A stretch of DNA of 64,000 bases from assembly GCA_022829145.1 (NCBI GenBank), contig CM040743.1, positions 3,487,646 through 3,551,645 of the forward strand, written 5' to 3'. The stretch comes from Albula goreensis (Eukaryota > Chordata > Actinopteri > Albuliformes > Albulidae). Positions 1-64,000 of the stretch are shown here, piece after piece (position 1 is the first letter of the stretch; each line of letters begins with the position of its first letter). The notes beneath the pieces were generated by a model, which saw only the letters and a program-made list of their open reading frames with translations, was not told where the DNA came from and ran no database searches. The translations under genes and the position numbers were made by a program.

Positions 1-840
1 CTGTACTGTCCTGCAATAACTCCGCCTACCGGCCTATAGCTGTACTGTCCTGCAATAACTCCGCCTACCGGCCTATAGCTGTTCTGTCCTGCAATAACTC
101 CGCCTTCCAGCCAATAGCTGTACTGTCCTGCAATAACTCCGCCTACCGGCCTATAGCTGTACTGTCCTGCAATAACGCCGCCCACCGGCCTATAGCTGTA
201 CTGTCCTGCAATAACTCCGCCTTCCAGCCTATAGCTGTACTGTCCTGCAATAACTCCGCCTTCCAGCCTATAGCTGTACTGTCCTGCAATAACTCCGCCT
301 ACTGGTCTATAGCTGTACTGTCCTACAATAACTCCGCCTACCGGCCTATAGCTGTTCTGTCCTGCAAAAACTCCGCCTTCCAGCCAATAGCTGTACTGTC
401 CTGCAATAACTCCGCCTTCCAGCCTATAGCTGTACTGTCCTGCAATATCCGCCTTCCAGCCTATAGCTGTACTGTCCTGCAATAACTCCGCCTTCCAGCC
501 TATAGCTGTACTGTCCTGCAATAACTCCGCCTGCACCGGATTATGGCTGTACTGTCCTGCAAAACTCCTGTAATTTCCCAATGCTGAAATATTTCCAGCC
601 AAAATAAAATGTTTACTGTCCTGCAATAACTCCGCCTTCCAGCCTATAGCTGTACTGTCCTGCAATAACTCCGCCTACCGGCCTATAGCTGTACTGTCCT
701 GCAAAAACTCCGCCTTCCAGCCTATAGCTGTACTGTCCTGCAAAACTCCGCCTTCCAGCCTATAGCTGTACTGTCCTGCAATAACTCCGCCTACCGGCCT
801 ATAGCTGTACTGTCCTGCAATAACTCCGCCTACCGGCACC
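1..840. repeat. 39-bp minisatellite in intron of C1q-like gene
   Basis: About 20 head-to-tail copies of a 39-bp unit that begins CTGTACTGTCCTGCAATAAC, interrupted near 540-610 by a non-repeat segment. Units differ by point changes (for example TACCGG versus TTCCAG) and small deletions. Because 39 is a multiple of three, the minus strand stays open over part of the array as a 13-residue repeat, but the array lies downstream of a good splice donor at 887, so it is most likely intronic. The array continues past the left edge. Confidence 0.95.
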
Positions 841-886
841 AAGTATATTGCAACCCCAGGTGCTACAAAATAATATATTATCTTAC

Positions 887-1349
887 CTTTATTCTCTCTC
901 TGCAGCTCAGCCACCTGACTTTCCACAGCTCCCAGTTCTGACTTTGTTGCTTCCAGGTCTACTTTTGTAGCTCTCTGCTCCAGCACCATATGGCTCAGGA
1001 CTAAAATGGACCACATGCAATAAGTCAATTGCTGACAAAACATTTTAAAGTTTCCATTATAAAGACATATTACATTACCTTCATTCTCTGTCTTCAAGTC
1101 AGCCACCCGACTCTCACTGGTCTGCAGTCTTGCCTCCAGAGCTCCCAGTTCTGACTTTGTGCATCCCAATTCTGACCTTGTGGCTGCCAGCTCAACTCTC
1201 TGCTCCATCACCATGTCTCTCAGCTCCTTCAGCTCGGCCCAGATGTCGGATTGAGTCGTTGATTGGCTGATCTCTCTTTCTTCATTCTGAAGCTGCGCCC
1301 CAGTCAGACAGCAGCCCAGTAACACCAGCAGAACTACAGCGGTCCTCAT
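887..1349 (-). CDS. C1q-like secreted protein, 5' part (two coding exons)
   Basis: This is the N-terminal part of a fish C1q-like (C1q/TNF-domain family) protein; family members are secreted trimers with a coiled-coil stalk and a C-terminal globular C1q domain. Exon 1 is 1349-1079: it starts MRTAVVLLVLLGCCLTGAQ, a clear signal peptide, then carries coiled-coil heptads with repeated SELG and LEARLQ patterns, and ends in phase 1 at a GTAATG donor. Exon 2 is 1000-887: 114 nt, phase 1 to phase 1, preceded by TTTTAG and followed by GTAAGA; it repeats the same coiled-coil motif (EATKSELGAVESQVAELQ). The symmetrical exon phase suggests exon duplication of the stalk. The globular C1q domain is not visible and must lie left of the window, beyond the minisatellite. 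Family assignment rests on the signal peptide and stalk pattern, not on the C1q domain itself. The gene probably lies in an intron of phactr1 on the same strand. Confidence 0.75.
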
Positions 1350-1385
1350 TCTTCAGCTTAGTAGATTCTGAGACTCTGTCCCCCT

Positions 1386-1392
1386 CTTTATA
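1386..1392 (-). promoter_or_regulatory. TATA box of C1q-like gene
   Basis: Read on the minus strand this is TATAAAG, 37 bases upstream of the ATG at 1349, which predicts a transcription start near 1360 and a very short 5' leader. The same flank is present in two decayed copies at 2.8 and 4.45 kb, where this box has become TTTTAAAG or is lost. Confidence 0.55.
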
Positions 1393-1789
1393 CACACAAG
1401 TCCCTGTTAAACATTATACTGCTGGATCACTGACAGGAGGAGTGGGGGGAGAAAGTGACCCAGCACTCTGTGATAAAGAGGAGAACACTGTATCATCAGG
1501 TTTTATTTATAAAATAAATGAACTTTTATATAATATGTTCTGATGAGGACATGGGACAATACACACCTGTTGTACTTGTTTAAAGTTGTATTTTTACACA
1601 CATTTTATAATAAAGGCCAAAGTCTGATGGTATTGACACTTACAGAAATAAAATACAGGTCTGTTTTACCAAAAAAAAAAAAAAGTCTGGCTCATACATT
1701 TATAACAATCTGCTTTTTTTCCAAAACTGCTACTGCATGCACATTATGTTCTTTATAGTGTTTATTCAATGGAAAGAATATATATTCAC

Positions 1790-1895
1790 AGACACACACT
1801 CACTCACACATACACACACACACACACACACTCACTCACACATACATACATACACACACATACACACACTCACTCACTCACTCACACATACACAC
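1790..1895. repeat. (CA)n / CTCA microsatellite
   Basis: Impure CA array with interspersed CTCA and CATA units. Short open frames over it encode only Thr-His runs and are not genes. Confidence 0.9.
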
Positions 1896-2284
1896 AGAAT
1901 ATATATTCAATCCATCAGGTGGGTTGTTTTGAAATGATTTCTTACTTTAAGGTGATTTTGAAGTAAAAGGCAGGGAGACTGTTCAGATGGATACATCAGG
2001 TGTTAGTAAATATACTGTATCACGCATCTTTTTCCTTTTTGCTTCCAGCGCTGCACATTTTCTTGATTCACATTCTTAATTTGAATGGCGTTACACAAAT
2101 TACCTTCCATGCCAAAATAATAATTCATGTAATGCCTTACATCTCAAAAATTTCCAAATCCAAGGAAAAAAATAACCAGAATGTCATTTTAATACAGTAA
2201 GCAGATATGATAGTAACTGCCAAATGTTCCTCTTCTGTCCAAATGTTCCTTCTTCATATATATATGACTGCTCCTCTCACATTC

Positions 2285-2335
2285 CCCATGAACAGGATCT
2301 AACACTGCTGATCAGGAAGTACTTCTTTCATAAAG
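2285..2335. repeat. Duplicated flank block, copy 1
   Basis: Carries AACAGGATCTAACACTGCTG followed by a CAGGAAGTACTT motif. An almost identical block is at 5125-5170, showing that the segmental duplication of the C1q-like upstream flank extends this far. Confidence 0.7.
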
Positions 2336-2632
2336 AGAGTCCTCAGTAAGAAAAACATCTCTGTTTTCTATTTTTATGGAAAGATAGCAATATGCATATG
2401 TTCACCTGCCAGGTAATTTTTTTTTCTTGATTAAGCAAATCACTTGTTTCTGTCAATGCCATATTAATGTCATAGATTTATGAGAAAAGAAGGCTAGGGT
2501 TCAGTCACACACAGACCTGTGTAATGTTCACACATATCAAAACACTAATACAGCTGAAGAACAGTCTCTCTCAAACACACTAAAGCAGAAGCAAGCCTAG
2601 AACACATACTGTATATGAACACATACACAGGC

Positions 2633-2749
<117 letters not shown>

Positions 2750-2794
2750 GAAACACATTGAGAGTATAGGCCCATATACAGTGTAGCAGATACA

Positions 2795-3040
2795 CATTCT
2801 GAGTCTTTGTCCTCCTCTTTAAAACACATGTCCCTATTAAACATTACACAGTAGGATCACTGAGAACAGCACTGGAAAAAAGACCAGGTAGCCAAGGACG
2901 CTGTTTTACAGAAGGGAACATTTTACGATTAGATTATTTAATATTAATAAATGTCCTTTTTATTCATTTCATGTTTTGGTGAGGACATGAGAGAATATAC
3001 ACCTGTTGTACTTGTTTATGGCTGTATTTTTGTTTATGAA
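2795..3040 (-). repeat. Decayed second copy of C1q-like promoter and 5' flank
   Basis: Aligns by eye to 1365-1600. Shared landmarks in the same order are TTCTGAG, TTTGTCC, a GTCCCTATTAAACATTACAC block, GGATCACTGA, then GAGGACATGAGAGAATATAC and CACCTGTTGTACTTGTTTA. The TATA box is altered and the signal-peptide exon is absent, so this is an orphan promoter. A further related block is near 3980-4050. Confidence 0.75.
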
Positions 3041-3159
3041 TGCCTTGGTTTACCTTAATAATGCTTCTGTCACATGTTTTAAATGCTCTGATTTGTGTCT
3101 GCTTTGGTATTGCATTGAATACCAAACGAGACACACAGCTGAATACAACCAGACAAACA

Positions 3160-3325
3160 TAAACACACACTCACTCACACACACAAAAACTCACACAAGT
3201 AAACGCAAACACACAAGCACAATGCAATACAAACACAGTAAGACACACACCCACACATACCGAAACGCAGCATCTCTCTCTCTCACCCACACACACACAC
3301 ACACACTCACACACACATGCACATA
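3160..3325. repeat. Impure (CA)n region
   Basis: CA-rich stretch with CTCA and AAACA interruptions and a pure CA run near 3290-3305. The long Thr/His-rich open frame across it is a repeat artefact. Confidence 0.85.
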
Positions 3326-4439
3326 GAAACATAGATAGAACAGCATCACAAAACCCAACAACACATGGAAATAATGATTACCTAACAGTTAAATAGTTAT
3401 TGTTCTTCCGTGTTGATGACAAGTTGTCACATGGAAAGCAGCCAGCGAGTCTTTCTCTCTCTCTCTTACACACACATTGTAGGAGAAGTTAACTCCGTGG
3501 AAACCACACCCCCGTAACCATGGCGATGCACAGCGGTAGAAGGGTGACGGTTCCAGGCTACTGTTCTCCCTCAGAGCCACCATCCGTTAGTGTACTCAGT
3601 CATGTAGCTCACAGCTAAGCATGACACAGACATGTTGTAATACGGCACTGGGGACTTCAGAGCCCTCTAATGGGAACACCACCCGTCTCATTATCCCCAT
3701 GGGTGATTCTTACAGCAGATTTATTGCAAAAAAAAAAAAAAAAAAATCATTTTGAACCCAATTTTTTTCATGAATATCAACGTGATTAGTTTGCATTCTA
3801 AATACACATTTCAATGTGAAAATATGATTTTCTAAAATTTTAGTGAATGGAACAAAGCACATTATCAGTGTTTTTGTCATCATGCATAGTCTATTTGCTC
3901 ATTTATAAAAACAAAATGTATCAATAACTCCGGAGGGTAATGATTATGTTCATATTTCATCAAGAAATCAACATATTGCATAGATACACAGTACAGTAAA
4001 GGTCTGGTTTACCTGAAAAAGTCTTTCGTTCCGATCACATATTTTATCATTCTGTCCTTCACAAATTCACAAATTTACCAAACTGGATTTCAAACAGGCC
4101 AGTCTGAACTTCCTGGAAACAATTCATATAACATCCCATAATGGAAATATGAAATTGCTCCATTCAGAAAGGTATACCAGGAGGTTTTAAGCAGCATTTA
4201 AAATACATTTAAGGTGGTTTAAAGCAGTTAAAAGCATTTAAGGTGGCCTGTCTGTTTGTCTGTACATCTATCATGGTTCCCTTTCAAGCATGCATTCGTT
4301 TTTCATTTTATAAAAACACACATTATTATTATTTGTTTGTTTGATGGTTAATTTTTCTCTGTTGTGCATATTTTCCTGCGCAGAATCCCTCTGCCTGTTC
4401 CGCAACCTGGTTCTATCACTATGGCAACGGAGTGCGGCC
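3326..4439. other. Non-coding stretch between duplicated flanks
   Basis: No gene is visible. It contains a short CT run near 3450, an A-run at 3728-3746 and, near 3980-4050, a block related to 1655-1700 that belongs to the duplicated C1q-like flank. Confidence 0.6.
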
Positions 4440-4765
4440 CTTAAAAAACACACAGTGAGAGTCAGTCCACCTGCTCAAACTCACACGTCCCTATTACACA
4501 TTACACCATAGGGTCACTGAGGGCAGAGCAGGAAAAAGGGGCTATGTGAGCAAGGACACAAGGACACAGTTTTAAAGACAGGAACATCGTATCATGAGAT
4601 TATTGCATATTGTGTAATTTTACCTTTATTTAATATGTGGGAGAATATACATCTGCTGCATTTGCATAAAGTTGTATTTTTCCACACAGAGACCAACAAA
4701 TCAAATACAATACAGTACAGGCCTGACTTACCTTAACAATATTCACTCAGATACCTTATTATGCT
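4440..4765 (-). repeat. Decayed third copy of C1q-like promoter and 5' flank
   Basis: Matches the same landmarks as the copies at 1.4 and 2.8 kb: CGTCCCTATTACACATTACA, GGGTCACTGAGG, ATCATGAGATTATT, GGGAGAATATACATCTGCTG, AAAGTTGTATTTTTCCACAC. The TATA box is gone and no signal-peptide exon follows. The end block at 5125-5170 belongs to the same duplication. Confidence 0.7.
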
Positions 4766-5124
4766 GTTTTTATAATTTCACAAACTTAACAAAGGATATT
4801 TATGTTTTTGTCCAACAGAGGAAATATGTATTTAATCTATTAGGGAAGGTATTTGATGTGGGAAATTATTTTTAAAAAAATGTAACATGATTTATGGGGA
4901 GTTACAGTCAAAATGACAGCCAATTATACATTTTCAAGGGCTTTCAAATTCACTTTTTGTTCAATGCTTAAAGCACAACGCAGTCTTGATTTAAATTAAC
5001 CATATGTGATTAAGACAAATTAAAAAGAGAACAATTTCCCTGGAAAATTATAAAACAGACAGGACTGAAATGCTGTGGCTTTGAAGCAGAGAAATTCAAA
5101 GATCAGTGATCACCTCAAATCTAC

Positions 5125-5170
5125 AAACAGGATCTAACACTGCTGCTCAGGAAGTACTTTCTGCTCAGTG
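5125..5170. repeat. Duplicated flank block, copy 2
   Basis: Near-identical to 2285-2335 (ACAGGATCTAACACTGCTG followed by CAGGAAGTACTT). It marks the distal end of the duplicated C1q-like upstream region. Confidence 0.7.
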
Positions 5171-8100
5171 TGTGTAACATCTTTTTAAGTCATGTATAAG
5201 AGGAGGAGGCCATTGGTGTGTTAAAGTCCAGCCTTGATTCTGTACTGGGTCCAGCCTAGATAGGCTGAACAGCCTGTTATCAAAATGATTTTCTTATATT
5301 CTGACTCATTCCTAAAGAGACACGGACAGGTCTTCCTTCGAAGTGTTTGCCCAGATTGACACCAGTGAAGGCCACGCCCACAAATTCATATTGCAAGAGC
5401 TCCTCATAGGACATAACCTCATCAGCTGATTTTGGGTGAGCTGCCCTATGTATAACCTGCCATGGAAGACTCTGAAAGTATGGTGGCCTCGAAAGGACAA
5501 ACCCTGCGAATGCTGCTACAGTGGAGCATTTGGAGGATCTCCCACCTGACCTGAGCCAACCCCCGCAGAGATTCCTGCCTGGAGTATAGATAGATCACAC
5601 CCTCCATCACTGACCTCAGATCAGTCTTTTCTTTCTTTTTTTATCCTCCATGCTAATAGCCGGGATCAAGACTACAGCTGGTTAAGACGACCTTAGGAGA
5701 TCAGAAAGCCCAGGTTTGGATGAGGTCACGGTCATAATCTTACCTCTTTATAATTGTAGCTGTTCCTTTATGCCCTGACAGAGCATAAAGGAACAGCTAT
5801 TGAGGCAAGGGGGCATAATATATTGCATATCAAACAGCACCGACTCTGTATACCACCATGATCTAAAGTCATATCAATATTCGGGCATTTAGCAGGCACC
5901 CGTACAAAAGTACACTCTTAAAAGCACTAAAAAGCTGAGAGAAGACACAATATAATACGCTGTGAGTGATCATAACCAAAATTACAGTAGTGGCATAATA
6001 CTATGAGAATAGATCTTAACAAAAACCTAAGAATACAACAACAGATAGGATAAAATGAAAAATGAAAACCTAATATTGAGCATAGGATATTTGCTGCTGA
6101 GCTCAAACTTGCCAGATAACATGCAGCGCATGAACACCACTTAAAATAAATCTGTGAAGTTTTCTGGAAGAAGCCAAAAAAAAACCAAAAAAAACTCATC
6201 AGCATTTTAAAATGACCCCCTGGTGAGAAGAGTGGTTTTACCCAAACAATAACAAATTAGACCACAGTTAACGGTCCCCACAAGGCCAAAGTTTAACACT
6301 TTCACTGAGTTTAATATTCTTCCTGCATCAGCACCAGACAAAGGTGCATTTTGCAAAGGTGCGACCCTGAGGACTCATAATGCTCTGTGGCTTATGATAT
6401 ATTTATAACAGGGGTGTATAAACGAAGGCAGTGTCTGCTTCTGCGCGTTTCTGCGCGCCATTCCCACTTCAGCCCTTAATTATTTCAGTTATGCGATTTT
6501 GCATTTCAGCTTCATCTCTTAACGAGCTCACTGATTGACAGTCAAAGAACTATTTCTCATGTCTGCGCATGCACGAGAAACTCCACCGCGGCTTAACCTA
6601 CGAGTGAATCAGCATTTGTGTGTGCGGCTAATTAGCTCATTAGGCCAAAGAAATCGGTATAAACTAAAAACACTGTGCACACAACACACTGATCCTCCAG
6701 AGCACACTTTGGCGGGAGAGCAGAGTGCTGAAACGCTGTAATTGCTCAGTGACTCAACGCAAAAGCACCGTCCAGGAGGCAGATCTGGACCAGAGGTGTC
6801 AACACATAGGAAAATCGTCCTAGGAGGAAGCCAGAAAAGTTACACTCGTACATTTGCAACCACAATATTCAAACCATCAATACCATGCAACTTCTCTGAC
6901 CTGGATCATTGTGCAGCACAGTATTCATAGGATAATTCAGGTGGGATTTTAACAGACAATGTGGATGTGAAAGTACAACACTAGAGTGAGTGGTGCTCTC
7001 AGTCAAACTTTCACTTCCATCTCCATTTCCAATCACTGGAAATTTTATTAAATAAATCATTTCATTTAATGAAATTATTTATTTGTATTATGTAAAAAAA
7101 AAAAAATTCATCTTCTGTGCTTTAATACACAGTTACATGGATATGGATGAATGAGTAATTGAACCAGTTAAGCTAGCATTAACTGGCTGGACTGAAGCCC
7201 GCATACCCGTATCCCTCTGTGGCGCTGAGTTTGAGATTTCTGCATTACAGAGAGACTGCCTGAGGCTGGGACAACTGCTATACAGAGCTGCAGGACCTTG
7301 CTTGTTTAAAACAAACAGGATTATAAAGTTTTGTTTCCTTACAAAAGCACATCGGGTCCTTTAATAAATATTCATCAATGAGTGCAGATTTGCCCCTACA
7401 ACAAAAAAGTGTGAATGAGACTTTTATTTCGGAAAAAGAAGCTCCAGCTATTCGCAGTAGTAGCCCATGCAACGGGATACCCATACCCAAATGGTTTGTG
7501 TACAGTTAAACACATCCCCACTTTTATTTACATATATAATAAAATCTGGCTTTGTATGAATTCTTCACATGATCCAGGCCTGGTATCGAAATGCGTTTGG
7601 TTTTTCTTTTATGAATGAAGTAAGAGATTCACAGCTAATGCATTCGAGTTTGTGGTATCTTAGGTGATGTAATGCAGAAGATTCTACGCCTTTCCTTTCA
7701 GGCGCGTGGCTTACCTCTGCCGGCTGCGCGCGGACGAACGCATTGCACTGCAGCCAGCAGTCAACCAGCGATCAACCAGGACCACCTTTTGAAAATAATG
7801 AGTGCTGTTTTTCAAAGTATTATTAGGAAAATATCTGCATATCTAAACTGTATTATTAAGCACACAGTACATAAATGGACAGCACCGAGCACGAGCAATT
7901 AGGGATTGTAGCCTAAATTCCAGTTTTTAAAATAAAAATCTTGACTTAAAGGGGCCATTCAAAGTCACACCACGTAAAACAACTGCCCTTTCGAGGCAGT
8001 GGCTAGCCCATTCAGCGCCACGGGGCGTTGAAAAGCTCCGTGCTTCATTGGCGCTCGTTTATGCTGACAGCAATTTAACCATTTAGTCTTCATTACATAA

Positions 8101-9226
8101 TTCCTAACTCATTCATTTTATCAACATGACAAATAGGAAATCAAATGTATAATTTTTTTATCATGCATGCTATGTTCCTTCGTAAAGACAGGGCAACGCC
8201 AACCACTGCCGATATATAGTAAGCAAAGTAAAAGCTGTGCATTTAGTATAGTCACCGAATACACTTATTCAGACCACAACACTGAATACTGACTCAGACA
8301 AGAAATTACGCCAAGTCACTATGGCAACAAGGGATACAATATATCTCGAACTTGCTGCTCAGCCTCTTAAACAGCGTTTATTAAGCATGTACCCAGGTAG
8401 CCAGGAAACCGCGTTAGTCATTTCGCCACAGCTATCGTAGATTTTTTTAGCACCCACAGTGCATTTTAGACTGTGCATCGATAGCCTATATATACCCATC
8501 ACCTCAACATTGCACTTATGAAACACCTCGGTTGTGACCGGCGGATCATTCTACGGCGGGCTGGATTTCTCACACAGTGCTTTTCCAATTATGTAACCGT
8601 GACCGCCTGATTCAGCGGCGGTCTGAAAAATGTAACTTTGCATAATTACAGTCATGCTCCTTAATCACAATTACAGCAATTAGGATTAGTGTCATCTGCC
8701 CATATCAGTCAATCAACACAGCCAGCGAAACCCAGCAATCTTACACAGGTTATAATGCAACTGCAGCGTTCATTCAACCTCAACCAGGGAATATTGGCAT
8801 CCAAATCGAGGACTTTTCAGGACAGTCAGGACAGTTGTAAAATATGAACGAGTCCATTAATAAATAAAGCATAATAATAATACAAAATAATGATGATAAC
8901 AACCGTCACACAACTTACTTTACAAAGAATTTTTTTCAACACACGGCCATAAAAACTCAATGGGTATTTGGCTCCAACACAAGCACACACACACACGCAC
9001 ATACACACACACACCTCAACACATATGCCTGCATGGCTCCAAAATGAATAACCAGATACCGCTTTGACCAGCTATTGCTGAACCCTGCAAAAACATATAG
9101 GTTATTTACTCTGCCTTTTCTTTCGCACACTGAAACCAACCGCAACCGCGGGACGCTAGAATGCCGCAGAACTATTGCCCGTATGTTAGAGAACCAGAAG
9201 CATGTAGAAGACACGTGTGTTCCTAC
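5171..9226. other. Non-coding region, probable phactr1 intron
   Basis: No exon with recognisable protein similarity is seen on either strand. It contains a perfect hairpin at 5757-5799, an A-rich patch near 6175-6200, GC-richer patches near 6440-6600 and 7690-7760 (the latter with a minus-strand GTAAGC donor-like site), AT-rich conserved-looking sequence at 8040-8720, and a short CA array at 8985-9015. Confidence 0.5.
5757..5799. repeat. Perfect 17-bp inverted repeat (hairpin)
   Basis: Left arm TAGCTGTTCCTTTATGC (5757-5773), 9-base loop (5774-5782), right arm the exact reverse complement (5783-5799). It could be the core of a fold-back element or a small-RNA precursor; nothing else decides between them. 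Confidence 0.9.
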
Positions 9227-9338
9227 CTGTCTCCAGGTTGAAGGAGATCCGGGCCTCGGCGAGGTAGGGGGTATCGCTCTTGGACCGGACTCTCCTGATG
9301 GGCCGGCGGTCTGTCTCGTCCTCCGCAGGGGCCGCCAT
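9227..9338 (-). CDS. phactr1: PHACTR1 N-terminal coding exon
   Basis: PHACTR1 (phosphatase and actin regulator 1) binds G-actin through RPEL motifs and protein phosphatase 1 at its C-terminus. This exon encodes 37 residues starting [20 protein letters not shown] and continuing [15 protein letters not shown], which I recognise as the highly conserved segment near the N-terminus of vertebrate PHACTR1. It includes the basic [11 protein letters not shown] stretch just before the first RPEL region. It ends in phase 1 at a GTAGGA donor (9226-9221). I chose the ATG at 9338 because similarity begins there; the upstream frame is open but looks like GC-rich 5' leader. A longer isoform with an upstream exon is known in mammals and could splice in at a pyrimidine-rich AG near 9422. 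Later exons are not in 1-9226, so they lie left of the window. The RPEL and PP1-binding parts are therefore not seen. Confidence 0.85.
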
Positions 9339-9480
9339 TAATTTCAGCTGGGTCCAGCGGCGGCTGGCTGGTGCGGAGAGACACAGCGCCACTGCCGCTC
9401 TGGGAAAAGTCGAGCGTTCTGGAGAGAAGAGAGACGGAGAGCGCGGCGAAAACCGAGACGCTGGAAACAGTGGGGCGTGA
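9339..9480 (-). promoter_or_regulatory. phactr1: GC-rich 5' leader / promoter of phactr1
   Basis: This is a CpG-richer segment immediately upstream of the phactr1 coding exon. It may be an alternative promoter and leader. No TATA box is evident. Confidence 0.35.
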
Positions 9481-9734
9481 AGTACAAAATCCCCGCAGCT
9501 ACAGGCTGAACGCATAGCAACCAGAATTAGGAAGATCCCACCCCTTCTACTACTGTGTGTGAACTGTGCCAACGCGACAGTCATGTCAGACGGAATGAGA
9601 TGCATAGTAATTTATAATAAGTGTCGTCAGAACAAATATCTCGTTCGTTACGTGAATGGTTGGGAAATCTATTCATGGATGAGTTTGAATGATAAATCTG
9701 ATGTATCTATATCACATATTATATACAGATGTAT

Positions 9735-9779
9735 ATAATAATAATAATAATAATAATGGCGACAGTATTATGATTACTA

Positions 9780-9821
<42 letters not shown>

Positions 9822-9822
9822 G
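9735..9822. repeat. (TAA)n / (ATT)n microsatellites
   Basis: Two facing trinucleotide arrays, ATA repeats at about 9737-9757 and ATT repeats at about 9780-9822, which can pair as an imperfect hairpin. Confidence 0.9.
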
Positions 9823-11060
9823 AGTTCTGATACAATCAAACAATTAATACCTTCAATTTTATGTTATGACGTTATGATACGTCACACAGCGTTGTAATTG
9901 CCTAATTCTAAAGCATTTTGTCAGATTTTTTTGTGTTTTTTTTTTTCAGAATGCCGCAAAAACAAAACAACTTGGTCCATTCTCATTTTTATGTTGACGA
10001 ATTTAATGCACATAGTGCTCACATATGTTCGTAGTCTTGAAAACGAAGGTATGGAGCTGAAAAAAATCAAAAGAATAGGCCTAAACCAGCCATTGGAAGT
10101 GACAGACTGAATATTCAAGATCTCTCACGGGTAGGCTACTGCCTTTTAATCCCTCTTGACTATGTAAAGACTTCTGTGTAACACAATTGCCGACGGCATG
10201 GCGTTTTCAAGTGCTGTGCCGGCCGGTTTCTCATTCATAACTAAAGTCTAATGAGATGTTGCCACCTAGTGGTAAGACTCATGACAACAGATAAAATGTG
10301 TCTGTGATTTAGGGATTAACTGTAGGTACAGAACCACTCCCACCAGTCCGTGAAATCCTCGCACAAAACGCTAAAGCACAAATACAAATTAAGTGTGCAC
10401 TGCTAACTATGCTAAACCGGGTTAAAATGTACGTCCTGGACACAGCCCCTAAAATACAGCTCCAGAGTTCAAATGCTCGTGCAAGGTAAATCATGATGAG
10501 AAATGTATAACCATGAGTACAATAACCAAATAAAATAAAATATTGCAACATAAGTTAGGGCCAAGATGCAGTCTAAAGAGACTTGTCAATAGTGTATATA
10601 ACTGTCACATTGTAAGATTAGACAAGTAAAATCTTGATATGAGCCAAAGTCAGACTGTATGATCTTTTTCTGTTCAGTTTAAACACTGTGCAATTGACAA
10701 AGACAAATCCACAGAGTCCTTGGTGCAGCTGGTTACTTCTTCTCCTCTTCCACATGTTGTTTGTTTACATTCCGGCACACCAGTATGCCATGTTCCCATT
10801 GGTCAGTCACAGGGATTAGGTCCTCACACAGACCACAATACATGGCTAAGGTTTCAGATTTATGACAGTGGGATACAAGTGGAATTTTCAGTGAACCACT
10901 GGACAGAATGCTGGGTTACTCACTCTGCCATGCTTCAGTCTGTCTTGTGGCAAAATCATCACACCAGACATCTGAAAACCATTCAATCTGAACCGAATGT
11001 GTGACTACTTAAAGTCTATCATGTTTATGTGGTTACAGTACTATGGTTCCTTACATCCAT
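9823..11060. other. Non-coding spacer between phactr1 exon and sirt5
   Basis: No supported exon. Short opposing open frames at 9898-10118 have no recognisable similarity. Confidence 0.5.
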
Positions 11061-11069
11061 GTTTAAATT

Positions 11070-11205
11070 GCATTAAAGGCATTTATCAGATGCTCTTATT
11101 CATTTGCAAAGTGCAAATGAGTGGTACAAAGAGTGCAAAGATAACTCTAGAGAGGGGTAAAGTCCCAAGTGCCAAAGGTGACAGCATAGATAAGGACCAA
11201 TTTAT
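11070..11205. mobile_element. Interspersed repeat fragment (SINE-tail type)
   Basis: Shows GGCATTTATCAGATGCTCTT then TGCAAAGTG, CTAGAGAGGGGTAAAGTCCC and AAGTGCCA. The same landmarks occur in order at 38805-38935, so these are two copies of one interspersed family. The first motif is the common fish SINE tail read in reverse. Confidence 0.65.
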
Positions 11206-11449
11206 TCATTTTCAATTCATTTAATTGTATATGATGAGATTTATGAGAATTTTAATGACGTTTAAATAGAAAATTATTTTTTTAACCAGGCCATGCCAGA
11301 GGAATCAGACTAAGACTTTTATGCCTATTTAATCACATTCTCTTATCATGTCTTTTTTTTTTTTTTTTTTTGGTGTGTTAAGAGGTTATGCATAAGACTG
11401 CACACCCTGTCAGGCCAAGCACCCATTAAAAATGTAACACATACTTCTC

Positions 11450-12060
11450 TTTACGTCAAGGCGCAGCTCGAAATACCGCTATTACTTAACTTTGTCTTTG
11501 GAGGTTTGTTGATCTTTCGGCAAAGCAGCTTATTTCCTTTTCCCTTCGCACGGGCATGCGTTGCCTTCCCTGCTTGTTTTACGACGCTTTCTGAAGTTTT
11601 ACGGCATCGATGAGGCAAGGCAATTAGTGCTTGTGGAGAAGGAGGTGGGTGAAATGTCAGCGCTGTTTGCAAATTCCGAATAAACCATGTAATTAATTGC
11701 GGACTACAGGATTTCATGGATAAATTGCAGTTAATGTATTTGTTTGAAGTGTTAAAAGCTGTATCCTGTGGTGTAGCCAGCAAATTGGGTGAGTAGCAGC
11801 GAGAGTAGAATGGCTAGCTAACCTTAGCTAGCTAGCTGACAAACTCAACCGCTGTTTTCAGCGCCCGACGCGTAGGTAAATAGCCCAAGTTTTACACTCA
11901 GTACAATAGGTTACATGCTAATTTTGCATGCTCACATTAACTTTCAGATGTACGGGGAGGGGATGTTGAATGCTAGTGAACGTAATGTGGCTCTGTCTGG
12001 TGTTATCCGTCGTTAAACTTCACAGTTTTCCGAGCTAGTCAGCTGTAGGTAAAATGCTGC
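11450..12060 (+). promoter_or_regulatory. sirt5: Probable sirt5 promoter and 5' leader region
   Basis: The first sirt5 coding exon begins with a splice acceptor (12809), so a non-coding first exon is expected upstream. This stretch is richer in CpG than its surroundings and has donor-like sites at 11789 (GTGAGT) and 12048 (GTAAAA). No TATA box is seen. The exact start is inference. The 110-codon minus-strand frame here (11451-11783) is unrecognised. Confidence 0.35.
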
Positions 12061-12827
12061 TGACTTGCTGCTGGTCAGGTAGGATGGCTGTATCTTATAT
12101 CAACGTACCAAACCAGTTTGACAGTATTTTTCAACTTAAACAATGGAAAGCTGACCCAGATTACCGTAGAGGCAGTCGTTTCTTCATGGTTCATGTAATT
12201 CAGGAAGATAGTTTCATAAGAATCAGGCACGTGTGCAAAATGTTTGTACACATAAACCAGTCTGAGCGAACGGAGGATTTATACGGAACAAACTGCACAC
12301 AGCAGTCCTTTAGATGAAGAACAGGCTGTGTTGTTAAGTTATGGTGCAAAAATGAGTTCATTTAACACGTTTTCAATGAGATAGTAGGCTAATGCCGAAC
12401 GCGATGCTTTTCGCATCTTCTGCTGTCCTGCACAGTTACCAAATCACTTGGATATCATGTGGGTGAAGCGACATTTAAATAGCGTAATAGGGAGTGTAGA
12501 TTAACTTCAGTATAAAACAGCAGGAGTGACAGTGGCACTCTGCCCAACCAACGCGTTAAAAGTGCAGCCATAGATTACATAGACAGTCAATTTAACACAG
12601 GTTTATCTCTACCAGTTGTAATCTAGTCCAGTTTAAAAGTAATTTAGGAATTTGAGGGGGAGATAAGGCAATGCAATTCATTGCACTACATATCGAAGTC
12701 AAATGTCTCCATCCATCAATATCAGTTTATTTTCAATGTGAAAATATAAGAACAAGAATAGATGGAAGCGTGGGGCTAAATGCTAACCTACTTTATTGTT
12801 CTTCTGCAGAAGTTTGAAGCAGCCGTG

Positions 12828-12939
12828 ATGATTCTTGGACGGTGCTCACCCCTGTGGCTGGTACCTAAAGGGCGTGCTATGGTGGGAAGCTCCCTGGCCA
12901 GACAAACGCATACAACGGAGAATGCTCGCCCTAGCTCGG
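12828..12939 (+). CDS. sirt5: sirt5 coding exon 1
   Basis: Acceptor CTTCTGCAG precedes 12810; the ATG at 12828 begins [18 protein letters not shown], a leader with basic and no acidic residues, as expected for mitochondrial import. The zebrafish protein also begins with MIL. The exon ends ARPSS plus one base at donor GTAAGC. In-frame codons run open from the acceptor (KFEAAV), so the start is chosen by similarity. Confidence 0.85.
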
Positions 12940-15900
12940 GTAAGCTGGGAGCGATTGGATGGCGAAGGGATGTTTCCCAACCCCGGCTTTTTCCTTTGCT
13001 GGGACACTGATCAAACGGGTGTTGAAAAGTAGACGTAAATAATTAACTAGTATTTGAACATTTGTTTGGTTTGCAACATTGAACGAGTTAAATTACACGA
13101 GTTCATTTGATGCATTATTCCCGCAGATATGTCTGAATTTCGAAAGGCGTTTTCCAAAGCGAAGCACATAGCCGTGATCACCGGCGCTGGAGTGAGCGCT
13201 GAAAGCGGCATACCCACGTTCAGGGGAGCGGGAGGCGTGTGGCGGAAATGGAAAACACAGGTAGGGAACTTCCGCAGTATATCCATAATTCAGATTGTTC
13301 TAGGTCCGTTATTGATCCAGAGGTTCAAGCGTGTTACACGTCAAAGGGCAAGATAGGTCTTTGGACTTTTTTTTCACCATATTTTTTTGGAGCTCAGTGT
13401 TGGAGAGGTCTGCTTTGCTCACTTCCCCCTGTCAGCAGATTTATCTCAAAAAGCAGCTGCTGGTTGGCAAACAATTGCATAACTAAAACCACAATTATCA
13501 GTTGAAAAAATTGCTAGTCAGGGTGAATTGGGGCTGATGAAAGCCCGTTCCTATACACACGGAAAAGACACAGTCTGAGCTCTTTGAAGCCTTATTAATG
13601 ATTGGGTAGTGAGATTTCACTGGACCGAAAATGGGAGGAGCTACCATACACAGTGATTCTATGACTTGGACCAATGACTACATTGGCTGTGGAGAGAAAC
13701 ATTTGTGATTGGTTCAGGTGACAGTTGACTGTAGCTCCACCCTAACAAGGGACCACAAAACCTCATTAATCAACAATTTCTTAGAATACATTTTGAGGGA
13801 CTTTTTTTTAAGCTCCTACTTCAGGGTGGGTACTCTCCCAGCACAAGGGGAACCTTGAGTGACACAAGTGTACGGTGATTGGTCCGGATGTAAGCGTACG
13901 TTGATTAGTCAAACACATGAGCCAGTGCAGCACTGGCGACCACCATTTTTAAAAAAACCGCGCAGAAATGATGCTAGTATGCTAACTCCCGTCTTGCATC
14001 ACTTCAGCGTTCCTGGTGGCGCAAGTGCAAACAGAAAAAAGCCCTTGAAGTTTCGTAGTTCTCGGGGAACCTCCCCAGTGGATAGTTCCTCTCAGAAAAA
14101 GTCCCCAGAACTGTTTTGTCTGAAAGCACCTTGACACAGGTTTACAGTGGCAGAACTAGAAACTTGATATTTGGCTTTCAAGAGGTCGCCACAGCAAACT
14201 GGCAAAGTAGCAGACTTCCAGCCAAGGTACTTCTCTTGGACTGTTAAAAATGATAGCGTTAATGAGCTTGACCCTCCCTGTGCCCTCAGGACCTGGCCAC
14301 GCCTGAGGCCTTTTCGCGGAACCCGTCGCGGGTGTGGGAGTTCTACCATCACCGGCGGGAGATGGCGCTGGCCGCCAGGCCGAACGCGGCGCACAAGGCC
14401 CTGGCCGAGTGCGAGGCGCGGCTGAGCCGTCAGGGCCGCTGGGTCACCATCATCACCCAGAACACAGACGAGCTGCACCAGCGCGCAGGGTCCAAGCACA
14501 TCCTGGAGATCCACGGTGAGGAGAGCCCAGGCCGGGCCTCGATGCAGGGGGCTGGGGAGTGGGATCTGGGGGCTAGGGGAGCTGGTCCTGGTCCTTATTC
14601 TAGAACTGTGGTTCAAGTGTCTCATCATGGTACCACAAACTACACCTAGCTTCTGGGACTCCTCATTGTTCTGGATGACCCACAGTTAGGACAGAGTGGG
14701 GCCGCAGTACAGGGGGCTGGGGCCATGCCTGGATTATGGACTTGCACTAGCTTCTGGGTCTCATCATAGTTCTGGACTATTACTGTTTCTAGTAGTGATC
14801 GTATTTGTGGTGTCTCTTCTGGTCAAGTTCTGATGCTGGTACCAGTTCTGGGGGTGGAGGCGGGGCTAGTCTTGTTTCGGGTTCTCATGAGTTCTGTGCT
14901 GTTTGGGCTGCCGCTCGGGTTCTGGTGTTAGTGCTAATTCAAATTTTTTTAATATGGATTCTGCTCTTGGTCTAAGTGTAGTTTTAGCCCTGGTGTATGA
15001 GTGGGCGTAAGCACTGAGTTCCATAGGTGATGCTGCTGTCCTTGTGGCTATCATGTCTCTGTTACTGCTGCCGATAACATGTCCTTATCACAGTGCGGTG
15101 ACTGTGATCCTTCTTTACTGTCCCCTTTAAATGGTGTTTCACAGAGCAGGATTAAAGAGTTAACCGTCCACCGTGTTGTAAGCGTTATGAAAACAAAGCA
15201 CATTTTAAAACCAATGTCAAAATATTTACAAGTTAGTCGGCTAACTCCTTTAAATCCCCCACTGATATGTGCTGCTCCCATGGTGTTACTGGAACTGTGG
15301 TTTTACAGTATAACAGTACAGCGTTCCTATTGTGTGTCACCACATAGTCGGGAGTCTTAAAGGCTGTTCACACTTGCTAATGTTCCAATCCCCTGTCCAA
15401 TTCATGAGTGTTAGTAATGAAGTGGGTCAAATGGCAGTTTCAGAAGAGCGTGTTATTTTCCTATATCTCTGGGATGTTTGTGTCTGGTGGACCCTGGAGT
15501 TCAGCCTGAAATTGGTGAATGTTTACCCACGTTCGAACACACACACACACGCACACACACACAGCTGTAACTGTTAAACCCACCTATGGAGACGCCACCA
15601 CTATCACTAGTGCTGCTGCTGCTGCTTTTGACACTACTCTTATTGTTGCTGGTTGCTAAGCACTCCTGTTGCATTGTGGGTCATGTAGTTCTGTGATGCA
15701 GAATTGTACTGGTCCCCCAGTTCTTTCCGGCTATGCCCAATTCCTTCCACCTTGTCTGAGTCGAGTAAATAACACAGTGACCTGAGATCTGACGGCCTTC
15801 GTTTGCCCTGGTGGTGGTATTGAAATAGCAGAGGATTATGCGAGTATACATAGCAAGCACCCTTATCCGGAGAAATTACCGCAGCTTATGTTGTTTTGCA

Positions 15901-18900
15901 TACAGTCCGTTTAACCAGTGTTAACTTATACCTTTGCTCAAGGGTTCAAGGGCAGTTTCTTACTTGGGTTAACTAAGGCGCTTGGCTTGACTGAGGTGAC
16001 CCAGGCCACAATAAGATCAGTGTAGCCGCTGGGGTCTCATCTCTACGTTGCTCCCAGGGGGAATGGCCCCTGGTTAGTCCAATGAACCGAATTAGCTTTA
16101 GATAAAAGCATCAACTAAATTACTGCAATACAATGTTCTTGGGATCTTGTAGCTTCTGTGTCACAATCCCAGATCCCTGTGGATCCTCAGCACATTCATT
16201 GGAAGAGGGCGCTCTTGCCCAGGGGCAGGATGTAATACCAGTAGCTATTACTCTGCAGCTGCTGGGTTTTTGGTAGTGCGTTATCTTTATTTTTATCATG
16301 ATCAGTGAAGAATCTGCTCTCCATTGAGACCTTGTGTTTGAGTACTGCAGTTGCAGACCGTATATTCCTGTTAGCTTTGTCGTGGCTGCTTTGTAAAGTG
16401 AACCCTGTTTCACTGCAGGAAACCTCTTCAAAACCAGGTGTGTGAGCTGTGGGGAGGTGGAGTCGAACCACAGGAGCCCAGTCTGTGCAGCACTTCAGGG
16501 GAAAGGGTATGTGAGCACCTCCACCAGCCCTCCCATGTTAGGCTCATAATGATGACAGCATAACTATGCGCATGGTCAGTTACTAGCGCTGGCTAGTCAC
16601 AAGCTTCACTGGTCAGCTTCATAACTGTGACATCATAATTATGAGCCTGATTACCTTCTGTCTCCATTGTGACATGACACTGCCCTACTTAAGAGATAGT
16701 TTTGCTAATAACCCAACAGGTTCTTGCTACGTTTGATCTCATGGCAGAACTCAATGTTAAAAAGCCAATTGGTGGTTCTTGTGTTATAATTGTAGGCAGA
16801 GGCAAACTTTTCTGAATAAACTAAACCTACTCTCAGTCATATGGGAGCTCCAGTAAGCCTATAGGCTGCCTGTGACAAATGCTGACTAAATCACCAGAGC
16901 ACTCCAGCATAACTAATATGAAAGGAATTGCCAGGAATGGATGGTGTGATTTTTTTAAAATGTATATTGTGTTTTTATTTGTTTCAGGGCTTTTTAACGT
17001 TTTTTTTTTTTTGTGTGTTCAGTGACCCAGACCCAAACACCAGCGACGCCAGCGTTCCAGCAGACAAGCTTCCAAGGTAGGCATCCTTCCTCCCCCCCCT
17101 CCCTGCTCATCCTGTTCAGAACCCGGCTCAGAGGGGGAGCCCATCTGCTTCTGGCCGGCGCAAGCAACCGAACAGCACAAATAACTGTTTACTGTGTATG
17201 CGTTATGCATAAAGAAACAGGATTCATTTATTATATACTTATCTAATCAAGAGTGAAGGGTACCGTAAACGTCAATGTATACAATGATGTAGCGATAGTG
17301 AGTAGCAGTTTGTTAAATTGTATATTTAATTACTGGTCAGAACTGGGTCCATAGAGCCCCCCAGTGTCTCATTGAGAACGTGGCAGCATTGTGGATCTGC
17401 GTTAGTTATTATTGTGACTGCCGTATGGACTAAAGCCTGGTGTTGGAGGGCAGCGGGGGCTGCAGCCGGGTTCCCGTTCTTCGATCAGTCAAAGCACCTC
17501 ATTTCACAGTTCACTCACTTCATCGGTTGTGGGATTTTTGGTTAAAACAAAACTTCACCAGTATTTATCCACAAGGTGGCAGCAGAGTAACTAAATCATA
17601 TGGTTAGAAAGAAGACGATAGTACATGAAAACCAACACAGGTCAAACCTTTTTGTTTATAATAAAAACTTGTTTTTATTCTTTTCCTTCATTTCTTAGTT
17701 ATGACAGTGTCATGATCTGGCATAATTTAATAACAGCAATCAGCTGTTTTGATTTTAAAAAGTACTGCATGCACAGAAGTGCTTAGATAATTTTCCCCCA
17801 CTCCTGGACAGATGGCACCTGGACTCATTAGTGTTCTAGAAGTTTTGTTAGTGTTCTAATTAAGAGATGAGACAGGCTGTCAGTCTCCAGCAGTGGGACC
17901 CGTTAGTTCAGCCCCGAATAATTTCAGGTTTGCAGTGCATGCGTTTGATGCTCTGTTTCTGTTTTGTGTGTAACTTCAATATGTTGTTTTATTGGCAATT
18001 TGAAAGCCACCGTGTGTGTGTATGTATGCGTGAGGTGGTTGTGCACACATGTTTGAAAGCGTGTGTGTTTCACGGATGAACATTTCAAATGTGTGCGAGC
18101 GTAAGGTTAAAAGTGTGTGTGTGCGCACGCGCAAGCTTGTTTGGGGCAGTTTGTTCAGCCGTTGTTATCAGTTCCTCCATCTTGAAGGTCTTGGATTTTT
18201 CCAACATCATCACTGATATTCACTAAAGCTGAGTCACACAGCAGCTAAGTGGATTCAAACCCGCAGCCCTGTGTTGACCTCGTTATCCCTGCTGCTTCAC
18301 AGGTGCGAGGACGACGAGTGCAACGGCCTGCTCCGGCCGAACGTGGTCTGGTTCGGTGAGACGCTGGACTCAGACATCCTGACCAAGGTGGAGGAGGAAC
18401 TGGGCATGTGCGACCTCTGTCTGGTGGTGAGCGCTCCTTCCGTTTTGGTCTTCTTTGTTTGTCTTCTAACCACTGTTAATATCTGGGATCACGATTCCCA
18501 AGACTGCCTGGCTTGTAAAAACCACTGTTAATACATTGCATTCACATGAAAAACTGTGATTTCATGCAACATAGGCCCTTTCTGTTCATTGCACATGAGT
18601 CAGCTCCATTCCATTGTTTTCATTTTACATTAGTTGGCTCCATCTATGATTATACATTACCTCCATGTCAGAGTGGGGATGGGGATGGTTGAGGTGCGGT
18701 TTTTGTTTGATTTCTCCGTCACTGGGAGGCTGGACAGTGTAGGTCCTGCATAGCCGCAGGTGAGTGTGGTGTCCCAGGGTGGCCGGCCTGGTTTTGGGCC
18801 GTGTGCTGCTCCTGCTGTTGGCTGCTGATGAAAGGAGGTTCTGCCCCCCTCCCCCCACAGGTGGGCACCTCCTCCATCGTCTTCCCGGCGGCCATGTTCG

Positions 18901-20036
18901 CTCCGCAGGTGGCTTCCAGGGGCGTCCCCGTGGCGGAGTTCAACACGGAGACCACGCCCGTCACAGACAGCGGCCTGTCACGTGAGTGTGAGACGCCAAA
19001 ACCTGTCTGACATGAGGAACCTGTGCAGGGAGACATGCCCAGCGCAACAAACGACAACGAAACTTGGATCAGTGAGGTTTTTGCCTCAATCCTCTGATTG
19101 GCCAAAGTGTCCACACCCTTGTATCTGAGTCAAGGACGTGTCACTTGATGACAGACTTGCAGACACTGTGTGTGACATGCCCAGTGTTACCTGTCTGACA
19201 GACCTGTGTGTGAGACATGCCCAGTGTTACCTGTCTGACAGACCTGTGTGTGAGACATGCCCAGTGTTACCTGTCTGACAGACCTGTGTGTGAGACATGC
19301 CCAGTGTTACCTGTCTGACAGACCTGTGTGAGACATGCCCAGTGTTACCTGTCTGACAGACCTGTGTGACATGCCCAGTGTTACCTGTCTGACAGACCTG
19401 TGTGTGAGACATGCCCAGTGTTACCTGTCTGACAGACCTGTGTGTGAGACATGCCCAGTGTTACCTGTCTGACAGACCTGTGTGTGAGACATGCCCAGTG
19501 TTACCTCTCTGACAGACCTGTGTGTGAGACATGCCCAGTGTTACCTGTCTGACAGACCTGTGTGAGACATGCCCAGACCTGTGTTACCTGTCTGACAGAC
19601 CTGTGTGTGAGACATGCCCAGTGTTACCTGTCTGACAGACCTGTGTGTGAGACATGCCCAGTGTTACCTGTCTGACAGACCTGTGTGTGAGACATGCCCA
19701 GTGTTACCTGTCTGACAGACCTGTGTGTGACATGCCCAGTGTTACCTGTCTGACAGACCTGTGTGTGAGACATGCCCAGTGTTACCTGTCTGACAGACCT
19801 GTGTGTGCCCAGTGAGACAGACCTGTCTGACAGACCTGTGTGACATGCCCAGTGTTACCTGTCTGACAGACCTGTGTGTGAGACATGCCCAGTGTTACCT
19901 GTCTGACAGACCTGTTTCTCAGTGCGTAGGCTGAGCATATCACCTGTGCTGCTTCTGTTCCAGGTTCCACTTCCAGGGTCCCTGCGGTACCACGCTGCCC
20001 CGCGCGCTGGCACGCCATGAAACCGAGGTCATCTGA
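12828..20036 (+). CDS. sirt5: Sirtuin 5, complete gene (8 coding exons)
   Basis: NAD-dependent lysine desuccinylase, demalonylase and deglutarylase of the mitochondrial matrix (class III sirtuin). Coding exons: 12828-12939, 13127-13260, 14290-14515, 16419-16506, 17023-17076, 18303-18426, 18861-18981 or 18985, 19964-20036. Joined in the conserved frame they give about 311 residues, against 310 in human. Visible motifs: NAD-binding [15 protein letters not shown]; Tyr101 and Arg104 in EFYHHRRE, the acyl-lysine selectivity pair that defines SIRT5; catalytic His157 in LEIHG; zinc cysteines C165, C168, C206, C211; and NTETTP near the C-terminus. The first exon encodes a positively charged mitochondrial leader. 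Two oddities: the NAD-site QNID motif reads QNTD, and the strongest donor of exon 7 leaves the wrong phase for exon 8. Other exon phases match the known gene structure. A 5' non-coding exon is implied. Confidence 0.96.
13127..13260 (+). CDS. sirt5: sirt5 coding exon 2
   Basis: Encodes the first half of the Rossmann fold, including [20 protein letters not shown] and [11 protein letters not shown], which bind the NAD adenosine and ribose. Flanked by CCGCAG and GTAGGG; ends in phase 0. Confidence 0.97.
13261..14289 (+). other. sirt5: sirt5 intron 2
   Basis: No other exon is seen. It holds repeat-like sequence: a GGAGGAGCTAC / GTAGCTCCACC inverted pair (13636-13743) and a stretch at about 13840-14120 that resembles a degraded non-autonomous DNA element. 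The identity of the element is not certain. Confidence 0.4.
14290..14515 (+). CDS. sirt5: sirt5 coding exon 3 (catalytic core)
   Basis: 75 codons plus one base, from DLATPEAF to LEIH. It contains the Tyr/Arg acyl-pocket pair (FYHHRR), the NAD motif written QNTD instead of QNID, and the catalytic histidine. GC content and CpG density are much higher than in the surrounding introns. Donor is GTGAGG. Confidence 0.97.
14516..16418 (+). other. sirt5: sirt5 intron 3
   Basis: Non-coding. A run of short imperfect repeats built on GTTCTGG/TCTGGT lies at 14640-14950, a short CA array at 15539-15561, and a SINE-like remnant at about 15870-16135 ends in TTTAGATAAAAGCATCAACT and ACTGCAATA. Confidence 0.45.
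16419..16506 (+). CDS. sirt5: sirt5 coding exon 4
   Basis: Encodes [20 protein letters not shown] and VCAALQGK. The CVSC pair supplies two of the four zinc ligands. Acceptor CACTGCAG, donor GTATGT; ends in phase 2. Confidence 0.93.
17023..17076 (+). CDS. sirt5: sirt5 coding exon 5
   Basis: A 54-nt micro-exon encoding [17 protein letters not shown], the acidic linker of the zinc module. Acceptor is a long T-tract with GTGTTCAG; donor GTAGGC; ends in phase 2 within an Arg codon. Confidence 0.92.
17077..18302 (+). other. sirt5: sirt5 intron 5
   Basis: No exon or clear element is seen. There is a short GT-rich part at 18012-18130 and a SINE-like box (GGATTCAAACCCGCAGCCCT) at 18251-18270. Confidence 0.4.
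18303..18426 (+). CDS. sirt5: sirt5 coding exon 6
   Basis: Encodes [20 protein letters not shown] and onward to CDLCLV. The two leading cysteines complete the zinc site and VVWFGE is the conserved substrate-binding strand. Acceptor CTTCACAG, donor GTGAGC; ends in phase 0. Confidence 0.97.
18861..18985 (+). CDS. sirt5: sirt5 coding exon 7 (donor uncertain)
   Basis: Encodes [20 protein letters not shown] and then [17 protein letters not shown], the NAD-binding GTSS loop and the NTE motif. The best donor (GTGAGT at 18982) ends the exon in phase 1, but exon 8 needs phase 2. A weaker donor (GTGTGA at 18986) gives phase 2 and restores the conserved C-terminus; a third option, GTCACG at 18977, also fits the phase but is poor. 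Confidence 0.85.
19166..19915. repeat. 40-bp minisatellite in last sirt5 intron
   Basis: About 19 copies of a unit containing CCTGTCTGACAGACCTGTGT and GAGACATGCCCAGTG, with variants 2 or more bases shorter by loss of GT or GTGA. The core GTCTGACAGAC is a self-complementary hairpin sequence. The array ends about 50 bases before the acceptor of the last coding exon. Confidence 0.96.
19964..20036 (+). CDS. sirt5: sirt5 coding exon 8 (C-terminus)
   Basis: After one base completing the split codon it encodes [20 protein letters not shown] and EVI, then TGA at 20034-20036. This matches the conserved SIRT5 tail. If exon 7 were spliced at its strong donor, the frame would shift and run on to the TGA at 20098-20100. 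Confidence 0.92.
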
Positions 20037-20259
20037 GGGCCAAGGGGCGTCCATCCTAACCACCCCACCCCCGACCAACACAGAGACCAACATCTTGTGA
20101 TAGTGCTGTTTACGAAATAGGTCTAATGGCCGTGCTATGCTGTTTGTGTGTTTTCTTATGTACGTAGATGTTGATGTGTATGTGTTTTGGTAGGTGTTTG
20201 TATGCCTTTGAGTGTGCGTACGTGAGTGTTTATAGTATTGCGTGCGTGCGTGTAGTATT

Positions 20260-20260
<1 letters not shown>

Positions 20261-20347
<87 letters not shown>
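20261..20347. repeat. (GT)n microsatellite
   Basis: About 43 uninterrupted GT units within the probable sirt5 3' UTR, so the transcript would carry a long (GU)n tract. Confidence 0.97.
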
Positions 20348-20348
<1 letters not shown>

Positions 20349-20753
20349 TATTGGGGGCAGATGCACATTACACTTAACTGGATTCCTCGGAGCACACCCT
20401 CACTGCAGCCAGGGTGTAGCTTCAGCACTTTGTCAGTAGGGGGCGGTGCTAGGTGCTTGTGGTGGAGGGCATGATGCAGCCAAGCGCTAAAAGGTGCAGC
20501 ATGTGACTTAGGGGACGTTATTTTTACTGGGGAAAGGGAACCTGTGATCAGGTAAATGCTTTAACAGTCCTGTACCTCCCAGGTGCTTCTGCTGTGCCTT
20601 ACATTTTGGGGAGATTTGAGTCTGTATATGTGTATGTTTACACATCAATGGACATGCATATGTATATACGTATGTGTGTGTGCATAATTACATTTTTATC
20701 AGAAAAATATAAGTTGATTCAGTGGAAACTTTCTGGAATCCGAAGATTGTATG

Positions 20754-20759
20754 AATAAA
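20754..20759 (+). terminator. sirt5: Poly(A) signal AATAAA for sirt5
   Basis: Canonical AATAAA about 720 bases after the stop codon. Others at about 20903 and 20910 could be used instead. Confidence 0.5.
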
Positions 20760-20780
20760 GTGGTGATGTCAGTGTTTACA

Positions 20781-23700
20781 GCACGTTGTAGTACAGGGAG
20801 TAAACAGCGCTGGGTTTGCATTAAACAATGGTACGGTTCACCAAAGGAGCCTTAACTAAACCAGTCTGTGCAGTAATGGCTGGAAAATGTCAGCCAAGTC
20901 ATTAAATAAAAAATAAACTTCATCTTCGATTGTACAACTTCAGGAAAAGGAAGAAAAACTGTCTTAAAACGTTACATATTAGACAAGCTCTAGTCATGCA
21001 ATATTTTGAATAAGTGTGTAGTAACACAGCTGTAGAGCTTGGATAGCATACAACTGCAGATGCAAGCTTTGTATTCATGTACCAACTTAATGGCAGTGGT
21101 GGAGATGCAAACTTTTTTCATATCATAATGTAGATCACATTGACCGTCCGTAGTGTAGCAATGGGGATACACAGAATGTTTTTAATTTTAAACAGTCTTA
21201 ATCCAGTACACTTATCTCCATTAAGGCAGTAATATTTTCAATAGGGCTATTTAGTGCCATGATGGAACAGAGACTTACAGGCACTGTGGCCCTCCAGGTC
21301 CAGGGTAGAGTAGCCCTGTAGGTACTGTAGTCCTCCAGGACCAGGGCAGAGTATCCCAGCAGGGACTGTGATTCAGTGTTTGTAGTAGCTACTCTGATGT
21401 TTTGGTCACAGTAGCTACTTGAAATTTTTTTTCCCCCCCTTACTGGATCTTGGGATCAGTCCGTTTTGCAAATCTCTGACCCCAATTCCTCCCCTGCGGT
21501 CAATGTCAGAGCCCCCATTCCACAGTGTAACTTAAATAAAAGTGGCCACATGATTAAGACCTGCACTGAAAATGTCTCAAGATGGAAGCAAAGCATTCAC
21601 ATGTTCTGTCACACTGCCTCATCTGTGAAATACTGCTATATGCTAATAACGGCCTTACGTACCTGCTGTGACCTTTTACCTGTAAATATGACATGACCTT
21701 CACTTCCTCAAAGCTGGATATGCAAGAATATTACTGTCTTTATTTAAACATGCCTACTTTTTTTACATTCAGTACAGCGACAGTGGTTATCTATCACTGT
21801 TAAGTTTACTTTGAGTTGTGTGCATTTTGAGAACACTAACAGGGAAAAATATTAATGAATGTGTATAGTCTTTTGATTTTGCTTGATCATAAACATTCCA
21901 AAAGAAATGGACCAAAACAATATTTTTTTCCCAACCTGTCTTAACATTTCGGTTTTGATGGATTAGCCTTTTTTTTAAAAAAAAAAAAAAACATCTCTCT
22001 TTCATATTTTTACATAAAATGCTTCTATGGTTATAATCTCTTGCAATAAAAAGAAAAACTCACTGCTTTTGTCAGCTTGGTCTTTGTTCTGCGGTTGTCT
22101 GAGCTGAAGTTAATCACGTTTAGAGGACAGAAACCTTGATTATTTGCGGTTTCATTTAAAATTGGGAGAAGGTATTGCATCACTAACTCAGATTAGGCAA
22201 ATGACCGCATCCGATAAAAAATCAAAAACATTTTTGATTGGTTGAAGCAAGTCAATGACTGACAGCTCATTGCAGCGTCTTAAAAAGATTCATGAAATCT
22301 CATTTCAACCATCACCAGTTTCTAGGCTGGTAGTCACAACTACACATTGTCCTTACATGTTACTGACTGTAGGTGGCAGTATACATCTGTTTAATTGCAT
22401 TCAAGGCATAGTTCCACATTCTGCCCTGACCTGTAAAACGCATCCCTTGGTTGTGTATTTTTAGTTAATTTTTTTTTTTTTTTTTAAACTGGGGTGACTG
22501 GGAATTTGCATTACAGTGTGTGTAGGGTATTCAATGGGGTCATGTAGCAGTAAGGAGGGGACTGCTTTAAAGGCCAGTTTTAAAATCAGTCAAGGGATTT
22601 TACCAAGGCTTGTATTTCCTTCATTCTGGAGTGCTGATCTGAGATCAGGCGTTGCCATTGCTTATGCGAGTTTATTAATTATACATTAATAAGATTAAGT
22701 TATGGATGGGGAGAGCTTCAGCAACCCTACTCGGATGAGTTCTGAACATGGGCACTGATCCAGAATCAGTTTAGCCTCATAATGGATAAGGATAATCACA
22801 AATGATTAAATTCAGTTTCTATATTATATATTAAGCGGATGTACAATAATCGCATGTGCTGTTTATAGTTCTGAATCTTGGATCTATGAAGCGGTCTTAT
22901 CTAAATTAATTTTATCCTGCTTTTTGAATGCTTTCATGCGAAATAGACTTAGATGTTGACAGCAGTTGTCTACATGTTTAATGTTTGCATACCTTGAAGC
23001 TGAAAAACAAGCTTGCACGTCGTGTAAACGGAAAAAGTCTGAAGTATACTTTACTGCAGCTGTGGACCTGACTCCAAAACCCTGAGTTGCCGTGACCATC
23101 TGCCTCTCAGTACTCGCTCACAGGTGTGTACCCTATCTCGACCGAACTGCCCGTCTCATAACTCACCTGTATGTGGGACCTGCTGGGGTCCACGTGTTCA
23201 CCTGTAATCCAGGAACAGGGCAGGTGAGTGTCCGTGCTGTGCCTGGGTGCTCGCAGCGTTTCCGTAGTTCGCCCGCCGCTGTCGATACAGGTGAAGGCTT
23301 CGGGTTACGCTAGCCATGCTGGGTGCAGCGAAAGGTCGACAGCGAGGGGCGGGAGGAGCCCTACGCTCGCAGGCAGTTCTGATCGTCAGGGTTGGTCGGA
23401 TTTCTTAGAGCAGAGACAGCGAACACTGGTTTTTGTTTTCACCCCAAGAAATCACCAGAGAGGGTGAATGGTAGTTAACTGTAGTCAGGTAGGCCAGTTG
23501 CTCAGTTAAGTGTTGAGTGCTAACGTGCTGTATAGCACCACACTCCAGCACCAGTGCTGGCCTGCTTTCTAAACAATCTCTGATCACAAATTGCTCGAAG
23601 TAATTAGGCGAAAAAAAAGTAATTAGTAAAGTAGTAATCCATTGGATTACTCAAGAACTGAAGCATCTTCTGGCGTCAAAGTGATGTCACAGAGAGCAGC

Positions 23701-24180
23701 AGTGCATGCTGGGTTTTGTGGTTTCTGTTCAATTGGTAGCCATTTTATACATTGGTGACCAGGTGTGTGGAACCTGAGTGAATGACTTGAATTAGAGACA
23801 CAAGAGCTTGTTCTCATCAGTCCCAACGGAGAATGCAATCCTCCAGGACAGGAATCTGAAGGCCCTGAAGTAAAGTACATCCCATGTTTCATTTCTCTCC
23901 AACAAACAGGTTTTTTTTCCTCCCCGGATTTGAATTTTGTAAGCAGGGGAAGAAGAGGCGAATGTGATAAGAGAGCGAGATAAATTGTTTTTGACACCTC
24001 GTGGAAAATATTTTCGTCTCAAGTGGTATGTATTTAATCCAGACAGGGATTCTGAATCTTCAGACTTTAAAGACGGCGAACAGGAATGAGAGTTTTACGT
24101 CACTGTGAATGACAGTGGATGAGACAGCTGCACCAGAATTTACTGTTCCTGCTGTGTAAGACCTCGTATAATGTCTGCAT
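20781..24180. other. Intergenic, no gene seen
   Basis: AT-rich, with no exon I can support. Two imperfect copies of a roughly 55-base unit (CCTCCAGG...CAGGGTAGAGTA and CCTCCAGGACCAGGGCAGAG) lie at 21275-21365. T-runs occur at 21969-21990 and 22467-22485. A palindrome GTAATCCATTGGATTAC sits at 23633-23649 in sequence like a DNA-element remnant. Confidence 0.5.
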
Positions 24181-24199
24181 GCATCCAATCACTCAATCA

Positions 24200-24245
24200 T
24201 CACACACACACACACATACACATATATATGAGAGAGAGAGAGGCA
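24200..24245. repeat. (CA)n-(TA)-(GA)n short arrays
   Basis: Adjacent short CA, ATAT and GA runs. Confidence 0.85.
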
Positions 24246-24604
24246 CAGTGTGTGGCCACTGACCTGGTTGGAGAGTCCCTTTTGGGGGAGAAAAGGAACA
24301 ACAAAACAACATACTTGCAAGACATGGTCCAACTCAAAAACAGCACAGCCCCACACAGAAGCACTAAAGTCCAAACTCGAAAAGTTATTTTTCAGCCTCT
24401 CAGGCTGTGCTGAAATGGAAGGCCTAATTGAAGGCAAGCGCTCACAGCTGAGTTGATTAGCAATCGTTCTCAGGTGAGCCTGCCTGTCAGTGAGGCCACT
24501 GCTGCTGCAGCTCCGGTTGGCTGTGCAGGCTGAGGGAGGGAACCAGGAGACTGACAGCAGTACAATGGGAGTGGGAGGGAGGGAGTTATACCGATATCAG
24601 TATC

Positions 24605-24605
24605 A

Positions 24606-24681
<76 letters not shown>
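24605..24681. repeat. (TA)n microsatellite
   Basis: About 38 TA units, a self-complementary array that can extrude as a cruciform. Confidence 0.97.
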
Positions 24682-24686
<5 letters not shown>

Positions 24687-25112
24687 AATGTAAATGTATA
24701 AAGAGAGAGAGATGCCTTCTGTTGCCAGTCATTTATGTTGTAGTTTGGTTTTCAAGGGGCAGATTCTTAACCATTTTTAATGGGGCGTGCCAAGCTGTGG
24801 GCAGCAGTTATTTATTTATTCATGTATTTATTTGAAGCATAGGGAGGTTATATTAAGCGTAACGTATCAAGGTGCACTGTTTAAAATCAAAGGAGTTTAA
24901 AATCAAGGGACCCAAAGTGAGGGTGGTGAGTGGGCATTGGTTTATCAGAGATTGATTGATCAGTATAATCAGTGTCAGTATGTCAATATAAATACCCAGG
25001 GAGGGCAATGTAGGGCATCTGATGGGCTTAATAATGACAGTATACAGGTATAACCCGGGCATAGAAGGCGAATTCCAAAGTAACTGAATGACAACAGATC
25101 TTTCTCTTACCT

Positions 25113-25300
25113 TGCCTTGCGCAGCAGAGAGAACGCATGATTCTGCTGTCAAACCACGCTTTCGCTGAATTTCTCTGGCAGTCTGTCCGTCCATTCGCCC
25201 CATCAACGTGACGACATAGAGCGAACCGGACTGCGGAGGCGGATGAACGGTTTGTCTGGCCGCATTTCTTCCCTCCTTGTGTTTTTTTCCGCACCCCTTT
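25113..25300 (-). other. Candidate minus-strand 5' exon
   Basis: A CpG-richer patch ending on the minus strand in AGGCAAG followed by the strong donor GTAAGA (25112-25107). It has the look of a first exon. No protein similarity is seen. It could be an upstream leader exon of phactr1, which would make sirt5 nested in a phactr1 intron; that is inference only. Confidence 0.2.
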
Positions 25301-27300
25301 CCACCCGCTACATTTACGGAGGAAAATGATGCGCGAGGATGAGTTGCATTATTGCGTTTTCGTTGGACCTGCGGGGAGTTTAGAACACATTTGCAAAATA
25401 TCTACCGCGTCGATTATTTCACCGCCCTACTGCCTGATAAATCAAGTTAAAAATGGATGAAACATCAGTTATACTTTATGACAAATTGCCCGAACTTGGA
25501 CTTGTTGAACATGGCAGCTAAAATTATAATTAGACAGAGCATTTGTATCCAAGGAGGAATACTGTACTCCGGTGGTCATTTATCTTTAAAAATGCAAAAA
25601 AAAGTAAATGCAATAAAATGCAAATACAAAACCTCATGCCTAATCAGAATGTATATGGCTGGTTTGAAGCTTGAGTCACAGAGCGCTGTGAAGAAACTCC
25701 TACAATGTGGGGATGATATGTGTTTGGTAGCCGGCAGAAGCTGACCTTCAGATCTGTGAAGATTACTCATGGTGTGGGCCTGGTTTTATTTAAGTCAGGA
25801 TATGTGTAGGAGATGATGGAGGCCGATATTCAATCAGACGCGCTTTGTACCTGATCTGCAGAAGAATTTAGAACCAGCAGAGCGTGTTCTCCGGGTGCAG
25901 GAAGTCTCAGAGGGCATGTGATTGGCTGAGGTGGCTCCTTTGATCTAATAAACAAATCATGTCACTGAAATTGCATGAGCAAAAATGTTAACATGTGCTT
26001 AAAGCAGGAGAGTATCCGATTGTAAGTCAGTGTGTGTCACATGCGTAATTCATGGGCGTGAAATGAGATTCCAATGGCCTGACGGTGCTCTGTGGTGGCG
26101 TTGCATCGCCGAGGCCGGTAGGATGATTCTCGGCCTTATTTTAGTGGCATTTATTTTTGTCTTTTGCATGGTTAAAAACACAGGTGGTATGGAAGGTGGA
26201 TGCATTTATCCTGTATATCTTCCACAGTCAATCTGAGAAGCTGAGTCATTGGGTGTGGAGTAGATTTGGGTTCATATTTGCTGAAATCTCACTCCTGGGA
26301 ATGATGCTTTTAACCAGCCAGAGAGACTGCAGATAGCTCTTTAGCGTAGCTGAAAAATGCAAACTTTAAGGTGATACCTTTCTTCTGTCAGGTGATTTCC
26401 ACTCTTCTCTTTTATTCTGGAGTAGTTTATATATTTTTTAAAAGCGCCAGCTCAATGTAGGCTCAATCACTGTAGAAGCCAGACCTTGCCCATCTTTTCC
26501 CCTGGTCCAAAACCCCAGTCATGGAAGGAAAGTGTGTGGACGTTTCAGCACGAAACATGTGCTTAATTTAAGTCGTAATCTATCAATTGGTTGGCTGTGG
26601 AGTCTTCTCTCAAGGTTTAAAATGGCTGCCGATTAAGGTCTGCAGGTACTATGGCTGGACAACTGGTTTACCCAGACCCTCCCTTCTGCCCCAAATTGCC
26701 CCCCACCCAACAAAATGAATGGCTCCTACCCTCCCCCCTCTACTTCTCAAACTGGTGTCACTTAACCCCTGCCCTATTCCCCTAAACTGCTCCCCAAAAA
26801 CCAATGTCCCCAAACCCCTGGATACCTAGAAATTCAGAGCTGGTTGCCCCCGCCCACCCCCCTCCCCCCCCGGTTTCCCCGGTGACGAGGCTGTTCTCCT
26901 CTCTCTGTGGAGGTGAGCTGCTGATTGGCTGAGAGGGCTCAGGTGACATAAAGCTGCTTTAAAACCAGCGTGCCAGCGGCTGGCCGGTTTCCCCTGGATT
27001 TTTAGTGTTGCCCATAGGGCCTAAGTGAGTGGGGTGGGTGCGGCTATATGGAGGAAGAGCAAACAGAGGCTAAGTGTTCACCATCTCCTCAAGAGTGCCC
27101 CGACCGCCATTTTGTAATAGTTCTGTGGTCATGACTCATTATACGGACTCGTTGAACTCATTGCACACTGGTGTAGATGGACACTATTCAGCACTTATGA
27201 TGCCATTCTGTCATTGTAAGGCATTCTGTGGTTTTAAACGTCTAAAAAAACTTCCGACCTAATCAAGATACTTCCATTAGTTCTCTGTAAAGGATAAATG
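25301..27300. other. Intergenic, no gene seen
   Basis: No supported exon or repeat family. There is a C-rich stretch at 26690-26880 with CCCC runs. Confidence 0.5.
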
Positions 27301-27304
<4 letters not shown>

Positions 27305-27377
<73 letters not shown>

Positions 27378-27436
27378 TGTGTGTGTGTGTGCGTGAGTAC
27401 GTATGTGTGTGTATGTGTGTGTGTGTGTGTGTGTGA
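27305..27436. repeat. (GT)n microsatellite
   Basis: Long GT array with a few GTAT and GCGT interruptions toward its right end. Confidence 0.97.
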
Positions 27437-27977
27437 GAGAAACAGCAGAATTACCCAAATAATATAAACTGCCCTACTCTTTGCGACTGTGGATATGTTT
27501 GTGTGTGCGCGCATGTGTGTGTGTGCATGTGTGTGCGCATCTGTACAACTGTTGCTAGCGTGTGTGCGACCGAATGTGTATACGTACGCATGCGCTAGCG
27601 TGTACTTGGGATGGCTTGAGCATGTGTTTGCATTAGCATTACCATTAGCTGAACGCGCACTACGTTAAGTAGCGGGGCCATATCACCCGGGCCGGGTTTC
27701 AGTGCTGTGTGCACGCACGTGCGTTAGCGTTAGTGGCTAAGCACACGCGGCATTAAATAGCGGCTGTATCACCCAGACTGGGCCGTGAACACTAAAAATC
27801 CTCCAGGGAAGCACTAATCCCTCTGCTTGTCAGGAGAATTTATTTATTTATTTCGGAAACGAAAAGCCTCTCCCTATTTTTAGCCGGCCTAAGCTTTTAA
27901 GTGTGTCACGGTTTACAGTGTGATCGCCCCCATAACAAAAAAATAACCACAGAAAACCTGTGCAGTCAGCCTTGAGC

Positions 27978-28170
27978 TGAATGAGAGAGAGGGAAAGAGA
28001 GAGAGACAGATAGACAGTAGGAGAGAGTGGGAGAACATGAGAAAGAGAGAGACAGTGGGAGAGAAGATGAGAGAAAAGGAGATGATAAGAAAAGAGATAC
28101 ACATGGAGAAGTGAGGATGAGAGACAAAAAAAGGGAGACAGGAAGCCGGAGAGAGAGAGAGAGGCGCAAA
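27978..28170. repeat. GA-rich low-complexity tract
   Basis: Purine-rich GAGA/GAAA tract on the plus strand. The Ser/Leu/Phe-rich frames on the other strand are repeat artefacts. Confidence 0.85.
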
Positions 28171-28614
28171 TGTAAAACAGCCGTCTCACCGTTAGAAGTG
28201 AGCAGTGGACCAAACCAGCAGAGAGCTCCGTTTTCTGTTTGACTGTGGTGACAGAGCGGAAAGGAAAAGAGAATTTTTTTTTTTAACAAACAGAAAGAAG
28301 GCTGAGATTCAGAGCCCACTGAGAGCTCTTGGATGCAGATTGGGCAGCGGGGCTGTCAGGAGAGGGCTCAGATTGTTCGCCATTTCATCAATCATTAGAC
28401 TAGTGTTACAAATAAGGCCGAACTATAAAAACTTGCAAATTGCATTGGATACTGCACTTATACTGTATTAATGTGTTTCATACAAATAAACTTATTAATT
28501 TGAATATTTTATAGGAGGACAAGACAGGGGGAAGGGCAGGCATTTACGTGGGTGGGGCATTCAGTAAAAGGGCATGTACAACGCATGAAGAAACATTATG
28601 GCGGGTTTAAATAT

Positions 28615-28850
28615 GGGTGTGATTTGTTGTGTGTGGATGCAGGGTTGTAGATCAGAGGGGTGTGGTTTATTGTGTTTGGGGGAGGGGTTTGTTGAGATGA
28701 CTGGCGTGTTGTATGTGGGGGAGGGGTTTGTTGGTAAGAGGTGGGGTTTATCGTGTTTGGGGGAGGGGTTTGCTGGTGAGAGGAGGGGTTTATCGTTTTG
28801 GGGGAGGGGTTTGTTGGTGAGAGGAGGGGCTTGTTATGTGTAGCGTAGGG
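28615..28850 (+). repeat. G-rich minisatellite
   Basis: Five to six imperfect units of about 40-50 bases, each with GGGGGAGGGGTTTGTTGG or a close variant. Runs of four and five G make it a good G-quadruplex candidate. Confidence 0.85.
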
Positions 28851-29304
28851 GTTTCTGAGTAAAAGGGCTATGGTTTGTTGTTTATTGCTGGTAATTTATC
28901 ACACATGACTCATACATTTAAATGAAAAGAAGGAGACAGTAAACTTACCAGGAGGAGGGGGAAATGGTTTGTTCTGCATGACTGAATCACCCTTGAGGAA
29001 AAATCCGTCCAGAATGTCCCTCTCAGGCCCCTGTAGAAGCTCTCTTACTGTTCACTTTAAGTGTGTAATTTAAATCAGTGCTGCTCGGGCTGTACGTCCT
29101 GGCTAAATTGTGTCATGCAGGTTGCAGTGATTCGCAAGCATTATGTTGTGTCTGTTTGTGTTTGCTTATTTGCATGTGTGTATGTATATTTGTGTGTGTG
29201 CATGTGTAAATGTATACCTGTATACGTATATACTTATATGCTTATGTGTATATATGAGTGTATGAGTATGTTCATATGTGACTGTTAGTGTGTGTGTATG
29301 TATG

Positions 29305-29339
<35 letters not shown>

Positions 29340-31230
29340 CTCTGCATCAGAAGCCTTAGGTCCCTTCACTCTCTGATTCTGTGTGTAATTCTCTGCACAG
29401 TAGAAGTTGTTTCCTGATGCTGGCTGTCAATCAAATGACATGCTATCAGAACAAAAAAAAAAGTTGAAAAAGTGGCACAATGAATGATAACGAAGAAATA
29501 TAAGAAGCCTCTATGTCCCGTGTGAAAACATTGCTCTCTGAAAAAGCTTAATTGCACTTACTTTTAATACAGGCACGTATGCATTAGCATGTGCAGAAAA
29601 ATACATCAAACTCTGTTGTAAGGGTCCAAAGTCGCACTGTAAAGGATGAGACAGAGCTGTCTCATTATGTGGCCTCAGTTTCACACGACTTGAATGTCGC
29701 AGCTAGGTAGCTGTAATGGTTACATTCCAGATTAAAAATAAAATTAGCTTTTCCCCGACACAGACATCACACAAATCTGTGTATGTCAAAAAAGGATTCA
29801 CTCATTACTTAATCTAATGCAGTATTTTTGTTATCACTGTGGCACAAGTGTGAGTCATACTGCTAAACATAAATATATTTCTGTACATTATGTATGGCGT
29901 GTATTAAATTTTATATATAGCCAAGGACATAACAGCCTGAACATGACTTCCCAAGCTGAATGTTTGAATATCAGAGATAACAAGCAGTCTTTTAGGCAAG
30001 CTGAAATGTATATAGTAAAAGACAATACTTTCAGAAATTACGATTTAAAGCATGTGTTACATTTTTTATGTCATATCCACATGACAAAGAGGGCTTATTC
30101 TGGGTTCTTCACTGCGTGTGTATGTGATTAAAACACAAAGATGTACACATTTTGGATAAGACTTGTTTGGTGAGGTTGTATGTAATATATAAACATATTA
30201 TGAATTAGGGGATATTCATATCCAGGTCTCACATCAGAGAAATATGATCAGGTTTTATGATTAAAATAGAGACGAGCTTTATTCTACACAGAAGATGAAA
30301 CATTGATAACTCACTTACTGCAGATAGTTTTATTTTCACCACATGATCATCTTCAGTATGTAAGTATTTTAAGTTGTGAATTTCATTATTTAATGTTCTC
30401 CAATGAATCTGTGTTTTCCCCAACATATATTTTTAGTAAAGATTGTTTTTTTGGAAGGCACAACTGAACAGCTGTTCCTAATATGGCCAAAAGAACAAGA
30501 AACTGGAACACTGGAAATCAGAGGGAACATTTTAGCCACTACAAAAATTGCCTATCCCGTGTTCGTGAAGACAAAAAGGAAATAACACTTGAACTTGATT
30601 GTGGGTCAAAAGTTAAGGACGGTCAAATTGATGGGATTCAGGCCAATGACTCAAATCATTCATAATTTGGATGCTGTGTCGTAATGTTACGTTAACGCGA
30701 ATCACCTCGCAAAACGATCCGGCCGACATGACAGTGCACCTCACTCGAGCTGTGATAAATGGGACGGAGGCAAAGTGCACCTCCAGGCTCCCGCGGTAGA
30801 ACTTAATCATTTACATTTGCATCGCTTTCCCTTGACTTAAGCGTTCCCGCTCCCCACCGAGGTGCTTGTTCTGACACCAGAACCTAATTACGTTTCCTGA
30901 TGAAAAATGACCAGCTTGGGGGTAGAAGGAGCCATTATGCATTGTGATTCATAATTTAATACTCACTGTAACCAGATTGCAAATTTGAGAAGAACATGGA
31001 GACACCTGTTCAGAAGGCAGGAAAACATTGTTTTGAACTGTATTTACGTTTACATTTATACATATTAATTTTTCAGAGCAGGTGAAGATGAGTGTCATAC
31101 TAAGGATTATGTAACGTGTAACTGAACTTCACTACAGACATACAGACATCACTTAAGAAAATAATTACATTTTAATTTTTTTTTTTTTAGTAGCAAACAA
31201 ATTTATTTTATTTAACTTTTGGTTATTTGT
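28851..31230. other. Intergenic, no gene seen
   Basis: AT-rich sequence with a GT array at about 29287-29340. A conserved-looking AT motif cluster is at 30930-30970. No exon supported. Confidence 0.5.
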
Positions 31231-31234
31231 CCTA

Positions 31235-31490
31235 CAGGCCATATGCTACTTCAGGAGAGTTTGTTTTACACCCTGTTTTACAATTTTACACTCCACAGGC
31301 CACACACAGTACTACAGAAGAGAGCCAGTGACTATTTGATTATTTTACACCCCACAGGCCACACACAGTACTACACAGAAGAGCAGGTGACCATTTTATA
31401 CCCTTGAGACCACCACAGTCCGACACAGAAGAAGCAGTGACTATTTGATTAGCTTACACCCAACTGGACACAGAGTACTCCAGGAGAAAG
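31235..31490. repeat. Degenerate tandem repeat, about 62-68-bp unit
   Basis: Four diverged units sharing ACAGGCCACACACAGTACTA, CAGAAGAG and GTGACTATTTGATTA blocks. Divergence suggests an old array. Confidence 0.7.
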
Positions 31491-31769
31491 CTATCAATGC
31501 GCAGAACAGGGCCTTATCTCTGACTGATGGCAAGTGGTAGCCTTAAGGGTCACATAAGGTAACAGTCTGACAAGAATGCTTATTAATATTTTATAAAGAT
31601 GTTATTCTGTGGTAATGAAGACACGATAGCGGTCAAGCTGCCGCACTGAATAATACATTCATTATTTAAGGGGCCAGGCAGGGAGGCAATGTGATACACT
31701 CAGAAAAGGACCTGGGTTTGTAATTTTAAAGTTTGCAAAGGCCAACTCCCAGTTGCAGTGCATTTCTGC

Positions 31770-31912
31770 ACACACACACACACACACACGCGCGCACGCA
31801 CCCATACGCACTCTCTCACACACGCATGCACACCCATACACACACGCACGCACACTCACACAGACACACACACACACATACACACACACATACGCACACA
31901 CACGCGCACACG
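31770..31912. repeat. (CA)n microsatellite, impure
   Basis: CA array with CG and CACT interruptions. Confidence 0.95.
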
Positions 31913-34080
31913 TTGCTCTTGGAAATAAAACATCGGGGAAGGTTTGTTAAATGTGGTCTTGTCCTGTCCTTTTTGAAGTTGCACAAACCAAATCAGTTTA
32001 AAGGAAGGAACTGTTTTGGATCTTGAATCTGTGATTCTTTATTTCACTCTGCTGTGTGAAAGCCTACCAGTGGGCAGAAACACATCACAACAAAGCAGGT
32101 TTAAGTTGGTCAGGCTGGAAGGAAAACCACCTTAAAGTTTATCGTAAAACCTCCTATAACTGGAAGGTCTAAAATAACAGCCAGCCTCTTCTAAGGGTTT
32201 TAGCCCAAGGACACTTTGCATTTTAACAAATAAACACCTGTCTCCTTTAAAGACCCAGTCAAAAGGAATGTTTAGGTTGCCATGGATACAACAGTTCACA
32301 TGGTACCACCATGAATCACCATCACTCTTCAGGATTGATAAAAATGTGGTGTGCTTTGATATGGATGTTGGAGATTTTGTGGATGCATATGCATATATGT
32401 TACTATGTACATAGTATCTCTGGCATCTCTCATTTTGATAAGCAGTTCTGTCAAGCAAATAAACTCATGGACGGTTATTACGAGTTTTACGGTACTTGAG
32501 AGGGAGATTGATGAACATAGCAGTATGGTGCCTTCATCATGGTCGAGGGGACGAGGGGAGAAACCAATCAGATTTATTTTTTTTTTGCCCAGGCTAACTT
32601 TAATTGACGGGAACATCTGCTGTTTACTGGTCTCTGCGGCCGCTGTTCCTGGGTGAGGTTCCTGATTCATTAAGACACTGTTGACATAATCTGGCTGGAG
32701 CAGATTTTTTTTTTTTCTGGTTTGGACGTCAGTGGAAAAGCTTTTTTTCAGGCCCGGCCTGTGTGAGGGTCTGTAATTTCGTAGATGATCACTTGAGCAA
32801 ATCAGATTGAGGACATCGTTCAGTGTGGGGGGTTAATATGTGCCTGGTGGCGTTTCTCAGCGGTTAAAGAATATTCCAGAAAGTCCACAGCTCAAGCAAG
32901 GGCTGTTGCAAAATATGTTTTCTATTTCAGGTAGATGGTTAATTTTATTATGTAAGTTCTGAAAAACTGTGTAAGAGATTTAAGCAGACTGCTTCTTCTT
33001 TGTTTGTTTTTTTTTTTACATAAAATAATTGCCATGCACTTTCCAAAGAGGTACATAGCCCAATGTAGTCTTGTTTGCACACCACAGTTACATTTTCACA
33101 TTTTAGGATCTACAATTAAAGATGTATTGGGCGTAGTCATAGTACTATGTATGTATGTATGTATGTATGTACAATGTACTTTTTTCATAAAGCAAATACT
33201 GTTAGAAAATGAAAAAGGGAACATTGCTCACCCCAGTTATGTCCACATTAATTGTGGTGCTAATTATTCCAGCCTGATTATTCATCCTGATAGCGATAGG
33301 CACCTCCAGGGGAAAGCCCCACCAGGCCGTAACGGGTCGGGCTGCATCTGACCTCGGGCCCACCTTATGGGGATTCATTTTCAGAGTGCTGGCTTTTCTC
33401 GTTCTGTATAAATACAGTAAAAAAAAACATTTTTCATATTTTTCCTCATATACACTTTTAAAGACTTATGACTATGTATGTGGGGGGGAGGCATTTTTGT
33501 ATTTTCATATTTTAATTTTCAGTTGTTGTCGCTTGTAATTAATAATGTTTTGCCATGATTAATATGGGTGTTCATACATGAAACTGGGATGAGAAAGAAT
33601 AAGGGGAAATTTATTGTATGCTATCAATAAAAAGGTTAATCAATTGGAAAAAGTATGTTCGAAAAATTATTCTCAAAAAATTATTTTTGATTTTTTTTTT
33701 TTTTCAAAAAATATTTTAAAAAATGATAATTTCTTCCCTGCAGGTTAGGTTGAGTGATGGAGAACTAAGTAAATAAATAACAGATGGCCACTGGGTTCAT
33801 TGTGTTTCATTTTAGTCATGAAGCGTACATTCTTACCCAGTGAATCCAAAGTAAAAAGACTGTCCCACCTGTGTCTGCTTTTGCCTGCTCGCATCAGCGT
33901 GGCCGAGTCTGCTTGAGTCACTTCCAAGCTTTGCTATGGCCTTCTGGGATAGCTCATGCCCGTCCACTCCCGTGCCTCCGGATGGAAACTTGCAGTGACG
34001 GACATGTGTGCCTCCTCAGACCCCCAACAGTGCGGTGTGTAGTGCCTGAGAGACCGCAAGGAGGAGGGGCGGGGGAGGAG
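31913..34080. other. Intergenic, no gene seen
   Basis: Non-coding AT-rich sequence with T- and A-runs (32575-32587, 33698-33704) and a short (ATGT)n array at 33147-33172. A more GC-rich block at 33240-33370 may be a conserved non-coding element, but nothing in it can be read as an exon. Confidence 0.45.
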
Positions 34081-34148
34081 ACACACATGCACCACCCCCA
34101 CACACACACAACACACATACCAACACACTCACACACACACACATGCCA

Positions 34149-34186
<38 letters not shown>

Positions 34187-34315
34187 CAACACAACACACA
34201 CACTCACACACTCACACACACACCTACACACACACACTCACACACACACACAAACACACGCACACATGCACCACCCCCCACCCCACACACACACACAGAC
34301 ATGCACCACCCCCTC

Positions 34316-34348
<33 letters not shown>

Positions 34349-34370
34349 ACCCACCCACCTCTCTCTCTGT

Positions 34371-34409
<39 letters not shown>

Positions 34410-34600
34410 TATGCAAAAAAGAAACTGTGAGTAAGACAAAAAGAGTGAGAAAGGAAGACAGTGTGTAAGGCGATGTGTGTATGTGAGAGATAGAAACAGG
34501 GAGCATGACACTGACAGAAAGCTCGTGTGAAACAGAAAGAGAGGGAGAGAGAGAGAGGCAGAGAAAGAGAGAGAGGGAGAGAGAGGGAGGCAGAGTCTCT
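34081..34600. repeat. (CA)n followed by (GA)n tract
   Basis: Impure CA array to about 34345, then a pure GA array around 34372-34405 and a GA-rich tail. Frames of up to 187 codons here encode only Thr/His or Arg/Glu runs. Confidence 0.93.
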
Positions 34601-36331
34601 GCATGGGCCGACGTGACATTAGCATGAGGCAGCTAAGCTGAGCCGGTCAGTGGGACAGGTGGAGGTGAGATCCAGTCCACAGGCCTCGCTGGGCCTGTCG
34701 GCAGCCTCTGAGTCACAGTCCAGCGCCCGTCAGTCCCTCCCTGCCTGTCTCTGCTCTCTGCCGATGGGGGGGGGGGTGGCCTCCCCCCGCTCCGTCTGAC
34801 ACTTGAAACCCCCCCCACAGGTGGTGGGTGTTGCGCGGATGCCGCCTCTCTCTGATCTCACTGCTGTTCCAGCAAGAGAGAAAAATCTGATTGTTTTTGC
34901 TCGCAGCAAATGTTTTTTTTTTTTTTTTTTTTTGTAAATGCCCTACAGACATACTACAGTAATGGCAGTGAGTAACATAGAGTAATGCCAAACTTTACCA
35001 AAATAAAGATGAATAACGGTCCATTTCATAACTGAAAAACAGAATGTAGGAGAGCTATCATAAAAATGTTGATACAATGTCACTGTAGTGAGGACTTGGA
35101 GCAGTAGAGGAAAATATAATTTGAACAAACTGACTGGTCTGAATGAGGATTCACCTTTGGGTTCTTGAATGACGCTCTTTGTGATGGAAGCAGATTTACT
35201 GGTAAAGAATAACATCTGTGAGAAGATTTGTGAGGAAAATTCAATTGATAGCTGCGACTGGTGTGACCTTGTATCAAACAGACGGCTGCCAAACCATTTT
35301 ACATCCTCTGGCTCTAAAAAGCATCTGTAGACACATCACGCCGCTGAATAAACTCTGCGTTCAGTCGATTCAGGCTGCCAGTTAATTCTACGAGTGAATG
35401 AGCTCAGTGTTTGTGTGGAAGTATTGAACAAGATCCAGGTATATAAGTCTACTGTCCAGGTGCTTTGACCTAGAGTCGTAGAATATATAGATTTAGGCAA
35501 ACCAATTGATAGCACACCAAAATGAGACCAGACCCTCCACAGAGTTTCTTTCACAAGCTTATATGTGTATGAGAAATCACCGAAAACAACCGAGAGCTCA
35601 AATGCTTGTTTTAGGATTCAACATAGTATAAGGTCTCATGTTTTAATGCTTGACTCTACAACTCAAGTTTAATACTGATGTGTCTTTCTGTTGATATTTA
35701 GTTGTTTTTTTTTTTGACTCTGAAACTATAAGTTTTGGCCTTTACTGTCTGTCACATTTAGATGTGTTTGCTGAACTCGATACGATCAGCTTTGACATGT
35801 AAACCTTTCGAATATATATCTGGGCTGATATATATGTGAGTTGACTTTTTGAGCTGGCCACTACATGCAAAAATTCCCTTTGGTAGTAAAGTGATTTTTA
35901 TGCTGGTTGCGCAGGGACTCGAATTTCAGCTACTGTGCTTCACCTTCAGATTTTGGCACACAGTAACTGACATTCATCGTTACCAGGGACGACCAAGCTC
36001 AAGAGGCACATCCGCAGAGTCCGTCTGGAGCCATTTTAAGCCATGTTTGGTTTGCGTCCCACTTTGTGTGTCCTAAGATGATAGATGCAGAGACGGGAGT
36101 GGGTCACGCTGTCCTCCAGCCAAACGTACTTCCTGATTTTACTCAAAGTAATGCTCATGAAACGGAGACTGAGAGAGGTGATGTAGGAGTTCACAGAACT
36201 AGGTGTAAAAGCCCCCACATTTGGTGTGTGACTTCATAATTAGGAAATGTACCACACCTGTCATATGTGGGACAACATATATCACTGCATGTGGGAAGCT
36301 CCCTTAGGAAGAAGTCAGAAATTTGACGTTT

Positions 36332-37226
36332 ATGTGTGGATGGGCCCCACGGTCTGCATCCTGTTAAGGCACTGTTCCAGTGTGTGGATGGGCCCCTGCA
36401 TCCTGTCTGCATCCTGTTAAGGCACTGTTCCAGTGTGTGGATGGGCCCCACAGTCTGCATCCTGTTAAGGCACTGTTCCAGTGTGTGGATGGGCCCCACA
36501 GTCTGCATCCTGTTAAGGCACTGTTCCAGTGTGTGGATGGGCCCCACAGTCTGCATCCTGTTAAGGCACTGTTCCAGTGTGTGGATGGGCCCCACGGTCT
36601 GCACCCTGTTAAGGCACTGCTCCAGTGTGTGGATGGGCCCCACAGTCTGCATCCTGTTAAGGCACTGTTCCAGTGTGTGGATGGGCCCCACAGTCTGCAT
36701 CCTGTTAAGGCACTGTTCCAGTGTGTGGATGGGCCCCACAGTCTGCATCCTGTTAAGGCACTGTTCCAGTGTGTGGGTGGGCCCTGTTCACAGTCTGCAT
36801 CCTGTTAAGGCACTGTTTCAGTGTGTGGATGGGCCCCACGGTCTGCATCCTGTTAAGGCACTGTTCCAGTGTGTGGATGGGCCCCACAGTCTGCATCCTG
36901 TTAAGGCACTGTTCCAGTGTGTGGATGGGCCCCACAGTCTGCATCCTGTTAAGGCACTGTTCCAGTGTGTGGATGGGCCCCACGGTCTGCATCCTGTTAA
37001 GGCACTGCTCCAGTGTGTGGATGGGCCCCACAGTCTGCATCCTGTTAAGGCACTGTTCCAGTGTGTGGATGGGCCCCACGGTCTGCATCCTGTTAAGGCA
37101 CTGCTCCAGTGTGTGGATGGGCCCCACGGTCTACATCCTATTAAGGCACTGCTCCAGTGTGTGGATGGGTCCCATAGTCTGCATACTGTTAAGGCACTGT
37201 TCCAGTGTGTGGATGGGCCCCACAGT
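36332..37226. repeat. 48-bp minisatellite (about 18-19 copies)
   Basis: Highly regular array; the unit contains GTGTGTGGATGGGCCCCACA, CTGCATCCTGTTAAGGCACT and GTTCCA. One unit near 36390 has a local rearrangement and one near 36783 carries an insertion. Because 48 is divisible by three, frames stay open on both strands (plus-strand repeat CVDGPHSLHPVKALFQ, minus-strand MQTVGPIHTLEQCLNR). No splice sites, no start context and no family similarity support coding. Confidence 0.97.
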
Positions 37227-37774
37227 TTAATACCAATAATATACACACATTTTTAACGTGGTTTTTCCATGTGGCAGTGGGGGGTGAACCCCTAACCCCC
37301 ACTGTGTGGGAGGGTCAGATGTAACTAGCCAGAGAGTTTGGGTAATTGTTGTGAGCTGATCCCTGCTTCCCAAAAGGACCGAGTGAGTGAAACACCCCAG
37401 CTTTAGAGAGCAGAAGTATCACCGTGTGTTTGTCTCACCCATGCACAAAATTAAACCAGATGATTGCAATTAGCACATCTCTTCAAAAAAAAAAAAGGGG
37501 AGGGATTGATTTTGTTATTCACTAAAACGTGATGAAGAACAAAGCAGGCAAATGATGAAATTGTTCATCAATTAGTTTGTTCAGATCCCCATTAGTTGGT
37601 TACAAAGTAAAAGCTACCCTTCCTGGGGTCCACAAGTCCCTACGTAATTAATCATTAATCAATAAGAGCACCGTGTTTGTGCAGCTCTGTGTTTTTTACC
37701 TATACACCGGCTCTCCATAGGAAATTATGTTTGGACCATTTGCTGGTAAACAATAGTGGATAAGAGTAGGAAGT

Positions 37775-37775
<1 letters not shown>
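37227..37775. other. Intergenic, no gene seen
   Basis: Non-coding sequence between two repeat arrays. An A-run followed by GGGG at 37485-37502 is the only notable feature. Confidence 0.5.
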
Positions 37776-37777
<2 letters not shown>

Positions 37778-37840
<63 letters not shown>

Positions 37841-37862
37841 ATACGCATGCGTGTTTGTGTGT
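37778..37862. repeat. (GT)n microsatellite
   Basis: Pure GT to about 37837, then GT with CG-containing interruptions. A short TA array follows at 37917-37935. Confidence 0.95.
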
Positions 37863-38224
37863 GGAGGTGAGGGGTTTAGAACACCCATCAATCTCCAGTT
37901 TCATCAACTAAAAAAATATATATATATATATATATGTGTGTATATAAAAGCATAAAATAAGAAGATGACAGCTCGTTGTGATTCCTCCGTTCTGGCAGAG
38001 TGGGGCTCCCTGGTCCTTGGGTTGCCGTGGAAACACAGCTCAGAGGAGCGGCAGGGTGAGCCGGAGCGGGAGATGTCACACACGGGCTATTCTCAGCGAA
38101 AAAGTTCACATGCTGACAAAACAACGTTTTCGAAACCGAAGAGATGACAAACTAAACTAAACTAAACTAAACCGAGTCACCTTCACCTCCGGTGTCCTAG
38201 CTGTGACGGCTCCCGGGGGTGGTG

Positions 38225-38290
38225 TACAATAACGGTTAAGGGAGCCGGGCTCACAGTTCAGGGGTTGCAGGTTTGAATCCGTGTGGTATG
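38225..38290 (+). mobile_element. tRNA-derived SINE head
   Basis: Carries an A-box-like ACGGTTAAGGGAGCCGG and a B-box-like GGTTGCAGGTTTGAATCC at the usual spacing for RNA polymerase III internal promoters. The rest of the SINE is not clear. Confidence 0.55.
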
Positions 38291-38794
38291 CAGTGTTGAC
38301 GTTGTACTTCTTAGCATCGTATGTAACCTGGGTCTCTTCTGTACATCCACACCTCTATAAATGGACAGTTTGCAAAAACAAATACATACAAGCTGCATAT
38401 GGAAAAGGAGATATGCATAAAAGAGAATTTCATTATCAGGTTGCCAGATTCCTGCGGCTGCGTGAGAACGGCAACAAATAAAGACCGACACCTTCTTTTC
38501 TTTTTTCTGTTCAAAAGAGCGAAGGTCTCAAAGGCACTGTGGCAGAGGAGAGCTGGTCTCAGAGATGCTCCTGTGAGCCCAGTGTCTTTTTAAACCCAAT
38601 CTCTGCTGCCATTGGAAGTAGCTGATTTTATCTAATGTATATTGACACAGTCCTTCAGACTCCTGGTTCATACCTGTAGGAGTGTTGAGGTCGCACTGTG
38701 GGCTCACATAATGTAACTACAAAAAAAAACGGACATACAACACCATGAATAGAACACAGAAATACAAGGCTTGGTTAGATCTTGCTTTTACATT

Positions 38795-38940
38795 ACATTA
38801 AATTTTAGGCATTTAGCAGACGCTCTTATCCAGAGCGACCTGCAAAGTGTATTTCTTTCGGGACGAGGGTGTTAAAGTGCTAGAGGGGGTAAAAGTCTCA
38901 AGTGCCAGGAGGGTTAGCATGGACTAAACCCTGTGGATGA
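38795..38940. mobile_element. Interspersed repeat (SINE-tail type)
   Basis: Starts at GGCATTTAGCAGACGCTCTT followed by ATCCAGAGCGACCTGCAAAG, the reverse of the common fish SINE tail, then GTGCTAGAGGGGGTAAAAGT and CAAGTGCCAGGAGGG. A second, more diverged copy is at 11070-11205. Confidence 0.7.
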
Positions 38941-39339
38941 CCTGCTGAAGAAAGAACGCTTAAACAACAAAACAGTGCTGAATGTGCTGATACGTTTTTT
39001 TTAGATGATTGTAGTCCCTGGTTTGTCACCCTTGAGGTGTGATGTTTGCCATCGTTTCCATGTAATGGGTTACGGGACGAGATGATTGATCTGTTGCTTT
39101 GTTTCCTGTGAGGTGGTGTGTTGTTGTTTTTGTGTGTCTGGCTTATACCAGTCCCGTCCCTGTGATTGCTTTCAGGCCCCCTTCTGTTCACCTACCGTTA
39201 CGAGCCAATCAGGCGTCTTCCTTTTTTCTGACTGCCGTTCCCAGAAGTCCCCTGTCGGGAAGGAGGGGGGAAGGTTTTATTCTGAGAGGAGATGGAGCCG
39301 GAGCCCGATCCACCATGGATGTGTCCGTTTCTGGAAATC

Positions 39340-42035
<2,696 letters not shown>

Positions 42036-42039
42036 GATT

Positions 42040-42220
42040 TCTTACTGAGAGGTTGCAGGTTCAATTCCTAGGTGAGGCACTGCCATTGCACCTTTAGGTA
42101 AGATACTTAACCCTATTTACTAAGTAAATATCCTACTGTAACAAGGGCTAGTGTGTAAAAATGTAAGCTGTGTGAATTGCTCTGGGCCCCTCATAAATGC
42201 CTGAAATGTAATTCCATGAT
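42040..42220 (+). mobile_element. tRNA-derived SINE, nearly full
   Basis: B box GGTTGCAGGTTCAATTCC at 42051-42068, then GGCACTGCCATTGCACC, AAGATACTTAACCC, GTAAGCTGTGTGAATTGCTC and a tail with AAATGCCTGAAATGTAAT. The order is that of a widespread fish SINE. The A box is degraded. Confidence 0.85.
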
Positions 42221-42351
42221 TAGATCCTTCTGTTAATGAGAGTTGTTAAGTTTGAGTTGCTAGCTGTGAGGTGAACTGAATTGTATCCACTTATACTGTA
42301 CCATAGTGAAAACAGCTTGTTACTTGTTGTTACAGACTACATCAGATTCAG

Positions 42352-42471
42352 CACAGCAAAATGTCCAGTGTTCATTTAACACTAACAGTGTACATATGAG
42401 TTCAGTTGTTCTCATATGTACACTGTTAGTGGTTTTTAGGCTGCTTTGCCATAAAAACCGTTTTTGCTGTG
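42352..42471. mobile_element. 120-bp fold-back (MITE-like) element
   Basis: Perfect 10-bp terminal inverted repeats CACAGCAAAA / TTTTGCTGTG. Inside is a perfect 21-bp stem (42380-42400 with 42411-42431) around a 10-base loop, and a second small stem GGTTTTTA / TAAAAACC. No coding capacity. No clear target-site duplication could be read. Confidence 0.8.
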
Positions 42472-42949
42472 TATTCCCATAAATACACTAAATTTGGATT
42501 AAAAATTAAAAAGATGGTGATCTTGCAACCCTTGTTTTTGTTTCTGTGCATGTGCACACTCATTATTATTATTATTATTATTATTGATACCATCTCATGC
42601 TTACCCCACGAAAGTTATTTTTGATGATTACAGATGTAAGAATAACTTTTGTCACGCCTACGTTACAAAAAAAAAAAAAAACATTTCTTATTCGACTAAG
42701 TACACAGAATACCCATAGGTGGCTCTTGTCAAATCTTTGTATTGTCTTGTCAATCTTTAAAGCAACTGAGACGTGCCTTGTGTCTCAAGATCATATTGCG
42801 CAGGCGTGATCCAATCTGAGCCCGGCGAAACGCTTGTGAATATCGAACAGGATCACCGTCTGCTGTGTGCTACAGTACGTTAACCTACTTGCAAAACTAA
42901 GTGAACCAAGGAACAGAATTCATTCTCTTTGACGGAATTTTCTTTAAGA

Positions 42950-43175
42950 GAACCAGGAATCTGGCATATTTCCTTGAATGCATTCATCCTAAACAAAGGA
43001 TGTCAACCTGTGGATGGTGAGAGCAGCTAAAGATTATCTTCGCCTCTTCAGAATAACGGTCATTCTTCCGGCCGGTAGTATACAAAACGCTTTGCTGTAA
43101 CCGCCTCTGTCTTTAACAACTGCATTTATTATACAACAAAACTACGGAGACGGGGAAGCGAATTAATTTCGATTT
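42950..43175 (+). promoter_or_regulatory. adcy1: adcy1 5' leader / promoter region
   Basis: Sequence directly upstream of the adcy1 start. An in-frame TAA at 43164-43166 rules out an upstream extension in this exon. No TATA box is evident. Confidence 0.35.
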
Positions 43176-43784
43176 ATGAATGGCCCTGATATGGAGGAAA
43201 TTCCGTTTCAGAAAGTCAAAACGCGGAGGAAGAAAGGTCACTGTCCACCTGGAATTCCTTTCAACGCAATCGCCTGCGAGGACGAATTTGACTGCAAAGA
43301 GCTGGAGTCGCTTTTCCAAAATTACAACCTGAAATTGGAGCAGACCTCGACTCTCAAAGCGCTGGCTGTCTTGATTATCATGACATCAACTTTGGCAGGA
43401 GTGGAGCTAATGTCCGGTCCGGGTCTCACTATCTCCAAGGGATCCTATCCCGTGCACTGTGTAATATTCGTCTCCTTGTTCATCGTCACAAATGTCAAGT
43501 ACCTACAAGTGACTCAACTCCAGCAGATCGTGAACCTGACTCTGCTGTTCGGCTTCACCTTCTCCTTCCTCTGCTGCCCGTTCCCTCTCGGGGCGTTAGG
43601 CACGGAGCCCCCGGTGTCACCGGAGCAGGGGATGTGGCAGTTGCTGCTTGTGACATTCGTCGCCTACTCGCTCCTGCCCGTGCGGACCCTGCTGGCCGTC
43701 CTGTTTGGAATTATGGTGGCCGTGTCCCACATTATCGTGACGGCCACATCAGTCACCGTCAAACGACAGAGGCTATGGAGAACA
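43176..43784 (+). CDS. adcy1: adcy1 coding exon 1 (N-terminus, TM1-TM5)
   Basis: 203 codons, ending in phase 0 at RQRLWRT with donor GTGAGT. Hydrophobic segments at about residues 61-80, 93-110, 118-134, 153-169 and 171-190 are the first five helices of the first membrane block. The cytosolic N-terminus (1-60) has a basic KVKTRRKK patch and differs from the glycine-rich mammalian one. The start is fixed by an in-frame stop 9 bases upstream. Confidence 0.96.
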
Positions 43785-46700
43785 GTGAGTATCTCCTTTT
43801 GTCAATCAGGTGATATCCGGGGGACCTCTAGTGCTGGTTTGTCAGTCACTCTCTAGCCTTGTGCGTCTCCCTCAGTTTTTGTACATCTGCTGTTATATAT
43901 TGCTTTTGTCTTGTTCTAGCGGTTTACAGCACAGTAAATACAAACGGACAGCGGTAAAAGGAATGTATAGGCTACTTGGTTTCCGCCTCAGCATATAATT
44001 GTAGAATACAACAAAGTTTATCCGAGCATGCTGCTCTCTTTTAATAATCCAAGGGGAAAAACAAGCTTTATTATTATTATTATTATTTATTTATTATTAT
44101 TATTATTAGAAGTAGTAGTAGTAGAAGTAGTAGTAGTGGTATTAGTTGTGGTTTCATGGTATTGTTGTCGTTTTCCTTAGTGAACTGTAATTCATAAACA
44201 TATGGCTCTTGCTCCCTATTGGACAGTTGTAAAATAGAGTTAAACAAGATTAGGCTTATATGCAGCCCATAATTTAATCATAAACTATAATCTCTTTTGA
44301 AAGAGTTACATTGACTAATTACCATATGATAGGGGCTGGGGAATTTAATCTTCCCCTTAGAGTGCAGTGCATTCGAAATCCACGAGCAAGGTGGTTTTGT
44401 TGGCTATCTAGATGTGCTTTGCTTTTGTTTTTCTTTTCCTCACCGACTTAGAGTTAGAACTCAGTACAGATAATTGAACGTGCACTCAAGCCCTTCACCT
44501 CTCGCGGAATAGGATGGGAATCCGCTTCCCTGTTGTGAGAGGTCCGAGTTTAGCCCTGGTGAACAGAAGCCTTCGCGTCATCTCAAAGGAGCGTTGCTTG
44601 GGCAAACCTCCAACAACAGCTTATATTCATGCCGACCATCTGATAGGCGATGGCAGCAGCGACATCTATATATTTTCCGTGTAGGAAAAACACCAGTAAA
44701 TTCATTTTGTAACTGAACAGTTCATACTACTACTTGACAGTATAACAACAACCACTATGACCACCGAGAATGAATTCGACATAATTGACACGTTCCAAAT
44801 CATTTACTACAAGACTGTACATTTAGTTACACGGAGGTCAACACCTCAGATTGTACGCAACGTGTACCAGTCGCCCGCACACTTTCTTTACGTCTTTGCC
44901 GGACGCTTATTGAAGAGTGCGTGACACTTACGGGAATTACGTCGCTGAGTGATGACTGACAGAATGGATGATTTTTTTTCCCATCCTCACGCAGTTACGT
45001 CATTTTCGGTTCAGTTTTATCCCTATGATTCCAGGAGTTGTCGTTATTTTCAGTTCTTTCCTTTTTCCCCCCGAGGGCAGCAGTCAGCGTGTGTGTTTGC
45101 CCTAAGGTACAGATCCCCCCCCCCCACCCCTAGAGAATGCTAGTTACCATCAGCTTATGACAGATGACGGATTTAAGGAATGTTTCATTCTTGTTGCCTG
45201 CACCACATTTTTCGTGTTTTCCAGCTATCACCCCATATAATCATATCAAGTAAAATTAAGACTTGCTTCATAACTGAATGTTAAGGACAAACGGAATTGT
45301 GTTTGGATAGAATATGAGCAATGCAAGCAAACGTAAAAAGATGTATATAATAGAGAGAAGCATTTGTGAGCAGCCATTAATTTAAGAGAGGGTTAAAATC
45401 CAAGTCAGTGGCATGAATTCAGTCACATTTTGTCCTTACCTTTGGCCTGGATTCAATCTACATTTGGTCTGAATCTTTGCCTCAATTGAACTGTTGTTTT
45501 CTCTGATTTAGAGTCAATTGCTGTTTGAATTTAGACCAGAGGCATGTCGCTAACACGCACAACACACAAAAAGGTTCTAAATAGCATCACCACTGTGTTA
45601 TTTATTTGCAATCATTGGGGAGTCCCAAACATGTTTCCCTATGTTTGTAAACAAAGAACCACAGTAGAACCTTTTTATTTGTAAACGTCTTTTGGAACAA
45701 CAACATGACAACCTGAACAAATAACCAAGAATGACAGTGTTCTCACTATAGACGCTTGATTGCATAGAGCTGACATTTTCCAAATGGACAGGGACCAGGA
45801 GAACATATTAACCTTGACATGTAGGTACATTTTCAGCTACGAGCAGATATGTTTGCCATGTAAAGCCACATACTCAATTACAGAAAGGCGGAAAATTAAA
45901 TAGCCAACCATCAACAACAGCCCTCTGTCAAATTTGCCATCAAAAAGACATACATCCCTCATTCTTTTGATAGTAGACTTAGGATATATGATCTTGAGCA
46001 AAGAAACGGATGATGGTTGTTCTCATAACTGTATTTATTTGTGTTTTCTTTGGTGGTTGTCGAGCCAATTGTAATTACTTGTCTGTAGCTGCTGTACTTG
46101 GCTTACTGTGGCTGAAAGTTTCAGGTAATTCCTTTGCCTTCCAAATACCCCTAGTGGAAACAGAATTTGGCATAGTATATTACAAATATGTTGCAATTAA
46201 CATCACAGTATATTTTAAATGTACTGCAATTTATATACTGCAATTTCCATGAGGGAGCATACAAAACAACTCATGACCATAAGTCAAATAAAAATTATTC
46301 ATAAGTCTTCAGGCAACTGAGGTAACTATAGTAATGATAAGATACATATTTAAGTACAGTTGTGTGTGTTTGGAGTGAAACTATGATTTTGTGTGAGCGC
46401 CTTCTCTCTACAGTACCATAGAGCATAGTGCAGTATAAGAAATGCTCCTTCTTTCTATGGTACCATAGAGAGTAGTGTTGTATAAGAAATGCTCCTTCTC
46501 TCTATGGTACCATAGAGAGTAGTGTTGTATAAGAAATGCTCCTTCTCTCTATGGTACCATAGAGAGTAGTGTTGTATAAGAAATGCTCCTTCTCTCTATG
46601 GTACCATAGAGCGTAGTGCTGGATAAGAAATGCTCCTCCTCTCTATGGTACCATAGAGAGTAGTGTTGTATAAGAAATGCTCCTTCTCTCTATGGTACCA

Positions 46701-49700
46701 TAGAGCGTAGTGCTGGACAAGAAATGCTCCTTCTCTCTATGGTACCATAGAGCGTAGTGCTGGATAAGAAGTGTGGTCTTCTTGTAAGCAATGGGGGGGC
46801 ATATTAAAGGGGCCAGTACCAACAGGCTTGACCAAGGGCAGAATTTAGAAACCCCTAATCACATAATCCTGCTATTGAGCTCATTGCAGTGGGCTGTGTT
46901 AAGACTGTGTGTGTGTGTTTGTGTAAGTTTGTGTGTTTGAGTCTGTTTGCCAGTACATGTATATGTGAATCCGTGTGCATCCTGAGTGTTTGGATGTGTG
47001 TTGATTTGGACATCATTGGTCTCAGGTGAAAGCAATGACTCAAACCGGGAAAACAATCATAAACTCTCCTGAGAAGAGGCATGCGTAAAATATGTTTTGT
47101 TTCCATGCATCGCCCTCGAAGAATCTGTCCAGTGCCTAAACTCCTGCATCCCTGCATTGTGATCGCTGCTTTAGTAAGTACTGCTCTCAGACAGTAACGC
47201 AAGAGAGTCTTGAGGTCCCTTGAGATCTGACCGCTTGGGTTCCAAGACCAGCAACCCGCAAGCTGAGCTGTGCCATTTATCTTAGAATAGGCTATTTGCT
47301 CCACCCGCAAAGCCCCCTGTTTATTTCCATTTATCCAGAGCCTCTTGCACACAGAAGTGCCAAAATTACATAAGCCTACAGAATTACAATAAATGACATG
47401 GTGTGCAGAGGAGAGGGAGGGATTGAGGGTATGTTGCGATGAGTCTGAGAAGTATTTTTGTTTACAGTTTTGGTATAGCATAAGTGGGGCACTTAGAATA
47501 AATTGTTGTAAGGTCTTTTGAACCAAGTTGTAGAATAAGCAGGTGCATCTCCAGTCTGTGACAGAAGGGAGACAGTGAATTAAGTTTCCTGGCTGTTGTG
47601 AACCTGCAACACCTGTAAATAATGAAAACCTTAAACACAGGGAAAGTGGTTTTTTTTCTGGACATCGTTGACATGTTGCTGGCTTATGCTTTGTGTTCAC
47701 AATAGCTCCTATTGATAGGCAGTCACAACCCTAGCTGGTACCATTCTCATGCCAAACTGCGGAAGGGAAGTAGATCTAGCCGTGGTCAGTTCTTGGATGT
47801 AAACTATAAAGTTGCACTTTTCTCGCTAGTCCAAAGACACCTTAAATGCCCCACTGCAGTAATGTAGTGGGTGAGGATTTTGGGAATTGAAGTGTTTTCA
47901 TGCTGGTCAAGAACAGAAGCCTGAGCCCATGCCATGAGATGCCATGAGAATTTTTTACACCAAAGATTCTTAAACTCGTCCTATAGAAACCCAAGCTTAT
48001 CCTGTTTTGTTTTTTTTTTTTTTTGTCATCAATACCCCCATTCAATTAAGCTAATTGAAAATGCTCTACCTTTATATTTTTCCCTTCAAAGCTGCAGTTC
48101 AGATTATTTGTTGCTTGGTATTTGCCAGTTCACATCCCAGAAATATGTAATCTTGAATGGCTAGGAATGCGCACATACAATTTACTTTTAGTTCTGAATT
48201 TTGAGCCACTGTTTGCCTAGCATGGCGCTCGTCTTAGGCATAATATTAAGAAGATGCGCCCGTTGAATCTGGTTGTGTCCCTGTGCAGTTTGCCTGGGCG
48301 CATGAACAAACAATCAGCTATAACCGTTAGCATATCCAGCTTCGCACTACTCCAGCGGAAACCGAACTTATGTCGCCTAGGCAACGTCCTTCAAACTCTG
48401 CGCTTTTTATTTCGAGCGACGTCGTTTCAACCCGTTGTCTCCGGTTAAATCGTGGTTTGCGGGTTGTGCATTTAGCGTCATGTTATCACTTGAGAAATGA
48501 TGTGGACGATGTGGTTATGTTTGTCATTTTAAAACTGCAAGAAATGTAGAGATGGAGACAGAGGAGAAGGTACTTGTGTCCATTCAACACAGAAAGAATA
48601 ATGGCGGTGGAGTGTATGATGCTTGTCAGACTGAAAGCACTATTTACTTTTAGCATCTGCTGACCAGTTTATTGATCTGGGATAATGTTCAGATCTGTTT
48701 ATAAATCTTCTGCTCTGTAAAATAACTATCGATTTCATGCAAATTCCTCCCACCACCACCCCAACAGTTGACTTATGAAGCCAAAGGGTCTGACCTTTAC
48801 ACCTTGCCTGAACTCTTTACAGGTTTGGTATGTAGCTATTTGTGCTGTTTTCATGCTCAGTTTCCACACATGGATACGTTTCAGCTGAAAACCATAACCT
48901 GCCAAAAAACAATATACTGTAGCCCTACAGGACCATGACTGAAGACCACTGGGCTCAAAAATCCATAAATCTTGTTTCCGAGGGATAAACTGGCTGAAGA
49001 TTGAAAGTAATATGCTAAATATGTTGGCACTTCGGTCCCCCTGTTCATCACTGACCTACAGCATTTGTCTGTCTGTCTGTCTGTCTGTCTGCCTACCCAA
49101 GCCTAAGGGACTAACGTCTGATTGTTGCTGTCTGCAGCTGGTTGCCAACACAGTGCTGTTCACCAGCGTGAATCTCTCTGGGCTGTTTGTGAGGATACTG
49201 ACTGAGCGCGCTCAGAGGAAGGCCTTCCTGCAGGCACGCAACTGCATCGAGGAGAGGCTGCGCATGGAGGACGAGAATGAAAAACAGGTACACAGACACT
49301 ACACACACACACACACACATACATGCATACACACACACAGACACTACACACACATACATGCATACACACACACACAGACTCTACACACACACACATACAC
49401 ACAGACACACACATACACACGCACACACACACATGCAAACGCATAGCACACATCAATCAGAACAAGAAACAGGCAGACATACACACACACACACACATTG
49501 CACAGGGATGATCAATACAATAAACAGGTACTCTCTCTCTCTCTCTCTCTCTCGCACACACACGCGCACACACACGCAGGTTTGGACAGGATAGACATGA
49601 GTGGCTAGCATTAGGGTTGCCATGGTCATCAGAACACATCTGTGTTCCTGTCGCTCACAGAGTGGGGGCGGGGCAGACAGCAGCCAATCAAGTCCACCTT

Positions 49701-49924
49701 CCTTCTTCCCTCTCAGGAGCGCCTCCTCATGAGCTTGCTGCCCAGGAACGTCGCCATGGAGATGAAGGAGGACTTTCTGAAGCCTCCGGAAAGAATCTTT
49801 CACAAGATCTACATCCAGAGACACGATAACGTGAGGTAAGGACCTCCCTTACCACACCTACCCCACACACACACACACACACACACACGATAACGTCAGG
49901 TAAGGACCTCCCTTACCACACCTA

Positions 49925-49962
<38 letters not shown>

Positions 49963-50060
49963 CGTCAGGTAAGGACCTCCCTTACCACACCTACCCCACA
50001 CACACACACACACACACACACACGATAACGTGAGGTAAGGACCTCCCTTACCACACCTAC

Positions 50061-50093
<33 letters not shown>

Positions 50094-50232
50094 GATAACG
50101 TCAGGTAAGGACCTCCCTTACCACACCTACCACACACACACACACACACACACTCACATTCACACACACACACACACACACACGATAACGTGAGGTAAGG
50201 ACCTCCCTTACCACACCTACCACACACCTACC

Positions 50233-50283
<51 letters not shown>

Positions 50284-50346
50284 CCACACACACACACACA
50301 CAAACACAAACACACACACACATGCACTCACTCACACACACACACA

Positions 50347-50394
<48 letters not shown>

Positions 50395-53300
50395 GGACCT
50401 CCCTTACCACAAAATGTTATACAGTGCTTGTCGTAGGTACATATACACATGCATGTAAATATACAAACACACACACACACACAGAGACATACACCCCTGT
50501 TGGACAGCCAGTACAATTCAGACTGAAATACAATCTTGGATCTTTGATTTTCGTCATTTACCCATGAGCGGATCTGTTTCATGTATGTTGGCACACACAC
50601 CATGGCCCTGTTGTCAAGCATTAAAATCCTGTCTCTTTGGGTTAGATCGCCTTGAGCTCAGCGTTCCATCCCCCTCGCCCCGCACCCCCCCCCAAAAACA
50701 TGGCCGCCAAGCGTGTCCTCACATGACCCTTATCAAAAGGCGTATCGAATCCCTGAGTGCTCACACAGTCCCTGCGTGTTAATGGAACCCACAGTAATTA
50801 TCACTAAGGAATAAGTGAACAGGAAGTCAAGGAGCAAACAAAGACCTTTGTTTGGAAATATTAATAAATCAGAATAGGTTATGCTGCTGATGTCTGAAGC
50901 GCTGACAGCCTGGACATTACCCTGCGCAGTGGATTTTCGGGATTCACTAGCCCTACCCTTCAGGATCTGCCTATCTTCATTTTGTTTTCTCCCCCATTCA
51001 TCCCCTCCCTAAGCAGAAATGTTTGACTGGAAATGTGAGTGCTACACCTTATTGGTTCATACATAATGTATTCGAAGGGGGTGAAACTTTTAATCACAGG
51101 TTAGCCAAGGCTAATGAGTCTCAGGGACGGGAATGCTTATATAGAATGAATGTGATTGGTCGATTCCAAAAAAGGGATGAACCAATCGTAGTTGAGTACA
51201 TCCCCTTATTATAATCTCATTACTCACTCCTGAGTTGTCTGTGACATGGTAGAAAGACTGTGGGAGGTGCCGGGGCTGTTTTGACTGAACAGCTATTGGT
51301 GATTTTTTTGTTTTGATTGACATAAACAACACCTTGGGTCACTGTGATGTCACAATTAACTTGGCTACACCTCTCTAGCTCACTTTCTTGGAGCCATTTT
51401 CTATCAGTAGCCAGGGGATTCGGTTTTAACTTTTTTGGGTTGCTTCCATGGTGAAGAGATATATAAAATATAAATATGTGTGGTTCAATCTGTCATCTAG
51501 CTGTCGAGGGTCATCGTACTGTAACAGATCATAAAAAATGACCTCGGCTGACCCTGAACTCTCATGATGGCCAGGTGTCAGGGAATGGCTTATTTCCTGT
51601 GGAAAGATAATCCCTCCCCATGTGAAAACACTGGGGGCGTGTGGTTTTTTTATGCCAAATACGCCGGCTGTGAGCCGGCTGGAAGGAGTTAGCACCCTAT
51701 TTCAGCACCGTATGCCCTGAGTCCCAAGCCACTTCCACCTGCTGCAAACTGACGGGGAAAAAACCATCTGGATGGCAAAACAAAGACAAACCCACGTGGT
51801 AGCAGTGAACAACAAGGGGCAAGGGATTAAAAAATGTTGGCAGATCTCCGAAGATTACTGAATGCACCTCACAGAATTTGGATTGCAATCTGAAAAGTTA
51901 GCAGCGGAACACACATAGTTTTTTGGTCATGCTGTTGCAGACTAATGTGATTCTCATCAATGTGTCAGCTATAGCACCTCGCTAAGCAGATTAGCTAAAC
52001 TGATATGCAGCTACTGTACTAAAGCCATGTCTTCACCTATTCTTGCTGTTCTGCTGCACGTGGATCCCATGGTTTTCTATACAGGCTGATTGTTTATCCA
52101 TTGGTTTCCGTGGTTTACTCCTTCCTCGTCACCTGTGCAATAGGTGGGCATGGAGGACACCGAATCGCATGCACTCAGTGCCAGTGTGCCTCTGCTCCAA
52201 CCAATCACAGCGCCTGCTTTTCGCACCTCTGCTTTGACCAATCACAACTCATTTAACTCATTAAAGTTCAGGGGTTGCAGCTGCTGTTTGAACGGGTAGG
52301 TAATACACAGGAGTGCACAAGGACCGAGTTTGAGAGCAAACGACTGCCATAAACAAACAGCTTCCTCCACGCTGACCAATCAGAGGCAAGGGACTTAGGA
52401 GACCTGACCAATGAGGAAGCATCCTTTGGCGCAGGTAGTGAGGTGTGTATGCACTGGCCTTGGGCATGGTGGGGATGTACAGTATGTAACTGCAGGGAAG
52501 AGAGTTTGCTCGGCCCGTGGATTAAATCTGCAGGGATTACACTCCACAGAGAGCCTAAACTGCATTGCGTAACGCGCGTGGTTAAATACGGTCTTATCTC
52601 CCCCCTGCTTGTGCGATGCAGTGGAAAGTGGAGCAGAGGACACGCTCGGCCGAGGCCTGGCTGAATGAGCTGCGATATTCTGAAGACGGAAAGTCTTCAC
52701 TGCGTACCACAGCTGATAGCCAAACACCAGCTCCAGCCAAACTTACTTCCTGATTCTACATGGGGGGGACTCATCAGACTAAGATATAGATAGGTCAGGA
52801 AGCAGCTCACAGTTCGAGCTGGAAAATTAGCCCCCCGCCCCCTCCATTTGCTCAGTAACTTTACAAAGGATGGCTGTGTGTTATCTGTAATGTATCCAAC
52901 AAAGTTCATCATGAGATGTGGGAAATTGTTTGCGGAAGATGTTAGAATATTGAATATCGCTGTCGAAATAGATATTCACTGACATGTCGGTTTTTTTATG
53001 GACTTTTTAGATTGTTCAAAAACCAAATCATGTGATCTGTCACCTGACAAAAATCCAGCACAGCACCATTGAGTATGGCAATCACTGTTTGATTAGCATG
53101 CCTGTAATTTGAGTTGCAAAAAAAAAAACTGAAGCAACTTCATCACAGGCATAATGCATGTTAAAATATAGCCAGGTGTTTAAATGAGCAGTGTGTCATT
53201 CTAAGTCACTCTGGGTAAGAGAGTCTCCTAAATGTATTACAGAATACCTCCCCTTAAAGAGTTTGGAAAATCAGTGTATGTGTGATTCTGTGCATAAATG

Positions 53301-55800
53301 TTGCATATATTCTGGGATAGATTGTAATATATACACTACACCATGGAGTGGTCAGTTCTGGGCATGCTCAGTGCAGACTGAGAATCTCAGCTCCTCGATG
53401 TGACACAGCAGAGAGTGGAAGGCAGTGTAAAATGGCTTATGGCATATATTAGAGTAAAACACGGCAGCGATAAACTGTAATTCTCCTTGATAAGGGCATC
53501 TGCTCAGCTCTGTGCCGTAACACAACCTAACAGATCCTTTCTGAACACATTCCTGCTTTTCAACAACTCTGAAAATTAACACTGTCTCAGAGAGCGAGAA
53601 AAAGAGAGAGAGAGTTGCCGACATATTGCTATATATTTTAATGCTGCTTTAATTGTAATGTATCGTAATATTATGTAATGTAATGTTTCTACTGCTGTAC
53701 AGTTGGCCATTCCACCCTTGTAAAGGAGACTACACAGCTTAATTTGATTTTTCTGATAAATAAACATTAAAATAATAATAAAAAAGATAGAGGTAGAAAG
53801 AAAAATGAGACAGACAATGAGAGACAGTGAAAAGAGAGATTGAAAGAGTGAGAGAAAGAGTCACCAGTAAGGTTAACCTTCCTCTGTACGGATGCAAACA
53901 CACACATCAATGGAGGCAGTGCTCTTTCAGAGTCACTGTGACCTCTTCCTGATTAGGTCACCAGGTGCATTGTGGGTCGCATGTGCCAGCACAAGGCTCT
54001 TAATTTCATTTTTTTTTTTTTTTTTAACATACATAGATTACAAAAATACATTTTTCTATGCATTTTTTCTTTGGTGCTGCTTGCATAATATACGAAGGGA
54101 CTGAATACCCCCACCCCCTCGGTGAGAAACCGCAGTTCTCTGCTGGCCGTAGAGAGTGGATGTTTGTTCTTGAGAGTTATTTTTCCCCCGCAATGGTCAA
54201 TCTGTTGCGTTCAGAACGGTCCAGCTGGCACCGACAGATCTGCGGCATTACGTCTGAGGAGTTATATCGAGCTCTGCGCGCGGCAGGGTTTGCCGGCGTG
54301 TTCTGCATGCCCTCGGACAGGGGCGTCGTTTGTGCATGGCATGAAATGGCAGTTCCTGTACCTTTCAATCACGGTCAGATTAGAGAACTTTCTTACATCG
54401 ATCAAGTTGATCGATTCCATGTTCATTCAGTAATAACATTACTGCAATAAGCCGAACATTAATTAGTTCTAAAGCTGATATTGATTTTTAGACTGTCCCC
54501 GGCCCCCCACCATATCAAAATTGATACATTTTCCATGACTAAAATCATTGACATTACTACTTTGGCAGCTGATAATTTTGTGGCTAATGTCGCTCAGCCG
54601 TAGCTGAGTTTTTGTGGAAATGATGCTACTGTTCTCCGAAAAGGCCGTTTAAAAATGCACAATTTAAATAAATCACATACATTTTTCCCCTGATTTTTTT
54701 GCTTAAAATAACTTGTTCAGCTAATATGACAAGTAACACCAAGTGCAAATATGGAGGATAACCACTGTCACCAGAGTTAAGTAGACTTGAGGCTACAGTA
54801 AGTGAGGAGATGATGGAGAAGGTGGGGCTCTTGCCAATACTTTAAGACAAACACGGAATAGCAGGAGACTGTTGAAGCAGTGCTTCTCAAACGTCGTGTA
54901 TGGAGGTAAATTTCAAAGCAGCGCAGGCCCTCCGCACTTGTTTACGCTGCTGAATGTGCATTTGATTATAATTACTATCTTAACAATATCACGGGGGCTG
55001 GGGGAGAGGGAGGCGCAATTACTCTCTCGGGCGCGCTTTTGTTGATCCATAACGATTACAGTGTTCGTTAATCAGGCCTTCGAGAGAGGGAATCACAGAC
55101 GGTTTATAAGTGAATAATTAATACGCGGAACCGAATGGCACACTCGCGCGCGCCGAACGTAACCTCATCAGCGAAGCTCTTCAGAAGCGTAATTGTCTCG
55201 GGTCCAGGTGTCAATGGCAACTACGTGCATAAAAATACCGATGTTAACGATAGGCTTTTCAGCACCTTAAACGGTACAATCATTCTCCGTTCACGCCCAC
55301 TGCGTATACCTGTTTCATAATACTATTTATAAAAAGCTTTTGACATAATTCGGCAAAAAAATCTTAATATAAGCAGAAATGCTGTTGGTCGTAGATGCAA
55401 TCTGAGACAGACAGCCAGTGTTCTTGTAACTGAACACTGAATCCTACTCTCTCCTGCAAACCACTCCTGAATCTAACATTAATCAAGCAAAGTCATACTT
55501 TCCTTTATGGTTACATGGTTGTAGCAATGTTTAAAATGCTAGCAATTAGTTAAAGTCAAGTCATGGCTCTGTCTTGAAACTTATTATTGATTATGCACAG
55601 GGAGTGAAGTGATACTTTTCTTTCGAGTTGGGAGGTGGCTGGTTACAGATGGCCTCGGATGTAAAATGTTAACAGCAAATTTAATTTGTGATTAATTATT
55701 TTATTAATTGAAAAAATAGTTTGACATCTGTGATGTGACAAAGTGGTGTTTAGCAGGTCTATCTGAATGATGACGATGATGTAATTCATGGAGCTGTTAA

Positions 55801-55884
<84 letters not shown>

Positions 55885-55910
55885 ACACACACACACACAT
55901 ACACACATAT

Positions 55911-55951
<41 letters not shown>

Positions 55952-56396
55952 CTGCTGTGACGAGTCTGAAAGGAGATCAGTTTTTACTTTTATTCCATGT
56001 ACGTTTTGTTGTCATTAAAATGTCATAATAGGCATGTCTGCTGCTGGGACCCAGCCAAACTCACATTTAGCCTCATTATGGGCCAAACGTCTTTTGAAAC
56101 TTATTTTCATTCTAAAACAGACCTGCGTGCCATATTTAGCTTTGCACTTCTGACATGAGAAATGTATTGTGCGCTACGGCTGCATAGCTGTTAGAGTAAT
56201 TGTCAGGGAACAGTTTGTCTGGAAAAACGTTTGCATGTGAATCGTTTGCATCTGACTAACCTGGCGTGCTGTTTCTTCCCCCAGCATCCTGTTTGCAGAC
56301 ATCGTGGGCTTCACCAGCCTGGCTTCCCAGTGCACGGCTCAGGAGCTTGTCAAGCTGCTGAACGAACTCTTCGGGAAATTCGACGAGCTGGCTACG
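43176..56396 (+). CDS. adcy1: Adenylyl cyclase type 1, 5' part (4 coding exons)
   Basis: Membrane-bound adenylyl cyclase that converts ATP to cAMP; type 1 is the calcium/calmodulin-stimulated neuronal form. Exons: 43176-43784, 49138-49287, 49717-49835, 56285-56396; together about 330 residues. The order is a type-specific N-terminus, five membrane helices in exon 1, the sixth in exon 2, the conserved juxtamembrane [14 protein letters not shown], the linker [20 protein letters not shown], and the start of the C1a catalytic domain with FADIVGFT (first metal-binding Asp near residue 298). Similarity is clearly closest to ADCY1 among the nine membrane cyclases ([41 protein letters not shown]). 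The second metal Asp (ILGDCYY exon), the second membrane block and C2 are to the right of the window. Whether it is the a or b fish paralog cannot be told. The donor of exon 3 is duplicated in tandem downstream. Confidence 0.95.
43785..46395 (+). other. adcy1: adcy1 intron 1, left part
   Basis: No exon is visible. It contains a (TTA)n array at 44070-44106 followed by a GTA-rich run to about 44140, and a C-run at 45115-45126. Confidence 0.5.
46399..46770. repeat. 47-bp palindromic minisatellite
   Basis: Eight units; each has the perfect 18-base palindrome CTCTATGGTACCATAGAG (degenerate in the first unit) plus a GTATAAGAAATGCTCCTT spacer. Units alternate between GAGAGTAGTGTTGTATA and GAGCGTAGTGCTGGATA types, so the array also has a higher-order pattern. 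Confidence 0.95.
46771..49064 (+). other. adcy1: adcy1 intron 1, right part
   Basis: Non-coding as far as can be judged. It includes an unusually long unassigned minus-strand open frame (47700-46855) that has no recognisable domain, and a T-run at 48007-48024. Confidence 0.4.
49065..49092. repeat. (CTGT)n microsatellite
   Basis: About six to seven CTGT units, 45 bases before the acceptor of adcy1 coding exon 2; it lies just upstream of the branch-point zone. Confidence 0.9.
49138..49287 (+). CDS. adcy1: adcy1 coding exon 2 (TM6, juxtamembrane)
   Basis: 50 codons, phase 0 to 0. [20 protein letters not shown] is the sixth helix; [20 protein letters not shown] and MEDENEKQ form the helix leading to the C1 domain. 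Acceptor TCTGCAG, donor GTACAC, which runs straight into a CA array. Confidence 0.97.
49290..49500. repeat. (CA)n array in adcy1 intron 2
   Basis: Impure CA with CATACATGCA and AGACACTACA units, starting two bases after the exon 2 boundary. Short CT and CA runs follow at 49533-49580. Confidence 0.95.
49717..49835 (+). CDS. adcy1: adcy1 coding exon 3
   Basis: 39 codons plus two bases: [20 protein letters not shown], then [19 protein letters not shown] and the start of a Ser codon. This is the conserved lead-in to the C1a domain. Acceptor CCTCTCAG, donor GTAAGG at 49836. Reading past the donor gives an immediate TAA. Confidence 0.97.
49822..50220 (+). repeat. Tandem copies of the adcy1 exon 3 donor
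   Basis: Six copies of the last exon bases, the donor and the first intron bases (ACGATAACGTGAG joined to GTAAGGACCTCCCTTACCAC), separated by CA arrays. Exon-intron junction equivalents are after 49835 (used), 49899, 49968, 50034, 50104 and 50194. Copies 2, 3 and 5 have GTCAG in place of GTGAG; every GTAAGG is intact. A seventh, broken copy without the GT is at 50393-50412. Confidence 0.95.
50222..50395. repeat. (CA)n array in adcy1 intron 3
   Basis: CA array with CCTAC, AAACA and CTCA interruptions, continuing the donor-repeat region. Confidence 0.95.
50413..55800 (+). other. adcy1: adcy1 intron 3, main part
   Basis: No exon supported. There is a SINE-tail remnant at 53200-53240 (GTCACTCTGGGTAAGAGAGT, CTCCTAAATG), a GA-rich patch at 53588-53615, a T-run at 54009-54024, and a 130-codon unassigned plus-strand frame at 54058-54450 without recognisable similarity. 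Confidence 0.45.
55802..55946. repeat. (CA)n microsatellite
   Basis: Nearly pure CA of about 145 bases in adcy1 intron 3, 340 bases before exon 4. Confidence 0.97.
56285..56396 (+). CDS. adcy1: adcy1 coding exon 4 (start of C1a)
   Basis: After one base completing Ser, encodes [20 protein letters not shown] and [17 protein letters not shown]. Contains the first metal-binding Asp of the catalytic core and the start of the helix that packs at the C1/C2 interface. Acceptor CCCCCAG, donor GTGAGT; ends in phase 0. This is the last adcy1 exon in the window. Confidence 0.97.
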
Positions 56397-56999
56397 GTGA
56401 GTCCGATTGGTTGTCTGGTCGATTGATTGATCAACAGGAAAAGTTACAAGATACATTAAAAAGTGAAATATGAATATGAATGGCAAAACAAGGGGAGGGT
56501 ATATTGCGGTTGCTCCAGGGACAGATACGCCTGTGGATGGCTGTGGATTGAGGCCCTGTAAGGTGAACTACTGTCATGGTTCCTGCTTTGCTGGGCCATA
56601 TGTAATAGGCATTATTTAATTTTCATTTTATGTACACATTTCACTATTTATTGCTTTAGTGTCTTAATATTAATATTATATATTTTTTGTGTTTAGAGGA
56701 AACAGCAGGTAGAACTTTTGAATGTGTTTTAGTTATACACTGTTTCGGTATTTTTGTGATGTTTTAGCCTGGTGGGTAGAATGAAGGTAGTTTGGGGCGT
56801 GGGGGCAGTGGGTCTATAGGGAGTGTGTTTCTGTTTGCAAACATTAGCAACAGAGCCATGGATGACGGCAGGTTGCTTCACATTTATGTCTGGAGGGTAT
56901 TTCAGCTTCTGCTTCTCCTATTTAATGAGCCCCATGATTTAACGAGCCCCAAAGACTGCGTCCCACTATGAGCTGGTGTAGTGGGGACAAAACTATGAG

Positions 57000-57180
57000 T
57001 GAGTCAGCGTCGAAGAATTCTGCTAATTAGCTAATTGAGCGGGGATAATTGGGTAATTGGTGATGACGGAATCCTGCATGCAGAGGGAGTCCTATTCATG
57101 AGGTCTTTCTGTTAGCTTATCAGATAATATTAATTGGTAATGTCAGTGTTAATTGGGCTTAATTAAATTATGGTTTTACC
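57000..57180. promoter_or_regulatory. Candidate conserved non-coding element
   Basis: Dense homeodomain-type cores (CTAATTAGCTAATTGAG, GGTAATTGG, TTAATTGG, CTTAATTAAA) in adcy1 intron 4. This is a pattern-based guess only. Confidence 0.25.
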
Positions 57181-57714
57181 ACCATAAGGGGGAAGATAGG
57201 CGTAAGACAGGAGGGCGATAGGCTGGAGGTATGGGGGAGACAGGAGGATGATGTGGAGTGGGATTTTGGAGCCACAGTCCTGCAGCTTTGCTCCTTGCCT
57301 TGCGTCACCCCCTCTCCTCTTTCCCAGCTGTCAGTGGAGCCCAGCTGAGCTGTCATGGCTGTGGGTGCAGCTCGTGGGTCTGAGCTTCAGCACCAGACAG
57401 CTGGACAGCACCGGCCGTGGCTCAGAGAGCAGAAGTCTCAGTCTCTGCCCCATGTGGAGCTCTGGGCTTTGTCTTTCAGTTTGTTACAGATGCGTAAAGT
57501 GCACATTTCATACAATGCAGCATTCTTTTATGCATTACTAGGCAATGTATAATTATCAAGTGCTGCCTAGGGAGGGAGGGATTTAGTCAGTAGGGATGTC
57601 AGTATCTCATTGCTCACCAGTGACCCCTGTTGGTCTGTTGAGCACATGCTGTCCAGTCTCCCTGCATTATTTGCACTTGAAAGAAATTTCCTCCTGAAAG
57701 TAAATGAAGTGTGT

Positions 57715-58090
57715 AGTAACACAGTGAACCATAACTCAGTATGGTACTGTACACTGTAAGCTGTAACACAGTACTTCTGTAACACAGTGAGCTGTAACAC
57801 AAAATTCTGTAACTGTGAGCTGTAACACTGCAAGCTGCAACACAGTGCATTGCAATGCAGTATTTTTGTAGCACAGTATTTCCGTAACACAGTGCATTGA
57901 AACGCAGTATTTCTGTAACCCAGTGAGCCATAGTGCAGTATTTCTGCAACACAGTGCATTGTAATGCAATATTTGTGTAACACAGTGAGCTGTAACATGG
58001 TATAACACAGTGAGCTGTTACGCAGTATTTCTGTAACACAGTGCATTGTAATGCAGTATCTTCTGTAACACAGTGAGCTGCAGCGCGGTG
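57715..58090. repeat. Degenerate minisatellite, about 30-bp unit
   Basis: A dozen or so diverged units with TTCTGTAACACAGTG followed by AGCTGTAAC or CATTGTAATGCAG. Frames on the minus strand follow the repeat and are not coding. Confidence 0.85.
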
Positions 58091-58334
58091 TTTGTTGGCG
58101 TGGGCAGATTTAGTGCTGTGCTCACACACACACAGTGTTTGCTAACGCTGAGGCGGAGATTCGTCTGCCTCGGCTCCAGATGAGGAGCTTAAGTTGCCAG
58201 ATGACTGATTGGCAGCCGAATGCTGCTGGCTCCTGGTCAGGCTGGGAAAGTCATCGCTGTGTGGAGAAAGTGGCAGGGACGTGCTGTTCCCGCATCTAAG
58301 CCTCCTCTTCACACGCTTTCCCACTCCATCACAT

Positions 58335-58510
58335 TCTCTCTCTCTCTCTCTCTCTGTCTGCTTCTGTGTCTGTCCTCCCTGCTGTCACTGCTTCACTCTT
58401 TGTTGTCCTTCTCTGTCACTTCTGCCTTTGTCTTTTGCCTTACCTTCCTCTCTTTGTCTATCTTTCCCTCTCACTTTTTAAGTCTGTCTCCCCATCTCTG
58501 TCTTCACAGT
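58335..58510. repeat. CT-rich low-complexity tract
   Basis: A (CT)n run at 58337-58356 and a pyrimidine-rich continuation. Confidence 0.8.
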
Positions 58511-58634
58511 GTGATAAATGACATGTGGGTTTGCCTGCTGATGAACATTTAAGTGCAAAATGACTCAAATCTGTGGATCTGAACGCTGAAACTTTCAGAG
58601 AACATCGCCTTAATATTTACCATCTTATAAGGAG

Positions 58635-59200
58635 GATTATATACAGGCGGTAGCAAAAATAATGGAAAAACTAGACAATATATGAATATGTATTAATGTA
58701 CAAGGAGTTGGGCAGCCGTTTGCCTCTGGAAAAACTAAATTCTCTTTTGGAAAGATGTTATATGAGTTTTGAACTGCTCCAGTACATTTAAGCTGAATGT
58801 GGAAATCTGCTCCACACTATATTCCATATCTTCTAAAAAATATATTAATGCATAGATCTAGCGATAAAGGTGTCCATGGAAGGTGTCTGACTTCATCCTG
58901 TTTTTCATGAAACCGCTCTTAAATCCATTTAGCAGTGTGTATAGTGGCTTGGTATTCCTCTGTTATATTTCTACCATCCAGGGTAATCAATTGACCAAAT
59001 AACTTCCATGATAGACCCATACCATAACAGATCCACAATCATGTTTAATGGCCTGGAACAGACAATAAAGGCTGAATTCTTCCTTAGGCTTTCTCCAAAC
59101 ACAAACCTATCCAGATGAAGCAAAAAAATTTTAAGGACAACACATCAGACCATATACTCTGGTCCAACTCTCAGCCGTCCAGGTTTTGTGTTCATTAAAC
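58635..59200 (-). pseudogene. Decayed Tc1-like transposase
   Basis: Read on the minus strand, fragments match the catalytic domain of Tc1/mariner transposases: KTWTAESWTRVY near 59190-59150, a frame-shifted WSD (the second catalytic Asp region), VWRKPKEEF near 59105-59080, and KHDCGSVMVW near 59045-59015. Stops and frameshifts interrupt it and the DE motif is lost. The DNA-binding half was not found. It is an old insertion in adcy1 intron 4. Confidence 0.85.
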
Positions 59201-59823
59201 CAGGTTACATTTTCATTTCCTATGTATTTTTTTATTTTATTTTATTTTTTCTGCTCTGTTTTTTCTAGGGCACAAAGCTTTTACGTTTTTGTAGTTGTAG
59301 CCATTTGGCCGGCAGATTTTGCGACTTCCTCCCAAAGACCGGGAGGTGTCTGTGCTGTGGCTATAGTCTTTTGGCAGTCTTCTGCATGCAACAGCTTTGC
59401 AGTCAGCACTGATTACGCTCTCTGAAATTTGTATTGATTTTCTCTGTGAATTTGTGATTCTTGGCTCAGCTGAGATTTCACAGGGGAATGAAAAATGTAT
59501 CTTCCTCTGCTCTGACGTGAAAAAAAAAAACACAGGCCGGAGTTTTTCTGCAAACTGTCTTCTGAAAGAATCGCTTTGGTGCATCGAGGATCTGCGGCTT
59601 CTCTGTGAAACGCTAACGCTAGCGCCGGGCCTGTCGTATGTTGGATGTGCTCTCTGTAATTCTCGGTTTCATGAGCTTCAGCTTGCCTGTTAATTTTTTT
59701 TTTCTCACTTTCAAATAGTTTCCCCATGCTAGTAATCTTTTAGAGTCTGTTTCCTCTTTTCTCCTGTTTATCTTCACTTGATGTGTTTCGGTACCTTTGA
59801 ACACCTGCGGATTCTGTATATTC

Positions 59824-59990
59824 ATGGCAGTGATGTGCGTCGGATAGGGAGCTGGGCTCTATCTCTTACACTGCAAGCTAAATTCCTGGATAGGACACTG
59901 CTGTTTTAGCCAAGCCAGATACTCCACCTGCATTGCTTCAGTAAATATCCAGCTGTATAAACGGGTAATAGGTAGTTTCTTTGGGTAAGG
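59824..59990 (+). mobile_element. tRNA-derived SINE, diverged
   Basis: Has the GGATAGGGAGCTGGGCTC head, a decayed B box, GACACTGCTGTTTTAGCC and ATTGCTTCAGTAAATATCCA with GCTGTATAAACGGGTAATAG, in the usual SINE order. Same family as 42040-42220. Confidence 0.75.
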
Positions 59991-60137
59991 ATGTCATTTG
60001 TTTAGTAGTTGAAGTCCTTTTCTTAAATGTAGTTTTACAACAATAACCTCCGCTGTAGATTTAGGTTTTGAGATGTGTACATATGAGCCTGTGAATCCCA
60101 GCTCTATGGTACAGCACACCAGGCCCTCCTGGGTACC

Positions 60138-60235
60138 TCTGTATTTATTTTTAGTTAACGTTTATTTAACCAGGTTTGTCCCATTGAGATTAAAATATAT
60201 TTTACATGAGAGACTAGGGCAATTCCAAGCAAAAC
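60138..60235. mobile_element. Interspersed repeat fragment
   Basis: Contains GTTTATTTAACCAGGTTTGT, CCCATTGAGATTAAAATATA and GAGAGACTAGGGCAATTCCA, a sequence I recognise as recurrent in fish genomes. Its class is uncertain. Confidence 0.5.
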
Positions 60236-60959
60236 ATAAAAGCACTCAACAGAAACAATGACCAGCGGAATGTGTAACATACAAACAAGTTAAAAATGCT
60301 ATCGGTTCCCTGCTAAAGCATTTATTGACAGTCTCCATGTTACAACTGCCGACTTGCGGACAACTCGTACCTGCGAATGGACTGCCATAAAGCCCATTAT
60401 ATTAAAAATTCAAATGAAATGCAATGGTTTGTAGTAACAGATGCACACACTACCTTGTGATGCAGAATGTTTTCATGAGATGTTTTAGGGTATTTGGAAG
60501 TGTTTTATACACATAGAAAGATAAAATATATACTATATAATTAGACAGACAGTTGACTGATGCTAAATACTGGTTCATAATCCGGGGACAGGCTGTACAG
60601 CACCCAGTAAACTCTGTTTCCATGCTCTTGGCAAGAGCTCTACATTCACTGAGAGCACTCCAGGCCTGGCGCTTTAGTTGTTACTGCGTGCAGTTCCCAG
60701 GTGGATGTGTAGGGGGCAGCAGAGGAATCATTTCAGAGAAATGGGGGACTGAAACGGTCCCTGGGGAGCTCCAGTACCCCACGCATCATCAATAACACGG
60801 GAAACAGTACCGATCTGGCCCCGGCTGTACGCACGCGGCGTAGGGAACGGGGAATTGGTATCTGCCATGGATGATCCCTACCCCCTCCCGCTCCACGCCC
60901 AGCCCTTCAGGCAGGCTGGCCTTGGGTAAAGACAATTAAAAGCTGCTAACAGATTGTGA

Positions 60960-61007
<48 letters not shown>

Positions 61008-61860
61008 TCAGAGGCACGTGATTGAGGGTAATCCCCCTGCAGTCCGAGGCGGCTCCCACGGTAAGCCTCGGTCCTCACAGTTCTAGGGAGCACTCTGTAC
61101 CCATCGCTGTGCTGCTCTGTGCTGACCGCCTAAACTCACGCCACGGTGATTAAAAAAAACAAACGGTAATAAAGAAAACGCCAGGACCCGACCAAATCAG
61201 GCTAACTTAATCTCTTTAAGGACCCGCACAATTCAATCAAAACGGACTAGAGTCTTTTTATAAGGGTATTTGGTTATTCTGTCATGGAATTAAAAGAGCA
61301 CATCTGAAAATGGCACATTTCCTTGTCTTCAATAAAATAGGAAATACTCAAAGAAACTGCTGTTCTAATCTAAAGCACAGCTACTATTACCATTATACTT
61401 CGCTGCCCCCAATTCTACATTTTCTTTGGCTATATTGAACTTGTAGGACACACTTCATTTGTGCGAGCTCCATCAAGGCGCGCATGAAGCCGTACCATTT
61501 CCAGTCACACGGGGGTGTAATGAAGGTTGAATGAGAGAGGTGAAAGCTGATGGACAGGGATGAACGCACAGTTAATTTTGCCCGCTCTCCAGCTTCTGCG
61601 ATTCGCTCTCCCGTTTTCCTGGGCGCTGACTGTTTGTGTGCGCTTGTGTATCGGTGCGGGAGCAGCAGAAGCAGATGGATTCAGACACAAGCAGGGCTGA
61701 GATTTATGCCTCGTCTTGTTCGTTAATCACAATGTGTTAAGGAAGAGTTCCACCCCCCACCCCCACCCCCCCATCCCAAACAGCCTTCCTCAAGCCCAAC
61801 GGCAGTTTAAAGTTGTATCCTTTTTTTCTTATTCCTGTGACACGTTGTCTGAGCCTGTTC
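60236..61860 (+). other. adcy1: adcy1 intron 4 segment
   Basis: No exon seen. It includes a (GT)n array at 60965-61006. Confidence 0.5.
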
Positions 61861-61865
61861 AAACC

Positions 61866-62165
61866 TCCATTTCTCCCCCTCTCCCTCTATCTGTCTCTCC
61901 TTCTCTTTCCCTTACCCTCTGTCCTCTCTGTCTGTCTCTCAGTCAATTTTTGTCTTCATCTTTCTCTGTCCTTCCCCTACCTCTTCCATCTCTCTCTCTT
62001 TTTCCTTCGCTCTGCCCCTTGCATCTCTTTCCTTTTCTCTTGCCCCGTTTTCCTGTATGTCCCTCATCCCTTCTTTCTGTACCTCCCCACCTCCCTGTCC
62101 CTCTCTTTCTCCCTCCCTCCCTCTCTCTCTCTGTCTTCCCCACTCTCTCCATTTCTCTCCTCCAG
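61866..62165. repeat. CT-rich low-complexity tract
   Basis: Polypyrimidine stretch of about 300 bases (CTCTCT, CCCTCC, TTTCTC). The long Ser/Leu/Pro frames across it are compositional artefacts. Confidence 0.9.
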
Positions 62166-62569
62166 TGTGGTGTCTCTCATGGACTGAGCCTCCATGATAA
62201 TCAGCAAACTCCCACTGAAGAGGCTGTGTAATGCTTGTCGCTAACGTGTGCCAATGCGCTACGGCGTTGTCCAGATGGACGTAGTTACTGTGGCTCGGTG
62301 ACGGTTAGGGAGTAGGGGTTTGAAGGTCTCAGAGAGGAAGTTGGTCTCATACGATCCCTCTTCCAGGATGTTGAGTCAGTGCCGTGTTACATGGCTCGCT
62401 CGGCCAAAATACCCACACCGCACGTCGCTTTACGCCCCTGATTTAGTCATATCTTTTCTTAGCTGCGCCTCCTTGGAAGATATCTCATAAGTGAACGCTG
62501 CAGTGGTACACATGCTAGCCTCGCTGAAGCTCACAGGTAGGGCCCTCTCTGAGCGGAAGCTGTCCCTGC

Positions 62570-62740
62570 GTGAGTGTTGACTGGTGGTTACCAAGCTGTG
62601 CCGGAGGTTGCAAATTTCACCTGAGCTCCTTCTGTGAAATGTTCCTCTGTATAAATGTATATTGTGAAAACATAAGCTGTGAGAGTCTCTCCCGATGATG
62701 CATGCTAAACACCTGAAATGTACATGTAATGGAAAGAGTT
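62570..62740 (+). mobile_element. tRNA-derived SINE, strongly diverged
   Basis: GGAGGTTGCAAATTTCACCT (decayed B box), CCTCTGTATAAATGTATATT, AACATAAGCTGTGAGAGTCT and ACACCTGAAATGTACATGTA follow the same order as the SINE at 42040. Confidence 0.7.
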
Positions 62741-63517
62741 ATCAAAGATTGCAGTGCAATGTACTAATGAATTAATGCGGGTAGGTTGTTACCTATTACT
62801 CAATCATATTTTAGGAAAAAAAGAAACAAAATGGTGATGTATTGTAGCATGTCTTTGCTCATGTGACTGACTCTACACTCCCCAGTGCATTGTGGGAGCC
62901 TTGGAAGGGACAGCCGATGACGTGGGGAGAGGTTTGTTAGATTAACCCCACCCCGGCGTAAAGGGGGGAGGGAACTGGCCCCCGGCCCAATTCTGGGTCG
63001 TCCTGAAAGCCAAACGGCGTGTCCTGAGAGCACAGAGAAGAGTCCCAGCATTCTCAGTGTTCAGTGCCCTAAGGCCACCCTTACAGTCAGCAGCTTTGGC
63101 TGGTTTGGACTAAATCCAATTATAGGCAGACCAGACTTGGGAGCCCTTTAGTCCACTTGTCTGACACAGCGCTGTGCACAGGTCCATGTCTGATCTATGG
63201 TATTACAGACCTATACTTTTCCTTTGTAAGCATCGGGTGTCAATCCAGTTTGGTTCCAGATGCAGAATGCTGCAGTTTTTGGAGGGCTGGGTTCATGGTG
63301 AGCATTTTATTGCATTGTGAACCAGACAGGGACTTCTCAACCCTAGCTCAGCTGCGCGAAAGTTTGACTTACCAAGCCTCACCTCTCTGCGTCTGTGATT
63401 TGCCATATTAAATCATTTTCAAGTGGGCTCGACTGGGCATCTCCCTGCAGTATGGGTGGCCTTTTCACCAAACACAGTGTGTGTATGGACAAGCATTATA
63501 TCAGCAATGAAGTCAAA

Positions 63518-64000
63518 CAAAGGCTAGCTTCCAGGGCTAGGCTCGGCCATGCTAGGTTACCGCTAACGTTGAATGTCCCATCATTCCTTCTCTCTCTCCC
63601 TTTTCTGTTTCGATTTGTGACTGACAGAAACACTGTTGATGGATCAAAATGTAGGCCCCAGGCTTTTTTATCTGCAATGATACCAAACAAAAGCTAGCTT
63701 CCGGGGCCAGGCTAGGCTAGGGTAAGCTAGGCTATGCTAGGCTTCTGCTAACGCTGAACGTCCCATCACTCCTTCTCTCTCTCTCTTTTCTGTTTTGATT
63801 TGTAACTGACAGGAGAAACACTGTTGATGGATCAAAATGTAGGCCCCAGGCTTTTTTATCTGCAATGATACCAAACAAAAGCTAGCTTCCGGGGCCAGGC
63901 TAAGCTAGGGTAAGCTAGGCTATGCGAGGCTACTGCTAACGTTGAACGTCCCATCACTCCTTCTCTCTCTGTCTTTTCTGTTTTGATTTGTAACTGACAG
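63518..64000. repeat. 170-188-bp tandem repeat, open at right edge
   Basis: Three units beginning at about 63521, 63691 and 63879. Shared blocks: AGCTAGCTTCCGGGGCCAGG, GCTAACGTTGAACGTCCCAT, CTCTCTCTTTTCTGTTTTGA with TTTGTAACTGACAG, ACACTGTTGATGGATCAAAA and AGGCTTTTTTATCTGCAATG. Units 2 and 3 are about 95 percent alike by eye. The array continues beyond the window. Confidence 0.95.

Follow-up and report, generated by a model that had tools for sequence, protein, structure and literature searches.

Why does the 5' splice site of a single exon occur six times in a row? The question is raised by a stretch of 64,000 nucleotides from the fish Albula goreensis (the window, to which the positions below refer). 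An earlier note had claimed that the donor of adcy1 coding exon 3 is tandemly copied six times, and we confirmed this at all six junction positions. Judging from the sequence, the array is probably a young and neutral minisatellite lying across the junction of exon and intron (a "mirage"), with the first donor normally used. The structure of the array comes from one assembly and one individual, as follows (a slash marks the exon-intron junction).

49708-49716, + strand: acceptor of adcy1 exon 3, CCCTCTCAG (from the sequence).
49717..49835, + strand: adcy1 coding exon 3, ERLLMSLL...RHDNV plus AG, phase 2 (from the translation and an adenylyl cyclase match in the PDB).
49821..50220, + strand: compound minisatellite with six copies of exon end, donor and 27 intron bases, and CA runs between them.
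49821..49824, + strand: ACAC within exon 3, with homology to the CA run in the intron; the duplication probably has its left breakpoint here (from the sequence and the start of the Tandem Repeats Finder array).
49835..49853, + strand: copy 1, the genuine donor GAG/GTAAGG, within the hairpin GGTAAGG-ACCTC-CCTTACC.
49899..49917, + strand: copy 2, donor CAG/GTAAGG, same hairpin.
49968..49986, + strand: copy 3, donor CAG/GTAAGG, without the upstream CACGAT, same hairpin.
50034..50052, + strand: copy 4, donor GAG/GTAAGG, same hairpin.
50104..50122, + strand: copy 5, donor CAG/GTAAGG, same hairpin.
50194..50212, + strand: copy 6, donor GAG/GTAAGG, same hairpin.
50221..50392, + strand: CA-rich tail with two stray CCTACC unit fragments, at 50227 and 50280.
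50393..50411, + strand: seventh, truncated copy, AAGGACCTCCCTTACCACA, which has lost the GT and abuts unique intron sequence.
56285..56396, + strand: adcy1 exon 4, to which all six donors would be expected to splice (from the sequence and matches of the exon 3+4 peptide).

In a search of the PDB, the exon 3 peptide matched adenylyl cyclase type 5 (3.5e-10). The joined peptide of exons 3 and 4 matched the domains Guanylate_cyc (1.4e-14) and AC_N (4.5e-4, which is under the AC_N cut-off). By its peptide sequence, the gene is probably adcy1 rather than another adenylyl cyclase. The last codons of exon 3 are CAC GAT AAC GTG AG, and intron 3 (49836-56284; 6.4 kb) begins with GTAAGG. (The exon 2 donor of the same gene, CAG/GTACAC, is weak, at 4.4 bits by the approximate weight matrix that gave all our donor scores. 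An imperfect CA-rich array starts inside this donor itself, from 49290 according to Tandem Repeats Finder, and no donor copies were seen in 49287-49433.)

Tandem Repeats Finder places a 68-bp array from 49821 onwards. From there, the six copies follow one formula: ACACGATAACGT, then G or C, then AG, the junction, and GTAAGGACCTCCCTTACCACACCTACC. The earlier note was right that the exon end and the donor are copied, but the intron part of the unit is 27 bases long rather than about 20. This intronic core, GTAAGGACCTCCCTTACCACACCTACC, is identical in all six copies, which implies that the array is young or homogenised. On the exon side, a 15-nt tail is copied exactly, and there are two flavours, GTGAG (copies 1, 4, and 6) and GTCAG (copies 2, 3, and 5), both of which encode valine. 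Successive copies are 64, 69, 66, 70, and 90 bases apart, so the length of the CA runs varies. On the + strand, the 19-mer GGTAAGGACCTCCCTTACC starts at 49835, 49899, 49968, 50034, 50104, and 50194; neither strand of the window has it at any other site. A search of the 932-Mb genome gave no exact copy outside the adcy1 array among the matches listed.

The unit is flanked by the ACAC within the exon on one side and the CA run of the intron on the other, an arrangement consistent with slippage or unequal exchange. It had already been suggested that a CA run captured the exon edge, and the anatomy bears this out: the exonic ACAC shares homology with the CA run, and the array found by Tandem Repeats Finder starts exactly at its first base. 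We propose that slippage or unequal exchange between the intronic (CA)n and the exonic ACAC copied the exon end, the donor, and 27 bases. Whole units would later have been amplified and have exchanged sequence, leaving mixed GTG and GTC flavours, CA runs of variable length, and a last copy that is broken. The extra copies all follow an intact exon and its donor, so the genuine first donor remains usable and the array would be tolerated. By default, then, we would not regard it as a device, and exon 3 would normally be joined from copy 1.

A caveat is that repeats containing CA runs are error-prone, so the array might be an artefact of the assembly. But the copies vary in CA length, flavour, and boundaries, the array sits on a 50-Mb contig (C3), and similar arrays lie at other exons of this assembly (see below). 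We consider an artefact very unlikely.

Mirages were described in amphioxus as minisatellite-like tandem duplications of exon-intron boundaries, in the genes for Adh3, the globins BflGb6 and BflGb9, TnC, and PGBD5 (PMC3087553, PMC3902484). They are reported to be unstable in length and to leave regular splicing undisturbed, and the authors state that the copies could act as cryptic sites. Mirages resemble the adcy1 array in having tandem units that span the exon edge and the AG/GT signal, beside the genuine site. We also count the concerted evolution of the units as shared. The adcy1 array differs in its vertebrate host, in its 64-90-bp units that are set apart by CA microsatellites, and in the 7-bp donor hairpin of each copy. 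Since its unit holds the exon edge and the splice signal, and since it adjoins the genuine boundary, the adcy1 array is by structure a mirage, of a vertebrate, CA-interrupted, and hairpin-bearing variety. We found no report of mirages in fish in an open-access library of papers, where reports of tandem repeats at exon edges came from amphioxus and from human genes within segmental duplications.

Several other systems are related. In human genes within segmental duplications, variable internal tandem repeats at exon-intron boundaries are reported to lead to alternative splicing and novel introns (PMC2812944). These repeats also lie at an exon boundary of a vertebrate gene, but effects on transcripts are reported for them, whereas the adcy1 array is known from genomic sequence alone. 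In the Rogers model of intron gain, as in potato RdRp, a segment with AGGT is duplicated in tandem (PMC4974935). Here, too, a local duplication yields tandem AG/GT, but in adcy1 an existing boundary is copied within its own intron. Intron 4 of DOK7 has competing alternative 5' splice sites (PMC5585400), and in both genes several donors share an acceptor and the wrong choice truncates the protein. However, DOK7 has two unlike sites that are 11 nt apart, while adcy1 has six near-identical sites over 359 nt. In MSTN-2 of Sparus, repeats form a block in the 5' end of intron 1 (PMC3045353), though the exon edge is not described as part of it.

Would the extra copies work as donors? They had been described as full-strength sites, and indeed none scores below the genuine donor: the CAG/GTAAGG copies reach 11.6 bits, as compared to 10.7 bits for the genuine GAG/GTAAGG. 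Three of the five extra donors (copies 2, 3, and 5) match U1 better than the genuine donor does (computed pairing of -11.5 vs. -10.1 kcal/mol). Across the window, 11 sites on the + strand score at least as high as the genuine donor, with six in the array and 5 elsewhere, and another 5 do so on the - strand. Strong donors are thus clustered in the array, where the genuine donor has the weaker flavour.

Reading on from the first donor gives AGG TAA, so whichever of copies 2-6 is spliced, the message has an arginine and then a stop, as the earlier note had pointed out. Splicing from these copies would add 64-359 nt. The downstream copies might be poison donors whose regulated use lowers the output of adcy1 via nonsense-mediated decay. 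Five extra strong donors, three of them exceeding the genuine one, and a premature stop upon every use of copies 2-6 would suit this role, and the human repeats at exon-intron boundaries are reported to alter splicing (PMC2812944). However, the arginine-stop is generic, as any phase-2 exon that ends in AG/GTRAG reads AGG TAA; the same arginine-stop follows in 5 of the 12 other exon-edge arrays that we found in this genome. Furthermore, amphioxus mirages are reported to be silent (PMC3087553, PMC3902484).

Paralogous adcy exons also argue against poison donors and for the minisatellite reading, as three of them in the same genome each have a single donor. The adcy1-like exon on contig C16 is 88% identical to exon 3 over 125 bases and has the donor CAG/GTACAC; L003 and L008 are adcy exons that are more distant from exon 3. 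In each of the three, the 10-mer at the donor does not recur within about 1,500 bases of intron, and AGGTRAG is absent from the first 600. Overall, we consider regulated poison donors to be unlikely. If the array is instead a tolerated minisatellite, as we propose, then occasional use of copies 2-6 would yield arginine-stop messages that nonsense-mediated decay would clear.

Each donor could also be hidden in RNA structure. GGTAAGG and CCTTACC can form a perfect 7-bp stem with a 5-nt loop, and this includes the genuine donor; in all six copies, the donor is the 5' arm. When copy 1 is folded with its surroundings (101 nt), the hairpin is part of the minimum-energy structure. In a fold of the 705-nt array, the hairpin forms at every copy (z = -11 vs. 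20 shuffles, a value that is inflated by the repetition of the sequence). The G flavour gains three additional pairs, with a local fold of -13.4 vs. -10.4 for the C flavour. In a 120-nt context, the cost of opening the donor is about 13.3 kcal/mol in the G copies and about 10.8 kcal/mol in the C copies, while for the 217 other AGGT sites in the window the median is 4.6 and the 95th percentile is 10.2. Within adcy1, the cost is 1.1 for the exon 2 donor and 5.4 for the exon 4 donor (11.6 in a 240-nt context). The donors of the three paralogous adcy exons range from 3.7 to 5.1, and six exon-edge donors elsewhere in the genome range from 3.1 to 14.3.

This leads to another reading, in which the U1-like CCTTACC arm caps each donor and the array tunes which site opens. 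The G or C at -3 would then set both the pairing with U1 and the strength of the hairpin, and the CA runs may bind hnRNP L, which binds CA repeats. Besides the presence of the hairpin in six of six copies, the cost of opening copy 1 (13.3 kcal/mol) speaks for this, as just 5 of the 217 other AGGT sites cost 13.1 kcal/mol or more. Also, among the matches listed in a genome search, GGTAAGG-N3-9-CCTTACC occurs at 15 places, and 6 of these are in the adcy1 array. But a reversed control occurs at 31 places among the matches listed (another palindrome has 0 and its reverse has 8), so the hairpin motif as such is not enriched genome-wide. What is special is that it lies sixfold on the donors of one intron, and even this counts as one event, since one ancestral stem was copied six times. 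Furthermore, the 101-nt fold around copy 1, taken as a whole, is just modestly better than shuffles (z = -1.78, with 9 of 200 shuffles equalling or beating it). High opening costs also arise without the adcy1 stem: the donor of the exon-edge array L044 costs 14.3 without having GGTAAGG/CCTTACC, and the exon 4 donor reaches 11.6 in the longer context. Finally, folding of naked RNA is a poor predictor of splicing. We think that hairpin-gated choice is quite unlikely.

On the other hand, copies 2, 3, and 5 pair better with U1 and are less masked, so thermodynamics alone would favour the wrong sites. As computed, this preference is the strongest point against our reading of a tolerated array. The six donors are near-identical, face one acceptor, and differ mainly in their order and in the -3 base, which makes them a natural experiment on position vs. 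strength. If donor 1 is used nevertheless, then position or early commitment beats strength; otherwise, the poison-donor model gains. Since six sites complementary to U1 lie close to where a long intron begins, they could also act in telescripting, by shielding the 6.4-kb intron from premature polyadenylation, but the array is young and we consider this role extremely improbable.

Is the adcy1 array unique in its genome? To take a census, we counted three donor motifs in a row, with overlapping hits included, so there are fewer arrays than hits. MAGGTRAG triples with gaps of 40-70 gave 3989 hits on both strands, as compared to 791 for the reversed control, 752 for the permuted MATGGRAG, and 1100 for its reverse. 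Triples of CAGGTGAGT with gaps of 20-50 gave 735 hits vs. 78 when reversed, and those of CAGGTAAGT gave a small excess (78 vs. 52 for the control). The excess over permuted controls was 3.6 to 9.4x for MAGGTRAG and CAGGTGAGT and 1.5x for CAGGTAAGT. Triples of CAGGTGAGC had 686 hits vs. 5 for the reversed control, but this count is dominated by one giant array on C3 and the reversed control is unfair because it holds CpG. (The giant array extends from C3:48722840 to at least 48725185, near the contig end, and has a 34-bp unit that starts with CAGGTGAGC and at least about 60 tandem hits.) As single motifs, MAGGTRAG and its controls occur with similar frequency in the rest of the window (9 vs. 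8-12, which are small numbers). By eye, contig C1 has at least about 22 MAGGTRAG clusters, listed up to 68.1 of its 72.1 Mb, vs. about 8 control clusters on C1.

We then read the sequence upstream of the first donor in 57 arrays, a non-random sample from position-ordered and mostly truncated lists. The sample includes 20 of about 22 listed clusters for MAGGTRAG, 20 of about 23 for CAGGTAAGT (one more was already in the sample), 10 new ones of 15 for CAGGTGAGT, and 7 new ones of 12 for CAGGTGAGC (clusters were counted by eye). Two arrays could barely be judged (L068, which has N upstream, and L086, with 39 upstream bases). We classified 43 arrays as not coding, meaning that about 210-260 upstream bases had no convincing open frame; untranslated exons would escape this test. 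In 12 of the 57 arrays, the repeat starts at or beside the donor of a coding exon (L042, L044, L048, L050, L056, L071, L080, L089, L090, L091, L094, and L095). Nine of the 12 are backed by protein homology:

L042: Rab6-interacting protein 1 (dennd5-like), 4.5e-21.
L090: radial spoke, 3.8e-18.
L094: V-set, 1.4e-10.
L091: Fibrinogen_C, 1.7e-9.
L095: tRNA-synt_1 (class I tRNA synthetase), 1.8e-8.
L050: C2H2 finger, 4.1e-6.
L048: GHMP_kinases_C, 3.7e-5 (presumably fucokinase-like).
L080: harmonin, 1.3e-4.
L089: Ion_trans, 7e-4, under the cut-off.

For L044, L056, and L071, the coding status comes from open frames alone, and the L044 peptide, searched against the genome, matched nothing but itself. 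In L071, the exon's donor is 321 bases ahead of the first strict copy of CAGGTAAGT, with looser copies bridging the gap. Half of the 12 arrays (L042, L044, L048, L056, L090, and L091) contain exact copies of 10-38 nt of exon tail. In the other six, the overlap with the exon is just 3-6 bases, which makes them repeats that start at a donor rather than clear copies of an exon edge. The cleanest parallel to adcy1 is L042, where a 32-nt unit made of exon tail and donor occurs ten times in four versions, the commonest of which is present five times. So, this class of array is recurrent in the genome, and adcy1 is no singleton. The earlier note had mentioned neither this recurrence nor the hairpins, the stronger CAG copies, and the seventh fragment. 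By analogy, the similar arrays at other conserved exons in this genome and the reported amphioxus cases favour tolerance.

Two of these arrays have features of their own. In the Fibrinogen_C array (phase 1), the last 38 bases of the exon and the donor are copied exactly in at least one 58-bp unit. In L056 (phase 0), the first units are open in frame and encode VSVLDLELQEHTQ almost twice; about 80 further residues follow before a stop, so later donors could insert repeated peptide.

Do such arrays arise at donors? The share of arrays at exon edges was 5/20 for MAGGTRAG, 1/20 for CAGGTAAGT, 1/10 of the new arrays for CAGGTGAGT, and 5/7 of the new arrays for CAGGTGAGC. We rejected this share as proof of nucleation at donors, because real donors may be perhaps a third of all MAGGTRAG motifs (an estimate). 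The share, measured within arrays of donor motifs, also varies greatly from one motif to the next. We also dropped a possible phase bias. Of 13 exon-edge arrays, including adcy1, 6 are in phase 2, 5 in phase 0, and 2 in phase 1, which is borderline relative to the usual phase shares of vertebrates and was noticed post hoc.

A bolder proposal would combine both levels: the 5' splice sites of Albula goreensis would be hotspots for the birth of minisatellites, and the adcy1 array would be a donor selector. Its copies would be masked by their own U1-like arm, and a protein-silent G/C base, movable between copies by gene conversion, would switch both the masking and the pairing with U1. The excess of donor triples and the arrays that start at coding exons would suit it, but we consider this combination unlikely. 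Still, several exon-edge arrays in one fish genome suggest a class of mutation, and such repeats could seed new introns, a hidden load of nonsense-mediated decay, and length polymorphism at exon borders.

The 64-kb region is rich in tandem repeats. A 47-bp minisatellite with about 8 copies lies at 46400-46770, and its unit holds the palindrome TCTCTATGGTACCATAGAGA (spotted by eye). Other long minisatellites are at 1-834, 19167-19915, 36333-37226, and 63533-64000, with units of 39, 40, 48, and 188 bp. There is also an open frame at 13111-13353 that, by eye, seems to resemble an N-terminal exon of sirtuin 5.
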